A DNA stretch of 32,179 bases from Flavobacteriales bacterium BRH_c54 (GTDB taxonomy: Bacteria > Bacteroidota > Bacteroidia > Flavobacteriales_E > Vicingaceae): NCBI GenBank assembly GCA_000961845.1, contig LADZ01000015.1, positions 1 to 32,179 on the forward strand, in the 5' to 3' direction. Position 1 is the stretch's first letter; every line of letters begins with the position of its first letter. Positions 1-32,179 of the stretch are shown piece by piece. The position numbers and the translations under genes are program-made. A model generated the notes under the pieces. The model did not search any database. It saw only the letters and a list, made by a program, of their open reading frames with translations, and was not told where the DNA came from.

Positions 1-2
1 GT

Positions 3-2015
3 AGTAATGCTAATAATTGGATTGCTTCTAATCATCTTGATGGAGGAACTCCTGCAGCACAAAACTCGGTGTATAACCCAACTCCCGATATGCAAGCCCC
101 TAATATTATTGGTATTGATGTTTTATCTGCTACTACGCTTCAATTAAGTTTTAACGAAGTGATGGATTCTATGAGTTTGACTACAGCTACTTATGCTATT
201 AATAATGGAGTCACCTTTACTAATACAGTTGTAAATAGTAGCTTAGAAAGTGTAATGCTGACTTTCACTCCTACGTTAGACTCTTCTTTAGTTTATCAGG
301 TTACAGTTTCTGGAGCAACTGACTGTTCTGGAAATACATTAAACCCGACTACTTTTAGTTTTGGTATTGGAAAAGCACCTCAAAAATTTGAAATTATTAT
401 TACCGAACTTTTTCCGGATCCGTCACCAACAGTAGGCTTGCCTGAGCAAGAGTTTATAGAATTGTTCAATCCAACTAATAAGGTGATAGATTTAACTAAT
501 TGTTGGATATCCGATTTAACTTCTATGAAACAACTTAATCCCGGAAAAATATTTCCCGGAGAGTATGTAATCGTTTGTAAAACAACTAACGAAAATCAGT
601 TTGCTCCTTTCGGAAAAGTGATAACTATAAGCGAATTACCTTCATTAAATAATACGGATGATGTCATGACCTTATATGCTCCTGATACTACCATCATTCA
701 TTCAGTGCATTATTTCGATTCGTGGTATAAAGACGATAATAAAAAAGATGGTGGTTGGACCTTGGAAATGATAGATCCTGCCAACCCTTGTGGAGAATAT
801 GATAATTGGGCAGCTTCAAATCAATGGTTTGGAGGAACTCCCGGAGCCCAAAATTCAGTTTTTGCGGCTAATCCTGATGTTACCTTACCTCGTTTGTTGG
901 AAGCTAATGCTACTTCAGATTCTACGGTAATTTTAACTTTTAGCGAAATTATTGACAGAGATGGGTTATTAGCAGCTTCATACAGTGTTAACAATGGTAT
1001 AAACATTAGTAACATTGTAATTATTGATAATAAAAATGTACAGTTAGATTTGGCTAACAAACTTACTTTCCAAATAAAATATACAGTAACTGTTACGGGA
1101 GCTTATGATTGCGTAGGAAATGTAATAGGCAGCAACAATTTTGCAATTTTTGCCTTGCCCGAACAAGGGTTTAATGGCGATTTAGTGATCAATGAAGTGT
1201 TGTTTAACCCTTTTACCGGAGGCTCCGACTTTGTAGAGTTGTATAACAATTCTAACAAATTTATTGATTTACAAAATTGGTCATTAGCAAATACTGATAA
1301 TAATGTTGTAGCTAACCTTAAACCTATTACAACAACACCAAAATTAATTTTACCGGGAGAATTTGTATTGCTTACTAAAGATGTTAATAACATTGCTACA
1401 GAGTATATCAATTCTAAAACCGAAACATTTATAGAAATGGCAAGTTTGCCTACATATAATAACAGCGAAGGAACGGTTGTGTTGGTAAATAACTTAAACC
1501 TTATGGTTGATAGTTTTTATTATGAAGAAGACATGCATTTCTCCTTATTGAATAGTGTTAAAGGTGTTTCGTTGGAAAGAATAGACTACAACCGATTAAC
1601 CAATGATAGAACCAATTGGCATTCGGCAGCAGAAGAAGAGGGGTTTGCTACTCCGGGTTATGAAAATTCTCAATTCCAACTTGCTAATACCGATGGCGGA
1701 ACCATCACCATAGATCCTAAAACGTTCTCTCCCAACAACGATGGAATAGATGATGTGTTAAACATTTCTTACGAGTTTTCTACCCCTGGTTTTGTAGCCA
1801 ATGTAGTAATTTATGATGCCAAAGGGCGACAAATTCGTAATCTAATAAAAAGCCAATTATTAGGAACAAAAGGAACATTTAGTTGGGATGGTATTAACGA
1901 TTATAATGAAAAAGCTCGTATAGGTATTTATGTTATTTTTATAGAGGTTTTTGACTTAGAAGGAAACGTAAAATCTTTTAAAGAAACTGCTGTTCTGGCA
2001 GGCAGGTTTGATTAG
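3..2015 (+). CDS. Modular surface protein with lamin-tail and Ig-like domains, 3' part only
   Basis: The reading frame is already open at the window edge (frame of base 3), so the N-terminus is missing. The visible part of about 670 residues alternates SbsA-type Ig-like segments (about 85 residues, each ending in a D-C-x-G-N motif) with lamin-tail domains (LTD; patterns such as EFIELFNPTNKVIDL and DFVELYNNSNKFIDL). Two full Ig-LTD pairs are present, plus the end of a third LTD at the window start, recognised by the repeated G-G-T-P-x-A-Q-N-S-V junction. The last 90 residues form a FlgD-like/T9SS-type C-terminal domain beginning FSPNNDGIDDVLNI. Proteins of this build are exported and surface-bound in Bacteroidota. 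Ligand and function are unknown. The gene ends nine bases before ppa and may be co-transcribed with it. Confidence 0.85.
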   Translation, partial: SNANNWIASNHLDGGTPAAQNSVYNPTPDMQAPNIIGIDVLSATTLQLSFNEVMDSMSLTTATYAINNGVTFTNTVVNSSLESVMLTFTPTLDSSLVYQVTVSGATDCSGNTLNPTTFSFGIGKAPQKFEIIITELFPDPSPTVGLPEQEFIELFNPTNKVIDLTNCWISDLTSMKQLNPGKIFPGEYVIVCKTTNENQFAPFGKVITISELPSLNNTDDVMTLYAPDTTIIHSVHYFDSWYKDDNKKDGGWTLEMIDPANPCGEYDNWAASNQWFGGTPGAQNSVFAANPDVTLPRLLEANATSDSTVILTFSEIIDRDGLLAASYSVNNGINISNIVIIDNKNVQLDLANKLTFQIKYTVTVTGAYDCVGNVIGSNNFAIFALPEQGFNGDLVINEVLFNPFTGGSDFVELYNNSNKFIDLQNWSLANTDNNVVANLKPITTTPKLILPGEFVLLTKDVNNIATEYINSKTETFIEMASLPTYNNSEGTVVLVNNLNLMVDSFYYEEDMHFSLLNSVKGVSLERIDYNRLTNDRTNWHSAAEEEGFATPGYENSQFQLANTDGGTITIDPKTFSPNNDGIDDVLNISYEFSTPGFVANVVIYDAKGRQIRNLIKSQLLGTKGTFSWDGINDYNEKARIGIYVIFIEVFDLEGNVKSFKETAVLAGRFD

Positions 2016-2024
2016 GTAAGAAAA

Positions 2025-2642
2025 ATGAAAAAAAAATATCAAGCACACCCGTGGCACGGGATTTTTATCGGAGAACAAGCTCCTGAAATGGTAATGTCGT
2101 TTATAGAAATGACACCAAGTGATTCCGTAAAATACGAAGTAGATAAAGCCTCCGGCTTTTTAAAAGTAGATAGACCTCAAAAGTTTTCTAACATTGTTCC
2201 AGCTTTGTATGGGTTTGTTCCGCAAACGTATTGTGCTGAGCAAGTAGCTAATTTTTGTATCGAAAAAACAGGTAAAACCAACATTTTAGGAGATGGTGAC
2301 CCGTTAGATATTTGTGTGTTAACAGAAAGAAACATTACGCATGGAAATATTATTGTTCCTGCTATTCCTATTGGCGGTTTCAGAATGATAGACAATAATG
2401 AAGCGGATGATAAAATTATAGCCATACTTAAAGGTGATGAAGTATATGCCAAGTGGAACGATATTTTAGAATGTCCGCCATCATTAATCAACCGATTAAA
2501 ACATTACTTTTTAACCTATAAATCTATTCCCGGAGAGGAAAAAGCCAATGTGGAAATTAGCCATGTTTATGGAAAAGAGGAAGCGTTAGAAGTAATAAAA
2601 AGAAGCCAACAAGATTATCATAAACATTTTAGTAAAGATTAG
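2025..2642 (+). CDS. ppa: Inorganic pyrophosphatase, family I
   Basis: This is a soluble cytoplasmic enzyme hydrolysing pyrophosphate to two phosphates, which pulls nucleic-acid and aminoacyl-tRNA synthesis forward. The 205-residue protein has the family I signature D-G-D-P-L-D-I near residues 90-96, which supplies the metal-binding aspartates. It also has the conserved Y-G-F-V-P-Q-T-Y stretch before it and a K-x-x-Y-x-x-Y-K-type region near the C-terminus (HYFLTYK). It is slightly longer than the compact bacterial form of about 175 residues. The ATG lies in an A-rich context (gtaagaaaaATG), typical of this phylum, nine bases after the preceding stop. The assignment is secure. Confidence 0.95.
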   Translation: MKKKYQAHPWHGIFIGEQAPEMVMSFIEMTPSDSVKYEVDKASGFLKVDRPQKFSNIVPALYGFVPQTYCAEQVANFCIEKTGKTNILGDGDPLDICVLTERNITHGNIIVPAIPIGGFRMIDNNEADDKIIAILKGDEVYAKWNDILECPPSLINRLKHYFLTYKSIPGEEKANVEISHVYGKEEALEVIKRSQQDYHKHFSKD

Positions 2643-2686
2643 TGGTAATATATAAATAATCCATTTCTTTTAGCAAAAACAAATTG

Positions 2687-2694
2687 TAACTTTG
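2687..2694 (+). promoter_or_regulatory. Candidate -7 promoter element TAACTTTG before the VWA gene
   Basis: TAACTTTG matches the Bacteroidota -7 consensus TAnnTTTG and lies about 50 bases before the ATG at 2744, in the gap after ppa. The -33 region is only T-rich (TTTCTTTT near 2664-2671), so the match rests mainly on the -7 element. Confidence 0.5.
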
Positions 2695-2743
2695 GCAAAC
2701 TTTTAGTTTAAAAACCTGCTTATTAAAAGCAATTGTTTAATCA

Positions 2744-4069
2744 ATGAGAAAGGCACTTTTATTACATATTATTTTTTTATTTAGCCTACAGGCTGCTGTT
2801 GCTCAGTTGGTGTTCGATAAATCCACACATAATTTCGGAGAAATTAATAAAGAAGATAAAAAGTACGTTGATTTTACAGTTACCAATGCCGGAAAAGTTG
2901 CAGCCGAAATCACCAAAATTGAAGAACCTTATGGTGTTGATGTAAAAGTAACCACTAAAACCATTCTACCCGATAGCTCAGTAATTATCAGAATAAAATA
3001 TACGCCCAAAAGAAAAGGAGCTTATAAGGCTGATATCCCTGTTTGGACAAGTGTTGAGAATCATCCCATTACATTTACTATTGAAGGTGTTGCTAAAACA
3101 GCTGATATAAATGAATCCCTAGAATGCCCTGATTTTGAAACACAAAAAAAACCAGAAGACTTAAATACAGATATTACTATAAAAGTAATTGATAATGCTA
3201 CTAAACAACCTATTCCTAATGCATTGGTAGAGATTATTTGGGATGGGTTAATTTACAAAGAATTAAGAACAAACAGGGTGGGAGAAACCAATCAAACTCT
3301 AAAAAATGACATGTATTATATTGTAGCAAGTGCTAAAGGTTATGGTTCTAGCGAACAAGCTGTTGAGGTACACCAAGATAGTTTAAGAGAAATAATTTTC
3401 TATTTGGGAGAACCTTCGGAAGAGCCTATAATTGTTGAACAAATTGATACCATTGTTGAGCCTGAAATTATTCTGGCACCTGAAGATACTATTTCAACAG
3501 CAGCAATGCCAGTTGGATTATATGCCGAAAACAATATTGTCTTTTTAATTGATGCTTCAGTTTCGATGAAGTTAGAAGGCAGAATGGATTTGCTTAAAGC
3601 TGCTATGATAGAATTGCTAAACGGATTACGTTCTATTGACAGATTGGCAATTGTAACTTACGCCTCTTCTGTTGATGTTGTTTTAGCTTCTCAATTTGTA
3701 AAAGACAAAGCCCAAATTACCCAAATTATACAAGATTTATCTGCTGGAGGGAGAACAGAAGGTGCTCAAGGTCTTGAAAAAGCCTATGAAATAGCATATC
3801 AAAACAAACTTACCGAAGGAAATAACCTTATTATTATAGCAACAGACGGTGTATTTAACCTAAGTAAAGAAGATAAAGCGAATGTTGAACAAAACACAAG
3901 CAATGGAATTAATGTTTCGGTTGTTGGTGTAAAAAATGAAAAATGGACTGAAAAATCAATGTTAACTATCGCTGAACTTGGTAATGGAAGTTACCTTAAC
4001 ATAAAATCTTATAAACAAGCAAAAGAAACATTACTTAACGAAATCAAGCAAAAATCGTTAAAAAAGTAA
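2744..4069 (+). CDS. Secreted DUF1573 / VWA domain protein
   Basis: The 441-residue protein starts with a signal peptide (MRKALLLHIIFLFSLQAAVA). A DUF1573-type beta-sandwich follows at about 24-115 (F-D-K-S-T-H-N-F-G-E, typical of the family), then a carboxypeptidase-regulatory-like fold at about 140-215, a Pro/Glu/Ile-rich linker, and a von Willebrand factor A domain at about 263-440. The VWA domain keeps the metal-ion (MIDAS) motif D-A-S-V-S near residue 269 and the later A-T-D-G strand. VWA domains bind protein partners, so a periplasmic or surface scaffold role is likely. No sorting domain or lipobox is obvious, and the partner is unknown. It probably has its own promoter at 2687. Confidence 0.85.
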   Translation: MRKALLLHIIFLFSLQAAVAQLVFDKSTHNFGEINKEDKKYVDFTVTNAGKVAAEITKIEEPYGVDVKVTTKTILPDSSVIIRIKYTPKRKGAYKADIPVWTSVENHPITFTIEGVAKTADINESLECPDFETQKKPEDLNTDITIKVIDNATKQPIPNALVEIIWDGLIYKELRTNRVGETNQTLKNDMYYIVASAKGYGSSEQAVEVHQDSLREIIFYLGEPSEEPIIVEQIDTIVEPEIILAPEDTISTAAMPVGLYAENNIVFLIDASVSMKLEGRMDLLKAAMIELLNGLRSIDRLAIVTYASSVDVVLASQFVKDKAQITQIIQDLSAGGRTEGAQGLEKAYEIAYQNKLTEGNNLIIIATDGVFNLSKEDKANVEQNTSNGINVSVVGVKNEKWTEKSMLTIAELGNGSYLNIKSYKQAKETLLNEIKQKSLKK

Positions 4070-4092
4070 GTTTATAATTGAAAAAACTGCAT

Positions 4093-4108
4093 CCTTGCGT
4101 CTTTGCGA
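4093..4108. repeat. TTTGCG-type intergenic repeat, copy 1
   Basis: CCTTGCGT followed directly by CTTTGCGA, in the short gap between the VWA gene and the dxr ATG. It resembles the copy at 6716-6742. It also explains why a spurious in-frame TTG appears upstream of dxr. Confidence 0.5.
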
Positions 4109-4115
4109 GAAAAAT

Positions 4116-5264
4116 ATGAAAAAGAAAATTGCCATTTTAGGTTCTACCGGTTCTATAGGAACACAAGCCCTTGAAGTTATAGAAGAACATGCTGATAAAT
4201 TTCAGGTAGAAGTACTTACCGCCAATGGCAATGCTGATTTATTGATAGAACAAGCGATAAAATTTAAACCTAATGTGGTAGTTATTGCTGATGAAGCTAA
4301 GTATAAAAAAGTAGAAGAAGCTCTTTGGGAACATGACATTAAGACTTACGCAGGTAATGATGCCTTGGCTCAGGTTGTAGAAATGGACGATATTGATGTA
4401 GTGTTGACAGCCTTGGTAGGTTATGCAGGGTTACTGCCCACCATTAATGCTATAAAAGCAAAAAAAACCATTGCCTTGGCTAATAAAGAAACCTTGGTAG
4501 TTGCCGGAGAGTTAATCAATAAATTAGCCATTGAAAACAAAGTAGCTATTTTGCCGGTAGACTCAGAACATTCAGCTATTTTTCAGTGTTTGGTAGGAGA
4601 GTTTCAAAATAAAATTGAGAAAATTTATTTAACTGCTTCGGGTGGACCGTTTAGAGGAAAAAAACGTGAAGAGCTTCAACATATTACCAAAGAACAAGCT
4701 TTAAAACATCCTAATTGGGATATGGGTGCAAAAATCACCATAGACTCGGCAACATTGATGAATAAAGGGTTAGAAGTAATTGAAGCCAAATGGTTATTTA
4801 ACTTAAAACCCGAACAAATTGATGTTATTGTTCATCCACAATCTATTGTACATTCTTTAGTTCAATTTGAAGATGGCAGCATGAAAGCTCAACTTGGCTT
4901 GCCCGACATGAAACATCCTATTCAATATGCACTGTCGTTTCCTCAACGGTTGAGTTCAAAATCACCAAGGTTTAATTTTATGGATTACCCTGAATTAACC
5001 TTTGAAAAGCCGGATACCGAAACATTTTTAAATTTGCAATTGGCATTTAATGCCTTGGAAAAAGGAGGCAACATGGCTTGTATTTTAAATGCTGCCAACG
5101 AAGTAGCTGTTGAAGCTTTCCTGAAAGACAAAATTAAGTTTTTAGACATTGCCGAAATCAATCAAAAGTGTATGGAACAAGTTACTTTTATTGCCCAACC
5201 AACTTATGATGATTATGTAGCAACCGATAAACAAACCAGAGCTTTTGCCGAAAGTTTGATATAG
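4116..5264 (+). CDS. dxr: 1-deoxy-D-xylulose 5-phosphate reductoisomerase
   Basis: Catalyses the NADPH-dependent rearrangement and reduction of DXP to MEP, the committed step of the non-mevalonate isoprenoid pathway. The 382-residue product has the N-terminal NADPH motif G-S-T-G-S-I-G-T and the L-A-N-K-E-T-L-V stretch. It also has the metal/substrate motifs P-V-D-S-E-H-S-A, T-A-S-G-G-P-F-R and M-N-K-G-L-E-V-I-E-A. A TTG 21 bases upstream is in frame, but it falls inside a TTTGCG-type intergenic repeat, and the family starts at the K-K-I-A-I-L-G strand, so the ATG at 4116 is preferred. Its stop is one base from the stop of the convergent NRDE gene. Confidence 0.96.
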   Translation: MKKKIAILGSTGSIGTQALEVIEEHADKFQVEVLTANGNADLLIEQAIKFKPNVVVIADEAKYKKVEEALWEHDIKTYAGNDALAQVVEMDDIDVVLTALVGYAGLLPTINAIKAKKTIALANKETLVVAGELINKLAIENKVAILPVDSEHSAIFQCLVGEFQNKIEKIYLTASGGPFRGKKREELQHITKEQALKHPNWDMGAKITIDSATLMNKGLEVIEAKWLFNLKPEQIDVIVHPQSIVHSLVQFEDGSMKAQLGLPDMKHPIQYALSFPQRLSSKSPRFNFMDYPELTFEKPDTETFLNLQLAFNALEKGGNMACILNAANEVAVEAFLKDKIKFLDIAEINQKCMEQVTFIAQPTYDDYVATDKQTRAFAESLI

Positions 5265-5265
5265 T

Positions 5266-5979
5266 TTATTCGTTAGTGAGTTGGTAGTTTTTATTGGTGA
5301 CTAAATCATAATAATCAAAAGTAGCTACGTTGCCTTTTTTCATTACAATTTGAGAAACGCTAACGGTTTGTAGTCCGTTGGTTCTTTCCATCACAATATC
5401 ATTAAAAGCATCTTTATCGTGTTTGCTTAAATGAAATTTTAATAAAAGGTCTTTATTAAGTCGTTCGTTTTTATCCAACAAAAGTTGAAACCATTTTTTT
5501 CTTTGTTCTCGAGTCGATTTATCATACAAAGCACTTGATGACCAAATGTGTGGTTGAGTTGCATCTATTTTTGAAACATGTTTTTTGGTTTCATCCCACC
5601 TTAATTCAGTTATTTCTATAGTATTTTTAGTATCAAATAATAATAAAGTAAACGGTTCAACACCATTAAGATTTACATCATTTATAAAGTCTGTAACGTT
5701 TGCATAGGAAAAGCTTTCCAGTAAAACTAACCCTCTGCTTCTTGAGTAGCGTTCTTTTCTTTGATGTCTTTCAAAAGCACCGTTTAACAAACAAACGGTT
5801 TTTGTGTTGTTGTTAGTAGCAATCCATGTTCCTCCGGCAACTTCATCTTTAGGGAAAGTTATTTCCTGATTGTTAATAGTGTATTTTTTTGGAGCTAAGG
5901 TAGGACGATGCTTCACTTCATCTCTGTTGGAAGTTAAGATATATTCGTTGTTGTTAGGATAAAAAGTTACGGTACACAT
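5266..5979 (-). CDS. NRDE family protein (TANGO2-like)
   Basis: The 237-residue protein begins M-C-T-V-T-F and has the family-defining N-R-D-E motif at residues 18-21, followed by the typical G-G-T-W-I-A segment near residue 50. NRDE/TANGO2 proteins share a fold with N-terminal nucleophile hydrolases. Cys2 is in the position of such a nucleophile, although catalysis has not been settled for the family; eukaryotic TANGO2 has been linked to haem and lipid metabolism. No signal peptide is seen, so it should be cytoplasmic. It starts 13 bases after the stop of the peroxiredoxin-like gene upstream, so the two probably form an operon. The biological role here is unknown. Confidence 0.88.
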   Translation of the reverse strand: MCTVTFYPNNNEYILTSNRDEVKHRPTLAPKKYTINNQEITFPKDEVAGGTWIATNNNTKTVCLLNGAFERHQRKERYSRSRGLVLLESFSYANVTDFINDVNLNGVEPFTLLLFDTKNTIEITELRWDETKKHVSKIDATQPHIWSSSALYDKSTREQRKKWFQLLLDKNERLNKDLLLKFHLSKHDKDAFNDIVMERTNGLQTVSVSQIVMKKGNVATFDYYDLVTNKNYQLTNE

Positions 5980-5992
5980 TTTTTAAAAGGAG

Positions 5993-6616
5993 TTAATTTT
6001 TAACCTTTTTTTCGGGTATATTTTCTATAATTTCTTTGATGGTAGACCTATTTTTATAGTTGGGATCAAAGTGTCTCCAAACAATTACTTTATTCGTATC
6101 TATAATAAAAGTGGCAGGAATTGGTAAACGCTCAGCATCATCGGTATGAGCTTCTTTTAATTTGGCACCAAGTACCGTATTGTAAATTACTTTGGTTTTT
6201 CCGCTAGGTTCAAAAGTTACATCAAAAGCATTAGATATTTTCTGATTTTCATCGTAAAGTATGGTAAACTGAGCGCCTGTTTTTTCAATGGTTTTATTAA
6301 TATATTCAGGCTTTTCAGGAGATATTACCACTACATTAGTACCTTTTTTGTAAACGGCTTGCAGGCTGTCTTGTAGTTGACTCATGTGTCTGTTACATAC
6401 CGGACACCATTGACCTCTTATAAAAATTAAAACGATAGGTTCTTTTTTTATCATTTCATTAAATACATATAGGGTACTATCAGCATCAATGGCTTGAAAA
6501 TTCTGAACAGTATCTCCAACGGCTAAGCCTTTAGGTTCTTGTTTGTCTTGAGACTTTACCATTACAGATGTGATGAGTATAGTTACTAATAACAGATAAA
6601 ATTTTTTAGTTTTCAT
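5993..6616 (-). CDS. Exported peroxiredoxin-like / AhpC-TSA thioredoxin-fold protein
   Basis: The 207-residue protein has a signal peptide (KKFYLLLVTILITSVMV) followed by an AhpC/TSA-type thioredoxin fold. The redox centre is W-C-P-V-C, with cysteines at about 71 and 74. That CxxC spacing is closer to peroxiredoxin-like or TlpA-like proteins than to a classical single peroxidatic cysteine. Later family features include V-V-V-I-S-P-E and the I-P-A-T-F-I-I-D-T strand near the C-terminus. It probably reduces peroxides or protein disulfides in the periplasm. The ATG at 6616 is chosen over an in-frame ATG 42 bases upstream because only the shorter form begins with a clean signal peptide. It leads a two-gene operon with the NRDE gene. 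Confidence 0.85.
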   Translation of the reverse strand: MKTKKFYLLLVTILITSVMVKSQDKQEPKGLAVGDTVQNFQAIDADSTLYVFNEMIKKEPIVLIFIRGQWCPVCNRHMSQLQDSLQAVYKKGTNVVVISPEKPEYINKTIEKTGAQFTILYDENQKISNAFDVTFEPSGKTKVIYNTVLGAKLKEAHTDDAERLPIPATFIIDTNKVIVWRHFDPNYKNRSTIKEIIENIPEKKVKN

Positions 6617-6715
6617 GGTTATTATTTTTTGTAATGGGTTAAAACAAAAGTTCCTCATTTATTAAATGGATTTGCTATGGCTAAAATTACGATAAGATAA
6701 ATCAACTTTAAAATG

Positions 6716-6742
6716 CTTTGCGAAAACTTTGTTTCTTTGCGT
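6716..6742. repeat. TTTGCG-type intergenic repeat, copy 2
   Basis: CTTTGCGA (6716-6723) and CTTTGCGT (6735-6742) are separated by 11 bases that contain a further CTTTG. The same pair of octamers, in reverse order and directly adjacent, occurs before dxr at 4093-4108. Both copies are intergenic. Confidence 0.5.
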
Positions 6743-7012
6743 TTATCCTACCTTCAAATGTCATTCCCAAAACTTTGCAGGACAACGGAAAAATTATTGG
6801 GATAAGCTGGTTTAAAGTTAGTGATTTATAAGCTATTTTTTATATATTTGGAAATAATATAGGTAACCAAAAAGTATATATATACACCCAAATTTGGTTA
6901 GTGGTAAAATATATATAAGTTGTACATCATTTAATCATCTTCAAGAAAATCATCTATCCATTAACGAAAATTGTCCATTTTAATCCATTACATTCTTTAT
7001 CAAATTTGTAGC

Positions 7013-7024
7013 GTCAATATTGAC
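7013..7024. promoter_or_regulatory. Perfect 12-base palindrome, candidate operator
   Basis: GTCAATATTGAC is an exact palindrome 22 bases before the ATG of the AhpD-like gene. The position fits an operator close to the transcription start. The AraC regulator encoded downstream is a possible ligand, but AraC proteins usually bind direct repeats, so another factor is equally possible. Confidence 0.4.
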
Positions 7025-7046
7025 AAACAATTTTAAAAAATAAAAA

Positions 7047-7592
7047 ATGGAAAATGTAACTGCAACGGAATTTAATGTTCCAACAAGAAGTGAAGTATCT
7101 CAAACCAATCAAGAGATTTTTGACAATCTAGATAAAGCTTTGGGTTTTGTGCCGAATCTTTATGCAACTATAGGGTATTCAGACAATGGTTTAAAACGAT
7201 TTTTAGACTATCAAAATGCTAAAACGTCATTAAGCAACAAAGAGAAAGAAGCAGTAAACCTTATTGTAAGTCAGGTAAATGAGTGTGTGTATTGTCAAAG
7301 TGCACATTTAGTATTGGGAAAAATGAATGGATTTAATGATGAACAATTATTAGATATCAGAAAAGGAAGAAGTGAAAATGCTAAATTGAATGCATTAGTA
7401 AAATTGGCAGCAGATATCACTCAAAACAGAGGTAAAGCTAGAAATGAAAATGTAGAAGACTTCTTTGCCCAAGGATATACTAAAGAAAATCTTGTAGATG
7501 TAATACTTCAGGTAAGTGATAAAACAGCTATGAATTATTTACACAACCTTACTAAAGTGCCTGTAGATTTTCCTTTAGCTAAAACCATTTAA
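7047..7592 (+). CDS. Carboxymuconolactone decarboxylase family protein, AhpD-like
   Basis: The 181-residue protein belongs to the CMD/AhpD alkylhydroperoxidase-like family. It has the redox motif C80-V-Y-C83 followed by H87 ([14 protein letters not shown]), the Cys-x-x-Cys-x3-His arrangement of AhpD-type proteins. It is helical, with no signal peptide, and has the length of the peroxidase-related branch. Such proteins reduce peroxides or act as reductants for peroxiredoxins. The gene leads a same-strand cluster with a DUF1348 protein and an AraC regulator, but a strong hairpin terminator directly follows it. The ATG is in an A-rich context. Confidence 0.88.
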
Positions 7593-7596
7593 AACA

Positions 7597-7638
7597 AATA
7601 AAGGAAATATGGGTTTTCATATTTCCTTTATTTTTAAT
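7597..7638 (+). terminator. Strong intrinsic terminator after the AhpD-like gene
   Basis: A 15-base-pair perfect stem (7597-7611 with 7618-7632), a six-base loop GGTTTT and a following T-rich run form a textbook rho-independent terminator. It starts five bases after the stop codon and ends about 15 bases before the next ATG at 7652. Confidence 0.85.
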
Positions 7639-7651
7639 TATTAAATTAGAT

Positions 7652-8071
7652 ATGAATCAAGAAAAAAAATATCCGCTTCCTCCATTTACTTTAGAATCTG
7701 CACTCGAAAAAGTTCAAATAGCAGAAGATGCTTGGAATTCCAAAGATTCAATAAAAGTCTCAAAAGCATACACCATAGATTCTGAATGGAGAAACAGAAC
7801 ACAGTTTATTAACGGAAGAGAAAATATTGTTGCGTTTTTAACCAAGAAATGGGAAAACGAGAGAAATTATAAACTAAAAAAAGAACTTTGGGGTTTTAGA
7901 GAAAATAGAATGGCTGTAAGGTTTGAGTATGAATACCAAGATAAAAACAACCAATGGTATAGAGCCTATGGTAATGAACTTTGGGAATTTAATGAAAACG
8001 GGCTCATGCAAAAACGCTATGCTAGTATAAACGATTTAAAAATTGCAGAAAACGAAAGAAAACTAATGTAA
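7652..8071 (+). CDS. DUF1348 / nuclear transport factor 2-like protein
   Basis: The 139-residue protein has the N-terminal pattern P-P-F-T-x-E-S-A-x-x-K-V-x-x-A-E-D-A-W-N and the central F-x-x-G-R-x-x-I-x-x-F-L-x-x-K-W motif of the DUF1348 family of SnoaL/NTF2-like folds. These small cone-shaped proteins bind hydrophobic ligands or act as enzymes, and no reaction is known for this branch. There is no signal peptide. It lies directly downstream of a terminator hairpin, with too little room for a complete promoter between them, and nine bases upstream of the AraC gene. It therefore probably shares a transcript with the AraC gene. Confidence 0.85.
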
Positions 8072-8080
8072 AATTAAATC

Positions 8081-8965
8081 ATGATGCAAAACAACAACTT
8101 CACGCTCATTAATCCGCAAACGGGTAATCTAGCATTTAAAATATATCATTTAGAAAAAGACAATCCATTTGACCATATCCAAAGGCTAAATTATTACTCG
8201 CTAATTTGGATAAAAAAAGGTAATGGAACCCTAAAAGCTGATTTTTCTGAATACGATTTTGATGAGAATGTATTGATGTCTTTTTCACCTTATCAACCAT
8301 TTATGATTAATGCTAATACAGGTATAAGTGCCGTGGTAATTTACTTTCATCCCGATTTTTTCTGTATTCATAAACACCAAAAAGAAGTTGCTTGTCATGG
8401 TGTGTTATTTAATAATATTTACAATTCACCAATAGTTCAAGTGGAAGAAAAAGCTACAGCAAGTTTTGAAATGATAATAGAGCAATTCAAAGACGAAATG
8501 AAAAAGTCAGCTTTAGCACAATATGAGTTATTAGTATCCTATTTAAAGATATTTTTAATAACGGCATCAAGATTAAAAACAGAACAACAAACAGAAACAC
8601 AAAAAGCATTTACCAATAATGAAGAACCCTTCATTTTACAGAATTTAAAAAATTATATAGAAAAACATTATAAAACAAAGCATTCTGCTAGTGAATATGC
8701 TAATATGTTAGCAATTACGCCAAAAGCATTAACAAGACTAACCAAAGTTCATTTTAATAAAACCTTAACTGACTTAATTTCTGAACGTATCATTATAGAA
8801 GCTAAAAGAGAATTATATTTAACTAATAAAACAGTAAAAGAAATTGCATATGAGTTAGGCTATAATGACGAATATTATTTTAGCAGATTTTTTAAAAAAA
8901 ATGCAGATGTATCTCCACAACTTTATAGAGAAACTGTTGGTTTTGATAGAGCTTCTGTTAGTTAA
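8081..8965 (+). CDS. AraC family transcriptional regulator
   Basis: The 294-residue protein has an N-terminal cupin-like sensing domain (about 15-150) and a C-terminal double helix-turn-helix AraC domain (about 190-290). The second helix-turn-helix is clear: V-K-E-I-A-Y-E-L-G-Y-N-D-E-Y-Y-F-S-R-F-F-K, followed by the typical S-P-Q-L-Y-R. The effector is unknown. It follows the DUF1348 gene by nine bases and the AhpD-like gene further upstream, so it probably controls this redox-related cluster. Two adjacent ATG codons (8081 and 8084) are equally possible starts. Confidence 0.93.
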   Translation: MMQNNNFTLINPQTGNLAFKIYHLEKDNPFDHIQRLNYYSLIWIKKGNGTLKADFSEYDFDENVLMSFSPYQPFMINANTGISAVVIYFHPDFFCIHKHQKEVACHGVLFNNIYNSPIVQVEEKATASFEMIIEQFKDEMKKSALAQYELLVSYLKIFLITASRLKTEQQTETQKAFTNNEEPFILQNLKNYIEKHYKTKHSASEYANMLAITPKALTRLTKVHFNKTLTDLISERIIIEAKRELYLTNKTVKEIAYELGYNDEYYFSRFFKKNADVSPQLYRETVGFDRASVS

Positions 8966-9308
8966 CGAACGCACCACTATTACAATATTTAGCATTTTAT
9001 TTCCTAGCAATTTTGAGCCAAAGAAGCTAGAGACAGAATAAAAAAACCTTTTAAAAGATCCAACATTTGATAGAAATATTGATAAGAATGTTACTAAGAT
9101 TTTTGACATAGTTAAAGTTAGTGTAAAAGGTAAGACAATCGGAGACGAGAGAAGTTCCCTCTCCTTAGTCTGAAGGGAGGCAATGAGTGGTAGGGATTAA
9201 GGACTTATTTCTACCATAACTAAGATAATTCTTACTTTTGGTTTATGTCAGAAAGAGGATATAGGTATGATTGATTCATGCATATTAGTTAGCCACAAGA
9301 AAAAAACA
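8966..9308. other. Intergenic region with a possible decayed gene fragment
   Basis: No intact gene is seen. In the frame of base 8961 a protein-like stretch runs to a TGA at 9172-9174 but is broken by a TAA at 9039-9041. The part after that stop (KDPTFDRNIDKNVTKIFDIV and following) looks more coding than random and could be the C-terminus of a lost gene, which I cannot name. A short imperfect hairpin TCCCT/AGGGA follows near 9153-9178. A promoter element TACTTTTG lies at 9233-9240. Confidence 0.35.
9233..9240 (+). promoter_or_regulatory. Candidate -7 promoter element TACTTTTG
   Basis: This is an exact match to TAnnTTTG, about 70 bases before the preferred ATG of the DUF6544-type gene. No clear -33 TTTG is seen at the expected distance. 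Confidence 0.4.
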
Positions 9309-10433
9309 ATGCGAATAGCTTTAACCATATTGATTGGAATACATGGGATTATCCATTTATTTGGATTTTTCAAGGCATTTGGGATATCTGAATTTAATGC
9401 GATTTCACAACCAATTTCAAAAACTTATGGAATATGTTGGTTCTTGACATTTCTACTTTTTGTTATTACAATCATTTTAATACTTATTCATTCGGATTAT
9501 TGGTGGTTAAGTGGTTTTTTGGCTATGATTATTTCGCAAGTGTTGATTTTTAATTATTGGTCTGACGCAAAATTTGGTACAGTATTCAATGTAATTATTT
9601 TATTGGCGACAATTATTGGATATTCCAGTTTCAACTTTAACAATAAAATTAAAGGAGAAAGAATAAGTCTGTTTGAAAATTCGGCACTCAAAAATCAAGA
9701 GATTGTTACCGAAAAAGCATTGTTTTATTTACCACCAATTGTTCAAAAATGGTTGTCTAATAGCGGAATAATCGGAAAGAAATTCATTTCTAATGTGCAT
9801 TTAGTTCAAGAACTAAAGCTCAAAATGAATCTCGAACAAACAAGTTGGAACAATGGTACGGCAGAACAATATTTTACTATTCAACCGCCAGCGTTCAATT
9901 GGAATATTAATACTGAAATGAATTCAATATTGAGTGTAGTAGGTAGAGACAAATTTGAAGATGGTAAAGGCGAAATGATAATTAAACTTCTTTCACTTAT
10001 TCCGGTTGCAAATGCAAAAAATCACGAAAAGGTAAACCAAGCAACTTTACAACGATATCTGGCTGAAATCGTTTGGTTTCCTTCAGCTTCTTTAAGTCAA
10101 TACATAAAATGGGAGGCTATAGACGACTATTCTGCCAGAGCAACAATGGAATATAAAGGAACTAAAGGTTCAGGAGAATTTCATTTTGATAAAGAAGGAA
10201 ATTTTGAAAAATTCGTAGCAATGCGTTATCAGGATTCAAATGCAATCAAACCTACTAAATGGACTGTGATTTCAACAAGAACAGAAGAACGGAATGGAAT
10301 TAAAATACCTATTGAATGCGAAGCAAGTTGGGAAATGGAGAATGGTAAGTGGACTTGGTTAAAATTAAGAATAACGGACATTCAATACAACGTGAATAAA
10401 ATGCCAGTAGCTAACAATGTATATAAAAAATAG
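9309..10433 (+). CDS. DUF6544-type membrane protein
   Basis: The 374-residue protein has about four transmembrane helices in the first 110 residues (ALTILIGIHGIIHLFGFF, then ICWFLTFLLFVITIILILI, then two more). A soluble domain of about 250 residues follows, with the pattern L-P-P-I-V-Q-K-W-L near 137 and W-F-P-S-A near 260. This layout fits the DUF6544 family (formerly DUF6920), whose function is unknown. An in-frame ATG at 9267 would add 14 unrelated residues. The ATG at 9309 is preferred because it has A-rich upstream sequence and begins directly with the first helix. The gene stands alone between the decayed region and the shared terminator. Confidence 0.75.
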   Translation: MRIALTILIGIHGIIHLFGFFKAFGISEFNAISQPISKTYGICWFLTFLLFVITIILILIHSDYWWLSGFLAMIISQVLIFNYWSDAKFGTVFNVIILLATIIGYSSFNFNNKIKGERISLFENSALKNQEIVTEKALFYLPPIVQKWLSNSGIIGKKFISNVHLVQELKLKMNLEQTSWNNGTAEQYFTIQPPAFNWNINTEMNSILSVVGRDKFEDGKGEMIIKLLSLIPVANAKNHEKVNQATLQRYLAEIVWFPSASLSQYIKWEAIDDYSARATMEYKGTKGSGEFHFDKEGNFEKFVAMRYQDSNAIKPTKWTVISTRTEERNGIKIPIECEASWEMENGKWTWLKLRITDIQYNVNKMPVANNVYKK

Positions 10434-10495
10434 ACGAATGTTTGGCACTTCTAAATTGCCTACTTTTCATATACAAACCGCTACCCTACCTTCAT

Positions 10496-10528
10496 AAAAA
10501 AATCCGCTGATGCTCAGCGGATTTTTTT
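10496..10528. terminator. Bidirectional terminator between the DUF6544-type gene and fumC
   Basis: A stem AATCCGCTGA/TCAGCGGATT with a three-base loop (10501-10523) has an A-run on its left and a T-run on its right. It can therefore end transcription from both convergent genes. Confidence 0.9.
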
Positions 10529-10551
10529 ATTTTGTTAAACGATTGGGGAAT

Positions 10552-11949
10552 TTATTTCATACTTCCAATCATGTCTTCAGGTTTTACCCATTCGTCATAT
10601 TGTTCTGCTGTTACGTAACCTAAACGGATGGCTTCTTCTTTTAAGGTAGTTCCGTTTTGGTGTGCTGTATTAGCAATTTCGGCAGCTTTGTAATAACCAA
10701 TTTTGGTGTTTAATGCTGTAACCAACATTAATGAGTTATTTAATAATTTCTCAATTACAGGGTAGTTGGGTTCAATGCCAACAGCACAGTTATCATTAAA
10801 CGATACACAGGCATCACCAATTAATTCTGCACTTTGCAATAAGTTGTAAGCCATCATTGGTTTAAACACATTTAGTTCATAATGTCCTTGTGTTCCACCA
10901 ACGGTAATAGCTACATCATTACCCATTACCTGAGCACAAACCATAGTCAATGCCTCACATTGTGTTGGGTTAACTTTCCCCGGCATAATAGAAGAACCAG
11001 GCTCGTTAGCAGGAATAATTAATTCACCAATTCCGGAACGTGGCCCTGAAGCCATCATTCTAATATCGTTAGCAATTTTATTTAAGGCTACAGCTAGTTG
11101 TTTTAAAGCTCCATGTGTTTCAACAAGAGCATCGTGTGCAGCCAATGCTTCAAATTTATTTTCTGCTGTAATAAAAGGTAAGCCCGAAAATTCAGCAATT
11201 TTTTTAGCAACCAATACATCATAACCGGCAGGAGTATTTAATCCTGTACCAACAGCAGTACCACCTAAAGCTAATTCTGCTAAATGTGCTAAGGTGTTTT
11301 TTAATGCTTTTAATCCGTGGTCTAATTGAGAAACATATCCCGAAAATTCTTGTCCGATAGTTAGCGGAGTGGCATCCATAAGGTGAGTTCTACCTATTTT
11401 TACTACATCTTTAAATGCCTCCGATTTTTCTTTTAGCGTATTTCTTAGTTTTTCTACTCCCGGAATGGTTCTTTCTACCACCATTTTATAACAAGCAATG
11501 TGCATTCCTGTAGGAAAAGTATCGTTTGATGATTGAGATTTATTTACATCATCGTTGGGTTGAATCGCTTTTTCTCCTTCACCAATTTTTCCTCCTGCTA
11601 ATTCTTGAGCTCTATTCGCAACAACTTCATTCACATTCATATTACTTTGTGTACCGGAACCTGTTTGCCAAATCACCAACGGAAATTGGTCATCGTGCTT
11701 TCCGGCAAGAATTTCATCGCACACTTGGCTTATTAAATCTCTTTTTTCTTGAGCTAAAACGCCTAGCTCGCAATTAGCATGAGCAGCAGCTTTTTTTAGA
11801 TAAGCAAAACCATAAATAATTTCTAAAGGCATAGAAGCAGTCGGTCCAATTTTAAAGTTATTTCTAGAACGTTCTGTTTGAGCTCCCCAGTATTTATCTG
11901 AAGGAACTTTTACTTCACCCATGGTGTCTTTTTCTATTCTGTATTCCAT
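10552..11949 (-). CDS. fumC: Fumarate hydratase, class II
   Basis: Interconverts fumarate and L-malate in the TCA cycle as a cytoplasmic homotetramer. The 465-residue protein matches the usual length and has the superfamily signature [11 protein letters not shown] near residue 315. It also has [10 protein letters not shown] near 185, carrying the active-site histidine region, and [10 protein letters not shown] near 138. The C-terminal domain has the expected [11 protein letters not shown]. Sequence motifs separate it from aspartase and argininosuccinate lyase. It is monocistronic, ending at the shared terminator, and its ATG is preceded by A-rich sequence. Confidence 0.97.
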
Positions 11950-12034
11950 TTTTTTATTTTTTTAATGATTATTTTGAGATATTATTGGTTATTTTTTTAC
12001 TTTTACACGCACAAATTAAATTAAACATCGAGTT

Positions 12035-12208
12035 ATGCAAACATTAGGTTGGATTTTCTTTTTCTTTATTCTGTTATTAGCCATGTGGGTATTAATGTTT
12101 TTATTCACTGTTGTTGTTCCGGGGTCTTTAAAATTATACTTTTTGAACAAATTTGCTCCTAAGTTTGTTAGAGAACTTGCCGGAATGGAAGACGATAAAG
12201 CAGCGTAA
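12035..12208 (+). CDS. Small single-span membrane protein, 57 residues
   Basis: A short reading frame begins MQTLGWIFFFFILLLAMWVL and ends G-M-E-D-D-K-A-A. Residues 6-29 form one strongly hydrophobic helix; a basic amphipathic stretch (K-L-Y-F-L-N-K-F-A-P-K-F-V-R) and an acidic tail follow. The codons look like those of neighbouring genes. The ATG follows an A-rich stretch in the divergent gap with fumC, and a TACTTTTA element at 11998-12005 could be its -7 box. It ends six bases before the stop of the convergent arsC-like gene. I do not recognise a family. Its gene-like start and composition make it a probable real gene. Confidence 0.6.
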   Translation: MQTLGWIFFFFILLLAMWVLMFLFTVVVPGSLKLYFLNKFAPKFVRELAGMEDDKAA

Positions 12209-12214
12209 TTGTTT

Positions 12215-12553
12215 TTACAATAACGCTTTTATATTTTCCGGTGGTCGTCCTAAAACGGCTTTATTTCCTTTTACCACTATTGGTCTTTCTATTAATTTAG
12301 GATATTTTATCATAGCGTCTACCCATTGTTCGTTAGATAATTTTTTTCCTTTAAAATTTTCTTTGTAGTCTGTTTCAGTTTTACGGATAATGTCTTCAGC
12401 ATCAAGCTTTAGCTTTTTTAGTATATCCAACAATTCTGTTTTTGATGGAATGTCTTTCAAATATTCAATTATCTCAACATCTACACCTTTATCTTGAATA
12501 ATTTGTAAAGTTTCTCTGCTTTTACTACATCTAGGATTGTGGTATATTTTCAT
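12215..12553 (-). CDS. arsC: Arsenate reductase (ArsC/Spx family)
   Basis: The 112-residue thioredoxin-fold protein starts M-K-I-Y-H-N-P-R-C-S-K-S-R, placing the single catalytic cysteine at residue 9. It also has the conserved E-R-P-I-V and L-G-R-P-P-E motifs that carry the arsenate-binding arginines in glutaredoxin-dependent ArsC proteins. The expected reaction is reduction of arsenate to arsenite. Close relatives (YfgD/Spx-like) can have other thiol roles, and no ars operon genes (arsB, arsR) lie nearby, so the physiological substrate is uncertain. It starts 10 bases after the prfB stop and is probably co-transcribed with prfB. Confidence 0.88.
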   Translation of the reverse strand: MKIYHNPRCSKSRETLQIIQDKGVDVEIIEYLKDIPSKTELLDILKKLKLDAEDIIRKTETDYKENFKGKKLSNEQWVDAMIKYPKLIERPIVVKGNKAVLGRPPENIKALL

Positions 12554-12563
12554 AATTTATAGT

Positions 12564-13650
12564 TTAATTTTTTCCAAACATCATTAAATAAGCTTTCAGA
12601 AAACCATCTAATTCTCCAGACAATACTTTATCGGGATCGTTAACGGTATAATTGGTTCTATGATCTTTAACTCTTCTGTCATCCAACACATAACTTCTTA
12701 TTTGAGCTCCCCATTCAATTTTCATTTTACTATCTTCAATTTCAGAACGAGCTTCCAATTTTTTTCGCATTTCAATTTCATAAAGTTGCGATTTTAATAA
12801 CTGCATAGCTTTTTCTCTGTTTTTTAGTTGAGAACGCGTTTCTGAGTTGGTAATCATTATTCCTGAAGGAAGATGTTTAAGAATCACTTTTGTTTCTACC
12901 TTGTTTACATTTTGTCCTCCGGCACCTCCCGAACGAGCAAAATCCCAAGTAATATCTGCAGGATTGATTACGATATCAATGGTATCATCAACTAATGGAT
13001 ATACATAAACAGAAACAAAGGAAGTCATTCGTTTACCTTGAGCATTAAATGGACTTACACGCACTAAACGGTGTACACCATTTTCACCTTTAAGGTAACC
13101 AAAAGCGTAATCGCCTTCTATTTCTATGGTAACGGTTTTTATGCCCGCAACATCTCCATCTTGATAATCGAGTGTAGTAAGTTTGTAGTTGTTTTTTTCT
13201 GCCCACATTTTATACATCCTTAGCAGAATGGAAGCCCAGTCGCAGCTTTCGGTACCACCAGCACCCGCAGTAATTTGAAGTACAGCACTAAGCTTGTCTT
13301 CATCAGAGCTAAGCATGTTTTTAAACTCTACATCTTCAAATTTTTCTAGTGTAAGGTTGTATTGATGGTCGATTTCTTCTTCAGTAGCTTCGCCCTCTTT
13401 ATGAAATTCATAAAGCACCTCTAAATCGCCTAACATGGTTTTAAGCTCATTAAATGCATCTACCCAAACTTTTATATTACGAACTACCTTGAGTTGCTTT
13501 TCAGCTTCATCAGGGTTGTCCCAAAAGTTAGGATCTTCAGTTTTTTGCTGTTCTTCTTCTAATTGTATTGTTTTCCCGGGTATGTCAAAGATACCCCCTT
13601 AACGCTTCCAGGCGATCGGCTAATTTTTTTAATTGCTCTTGTGTTATCAT
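12564..13650 (-). CDS. prfB: Peptide chain release factor 2, with programmed +1 frameshift
   Basis: RF2 releases peptides at UGA and UAA stop codons. The gene is read in two frames: 13650-13588 encodes the first 21 residues (M-I-T-Q-E-Q-L-K-K...R-G-Y-L) up to an in-frame UGA at 13587-13585. One base (13587) is skipped and translation continues from 13586 to the stop at 12564, giving 361 residues. The product has the RF2 recognition tripeptide S-P-F near residue 197 and the catalytic G-G-Q near residue 240 (SGGAGGQNVNKVETK). The start is supported by the conserved RF2 N-terminus and by a TACTTTTG promoter element four bases upstream. The downstream arsC-like gene is probably in the same transcript. 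The UGA is regulatory, not a mutation. Confidence 0.96.
13584..13599 (-). promoter_or_regulatory. prfB programmed +1 frameshift site
   Basis: Read on the minus strand, the site is AGGGGGTATCTTTGAC. It has a Shine-Dalgarno-like AGGGGG, a three-base spacer, the slippery CTT codon and the in-frame TGA followed by C. This is the canonical autoregulatory arrangement: low RF2 slows termination at UGA and lets the ribosome shift to the +1 frame. Confidence 0.97.
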
Positions 13651-13654
13651 GCGC

Positions 13655-13662
13655 CAAAAGTA
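13655..13662 (-). promoter_or_regulatory. prfB -7 promoter element, almost abutting the start codon
   Basis: TACTTTTG on the minus strand matches TAnnTTTG exactly and is separated from the prfB ATG by only GCGC. Transcription would start at or very near the ATG, implying a leaderless or very short leader. The -33 region is T-rich without a clear TTTG. Confidence 0.5.
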
Positions 13663-13716
13663 CTACTATCCTAAAAAACTTTAGAGATTTTTTTAATGTA
13701 ATTTTTCATAAGAAAA

Positions 13717-13755
13717 ACAAAAAACTTTCCTGAAGTTTTAAACTTCAGGAAAGTT
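13717..13755 (-). terminator. Terminator of the TonB-dependent receptor gene
   Basis: A 16-base perfect inverted repeat (13723-13738 and 13740-13755) lies 21 bases after the receptor stop codon. On the minus strand it is followed by a T-rich run, so it separates the receptor transcript from prfB. Confidence 0.88.
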
Positions 13756-13776
13756 GAATTAAGTTAACTAAAAGAA

Positions 13777-16218
13777 TTAAAATTTAAGCACCAAACCAGC
13801 TAAAAAGTTGGTTCCTGCTTGTGGATAATAAAAGTTTTCGGTAATTAAATCATTATAAATATAGCTGTAAGTGTAGCCATTGCTGCTATACATGGTATCG
13901 AAAATATTGTTGACCATTAAATGGAAAGAAAGTTCTCTCATCTTTTTTGGCAATAAAATAAAGCTGATTCTTGCATCAACAGTTTGGTAAGCAGCTATAG
14001 CTCTATCGTTGTTGGAGGTATTATCTAAAAACTGTTTGCCAACATACTTGGTTTGCACCATTAGGTTTACTTGTTTAATAGGACTGTAATGAATGCTTGC
14101 TGCAGCAATAACATTTGGAGAGAAAGCAATATCGGTATTGGTGTAATTGTTTTCAATAACATCAAAATCAGTAGTATAATCATATAATACTTCCGTAAAG
14201 TTTTCAATTTTATTCTGAGAGAAGGTAGCGTTTGCATTCAACACCACTTTTTTACTGATTAAGAAGGTTCCTTCTAACTCAATACCTGTCCTGTAACTTT
14301 TATCCACATTAGTTCTTATAGAAGAACCTACATCATTTAACTCTCCTGTTAATACCAATTGGTTGGTATAGTCCATGTAGTAGAAATTGGCATTTAACCA
14401 TATTTTTTTGAGTTTAAGTCCAACACCTGCTTCGTAATCTACCAACATTTCGTGTTTAGGTTGCTCATTAGCAGGGTTGTCAATAAAATCGGTTCTTACA
14501 GGCTCTCTGTTGGCAACACTTACCGAGGCATAAGCTCTTAACTTATCATTAAACTGAAAGTTTAAACCACCTTTTGGATTAAAGAAAATAAAATTGGTAT
14601 CAACATCAATTTCTCTTAAATCGCTATCAATTCCTTTAGTGGAATAAGCTATGGTTCTAATTTGTAAATCTCCAAACAGGGTTAATTTTTCACCTATAAG
14701 GTAATCCGCTTTTAAGAAGGTGTTAAAATCCGCTTTTTGTGCATTATTGTCGTAATATTTATCTCTAATGTTGGTGTTTTTAGCATATTCCATCCAAATA
14801 ATTTCTCCAAAATGGTCGCCATCATAACTGTTGTAACCACCACCTAAAACCATAGCAAGTTTAGAGGAAGTATAATTTAAGCTATAAGTTGTACCGTAAA
14901 AATGGTTGTCGAGCCAACGTCTTCTGATTACATCTGTTTCAGTTATAGTATCTGTTCCGACAATAAAAGGATCTAAGCCATAATCCGAAAAATCATCTTG
15001 TTTTCTGAATTGCTCATAATAACCTCTACCATAGGTGTAGTGCAATGCCGCATTAGCACTTAGTTTAGATGAAAACTGATGAGAAAATAATAGCTGAAAA
15101 TGATCTTGTTGGTAGTTATCTGTTTCATTATCGTATTCATAATAGTTGTACGTTCTGCCTGAATTAAGTAAATTGTGGGTTTGAGCAGAATCCAACCCAT
15201 TATTCATGGCGTGGGTTTCCATATCTTTTTTATTGCCTGTAATTCGGCTTTCGGGAGTTCCCCACCACGATTGGTAAGTTTTTTCTTTTCCTGCAAAATG
15301 AATGATTTTAACAGAGGTTTTCTCTGCATAATAACCTGCCGACAAGTAATAACTTTTTAGGTCGGAAGTAGCTCTGTCTATATATCCGTCAGATTTAATA
15401 TAAGATGCTCTCCCATCAAAAGCCCAGTGTTTATTAATTAATCCTGTTCCGAATTTGGTAGTATATTTTTGCGTATTAAAAGAGCCGTAAGAAGTGGCTA
15501 TTTCTCCGTAAGCTTTTTCTTTTAAGGTGGTAGTTTGTAAGTTAACTGTTGCTCCAAAAGCTCCTGCACCATTGGTGGAAGCCCCCACACCACGCTGAAT
15601 TTGGATGTTTTCTGTGCTTGACGCAAAATCGGGCATGTTTACCCAAAAAGTTCCTTGAGATTCCGCATCATTAATAGGAATACCATTTACGGTTACGTTA
15701 ATTCTTGTTCCATCAGAACCTCTAATTCTAAAACCTGTATAGCCAACTCCTGCACCGGCATCACTTGTAGAAACTAAAGAAGTGGTGTTTTGCAACAGAA
15801 AAGCAATATCCTGTCCTAAGTTGTTTTTTTCAATATCGCTATAAGCAATGTTGGAATGAGCTATTGGGGCATTTTCTTTTACCCTAGTAGCAGCAACAAT
15901 AAGCTCGTCTAGGTTTTGCTGACTTTCTTTTAAGATAATCTTATATTCACGATTTTCTGAGAGGTTTTCAATTGTTAGCTTTTTAGTTTCATAACCAATA
16001 TAGCTAATTTCAATAATGTAACTCGAAGTGTCTAAGTTATTGAGTTTAAAATAACCATTATTGTCCGAAAAAGTACCTTTATAAGTATCAGTAATTTTAA
16101 TGGTTGCTCCAACAACAGGATTTGCTGAGGAGTCTTTAATTGTTCCATAAATGGAAAACTGTGCGAAACTACTTGCTGCTGTAAGCATTATAGTCGCCAA
16201 AAACATTATTTTTTTCAT
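13777..16218 (-). CDS. TonB-dependent outer-membrane receptor, probably for thiamin
   Basis: The 813-residue protein has a signal peptide (about 1-19) and a carboxypeptidase-regulatory-like domain (about 22-105; V-V-G-A-T-I-K-I-T). A TonB plug follows (about 115-230; F-R-I-R-G-S-D-G, then V-N-G-I-P-I-N-D-A-E), and then a long beta-barrel ending in an aromatic-rich C-terminus (L-A-G-L-V-L-K-F). It imports a scarce nutrient through the outer membrane using TonB energy. The substrate is inferred from the TPP riboswitch in its leader: thiamin, a phosphate ester or a precursor. It has its own promoter, an upstream riboswitch and its own terminator, so it appears to be transcribed alone. Confidence 0.93.
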   Translation of the reverse strand: MKKIMFLATIMLTAASSFAQFSIYGTIKDSSANPVVGATIKITDTYKGTFSDNNGYFKLNNLDTSSYIIEISYIGYETKKLTIENLSENREYKIILKESQQNLDELIVAATRVKENAPIAHSNIAYSDIEKNNLGQDIAFLLQNTTSLVSTSDAGAGVGYTGFRIRGSDGTRINVTVNGIPINDAESQGTFWVNMPDFASSTENIQIQRGVGASTNGAGAFGATVNLQTTTLKEKAYGEIATSYGSFNTQKYTTKFGTGLINKHWAFDGRASYIKSDGYIDRATSDLKSYYLSAGYYAEKTSVKIIHFAGKEKTYQSWWGTPESRITGNKKDMETHAMNNGLDSAQTHNLLNSGRTYNYYEYDNETDNYQQDHFQLLFSHQFSSKLSANAALHYTYGRGYYEQFRKQDDFSDYGLDPFIVGTDTITETDVIRRRWLDNHFYGTTYSLNYTSSKLAMVLGGGYNSYDGDHFGEIIWMEYAKNTNIRDKYYDNNAQKADFNTFLKADYLIGEKLTLFGDLQIRTIAYSTKGIDSDLREIDVDTNFIFFNPKGGLNFQFNDKLRAYASVSVANREPVRTDFIDNPANEQPKHEMLVDYEAGVGLKLKKIWLNANFYYMDYTNQLVLTGELNDVGSSIRTNVDKSYRTGIELEGTFLISKKVVLNANATFSQNKIENFTEVLYDYTTDFDVIENNYTNTDIAFSPNVIAAASIHYSPIKQVNLMVQTKYVGKQFLDNTSNNDRAIAAYQTVDARISFILLPKKMRELSFHLMVNNIFDTMYSSNGYTYSYIYNDLITENFYYPQAGTNFLAGLVLKF

Positions 16219-16283
16219 AAAAAATAAATTTTGACGAAAGTTAAGGGGCTAAACAATCGTATTTGTTTAATTTAATTTTTATT

Positions 16284-16385
16284 ATCCTACCTACGCCAGC
16301 ATTATCCGGATCAGGTTTATTTTCTTGAGTGCTTAAGAAAAATGGGTATAATCTCAGCCTGAAAAGTAAGGCACCCCAATGAGAT
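16284..16385 (-). promoter_or_regulatory. TPP riboswitch (THI element)
   Basis: Read on the minus strand, all conserved blocks appear in order: GGGGTGCC, GGCTGAGA, ATACCC, a variable P3a arm, then ACCTGATCCGGATAATGC and GGCGTAGG. This is the thiamin pyrophosphate aptamer. It lies about 65 bases before the receptor ATG. No intrinsic terminator with a T-run follows the aptamer, only a weak hairpin TAAACAA/TTGTTTA (16250-16269), so control may act at translation initiation or through a non-standard fold. Confidence 0.96.
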
Positions 16386-16389
16386 TGGG

Positions 16390-16397
16390 CAAAGGTA
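16390..16397 (-). promoter_or_regulatory. Candidate -7 promoter element of the riboswitch transcript
   Basis: TACCTTTG on the minus strand matches TAnnTTTG and lies directly before the aptamer. The RNA would begin within a few bases of its 5' arm. The -33 region is T-rich only. Confidence 0.5.
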
Positions 16398-16433
16398 GGT
16401 AAAATTATAATTAAAAAGAGAATAGGCAGGTTT

Positions 16434-16964
16434 TTACTTTGTAGATTGGTTGTTGGAGATAAATTCAAAGGTTTCTTTACACTTTGCTATTCTCTCATCT
16501 AAACTTCCCGATAAAATAGTGTAGGGATATTGATGTTTTTCTAATAAAGATAAGTGGAGTTGAAATAATGTTTCTCTATCTTTTTCGTTAGGATGTTCTC
16601 TTAAGGGGTCTGTTTCCCAAGGAACATCAATAGCACACAAAAAATAATGTTTGTTTGGCTGATTAGAGATAGCTTCATCTACCCAATCAATAGTAATATT
16701 GTATTTCACTTTTAGCCAAATGTAATAGGTAATAAGGTCGGTATCCAAAAAAAGCATAGAAGTGTTTTGCTTTATGGCTTCTTGCTCCATTTTTAGTTGT
16801 GTTGCTGCCATTTCAATTACATTGTTAAAAGTGTAGCTTTTGTTAAGGGCTTCTAAAAAAGTACGAGCATATTCTTCTACCAAAGGAGCATTATATGTTC
16901 TCGAAAAATGATTGGCTAAAGTAGTTTTCCCTGTAGATTCAGGTCCTGTAAATACAAAAATCAT
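16434..16964 (-). CDS. NadR-like P-loop ATPase/kinase
   Basis: The 176-residue protein begins with a Walker A loop at once (F-T-G-P-E-S-T-G-K-T-T, about residues 6-15). E-E-Y-A-R follows near 32, and L-F-L-D-T-D near 72 forms the Walker B region. This pattern is that of the kinase domain of NadR-like ATPases (AAA_28), related to nicotinamide riboside kinase. The NMN adenylyltransferase domain of full-length NadR is absent. In other Bacteroidota, from memory, similar ATPases accompany TPP-riboswitch receptors and PnuC-type transporters, so a kinase for an imported vitamin is a fair guess. The ATG at 16964 puts the P-loop strand at the N-terminus; an in-frame ATG 39 bases upstream is less likely. 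Confidence 0.8.
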   Translation of the reverse strand: MIFVFTGPESTGKTTLANHFSRTYNAPLVEEYARTFLEALNKSYTFNNVIEMAATQLKMEQEAIKQNTSMLFLDTDLITYYIWLKVKYNITIDWVDEAISNQPNKHYFLCAIDVPWETDPLREHPNEKDRETLFQLHLSLLEKHQYPYTILSGSLDERIAKCKETFEFISNNQSTK

Positions 16965-17258
16965 GTTATTGGTCTCCGTCTTTAAGAATATTAGTTTCAG
17001 CAATATTAAAAACTTATAGGTTGGCTTTTACGGTAAGAGCCGTAAAATTTATTCACAACAAAAAATAAGGGTAAAAAAATTATATAATTTATTTGGTTTT
17101 AATTGAAAAATTAGTAGTATTTTTAAAGTACCAAATGACACTAGGTTTTTCAGGGGTCATAATAATCATTATCAAGAAAAATCTAATAGTCAACACTAAG
17201 GAAATGAAAATATTAATAAAATCAATTTTTCAGTAAGAAAATAAAATAAATAAAAACA
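16965..17258. other. Divergent intergenic region before recQ
   Basis: No gene is seen. A perfect 8-base inverted repeat TTTTACGG/CCGTAAAA with a six-base loop lies at 17026-17047, overlapping an alternative pairing GGCT/AGCC. The remainder is very AT-rich. TTTG at 17092-17095 and TATTTTTA at 17118-17125 could form a weak promoter for recQ, but the 22-base spacing is longer than usual. Confidence 0.4.
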
Positions 17259-19457
17259 ATGCAAACTATTGAAGCTCCGTTAACGGACTATTTGAAGAAA
17301 TTTTTTGGATTTAATGGATTTAAAGGAGAACAAGAAGATATTATCCAAAATCTTATAGACGGAAATGACTCTTTTGTTATTATGCCTACAGGTGGTGGTA
17401 AATCACTTTGTTATCAGTTGCCGGCATTAATGTCAGAAGGTACTGCTATTATAGTTTCGCCCCTAATTGCCCTAATGAAAAACCAAGTTGATGCCATAAG
17501 AGGTTTTTCTGATAAAGATGGGATAGCTCATTTTTACAACTCTACCCTTAATAAAACTGAGGCTAAACAAGTAAAAAAGGATGTACAAGATGGTATAACA
17601 AAATTGCTTTATGTTGCTCCTGAATCGCTTACTAAAGAAGAAAATATAGAGTTTTTAAAAAGTTTTAAAATTTCATTTTTTGCTATTGATGAGGCACATT
17701 GTATTTCTGAGTGGGGACATGATTTTAGACCGGAATATCGAAGGTTAAGAACCATTATTGAAGCTATAGACAGAGTACCAATTATTGCACTTACGGCTAC
17801 TGCTACTCCAAAAGTTCAGGAAGATATTCAGAAAAACCTTGGAATGACAGAAGCAAGAGTATTTAAAGCATCTTTTAATAGAGATAATTTATACTATGAA
17901 ATTCGTCCGAAAAAAGATGTTAAGAAAGAAATTATACGTTTTGTACGTCAACATCAAGGAAAATCGGGAATTATATATTGTTTGAGCAGGAAAAAAGTGG
18001 AAGAAATTGCCGAATTACTTCAAGTAAACGGTATAAAAGCATTACCTTACCACGCTGGTTTAGATTCTCATTCAAGAGTAAGGCATCAGGATATGTTTTT
18101 GATGGAAGAAGCCGATGTAATTGTGGCAACTATTGCTTTTGGAATGGGAATTGACAAACCGGATGTGCGTTATGTAATTCACCATGATATTCCTAAAAGT
18201 TTAGAAAGTTATTATCAAGAAACAGGTAGAGCCGGAAGAGATGGAGGCGAAGGTATTTGTGTTGCTTATTACAGTTACAAAGACATTGAAAAACTAGAAA
18301 AATTTCTTCATGGTAAGCCTGTTGCTGAAATGGAAATTGGTATGCAGTTAATTTTCGAAATGGTTTCTTATGCTGAGACAGCCGTATGTAGAAGAAAACA
18401 ATTGCTGAACTATTTTGGAGAAAAATACGATGAAAGCGATTGTCAAGACCAAGGAATGTGTGACAATTGTTCTAACCCGAAAGAAAAATTTGAAGGAAAA
18501 GATGATGTGAAGATTTTACTAGAAGCAGTTTTAGGCTTAAATGAAAACTTTAAATCTAAATATATTGCTCATTTTGTTGCAGGAAATGCTACATCAGAAA
18601 TAAAATCTTTTAACCATAACAATCATCAATTATTTGGTACAGGAAAAGATACTGATAAGGATGATAAATATTGGGAAGCAGTTGTTCGTCAGTGTACTAT
18701 AGAAGGACTTTTAACAAAAGAAATTGAAAATTATGGAATACTAAGAGTAAGTGAACAAGGTAAAGCATTTATTAAAAATCCTACGTCTATTACCTTAATA
18801 AAACCAAATGATTATAGCGATGTTGATGATGGAGATGTAATTGTTCCTCAAAAAAGTAGTGGAGCTGCCGATGAAGCCTTATTTAATATTCTTAAAGATG
18901 TTAGAAAATCATTAGCAAAAGAACTTAAGCTACCACCTTATGTAATTTTTCAAGATCCTTCCTTAGAAGATATGGCAACCCGATACCCAGTTACCACTGA
19001 AGAATTAACTAATATAACCGGTGTTGGACAAGGAAAAGCTGAAAAATATGGTGAAGAATTTTTAGAAGTAATTGCTCAATATGTTGAAGATAATGATATT
19101 GATAGACCAATGGATTTGGTGGTAAAATCTGTAGTGAACAAATCTGGTTTAAAAGTATATGTTATCCAAAGTATAGATAGAAAAATTGCTTTAGATGATA
19201 TTGCAGATGCTAAAGGCATTGAATTAGGAGATGTAATTACTGAAATTGAGCATATTGTTCAATCAGGAACAAAAGTGAATCTTGATTATTATATTAATGA
19301 AGAAATTGACGAAGCCGACCAAGAGGAAGTATTTGATTACTTTATGGAAGCAGAATCTGATAGTATAGAAGATGCTTTGTATGAATTTGATAATGTATTT
19401 ACTGAAGAAGAAATGCGTTTACTTAGAATCAAATTTATGTCGGAAGTAGCGAATTAA
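17259..19457 (+). CDS. recQ: ATP-dependent DNA helicase RecQ, long form with HRDC
   Basis: A 3'-5' superfamily 2 helicase for recombination and fork repair. The 732-residue protein has Walker A M-P-T-G-G-G-K-S near 45-52, the D-E-A-H box near 144 followed by C-I-S-E-W-G-H-D-F-R-P, and the RecQ motif VI region Q-E-T-G-R-A-G-R-D. A zinc-binding cysteine cluster lies near 377-410 (C-R-R-K...C-x7-C-D-N-C), followed by a winged-helix RQC region. An HRDC domain is near 537-612 (V-T-T-E-E-L-T-N-I-T-G-V-G), with a helix-turn-helix-like acidic C-terminal tail to the end. It is longer than the E. coli protein because of that tail. It precedes the glycosyltransferase by 25 bases. A second RecQ-type helicase lies at 26092. 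Confidence 0.96.
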   Translation: MQTIEAPLTDYLKKFFGFNGFKGEQEDIIQNLIDGNDSFVIMPTGGGKSLCYQLPALMSEGTAIIVSPLIALMKNQVDAIRGFSDKDGIAHFYNSTLNKTEAKQVKKDVQDGITKLLYVAPESLTKEENIEFLKSFKISFFAIDEAHCISEWGHDFRPEYRRLRTIIEAIDRVPIIALTATATPKVQEDIQKNLGMTEARVFKASFNRDNLYYEIRPKKDVKKEIIRFVRQHQGKSGIIYCLSRKKVEEIAELLQVNGIKALPYHAGLDSHSRVRHQDMFLMEEADVIVATIAFGMGIDKPDVRYVIHHDIPKSLESYYQETGRAGRDGGEGICVAYYSYKDIEKLEKFLHGKPVAEMEIGMQLIFEMVSYAETAVCRRKQLLNYFGEKYDESDCQDQGMCDNCSNPKEKFEGKDDVKILLEAVLGLNENFKSKYIAHFVAGNATSEIKSFNHNNHQLFGTGKDTDKDDKYWEAVVRQCTIEGLLTKEIENYGILRVSEQGKAFIKNPTSITLIKPNDYSDVDDGDVIVPQKSSGAADEALFNILKDVRKSLAKELKLPPYVIFQDPSLEDMATRYPVTTEELTNITGVGQGKAEKYGEEFLEVIAQYVEDNDIDRPMDLVVKSVVNKSGLKVYVIQSIDRKIALDDIADAKGIELGDVITEIEHIVQSGTKVNLDYYINEEIDEADQEEVFDYFMEAESDSIEDALYEFDNVFTEEEMRLLRIKFMSEVAN

Positions 19458-19482
19458 CTTTATAGCGATTATAGCCGCATAG

Positions 19483-20892
19483 ATGATATCCAAAATTGAA
19501 TTAAAACAACTGTTTACCAATATTCGATTTTGGATATTTCTTTTTTTTATAGTTAGGCTTGTAGGAATTACTAGTCCACCATTAGAAACAGGGCATAACT
19601 GGCGACAAGTAATTACCAATATGGTTGCTAGAAATATGGTAGAAAAAGAAGCTAAATTCTTTTATCCTGAAATTGATATGGCAGGGGATTTATCCGGAAT
19701 TAGTGGTTCAGAATTTCCATTCTTTAATTGGTTAATTTATTTGTTTTCACTGTTATTCGATTATTCGCATTGGTTGGGAAGACTCATAAATTTAGTAGTA
19801 TCTAGCATAGGGATTTTCTATTTCTATAAATTAATAAAGTCTTATTTCTCAAAGGAAATTGCTTTTAATGCTGGAATCATTTTATTGGCTTCGTTATGGT
19901 TTTCTTTTTCAAGGAAAATTATGCCCGACACTTTTAGTGTTTCGTTGGTATTTATAGGAATGTATTACGGAGGCAGCTTTTTAAAGTCGAATAACAAATT
20001 ACAACTGCTACTATTTTTTATCTTTACCACATTAGGAGTACTTTGTAAGCTTCCTGTTATTTATCTTTTTGGGTTATACGCATTGGTATTTTTCTCAAAA
20101 ACTATTGATAACCAGAAAAAAATAGCAATAGGAATTAGTTTAGTACTGACAACTGTTTTAGCTTATATCTGGTATTTCGTTTGGGTAGAATACTTGTTTC
20201 AAACCTATCATTATCAGTTGTTTTTTCCTAAGTCATTTCAACAAGGGTTAATGGAAATAAAAGCATTTATTCCGGAAACTTTTGAGCAGTTTTATTTCAG
20301 TGCATTGAGGTCTTACCTTGCTTTATTGTTTGTTGTTGTTGGATTGTTTTTCTTTTTTAAAAAAGAAAAATTATTATTGAAATCCACTTTTTTAATAGTA
20401 GTAATGGTGTTTGTTGTTTTTATTATTAAAACAGGAAATGTTTTTCCAACGCATAATTATTACGTATTGCCTTTTGTGCCTGTAATGGCATTTTTGGCGG
20501 CTTATGGATTAAATAAAGTATCACTAACGCTAAGTTATGTGTTATTAGCAGTTATTGTGTTTGAAGGCGTTTTAAATCAGCAACATGATTTTTTTATAAA
20601 AGACAGTGAAAAATATAAATTAAAATTAGAGCAAATTGCAGCCACATCAATTGAAAAAGATGCATTAATCATTATTAATGGAGGAGAATCTCCACAAGAA
20701 TTATATTTTACCAACCGAAGAGGGTGGACAGTAGAACATTCAAAGCTTTTAGTTCCAACTTTTATAGATTCATTGGCAAATAGAGGAGCTGCTTATTTAA
20801 TTCTAGACAAGAAAAAAGAACCAAAAGTAACAACCGAATATCCAACAGTTTATACAGACGATTTTTTTGAAATTGTACAGCTAAAAGAGTAG
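19483..20892 (+). CDS. GT39-like integral membrane glycosyltransferase
   Basis: The 469-residue protein has about 10 hydrophobic helices. The first extracytoplasmic loop carries E-T-G-H-N-W-R-Q (about 36-43), and a C-terminal soluble part covers about the last 100 residues. This resembles the ArnT/PMT-like GT39 (GT-C) family, which transfers sugars from polyprenyl-phosphate donors on the periplasmic face. The acceptor is unknown; lipid A, a lipoprotein or a surface glycan are possible. It follows recQ by 25 bases and ends exactly where the convergent GH16 gene ends, with no base between the two stop codons. Confidence 0.75.
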   Translation: MISKIELKQLFTNIRFWIFLFFIVRLVGITSPPLETGHNWRQVITNMVARNMVEKEAKFFYPEIDMAGDLSGISGSEFPFFNWLIYLFSLLFDYSHWLGRLINLVVSSIGIFYFYKLIKSYFSKEIAFNAGIILLASLWFSFSRKIMPDTFSVSLVFIGMYYGGSFLKSNNKLQLLLFFIFTTLGVLCKLPVIYLFGLYALVFFSKTIDNQKKIAIGISLVLTTVLAYIWYFVWVEYLFQTYHYQLFFPKSFQQGLMEIKAFIPETFEQFYFSALRSYLALLFVVVGLFFFFKKEKLLLKSTFLIVVMVFVVFIIKTGNVFPTHNYYVLPFVPVMAFLAAYGLNKVSLTLSYVLLAVIVFEGVLNQQHDFFIKDSEKYKLKLEQIAATSIEKDALIIINGGESPQELYFTNRRGWTVEHSKLLVPTFIDSLANRGAAYLILDKKKEPKVTTEYPTVYTDDFFEIVQLKE

Positions 20893-21651
20893 TTATTCGT
20901 TTTTTTGGTAAACCCTAACATAATCTATTTCAAAATAGTTGGGAAAAATTGCTTCTTCAAGGTTCATTTCTTTCATTTCGCTTACAGCATTACTAATGAT
21001 AATGTGGATAGGAAAATTCATGGTTTTAACCCCTCTTTTTGCTGTTCTAAATTTTTTATTGTTGTAGTACCAAGTGATTTTTTTTGGTGTCCATTCTACG
21101 GCATAAATTTGAAAATCTGCTGAAGCATCATCATCAATTTTATAGTTTTTGGTTTGACGTTTATTTTTTCCTCCTTTGGTTTTCCAATGTTGCGAAGTAC
21201 TCCAATTATTGGGGTGACTTGTATAAAATTCAAAAATATCTATTTCTGGAGGCCATTGTTCGGTGCTTACCAACCAAAATGCCGGCCAAAAACCTGTGCC
21301 TGTTGGGTTTTTGCTTCTAATTTCAAAATAACCATATTGTTGCTTAAAAGAAAAATGGCAATCTATTAGTCCGGAAGTATATGGAATACCGCTTTTTTCT
21401 TCTTTTTTTTCAGCTTTAATCAATAAGGATGAATCAGAAAATTCAAATTGATTTTCCCCATAATAAACAATGTCGTTTTCGTAGTTTCTTCCTCCCCAAT
21501 AAAAAGAAGTCTGCCATTTGGTTTTGTCCAACACCGTATCATTAAATTCATCATTAAAAGTAAGTGTCCAACCTTTTTTTTCTATTGGGTTTTGGGCAAG
21601 TAAGGTAGTTGTATATAATAGTAGGAGAATAAGGTTAGAAAGGTGTTTCAT
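20893..21651 (-). CDS. Glycoside hydrolase family 16 enzyme, secreted
   Basis: The 252-residue protein has a signal peptide (MKHLSNLILLLLYTTTLLAQ) and one GH16 beta-jelly-roll domain. The catalytic motif E-I-D-I-F-E lies at about 134-139, preceded by the G-F-W-P-A-F-W substrate-cleft strand. GH16 enzymes cleave beta-1,3/1,4-glucans or galactans such as laminarin, lichenan, agar or carrageenan. The substrate cannot be read from sequence here, but the beta-bulge form E-x-D-x-x-E fits the laminarinase/agarase side. No T9SS sorting domain or binding module is present, and there is no sus-type transport pair nearby, so it is a stand-alone enzyme rather than part of a polysaccharide locus. Confidence 0.92.
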   Translation of the reverse strand: MKHLSNLILLLLYTTTLLAQNPIEKKGWTLTFNDEFNDTVLDKTKWQTSFYWGGRNYENDIVYYGENQFEFSDSSLLIKAEKKEEKSGIPYTSGLIDCHFSFKQQYGYFEIRSKNPTGTGFWPAFWLVSTEQWPPEIDIFEFYTSHPNNWSTSQHWKTKGGKNKRQTKNYKIDDDASADFQIYAVEWTPKKITWYYNNKKFRTAKRGVKTMNFPIHIIISNAVSEMKEMNLEEAIFPNYFEIDYVRVYQKNE

Positions 21652-21696
21652 TTATTGTTGGGTTAAATAGTACTACAATGTTAATTAAAATTTTAC

Positions 21697-21727
21697 TTTG
21701 CTTGCAACACTATATGTTGTAATTTCG
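21697..21727 (+). promoter_or_regulatory. Candidate promoter of the SprB-repeat adhesin
   Basis: TTTG (21697-21700), a 19-base spacer and TAATTTCG (21720-21727) match the Bacteroidota promoter layout with one mismatch in the -7 element. This predicts a leader of roughly 40 bases before the ATG at 21771. Confidence 0.5.
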
Positions 21728-21770
21728 TCTCTTTTAAAGGAAATTATTAAAAAATTTAACAAACTCATTG

Positions 21771-24326
21771 ATGAAAAAAATATTAACTATAGCATTGGCA
21801 ATTTTTATTAGTAGCACTTTATTTTCTCAAATTACTATTTTAGAAAATGATACTACTATTTGTTCGGGAAGTTTAACTTTTAACGCTAACGTTTTAAACT
21901 CATCTAACCCTACTTCTGTAAGTTTAAGTGATGATGAGCATTCAGGAGTTGTTCCTATAGGTTTTACATTTAATTATTATGGAAATAATTATACACAATG
22001 TGTAATTTCATCCAACAATTACATTACTTTTAATTTAGCTAATGCCAATAATTTTTCACCATGGTCAATTAATTTTAATGTTCCTGATGCTTCTACAACA
22101 GAAATTCAAAATGCAATATTAGGTCCTTGGCAGGATATTAATCCGGGAGCTGGTGGAAATGTTCGATATGCTACAGTTGGAACAGCTCCTAATAGAATTT
22201 TTGTTGTAGAATATTGCAACATCCCCATGTTTAGTTGTACTAATTTACAGTTCTCAAGTCAAATTCAGTTATATGAAAATGGAAGTAGAGTACAAACCCA
22301 TATTATAAGCAAACCATTGTGTACAACATGGAATACAGGTCAAGCTATACATGCTACTCATAATAATGGAGGAACACAAGCAACGGTAGTAACAGGCAGA
22401 AATGCTAATTCACAATGGACGGTAAATAATGAGGGTAGAGAGTTTTTATGGAATGGAACTACTTATACAGAAAATGTTATCCCGTTTTCTCCGGTAATTT
22501 TAGGAAACCCTAATAATATTCAGTGGACAGAAGTAGGTAGTTCAACTGTTTTAGCAACCGGACCAACTGTTACGGTTACACCAACTTCAACAACTGCATA
22601 TGTAGCTTCTGTAACCGGAGGTTGTGCAGGAATACCTTTTACAGATACTGTTTATGTTACTGTTGGAGCAGGTAATTTTAATTTTGGAGGTTCTGTTGTT
22701 ACTAACCCACCTTGTACGGCAAATACAGGTTCTATTACTGTTAATATAAATGGAGGATCTGGAACTTATGGTTATTCTTGGAATACAACTCCACCTCAAA
22801 CTACTCAAACAATTTCAAATTTAGCTCCTGGGAGTTATATGGTTACAGTAACCGATAGTATTTCCGGATGTACTAAAGATACTACTTTTGTTTTAACTAA
22901 TGGTAGTAGTTTACAAGTAGCAATAGATAGTTCTGTTAATGTTAGTTGTAACGGAGGAAATAGTGGAGTTGCTTATGCAAGTGCTTCAGGTGGATTGGGT
23001 TCGGTAACTTATTCTTGGAATACTAACCCAATACAAACAAATCCAACAGCTACTGGACTTTCTGCTGGAACATATAACGTAACTGTAACTGATAGTGTAG
23101 GATGTATTTCTGTTGCAACTGTTGTAATTACGGAGCCTAATGCGTTATTAGTAAACCCTACCATGACAGGTATGCCTTCTTGTAATGGAGGTAGTGATGG
23201 AACAGCAATAGCTAATGCAAATGGAGGTGTATCTCCCTATACTTATAGTTGGAATACTACCCCTATTCAAACAACACAAAGTGCTTCAGGGTTATCAGCA
23301 GGTCAGTATAGTGTAACGGTAACAGATGCAAATGGATGTATTGCAACAGGAAATGTGTTAATCACTCAACCAGCACCTATTTCAAATAATATTCAGATAA
23401 CTAATATTACTTGCCATAATGGGAACGATGGAGCCATTACATTAACCTCGTCTGGAGGAACTGCACCATATTCTTATTCTTGGTCAACTTCGGCCAATAC
23501 TTCCAATACCGAAACAGGATTAAGTTCAGGAACAGTTTATGTTACAACTTCCGATAATCAAGGTTGTTCAGTAACTGACACTATACAAATTACTAATCCA
23601 GACTCAATGAGTTTAGTACTTACACATACATCTGCCAGTTGTAATACTGCTGATGGAACTGCAACAGCAAATGTTACGGGAGGAAATGCTCCTTATAGTT
23701 ATTTTTGGTCGGTAAGTAATCAAACTACACAAACGGCCGACAGCCTTCCTGGAGGAATGGTTTCTGTTGTAGTTATGGATGCTAATGGATGTACTGTTTC
23801 AGGAAGTATAAATATTGATACAGTAAATATTCATACAGCTGTTGCAGGTGCTGACCCTACAACCGGAATTGCTCCTTTAAATGTTAATTTTTCAAATAAT
23901 AGTCAAAATACAACTACTTATTTCTGGGATTTTGGAGATGGAAATACAAGCACCGATTTTGCTCCAACACACACTTATTTAGAAAATGGAACTTATGTCG
24001 TAGTGCTTACCTCTATTAATTCGGGAGGCTGTATGGCTTATGATACATTGATTATTGATGTAATAAATGAATTGATAATTCCAAACGTATTTACTCCTAA
24101 TGGTGATGGAGTAAATGATAATTTAGTATTTAAAAACTTACATGCTTTTCCTGATAACCGTTTGGTTGTTCTTAATAGATGGGGAAAAACGGTTTTTGAA
24201 AAAACAGGCTATCAGAATGATTGGAATGGTGGAGACCAAAATGATGGAACTTATTTTTTCATTTTAGAATTGAATGATAAAGAAAATACCGTTCATAAAG
24301 GGACAATTACTATTTTGAGAGATTAA
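21771..24326 (+). CDS. SprB-repeat adhesin with PKD and T9SS type B sorting domain
   Basis: The 851-residue protein has a signal peptide (KKILTIALAIFISSTLFS) and an N-terminal beta-rich region (about 20-300). Five SprB-type repeats of about 70 residues follow (about 312-681). Each has a C-x-G-x-x-D/S-G start, a Y-x-Y-x-W strand and a V-T-V-T-D-x-x-G-C end. A PKD domain is near 690-765 (Y-F-W-D-F-G-D-G-N), and a gliding-motility-associated C-terminal domain is near 766-851 (I-P-N-V-F-T-P-N-G-D-G-V-N-D). Such type B domains direct export by T9SS, often with a PorP/SprF partner; none lies in this window. It is probably a surface or matrix adhesin. A TTG three bases upstream of the ATG is ignored. 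Confidence 0.92.
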   Translation: MKKILTIALAIFISSTLFSQITILENDTTICSGSLTFNANVLNSSNPTSVSLSDDEHSGVVPIGFTFNYYGNNYTQCVISSNNYITFNLANANNFSPWSINFNVPDASTTEIQNAILGPWQDINPGAGGNVRYATVGTAPNRIFVVEYCNIPMFSCTNLQFSSQIQLYENGSRVQTHIISKPLCTTWNTGQAIHATHNNGGTQATVVTGRNANSQWTVNNEGREFLWNGTTYTENVIPFSPVILGNPNNIQWTEVGSSTVLATGPTVTVTPTSTTAYVASVTGGCAGIPFTDTVYVTVGAGNFNFGGSVVTNPPCTANTGSITVNINGGSGTYGYSWNTTPPQTTQTISNLAPGSYMVTVTDSISGCTKDTTFVLTNGSSLQVAIDSSVNVSCNGGNSGVAYASASGGLGSVTYSWNTNPIQTNPTATGLSAGTYNVTVTDSVGCISVATVVITEPNALLVNPTMTGMPSCNGGSDGTAIANANGGVSPYTYSWNTTPIQTTQSASGLSAGQYSVTVTDANGCIATGNVLITQPAPISNNIQITNITCHNGNDGAITLTSSGGTAPYSYSWSTSANTSNTETGLSSGTVYVTTSDNQGCSVTDTIQITNPDSMSLVLTHTSASCNTADGTATANVTGGNAPYSYFWSVSNQTTQTADSLPGGMVSVVVMDANGCTVSGSINIDTVNIHTAVAGADPTTGIAPLNVNFSNNSQNTTTYFWDFGDGNTSTDFAPTHTYLENGTYVVVLTSINSGGCMAYDTLIIDVINELIIPNVFTPNGDGVNDNLVFKNLHAFPDNRLVVLNRWGKTVFEKTGYQNDWNGGDQNDGTYFFILELNDKENTVHKGTITILRD

Positions 24327-24901
24327 AACTTAATCAATTCTTCATAAACTTCTTTTACAGGCAACCCCATAACATTGAAATAAGAACCTACAATTTTTTC
24401 AATACCAATGTAGCCTATCCATTCTTGGATGCCATAACTACCCGCTTTATCATAAGGTTGGTAATTATCAATGTAATAGGTAATTTCTTCTATGGTAAGG
24501 GGTTTAAAGTACACCTCTGTAGAGACAGCAAAAGAGTGTTGTTTAGTTATTGACGTTAACGTTACAGCAGTAATTACTTCATGTTTTTTGCCGGATAATT
24601 CTCCAAGCATTGTTATAGCATGTTGTTTGTTTGTTGGCTTGCCCAGAATTTTTTTACCTAAACAAACAATGGTATCTGAAGTAAGTAAAATTTCGTTAGT
24701 TTGTAAGTCATTTATAAAAGCTTTTGCCTTTAACTCGCTTAAAAATAGGGCTACTTCTTTACCTTTTAGTTCTGACGGATAAACTTCATCAACCTCTTTT
24801 AGTCGTATTTCAAAATCAACACCAATATCTTTAAGTAATTGTTGTCTTCTTGGAGATTTAGAAGCTAAAATAATATGAAGTGTACTGAGTTTTGTATGCA
24901 T
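24323..24901 (-). CDS. maf: Maf-like nucleoside triphosphate pyrophosphatase
   Basis: Hydrolyses dTTP, UTP or modified nucleotides to monophosphate plus pyrophosphate, a house-cleaning role also linked to septum control. The 192-residue protein has the N-terminal A-S-K-S-P-R-R-Q-Q-L-L motif (about 12-22), the S-D-T-I-V-C-L-G strand with the catalytic aspartate near 75, and the D-K-A-G-S-Y-G-I-Q region near 150. Its ATG shares a base with the ubiA-family stop (TAATG), so translation is coupled to that gene. Its stop overlaps the convergent adhesin stop by four bases. Confidence 0.94.
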   Translation of the reverse strand: MHTKLSTLHIILASKSPRRQQLLKDIGVDFEIRLKEVDEVYPSELKGKEVALFLSELKAKAFINDLQTNEILLTSDTIVCLGKKILGKPTNKQHAITMLGELSGKKHEVITAVTLTSITKQHSFAVSTEVYFKPLTIEEITYYIDNYQPYDKAGSYGIQEWIGYIGIEKIVGSYFNVMGLPVKEVYEELIKF

Positions 24902-25926
24902 TAAAAAGAAGTGATAACGTAGTTAAAAACAGCAAGGTAAATAATACCAAACAACATAATTAGTTTCATGATTTTGCTAATGAATGTATAATCTTCTTTT
25001 TTAGTAGCTTTTTTAATTTTGACAAACAAATAACCTAAAGGAAATTGTACCAATACCAAGAAATAAAATAGAGAAAAAGTATCGCCCATTAAAATTTGTC
25101 TGTATTGTAAATAAGCCAAGAAGACCATCATTATAATGATAATAAATTGACATACTTTTTTGGCTGTGTTAATACCATATATAATAGGTAAGGTTCGGCT
25201 ATAAAATTTTCTGTCGCCTTCATAGTCTTCAATATCTTTAATTATTTCTCTAATCATGGTGCTAAGGAAGGCAAATAAAGTAAATCCTAACACCCATTTC
25301 ATAATAATAGAAAAGTTTTGATGAATTAAGTTTTTGATATCATTTACATCTAACATGTTTTCGTAAAAGGGTAATAATTTAGCTATGGTAATATCAATAT
25401 GTTGATATTGTAATAACATTTCATATAAACCTGCTACGAAAGGAACTAAGGCTGCTAAACAAGCAACAACAATGTTTCCGGTAAGTAATTGTTTTTTAAA
25501 AGAAACGGAATAATACCACAATGCTCCAACTGCCAACACCTGAATAGCTGCTAATTTTATCATTCCCATAGTATAGGCAACATAAATAGCTATCATAATT
25601 GCCAAGAAATTAATAACAATGTGAGCTCCCATTCCTACTCTTCTTCTAATATGCTTTCCTATTATCACTTCTTTAGGGTTATTTACCCTGTCAATTTTCA
25701 CATCAAAATAATCATTAATAATATAGCCTGCTGCTGCAATAAGCACAGTAGATAAGCTTAATAGAAAAAAATTGAGTTCCGATAACAGAAAGTTAACTGC
25801 TCCGGTATCTGTCATGTTGGTTATGATAGCATAAATAAGCCCATATCGAATAGCATATTGTGTTAATACAATAATTAATAAGTTAGGTAAACGAATAAGT
25901 TTTATAAATGCTAAAAATGAGCTCAT
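24901..25926 (-). CDS. UbiA-family prenyltransferase
   Basis: The 341-residue protein has about nine transmembrane helices. It has the two aspartate-rich UbiA motifs: N-D-Y-F-D-V-K-I-D near 71-79 and D-I-E-D-Y-E-G-D near 230. These bind the magnesium-diphosphate of the prenyl donor. Bacteroidota members next to maf are usually annotated as geranylgeranylglycerol-phosphate geranylgeranyltransferase-like, but the acceptor here is not proven. The ATG at 25926 is preferred over a TTG at 25941. It is the first gene of a ubiA-maf pair joined by a one-base TAATG overlap. The kdsC-type gene often found upstream in relatives, by my recollection, is absent. Confidence 0.88.
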   Translation of the reverse strand: MSSFLAFIKLIRLPNLLIIVLTQYAIRYGLIYAIITNMTDTGAVNFLLSELNFFLLSLSTVLIAAAGYIINDYFDVKIDRVNNPKEVIIGKHIRRRVGMGAHIVINFLAIMIAIYVAYTMGMIKLAAIQVLAVGALWYYSVSFKKQLLTGNIVVACLAALVPFVAGLYEMLLQYQHIDITIAKLLPFYENMLDVNDIKNLIHQNFSIIMKWVLGFTLFAFLSTMIREIIKDIEDYEGDRKFYSRTLPIIYGINTAKKVCQFIIIIMMVFLAYLQYRQILMGDTFSLFYFLVLVQFPLGYLFVKIKKATKKEDYTFISKIMKLIMLFGIIYLAVFNYVITSF

Positions 25927-25966
25927 TGCTTCGTTGTTCAATTGTATGTAAAAGTATAAAAACTTC

Positions 25967-25985
25967 TGTAGAGTTTTACACTACA
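25967..25985. promoter_or_regulatory. Imperfect palindrome between ubiA-type gene and recQ-like gene
   Basis: TGTAGAGTTTTACACTACA is a 19-base inverted repeat (TGTAG/CTACA with one internal mismatch) in the divergent gap. A TACTTTTA -7-like element for the ubiA-family gene lies just downstream on the minus strand. It is a possible operator. Confidence 0.3.
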
Positions 25986-26091
25986 AAATAAATGATTAAA
26001 AATTGACTATATTTAAAAGCTCAAGATTCATTTTAATTATTTAATTTACGTTTATGTATTTTTACAAAAGCAAATACAGCTAATGTAGTTT

Positions 26092-27996
26092 ATGGACATT
26101 CATCAAATCTTACTAAAATATTGGGGATATTCAGCATTTCGACCTTTACAGGAAGAAATAATTAATGCTGTATTAAAAGGTGGAGACACATTGGCTTTAT
26201 TGCCAACAGGAGGTGGAAAGTCTATTTGCTTTCAGGTACCGGCATTAGCTAAAGAAGGTATTTGTGTTGTAATCTCTCCACTTATTGCTTTAATGAAAGA
26301 TCAGGTGGAGAACTTGCAAAAAAGAGACATAAAAGCCGTAGCTATTTATTCGGGGATGACTAAAAGAGAAATAGATACAGCTTTAGACAATTGTGTGTAT
26401 GGTAAGGTAAAGTTTTTATATGTATCTCCCGAAAGGTTAGAAACTGATATTTTTAAAGCTCGGTTGGAAAAAATGAATGTCAATTTATTTGCCATTGATG
26501 AATCGCATTGTATTTCTCAGTGGGGTTATGATTTTCGTCCGTCTTATTTAAATATTATAAAACTTAGAGAATTAAAACCTGATGTGCCCTTTTTGGCACT
26601 TACCGCAACAGCAACACCTGAGGTAGTGGTAGACATCCAAAAACAATTGGGTTTTAAGAAAGAAAATGTATTACAAAAAAGTTTTGAGCGTAAAAACTTA
26701 TCTTACGTAGTGCTTAATGAAGAAGACAAACTGAATAGGCTACTAAAAATTTTAAATAAAGTAAAAGGGACTTCTGTGGTGTATGTAAGAAGTAGAAAAA
26801 AAACCAAAGAAATTGCTCAGTTTTTAATTCAAAATAGGGTTTCTGCAGATTTTTACCATGCCGGATTAATTAATGATGAAAGAAGTAGAAAACAGCTCGA
26901 TTGGATAAACAATAAAATTAGAGTAATCGTTTCTACCAACGCTTTTGGAATGGGAATAGACAAGCCTGATGTTAGAACAGTAGTGCATTTGGATTTGCCC
27001 GACTCTTTAGAAGCTTACTTTCAGGAAGCAGGTAGAGCAGGTAGAGACGAAAAGAAAGCCTTTGCTATTTTGTTGGTTGAACAGGCCGACAGAATGGATT
27101 TAGAACAACGAATCATCAATAGTTTTCCGCCCATAGAAACCATAAAACAAGTATATCAAGCATTAGCAAATTATTATCAAATACCTATTGGAGCAGCTTT
27201 GTCGGAGAGTTATAATTTCGATATTGTAGCTTTTAGCAAACAATATAATTTACAAGTAACTACCGTTTTTAATTGCTTAAAATTTCTAGAAAAAGAAGGG
27301 TATATCATCTTATCAGAAGCTTATTACCAGCCTTCACGAATAAAAATTGAAGTAAACAAAACAGTTTTGTACGATTTTCAGGTAAAAAATTCTAAGTACG
27401 ATTTTTTCATTAAAACCTTGCTACGTTCCTATTCAGGATTGTTCGAAAACTATACTAAAATTGATGAAAATGATTTAGCTAAAAGGCTTTCTACCGATAG
27501 GAAAACCATAATTAAAGCCTTAGATTTTCTCCATAATTCTCAAATTATAGATTATATAAAGCAAACCCAATTGCCTCAAATAACTTATACCACCCCAAGG
27601 TTAGATATAAAAGAGGTAACCATTTCCGCAGCCAATTATCACGAAAGAAAAAAAGTAGCCATTAAAAAGATGGAAAGCGTAATTTATTATTCGTCTGTAA
27701 CGCACAAATGCCGAAGTGAAATGTTGTTAGCTTATTTTGGCGAGAAAGACACTTATAGATGTGGTGTTTGTGACATTTGTTTAGAAAGAAATAAATTAGA
27801 GTTAAGTGATATGGAATTTTCTACCGTATCTAGCCAAATAAAAGATTTTTTGCATGAGCAGCCGCTAACATTAACAGAGTTGGTAAATAAAATTCAAGGT
27901 GTTCGTGAAGATAAAATTGTAAAAGTATTACAATGGTTAATAGATAATAGTAAAATAAAAACCAACTCAGAAAACTTGCTCGAATGGAGAAAATAA
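26092..27996 (+). CDS. RecQ-family DNA helicase, short form without HRDC
   Basis: The 634-residue protein has Walker A L-P-T-G-G-G-K-S near 37-44, a D-E-S-H box near 136 in place of D-E-A-H, then C-I-S-Q-W-G-Y-D-F-R-P, and motif VI Q-E-A-G-R-A-G-R-D. A zinc-binding region near 540-565 (C-R-S-E-M...C-G-V-C-D-I-C) sits later in the chain than in the long paralogue. A winged-helix-like insertion of about 150 residues separates it from the helicase core. No HRDC domain follows. It belongs to a Bacteroidota RecQ-like branch distinct from the gene at 17259. The last 13 bases overlap the start of the acetyltransferase gene, so the two are translated from one transcript. Confidence 0.93.
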   Translation: MDIHQILLKYWGYSAFRPLQEEIINAVLKGGDTLALLPTGGGKSICFQVPALAKEGICVVISPLIALMKDQVENLQKRDIKAVAIYSGMTKREIDTALDNCVYGKVKFLYVSPERLETDIFKARLEKMNVNLFAIDESHCISQWGYDFRPSYLNIIKLRELKPDVPFLALTATATPEVVVDIQKQLGFKKENVLQKSFERKNLSYVVLNEEDKLNRLLKILNKVKGTSVVYVRSRKKTKEIAQFLIQNRVSADFYHAGLINDERSRKQLDWINNKIRVIVSTNAFGMGIDKPDVRTVVHLDLPDSLEAYFQEAGRAGRDEKKAFAILLVEQADRMDLEQRIINSFPPIETIKQVYQALANYYQIPIGAALSESYNFDIVAFSKQYNLQVTTVFNCLKFLEKEGYIILSEAYYQPSRIKIEVNKTVLYDFQVKNSKYDFFIKTLLRSYSGLFENYTKIDENDLAKRLSTDRKTIIKALDFLHNSQIIDYIKQTQLPQITYTTPRLDIKEVTISAANYHERKKVAIKKMESVIYYSSVTHKCRSEMLLAYFGEKDTYRCGVCDICLERNKLELSDMEFSTVSSQIKDFLHEQPLTLTELVNKIQGVREDKIVKVLQWLIDNSKIKTNSENLLEWRK

Positions 27997-28433
27997 ATTG
28001 GAAAATAGCTACTTTTTATGAATTGACTAATGATGAATTATTTGATGTTTTTGCTTTACGCACCGCTATATTTGTGGTGGAGCAAGACTGTCCTTATCAG
28101 GAAGTAGATGAAACAGACAAAATTGCTTTTCATGTGTTGGGAATAATAAATAAGGAGTTAGTAGCTGTTGCTAGAATTGTTCCTCCGAGCCAACCCAACA
28201 ATGAAGTTAAAATTGGTAGAGTAGCGGTAAAAAAAGCCTTTAGGAGAAAAAAAATTGCCGATAAAATGATGGAACAATGTTTTCGTTTTATTGAGCAACA
28301 ATGGGAAAAACTACCGATTGCTATTTCGGCACAACAATACCTTATTGATTTTTATACTAACCACAACTTTAAGGTGGAAGGAGAAGTATATTTAGAAGAT
28401 GGTATTCCGCATGTGAGGATGGTGAGGGGGTAG
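27984..28433 (+). CDS. GNAT acetyltransferase, ElaA family
   Basis: The 149-residue protein has the ElaA-type N-terminal pattern L-R-x-x-I-F-V-V-E-Q-x-C-P-Y-x-E-x-D-x-x-D (about 26-45). The acetyl-CoA binding motif follows: I-G-R-V-A-V, then R-R-K-K-I-A-D-K-M-M near 75-92. It transfers an acetyl group from acetyl-CoA to an unknown amine. The ATG lies inside the end of the recQ-like gene (13-base overlap), indicating translational coupling. Its TAG stop is followed at once by a run of degenerate 7-base repeats and the accessory block. Confidence 0.9.
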   Translation: MEKINWKIATFYELTNDELFDVFALRTAIFVVEQDCPYQEVDETDKIAFHVLGIINKELVAVARIVPPSQPNNEVKIGRVAVKKAFRRKKIADKMMEQCFRFIEQQWEKLPIAISAQQYLIDFYTNHNFKVEGEVYLEDGIPHVRMVRG

Positions 28434-28461
28434 GTTCAAGGTTTGAAGTTTGAGGTTTTTA
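28434..28461. repeat. Degenerate heptamer repeat after elaA-type gene
   Basis: Four consecutive 7-base units, GTTCAAG, GTTTGAA, GTTTGAG and GTTTTTA, begin directly after the acetyltransferase stop codon and fill most of the gap to the convergent gene. Confidence 0.6.
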
Positions 28462-28467
28462 TAAGCG

Positions 28468-29187
28468 TCATTCAATTTCATCTCTTACTTGTTCTCTAGC
28501 TTGTTTTATAATTTTGCTATAATTTCTTCTAAATGGTTCACTTAATTGTCTTTCCAATAAAGCTTCTATATCCCATAATACTTTTTCTTCCGCTTGGTCT
28601 TCAAAAAGTTCTTTTTTATCACTTTCATTGAATCTGCTTAGGAATTCGAAAAGAACAAGGGCTTCATTTTTAGTCAATACGATATTCATTTGGTTGTTTT
28701 CTTTTTCCATTGTTCTGTCCTCGTTAATTGGTAACCATTTTCGATTAAATCTTTTTATTAATTCAGAGAATCTATTAGAATAGTCTTTTTTGTCGAAATT
28801 TACACAAACTATTTTAATATTATCATAGTCTGCTCTATCTGGTAGACAAGTTGCTCCATAATTTTCCCAGAAAGCATTTGCTAAATCGGTGTCATTACTA
28901 CCAGTTGTCATTATTTCAATTTCAGAATGTCCTTCATCAATTTCCATTTTTACCATTTCCATATCAAATGCATTGTGAAGATACTCTCCAAATAGTCCAA
29001 ACCCTTTAAATTCAAATAAGTCATTTTTAATTGAAGTTCTAATAAATTCAGAAAGAACTTTGTCGTCAGGTTTTTCATTAGCAATTGCAAAACATATCCA
29101 ATTCGATATAGGTAGCTTATCTTTAAAATCATCTGCGATTTCAAGATAAAATGTTTCTCGGTTCATATGTTGTCCTAAATGCTTCAT
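28468..29187 (-). CDS. Hypothetical two-part protein, 239 residues
   Basis: I do not recognise a named family with confidence. Residues 1-155 form one globular part (F-K-G-F-G-L-F-G-E-Y-L-H near 60, then D-Y-S-N-R-F-S-E-L-I-K-R-F-N near 136). An acidic linker (M-E-K-E-N-N-Q-M) leads to a C-terminal helical domain of about 70 residues, with L-T-K-N-E-A-L-V-L-F-E-F-L-S-R-F near 172. That C-terminal domain resembles a stand-alone small bacterial protein I have seen as a hypothetical, so this may be a fusion. It is cytoplasmic by composition. The ATG at 29187 has A-rich upstream sequence; 29166 is an alternative. It follows repeat element 1. Confidence 0.7.
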   Translation of the reverse strand: MKHLGQHMNRETFYLEIADDFKDKLPISNWICFAIANEKPDDKVLSEFIRTSIKNDLFEFKGFGLFGEYLHNAFDMEMVKMEIDEGHSEIEIMTTGSNDTDLANAFWENYGATCLPDRADYDNIKIVCVNFDKKDYSNRFSELIKRFNRKWLPINEDRTMEKENNQMNIVLTKNEALVLFEFLSRFNESDKKELFEDQAEEKVLWDIEALLERQLSEPFRRNYSKIIKQAREQVRDEIE

Positions 29188-29201
29188 TTTTTCTTTCTAT
29201 G

Positions 29202-29279
29202 GCACACAACGGTTTGCAGCTTATTTTTTTCTAGCTTAATTTGTTTTTTATCATAGAATGCGGCAGCGGTGGGGAGTGC
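29202..29279. repeat. Cassette-like intergenic element 1
   Basis: A 78-base gap element bounded by GCAC (29202-29205) and GTGC (29276-29279). Its left arm GCACACAACGGTTTGC resembles the arm GCACCACAACGTTTC of element 2. Its right end, GGCAGCGGTGGGGAGTGCG before a T-run, resembles TTGGCGGTATGTGC before a T-run in element 2. It separates the CoiA-like gene from the 239-residue gene. Confidence 0.5.
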
Positions 29280-29290
29280 GTTTTTCATTT

Positions 29291-30070
29291 TTAAAATCGT
29301 CTTCTTCTAATCGTTTTTCGTGTTTGACAATTAAGTAAATTATTTACAGACCTATTTGAAATGCTTCGTTTATATTCAAGTATTATATTTTGAATATTTG
29401 GTATCAACTTGTAAACCAATTCATCGAATCCATTATTATTATGAACAGTAACAAATTCTTCCCGAGAGAAACGAATTAGGTAAGCCTCTTCTTTGATGTT
29501 TAAAGGAAGTAGAAACCATAGAGTTGATTTATTAAGTTCGTAAAAATCAAAAAAGACAGGAACTCCGCAATTCAGCCATTCTTTTAAAAGTCGAGATTCT
29601 TCTGGGAAGTTTACCTGTCGGATATTTACGTTTCCAACAGGTGCTCTTGAACTTTCTTCCAAAACTTTTTGAAATTGTACTTTATCAGTTTTTCTTCTTA
29701 ATCCATTTATAACCCAAACCAATTTTGAGTAAAATTTGTTTCTAGAATTGCGTTCTTCAGGATTAATAAACGAATGTTGAAATTCTAAGACCCAATCTTT
29801 ATCTGTTTTTATGTCTGCAATATGTTTCTCTCCTCTTCTATCAAAATGTACTATTTCTTGCCATTCTTTTGGGAAATGGTTTTTCCATTGTCTATGCCAT
29901 TCAGTTTCGTTTTCCCACCAAATGTCACAATTTCGAGTTCCTTTATGTGCCCAATGATTTATATTGACTTCACCGCATTTAGCTATTAACTCTGAACCAC
30001 AACTAGGGCAGATGCCTTTAACTCCTTTTACAGCTTCAATTTTATTTCCATTGACCAAAGCATATTTCAT
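29291..30070 (-). CDS. CoiA-like nuclease-domain protein
   Basis: The 259-residue protein has an N-terminal zinc-ribbon-like part (C21-P-S-C24, H39-x2-H42, C48) and then a predicted PD-(D/E)xK-type nuclease core. The core has I-A-D86-I-K and V-L-E96-F-Q98-H, followed by N-K-F-Y-S-K-L-V-W-V-I-N-G, the pattern of competence protein CoiA-family proteins. A less conserved C-terminal half and a basic tail (R-K-T-I-R-R-R-R-F) follow. In Gram-positive bacteria CoiA acts in transformation; in Bacteroidota such genes occur singly in accessory DNA and their role is open. ATG at 30070 is chosen over a TTG six bases upstream. It follows the small membrane-protein gene by 12 bases. Confidence 0.75.
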   Translation of the reverse strand: MKYALVNGNKIEAVKGVKGICPSCGSELIAKCGEVNINHWAHKGTRNCDIWWENETEWHRQWKNHFPKEWQEIVHFDRRGEKHIADIKTDKDWVLEFQHSFINPEERNSRNKFYSKLVWVINGLRRKTDKVQFQKVLEESSRAPVGNVNIRQVNFPEESRLLKEWLNCGVPVFFDFYELNKSTLWFLLPLNIKEEAYLIRFSREEFVTVHNNNGFDELVYKLIPNIQNIILEYKRSISNRSVNNLLNCQTRKTIRRRRF

Positions 30071-30082
30071 TGACAAATGATT

Positions 30083-30280
30083 TTAATTTTTCTTTTTAAT
30101 TGGAGCTAATAAAAGGTAAAATATCCAAGCAAACCAAGAGATAAAAAGTACAGCGAGAATCCAAGCAAATTTTTCGCTCCCCGTGGTTTTTCTAGAAAAT
30201 AAGATTGACATTAATGGTATTAGCCAAACAAAGCCAATAGCAATTAATATTAATAAAATAGCTCCTGACGAATCTTCCAT
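30083..30280 (-). CDS. Small two-helix membrane protein, PLDc_N-like
   Basis: The 65-residue protein has two hydrophobic helices (about 7-27 and 38-59) joined by a short basic loop (S-R-K-T-T-G-S-E-K), with a lysine tail. The first helix ends P-L-M-S-I-L and the second carries W-F-A-W-I-F-Y-L-L-L. This resembles the phospholipase D N-terminal-like (PLDc_N) and superinfection-immunity small membrane families, though no catalytic domain follows. It is probably an inner-membrane protein of unknown role. It is 12 bases upstream of the CoiA-like ATG, so the two form a unit between repeat elements 2 and 1. Confidence 0.65.
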   Translation of the reverse strand: MEDSSGAILLILIAIGFVWLIPLMSILFSRKTTGSEKFAWILAVLFISWFAWIFYLLLAPIKKKN

Positions 30281-30344
30281 TTTATATTCTACTTTTTGAT
30301 TCTATGTTTGTTCTGTGTCTTTATCACCGTGGTTGTTTTTAAAT

Positions 30345-30383
30345 GCACCACAACGTTTCTTAGCTGCTGTTGGCGGTATGTGC
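30345..30383. repeat. Cassette-like intergenic element 2
   Basis: A 39-base element. On the minus strand it starts GCACATACCGCCAAC and ends GTTGTGGTGC, so GCAC pairs with GTGC and CAAC with GTTG around a short centre. Two paired boxes separated by unequal spacers recall the architecture of integron attC sites, although the standard attC core sequences are not matched. Confidence 0.55.
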
Positions 30384-30396
30384 TTTTTCTTATTCA

Positions 30397-30699
30397 TTAA
30401 AACATTACTCTAGCAATGTCGTCAAATTTTGTTACTGTAATATGTCCTGAGTCCATGAGCTTTTGTTCACCATTTTCTCCTTCACTAATTTTTTTTAGTT
30501 CTTCAGCACGTTTTTTTTCTTCTTCATTCATGTTTGGTTTCCACATTTCTCTAAGTCCTTTGCCTGTATAGTAAACTACTTCATTGTCTGTAACCCTGAT
30601 TACTCCATAGTTAACAGTTCTGCCGTCTTTCAATTGCATTGCTCCTGCATGATTGAAACGTAGCAACTCAAATCCTTGTATATTATTTTTATCACTCAT
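30397..30699 (-). CDS. Hypothetical protein, 100 residues
   Basis: I do not recognise the family. The N-terminal half is predicted beta-rich (L-K-D-G-R-T-V-N-Y-G-V-I-R-V, then N-E-V-V-Y-Y-T-G-K-G). A charged helix follows (N-E-E-E-K-K-R-A-E-E-L-K-K, about 57-70), then a final strand pair ending I-A-R-V-M-F. There is no signal peptide or membrane helix. Its ATG overlaps the stop of the upstream membrane protein gene (ATGA), so the two are coupled and may function together. Confidence 0.7.
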   Translation of the reverse strand: MSDKNNIQGFELLRFNHAGAMQLKDGRTVNYGVIRVTDNEVVYYTGKGLREMWKPNMNEEEKKRAEELKKISEGENGEQKLMDSGHITVTKFDDIARVMF

Positions 30700-31412
30700 T
30701 TTTTAATTGTGTCAGTTTTAACGTTAACTACGGTTGAAGTAGTTTTTATTACTGTGATTGTGTCCATTATTGTTGTCGTGTCAGACTGAACATTTGAACT
30801 CATTTTGCTATTCTTAAAGCCTGATTTGATAGGGTCGCTTGTTTTCTCCTTTTTTTGTCGGTCAACGATATTGATTATGTTGAACGCAACATTTAAAACC
30901 AATGCTACAATTGCAACCAATAATGCATTTCTTGTTGTCCGCCATTGTCTGTTTGCCCTAACTTCTTCTCTTGTTAAAAAACCGTCTGAAATAAACTTGT
31001 CAAGTTCGGGTGTAACGAAAATTTCTCTAATCGAGTACTCGCAAAACATCTTTGATAGGCGAGGGTCAGGAAAATGGTAAGGAATTGACGGAACATTTAC
31101 AGCTGCTTGTCCAAAAGTAAAAGGGTTTGGAGGTAACTGATTAGCATTTATAAATGTGAATATGTATCCATTATCTTCAAATAGCTTTATTAGATTTACG
31201 GCTTGAATTACGATTGTTTGTATTTCTTCTAATCGGTCTATTAGATTGAGTTCTGGATTTGCTTCAAAAATGAAGTCGACACTTTCGGTCTGCGTATTAA
31301 CCTGAAAACTGACACCATTTATCCAAGGGTCAATAAGACTATAAAGGTTTCGCCCTTGCCCGTCCCTTATACGTCTCAATAATATTTGTTCGTCTTCTGT
31401 AAATACTCTCAT
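30696..31412 (-). CDS. Hypothetical single-span membrane protein, 238 residues
   Basis: I do not recognise the family. About 155 soluble residues (F-T-E-D-E-Q-I-L-L-R-R-I at the start, N-Q-L-P-P-N-P-F-T-F near 110) lead to a helix-rich juxtamembrane part (L-T-R-E-E-V-R-A-N-R-Q-W-R-T-T). One transmembrane helix is near 163-181 (A-L-L-V-A-I-V-A-L-V-L-N-V-A-F). The C-terminal tail of about 55 residues is Ser/Thr/Val/Lys-rich and of low complexity. The positive R-Q-W-R-T-T-R-N before the helix suggests that the N-terminal domain is cytoplasmic. It is coupled to the 100-residue gene by an ATGA overlap and lies after repeat element 3. Confidence 0.7.
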   Translation of the reverse strand: MRVFTEDEQILLRRIRDGQGRNLYSLIDPWINGVSFQVNTQTESVDFIFEANPELNLIDRLEEIQTIVIQAVNLIKLFEDNGYIFTFINANQLPPNPFTFGQAAVNVPSIPYHFPDPRLSKMFCEYSIREIFVTPELDKFISDGFLTREEVRANRQWRTTRNALLVAIVALVLNVAFNIINIVDRQKKEKTSDPIKSGFKNSKMSSNVQSDTTTIMDTITVIKTTSTVVNVKTDTIKK

Positions 31413-31437
31413 CTAATTCTATGATAGTCGTTTTCTT

Positions 31438-31478
31438 GCATTACCGACAACTTGTATATATATACCTTTTAGGTGTGC
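31438..31478. repeat. Cassette-like intergenic element 3
   Basis: A 41-base element. Its plus-strand left arm GCATTACCGACAAC closely matches the minus-strand arm GCACATACCGCCAAC of element 2. It ends in AGGTGTGC and contains the palindrome GTATATATATAC (31454-31465), also present at 6874-6885. It marks the upstream edge of the accessory block. Confidence 0.5.
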
Positions 31479-31649
31479 TTATATTTCCCTCAAACATACA
31501 AAAAATAGTTTATAAATCAATTAGCTGTTAGTGTTTTATATTTCTATTTTAACTTCGTTGAACTCGCAAATTCATTTGAGGTTTTCTTAAACGTTATCCA
31601 AGATAGAAATCATCAAATTAAAAAATAAGAAAACGTAAAAGAAAATAAG

Positions 31650-31678
31650 TTGTTTTTATGAAACAAACCCTAACTTTG
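31650..31678 (+). promoter_or_regulatory. Upstream promoter of rplM
   Basis: TTG (31650-31652), an 18-base spacer and TAACTTTG (31671-31678) match the Bacteroidota -33/-7 consensus well. Transcription would begin near 31684, giving a leader of about 145 bases. Confidence 0.65.
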
Positions 31679-31740
31679 CAGTCTTGTAAAACGAAATGAA
31701 CATTAATAGACCAAAAGTTATTGAAAATATTTTTTAAATT

Positions 31741-31773
31741 TTTGGTCAGGTTTAAAAAAATGTCGTAAATTCG
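31741..31773 (+). promoter_or_regulatory. Possible second promoter of rplM
   Basis: TTTG (31741-31744) and TAAATTCG (31766-31773) are 21 bases apart. This is a weaker match than the upstream promoter. It would start the RNA just before the CCCC/GGGG hairpin. Confidence 0.35.
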
Positions 31774-31827
31774 CAGCCCCATTTTAGGGGACATATTGTA
31801 TTATTCTAATAATCAAAATAAAGATAC

Positions 31828-32179
31828 GTGGAAACATTAAGTTACAAAACAGTTTCAGCAAACAGTGCTACAGTTAACAAAAACTGGGTATTAGTTGATG
31901 CTCAAAATGAAACGCTAGGGAGATTAGCATCTAAAGTTGCTAATTTAATAAGAGGAAAACATAAGCCAAATTTTACTCCTCATGTTGATTGCGGTGATAA
32001 TGTAATTGTTATCAATGCAGAAAAAGTAAGATTGACAGGAAATAAATGGGATGATAAAAAGTATATTACTTTCTCTGGATATCCTGGTGGGCAAAAATCA
32101 AGTACAGCAACAGAAATGATGGCTAAAAAACCAATATTTATGGTTGAGGCTGCAGTAAAAGGGATGTTGCCTAAAAATA
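31828..32179 (+). CDS. rplM: 50S ribosomal protein L13 (uL13), 5' part
   Basis: The first 117 codons are present and the gene runs off the window. The translated protein has the uL13 features [19 protein letters not shown] near 18-36, then [13 protein letters not shown] near 52-64, and S-G-Y-P-G-G-Q-K and A-V-K-G-M-L-P-K near the break. uL13 is an early assembly protein of the large subunit and is usually followed by rpsI. The start is GTG: an in-frame TAA nine bases upstream excludes anything longer, and the L-S-Y-K-T N-terminus is as expected for this phylum. Confidence 0.95.

Follow-up and report, generated by a model that had tools for sequence, protein, structure and literature searches.

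The block of five same-strand genes found between an elaA-type gene and rplM in the window (the whole analysed stretch of 32,179 nucleotides from Flavobacteriales bacterium BRH_c54) is very probably a small cassette array, in part decayed, that belongs to an integron-like gene-capture system of the Bacteroidota. Its organization fits that of three gene cassettes combined with two attC-like sites (elements 2 and 1) and with element 3 as an orphan attI-like site (Table 1), and the system to which it belongs would be a variant of the integron, expected to work as integrons do but provided with a recombinase that falls below the cut-off of the integron integrases (IntI).

Table 1. Features of the inserted block, in the order in which they are read on the minus strand, and of the lone site elsewhere in the window
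Feature	Positions	Strand	Remarks
Whole inserted block	28456..31549 (edges approximate)	-	Between the elaA-type gene and rplM; flanks joined without the block in same-genus genome G404
Probable remnant of recombinase 3' end	31499..31549	-	Precedes the attI-like site (orphan attI)
TATGTTTG box (TAnnTTTG), candidate cassette promoter	31491..31498	-	49 nt before the crossover GTT
Element 3, attI-like site	31438..31478	-	Reads GCACACCTAAAAGGTATATATATACAA/GTTGTCGGTAATGC; resembles the recombinase-adjacent attI of the same genome (contig C28) and of G422
Cassette 1, gene 1 (238 aa)	30696..31412	-	No Pfam family above cut-off
Cassette 1, gene 2 (100 aa)	30397..30699	-	No Pfam family
Element 2, shortened attC-like site	30343..30383	-	TACCGCCAAC-AGCAGCTAAGAAAC-GTTGTGGTGCAT; left arm complementary to the cassette 1 start
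Cassette 2, gene 1 (65 aa), PLDc_N-like membrane protein	30083..30280	-	PF13396
Cassette 2, gene 2 (259 aa), CoiA-like protein	29291..30070	-	PF25164 CoiA_N
Element 1, degenerate attC-like site	29199..29280	-	Right end GCTGCAAACC-GTTGTGTGCCAT intact; left AAC gone
Cassette 3, orphan protein (239 aa)	28468..29187	-	No closing attC
Lone attC-like site	10406..10486	+	Overlaps the 3' end of a 388-aa gene (9267-10433); R1 match 10412-10481, 36 bits, E 1.7e-4

The block is an insertion: ~3.1 kb are missing from the elaA-rplM site of the same-genus genome G404, where rplM is 99% identical to that of the window and the two flanks meet save for a short, poorly aligning stretch. On the minus strand the order is element 3, the genes for 238 and 100 residues, element 2, those for 65 and 259 residues, element 1 and the gene for 239 residues, past which the elaA-type gene lies on the opposite strand; genes, units, orientations and element strings are all present as given in the preliminary description of this DNA. 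The start codons of the three units are located 39, 74 and 23 nt past a GTT and the right end of each of the three elements reads GTT-G-N6-AT, which is the rule of the whole site family described below. In the Membranihabitans and RXS2 loci, too, a CoiA-like gene is preceded by a small gene similar to that of the PLDc_N-like protein. The gene of cassette 3 has no match in the same-genus genomes G404 and G415, and its homologs in G347 and G515 sit between sites having 7-nt matched arms. The block matches no Rfam family and its five genes match none of the defence-family models; a Pfam match of the 238-aa protein to INV_N, being below cut-off, was disregarded.

The arms of the window elements acquire a meaning when they are assigned to cassettes. 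The left arm of element 2 (TACCGCCAAC) constitutes the end of cassette 1 and the right arm of element 3 (GTTGTCGGTA) its start; the match between these two elements, already noticed in the preliminary description, is therefore that between the two ends of a single cassette, which are complementary at 9 of 10 positions, a result equalled in 7 of 2000 cases when the gaps were dinucleotide-shuffled. The match reported between elements 1 and 2 is likewise real, but the strings concerned (GTTGTGGTGC and GTTGTGTGCC) are both cassette starts and do not pair with each other. The arms of cassette 2 are complementary at only 6 of 10 positions because element 1 is degenerate, and with 105 of 2000 shuffles as good this match is not significant. 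When folded together with the start of its own cassette, element 2 yields a z of -2.7 for the bottom strand. As to the attC-like folds that had been attributed to all three elements, the attribution holds for elements 2 and 1, both degenerate, and not for element 3, which is attI-like. The array is read as decayed since the covariance model of the site family (R1, see below) scores none of the window elements above noise level, element 2 is devoid of a hairpin body, element 1 of its AAC and cassette 3 of a closing site, which was sought near position 28440 and not found; for the same reasons the assignment of the block leans on its context, and the case is built on relatives, the window's own sites being degenerate. 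Taken by themselves the window elements are weak evidence; it is the empty site in a relative, the attI-like flank and the presence, in clear cassette arrays elsewhere, of relatives of two of the gene units that lift them above chance.

No recombinase gene stands beside the window array. The attI-like flank resembles the end of such a gene. A 112-nt region of the window, which includes the probable recombinase remnant of Table 1, aligns to the recombinase 3' end plus attI of the same-genus genome G422 with a score of 56, reached by none of 300 shuffles, and to the corresponding region of the same genome's own contig C28, whose recombinase-adjacent attI ends in CATATATAAACAA/GTT, with a score of 48, reached by 4 of 300. 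Alignments of this region with other attI regions are not significant, so that the reading of element 3 as an orphan copy of attI accompanied by the remnant of a recombinase end, which the sequence suggests, is offered with moderate confidence. In genome G423 (contig C1, loci L197 and L198) C-terminal recombinase fragments followed by attI occur as orphan entry sites at chromosomal positions without a full recombinase gene.

When the CoiA-like protein of the window was used as query, relatives 41-80% identical to it were returned from bacteria that are only very distantly related. In Wenyingzhuangia gilva (L095) one such relative is a unit of an array in which a 189-nt element recurs eight times at a spacing of 713-1078 bp, and a comparable array with elements of 124-127 nt is present in Oceanihabitans (L097); in Wenyingzhuangia, Oceanihabitans, Labilibaculum and HGW-Bacteroidetes-16 the CoiA relatives are either cassettes or lie directly behind a site, which in the latter two is immediately upstream of the gene. 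In these relatives cassettes, mostly of one gene, alternate with hairpin sites of 120-190 nt having the form AC-N7-AAC-ANN-stem ... stem-N5/6-GTT-N7-AT. The bases following GTT are complementary to those in front of the AAC in the next element and not to those in their own, from which it follows that the arms belong to the cassette, as they do in the attC sites of integrons. Thalassolituus marinus (L096), whose genome contains two true IntI genes, has a partial CoiA-like relative that shares 77% identity with the window protein across 111 residues.

The family was defined by the covariance model R1, constructed from 14 element bodies of the relatives rather than from the window elements, the arms being left out to avoid circularity in the arm test; RNAalifold predicts 13 base pairs for these 14 elements, 11 of which are changed on both sides. 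The model identified 176 sites in 36 sources, and 127 intervals between consecutive sites on the same strand were available for the arm test, with exact complementarity of at least 6 nt as the threshold. Complementarity of 6-7 nt between the arms of the same cassette is found in 97 of these intervals, as against 0.9% for mismatched cassettes and 2.5% within one element; the 30 intervals without matching arms represent missed sites, decay or insertions. At 155 of 160 sites GTT is followed by a purine, at 161 of 164 AAC is preceded by a pyrimidine and at 152 of 160 position +8 is occupied by A; positions +2 to +4 have mixed bases, so that the strict RYYYAAC and GTTRRRY boxes are not found. Intervals have a median of 736 bp, the longest reading frame follows the direction of the array in 66 of 78 cases and, when the circular form is folded, the bottom strand is the more stable in 76 of 78 sites (p 4e-14), use of the bottom strand being the rule for attC sites (PMC8946536). 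Searches with short patterns of the GTTGGCGGTA type gave 25 matches in the window's own genome compared to 18 in the reversed control and were near chance level across the phylum as well, because the arms are cassette-specific; they were abandoned. The cassette array in a plasmid of Chryseobacterium sp. SNU WT5 (L253, 13290-17686) includes both an IS110 transposase and the gene of a group II intron maturase.

R1 recognizes 16 sites in the genome to which the window belongs, 15, 24 and 9 in three others of its genus, 36 in Wenyingzhuangia and 51 in Oceanihabitans; at E <= 0.001 (the E-values being rough) 73 of 99 Bacteroidia genomes have matches, and a single weak match (E 0.08) was obtained among 15 genomes from outside the phylum. 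The covariance-model search proposed in the preliminary description has therefore succeeded across the Bacteroidia with a model made from relatives; the anticipated variability of gene content between elements is likewise borne out, since the genes differ among relatives both at the locus and behind attI.

The entry site is located between the stop codon of a recombinase gene and the first cassette, with the recombinase just upstream and transcribed in the same direction as the cassettes. This attI ends in TATAAACAA/GTT or, in a second subfamily, in a near-perfect palindrome such as AATAAACGTACCGGTACGTTTATTCGGTT/GTT. In G324 and G409 (L156 and L157), which belong to different genera, recombinase and attI are 100% identical over 1,203 bp up to the GTT and the sequences are unrelated beyond it; a like junction pattern, at 95% identity, is displayed by plasmids of Chryseobacterium oryzae and Chryseobacterium sp. 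SNU WT5. In 7 recombinase-linked loci the first cassette has arms that match perfectly over 6 nt within 1.5 kb, and in each case none of the 22-24 control starts is as good. A TAnnTTTG box, the promoter type of the Bacteroidota, occurs in 19 of 27 recombinase loci at a distance of no more than 170 nt upstream of attI, against an expectation of 2.3, and in one subfamily falls inside the last recombinase codons. In L152, L154, L156, L157, L180 and L181 the first cassettes often open, directly after attI, with a related leader resembling AAAGCCAACCGCACAAACAGCACATTTGGTTTTTGCC.

A dedicated tyrosine recombinase, for which the preliminary description proposed to look, adjoins the entry site and is also present in the window's own genome, where it consists of 379 aa (G000:C28:256-1392). 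When the integron-integrase family TIGR02249 (cut-off 265 bits) was run on seven Bacteroidota genomes having sites or CoiA relatives, including the window's own (G000), no IntI exceeded the cut-off in any of them, whereas true IntI did so in 4 of 8 other genomes; matches below the cut-off arise in control genomes too, through Xer. In six of the seven genomes the best match is a longer recombinase, of 379-602 aa, which skips profile positions ~179-236 and for which TIGR02249 is the best or second-best matching family. Catalytic residues are kept in 20 members, and the catalytic lysine and the HxxR motif are 64-65 aa apart, as opposed to 106 in the true IntI in which this could be measured. These enzymes are related to IntI, without the ~41-aa IntI insertion and with an N-terminal extension; some (L116, L117, L181) reach 574-602 aa with apparent repeats of the extension module. 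A HARP-like domain was considered for the N-terminus following one weak match (E 0.0036, L116) and dropped when a scan of 20 members gave no support. Full-length recombinase matches, next to attI, exist in ~27 of 46 family genomes, the contig often ending just past the 3' end of the gene, on the attI side, and several recombinase loci stop short of a first attC. Related recombinases are found also in phages, so that a recombinase match alone is no proof of an array; among solved structures, XerA and an archaeal XerC-like protein come closest in sequence.

Phylogenetic trees place these recombinases, IntI, the phage simple recombinases and a tet(X3)-linked protein on one side and XerC/XerD on the other, with split support of 100/100 without the phage rows and 96/89 with them, one phage row then falling on the Xer side. 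IntI is monophyletic and groups with the Bacteroidota rows L117 and L181 (88/57, rising to 91/90 once phage rows are added); as the trees leave out XerA and XerH, this nesting is a lead and not a result. The tet(X3)-linked protein, of 221 aa, is ~50% identical over its length to these recombinases. In an Acinetobacter baylyi plasmid (L255, NZ_CP104735.1, 2552-4573) the "xerD" beside tet(X3) is an N-terminally truncated member of the lineage, an attI-like palindrome ending in AGCCACTT/GTTATGTGCCAT lies between the two genes and an attC-like left end with a mismatched arm is present past tet(X3). The xerD-tet(X3) arrangement was already known (PMC7494873).

The following mechanism can be envisaged. 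The recombinase encoded just upstream of attI would act on both attI and the hairpin sites in which cassettes of one or two genes end. Upon excision, a cassette would become circular and hold both of its own arms, so that the site could fold as a single strand, presumably with the bottom strand favored; the recombinase would then join the folded site to attI, or to another site, at the GTT, and such an insertion would leave the start and end arms of the cassette at opposite ends. Expression of the first cassettes may be driven from the promoter-like box ahead of attI. In the window, an orphan attI copy with its recombinase-end remnant would have come to lie between elaA and rplM, holding three cassettes.

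Other explanations have to be weighed against this one. It is unlikely that the window contains a canonical integron array or a CALIN with ordinary attC sites of an IntI-type integron whose integrase has perhaps been lost. The cassette logic, the YAAC..GTTR ends and the bottom-strand bias are indeed shared, and TIGR02249 ranks first or second among the families matched; however, the absence of IntI above cut-off from the seven Bacteroidota genomes, as compared to its presence in 4 of 8 others, the 64-65 aa from K to H instead of 106, the co-orientation of integrase and cassettes and the variability of the arms beyond GTTRRRY all argue against it. Hairpin shape, high copy number per genome and contig breaks could also be accounted for by non-autonomous repeats (MITE, REP or IS200/IS605-type hairpins) scattered among horizontally acquired genes in the absence of any cassette recombination, an explanation which the arm test contradicts and to which we assign very little probability, since arm complementarity spanning a whole gene (97/127) is unexpected of self-transposing repeats and the junctions are placed exactly at GTT beside a tyrosine recombinase.

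For the window only, there is a small but not negligible probability that the block is an ordinary genomic island in which three gaps resemble sites by chance, as would befit the failure of R1 to score any window element and the non-significant arms of cassette 2. Against it stand the arms of cassette 1 (7/2000 shuffles), GTT-R-N6-AT in all three gaps, the attI-like flank with its promoter-like box, the fact that CoiA-like and 239-aa relatives are cassettes elsewhere and the absence of the block from a same-genus genome. A decayed array of the integron-like system remains the preferred reading.

Integrons are regarded as rare in the Bacteroidota. If the system is active, most Bacteroidia carry, or once carried, an integron-like gene-capture platform, which would account for many patchy orphan genes and for fragmented assemblies and would imply that an integrase can use folded sites without the IntI insertion. 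The grouping of IntI with two Bacteroidota members of the lineage makes the origin of integrons testable, and the affiliation of the tet(X3)-adjacent xerD bears on the first mobilization of that resistance gene. More speculatively, and with the odds rather against it, the system might represent a second major integron branch, present in most Bacteroidia, with a recombinase form predating the IntI insertion and the hairpins recognized by another part of the protein, perhaps the N-terminal extension; canonical IntI would then have its origin inside this branch, and tet(X) would have reached the Gammaproteobacteria as one of the cassettes of the branch.

Current integron surveys appear not to recognize the system: in the IntegronFinder 2.0 paper only integrase-only elements are given as known earlier from the Bacteroidetes, with one complete integron in the Bacteroidetes proper, in Salinibacter, and none of the 11 taxon-specific attC models published by Ghaly et al. 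is for the Bacteroidota. No description of the system was found in the open-access literature that was searched. The preliminary suggestion of an undescribed Bacteroidota gene-cassette system was right as to cassettes, while "undescribed" holds for the open-access literature searched and the system is best seen as close to integrons, a variant of them.

Among known systems, the xerD-tet(X3) element has a recombinase of the same lineage, albeit N-terminally truncated, and the phage simple tyrosine recombinases belong to this lineage as well but are without a visible array. The Xer/dif systems (XerC/XerD and archaeal XerA) share the catalytic fold and residues; unlike XerC/D, from which it is separated in the trees, the Bacteroidota recombinase would, to judge from its context, have arrays rather than a single dif site as its substrate. 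The closest resemblance is to integrons and CALINs, with which the system has in common the order integrase-attI-cassettes, cassettes that mostly hold one gene, sites forming imperfect hairpins, complementary ends that are specific to each cassette and of the YAAC/GTTR type, a GTT crossover, better folding of the bottom strand and a promoter-like box ahead of the array. It differs from them in that its recombinase is below the IntI cut-off, lacks the ~41-aa insertion, is extended N-terminally and is co-oriented with the cassettes, in that one attI subfamily is a near-perfect palindrome and in that the arms vary over 6-7 nt. The complementary R''/R' ends and imperfect hairpin by which attC is defined are found in the relatives, and only in degenerate form in the window. 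An attI beside the integrase, as the place where cassettes enter, is seen in the recombinase gene plus attI that are identical up to the GTT and followed by differing cassettes.
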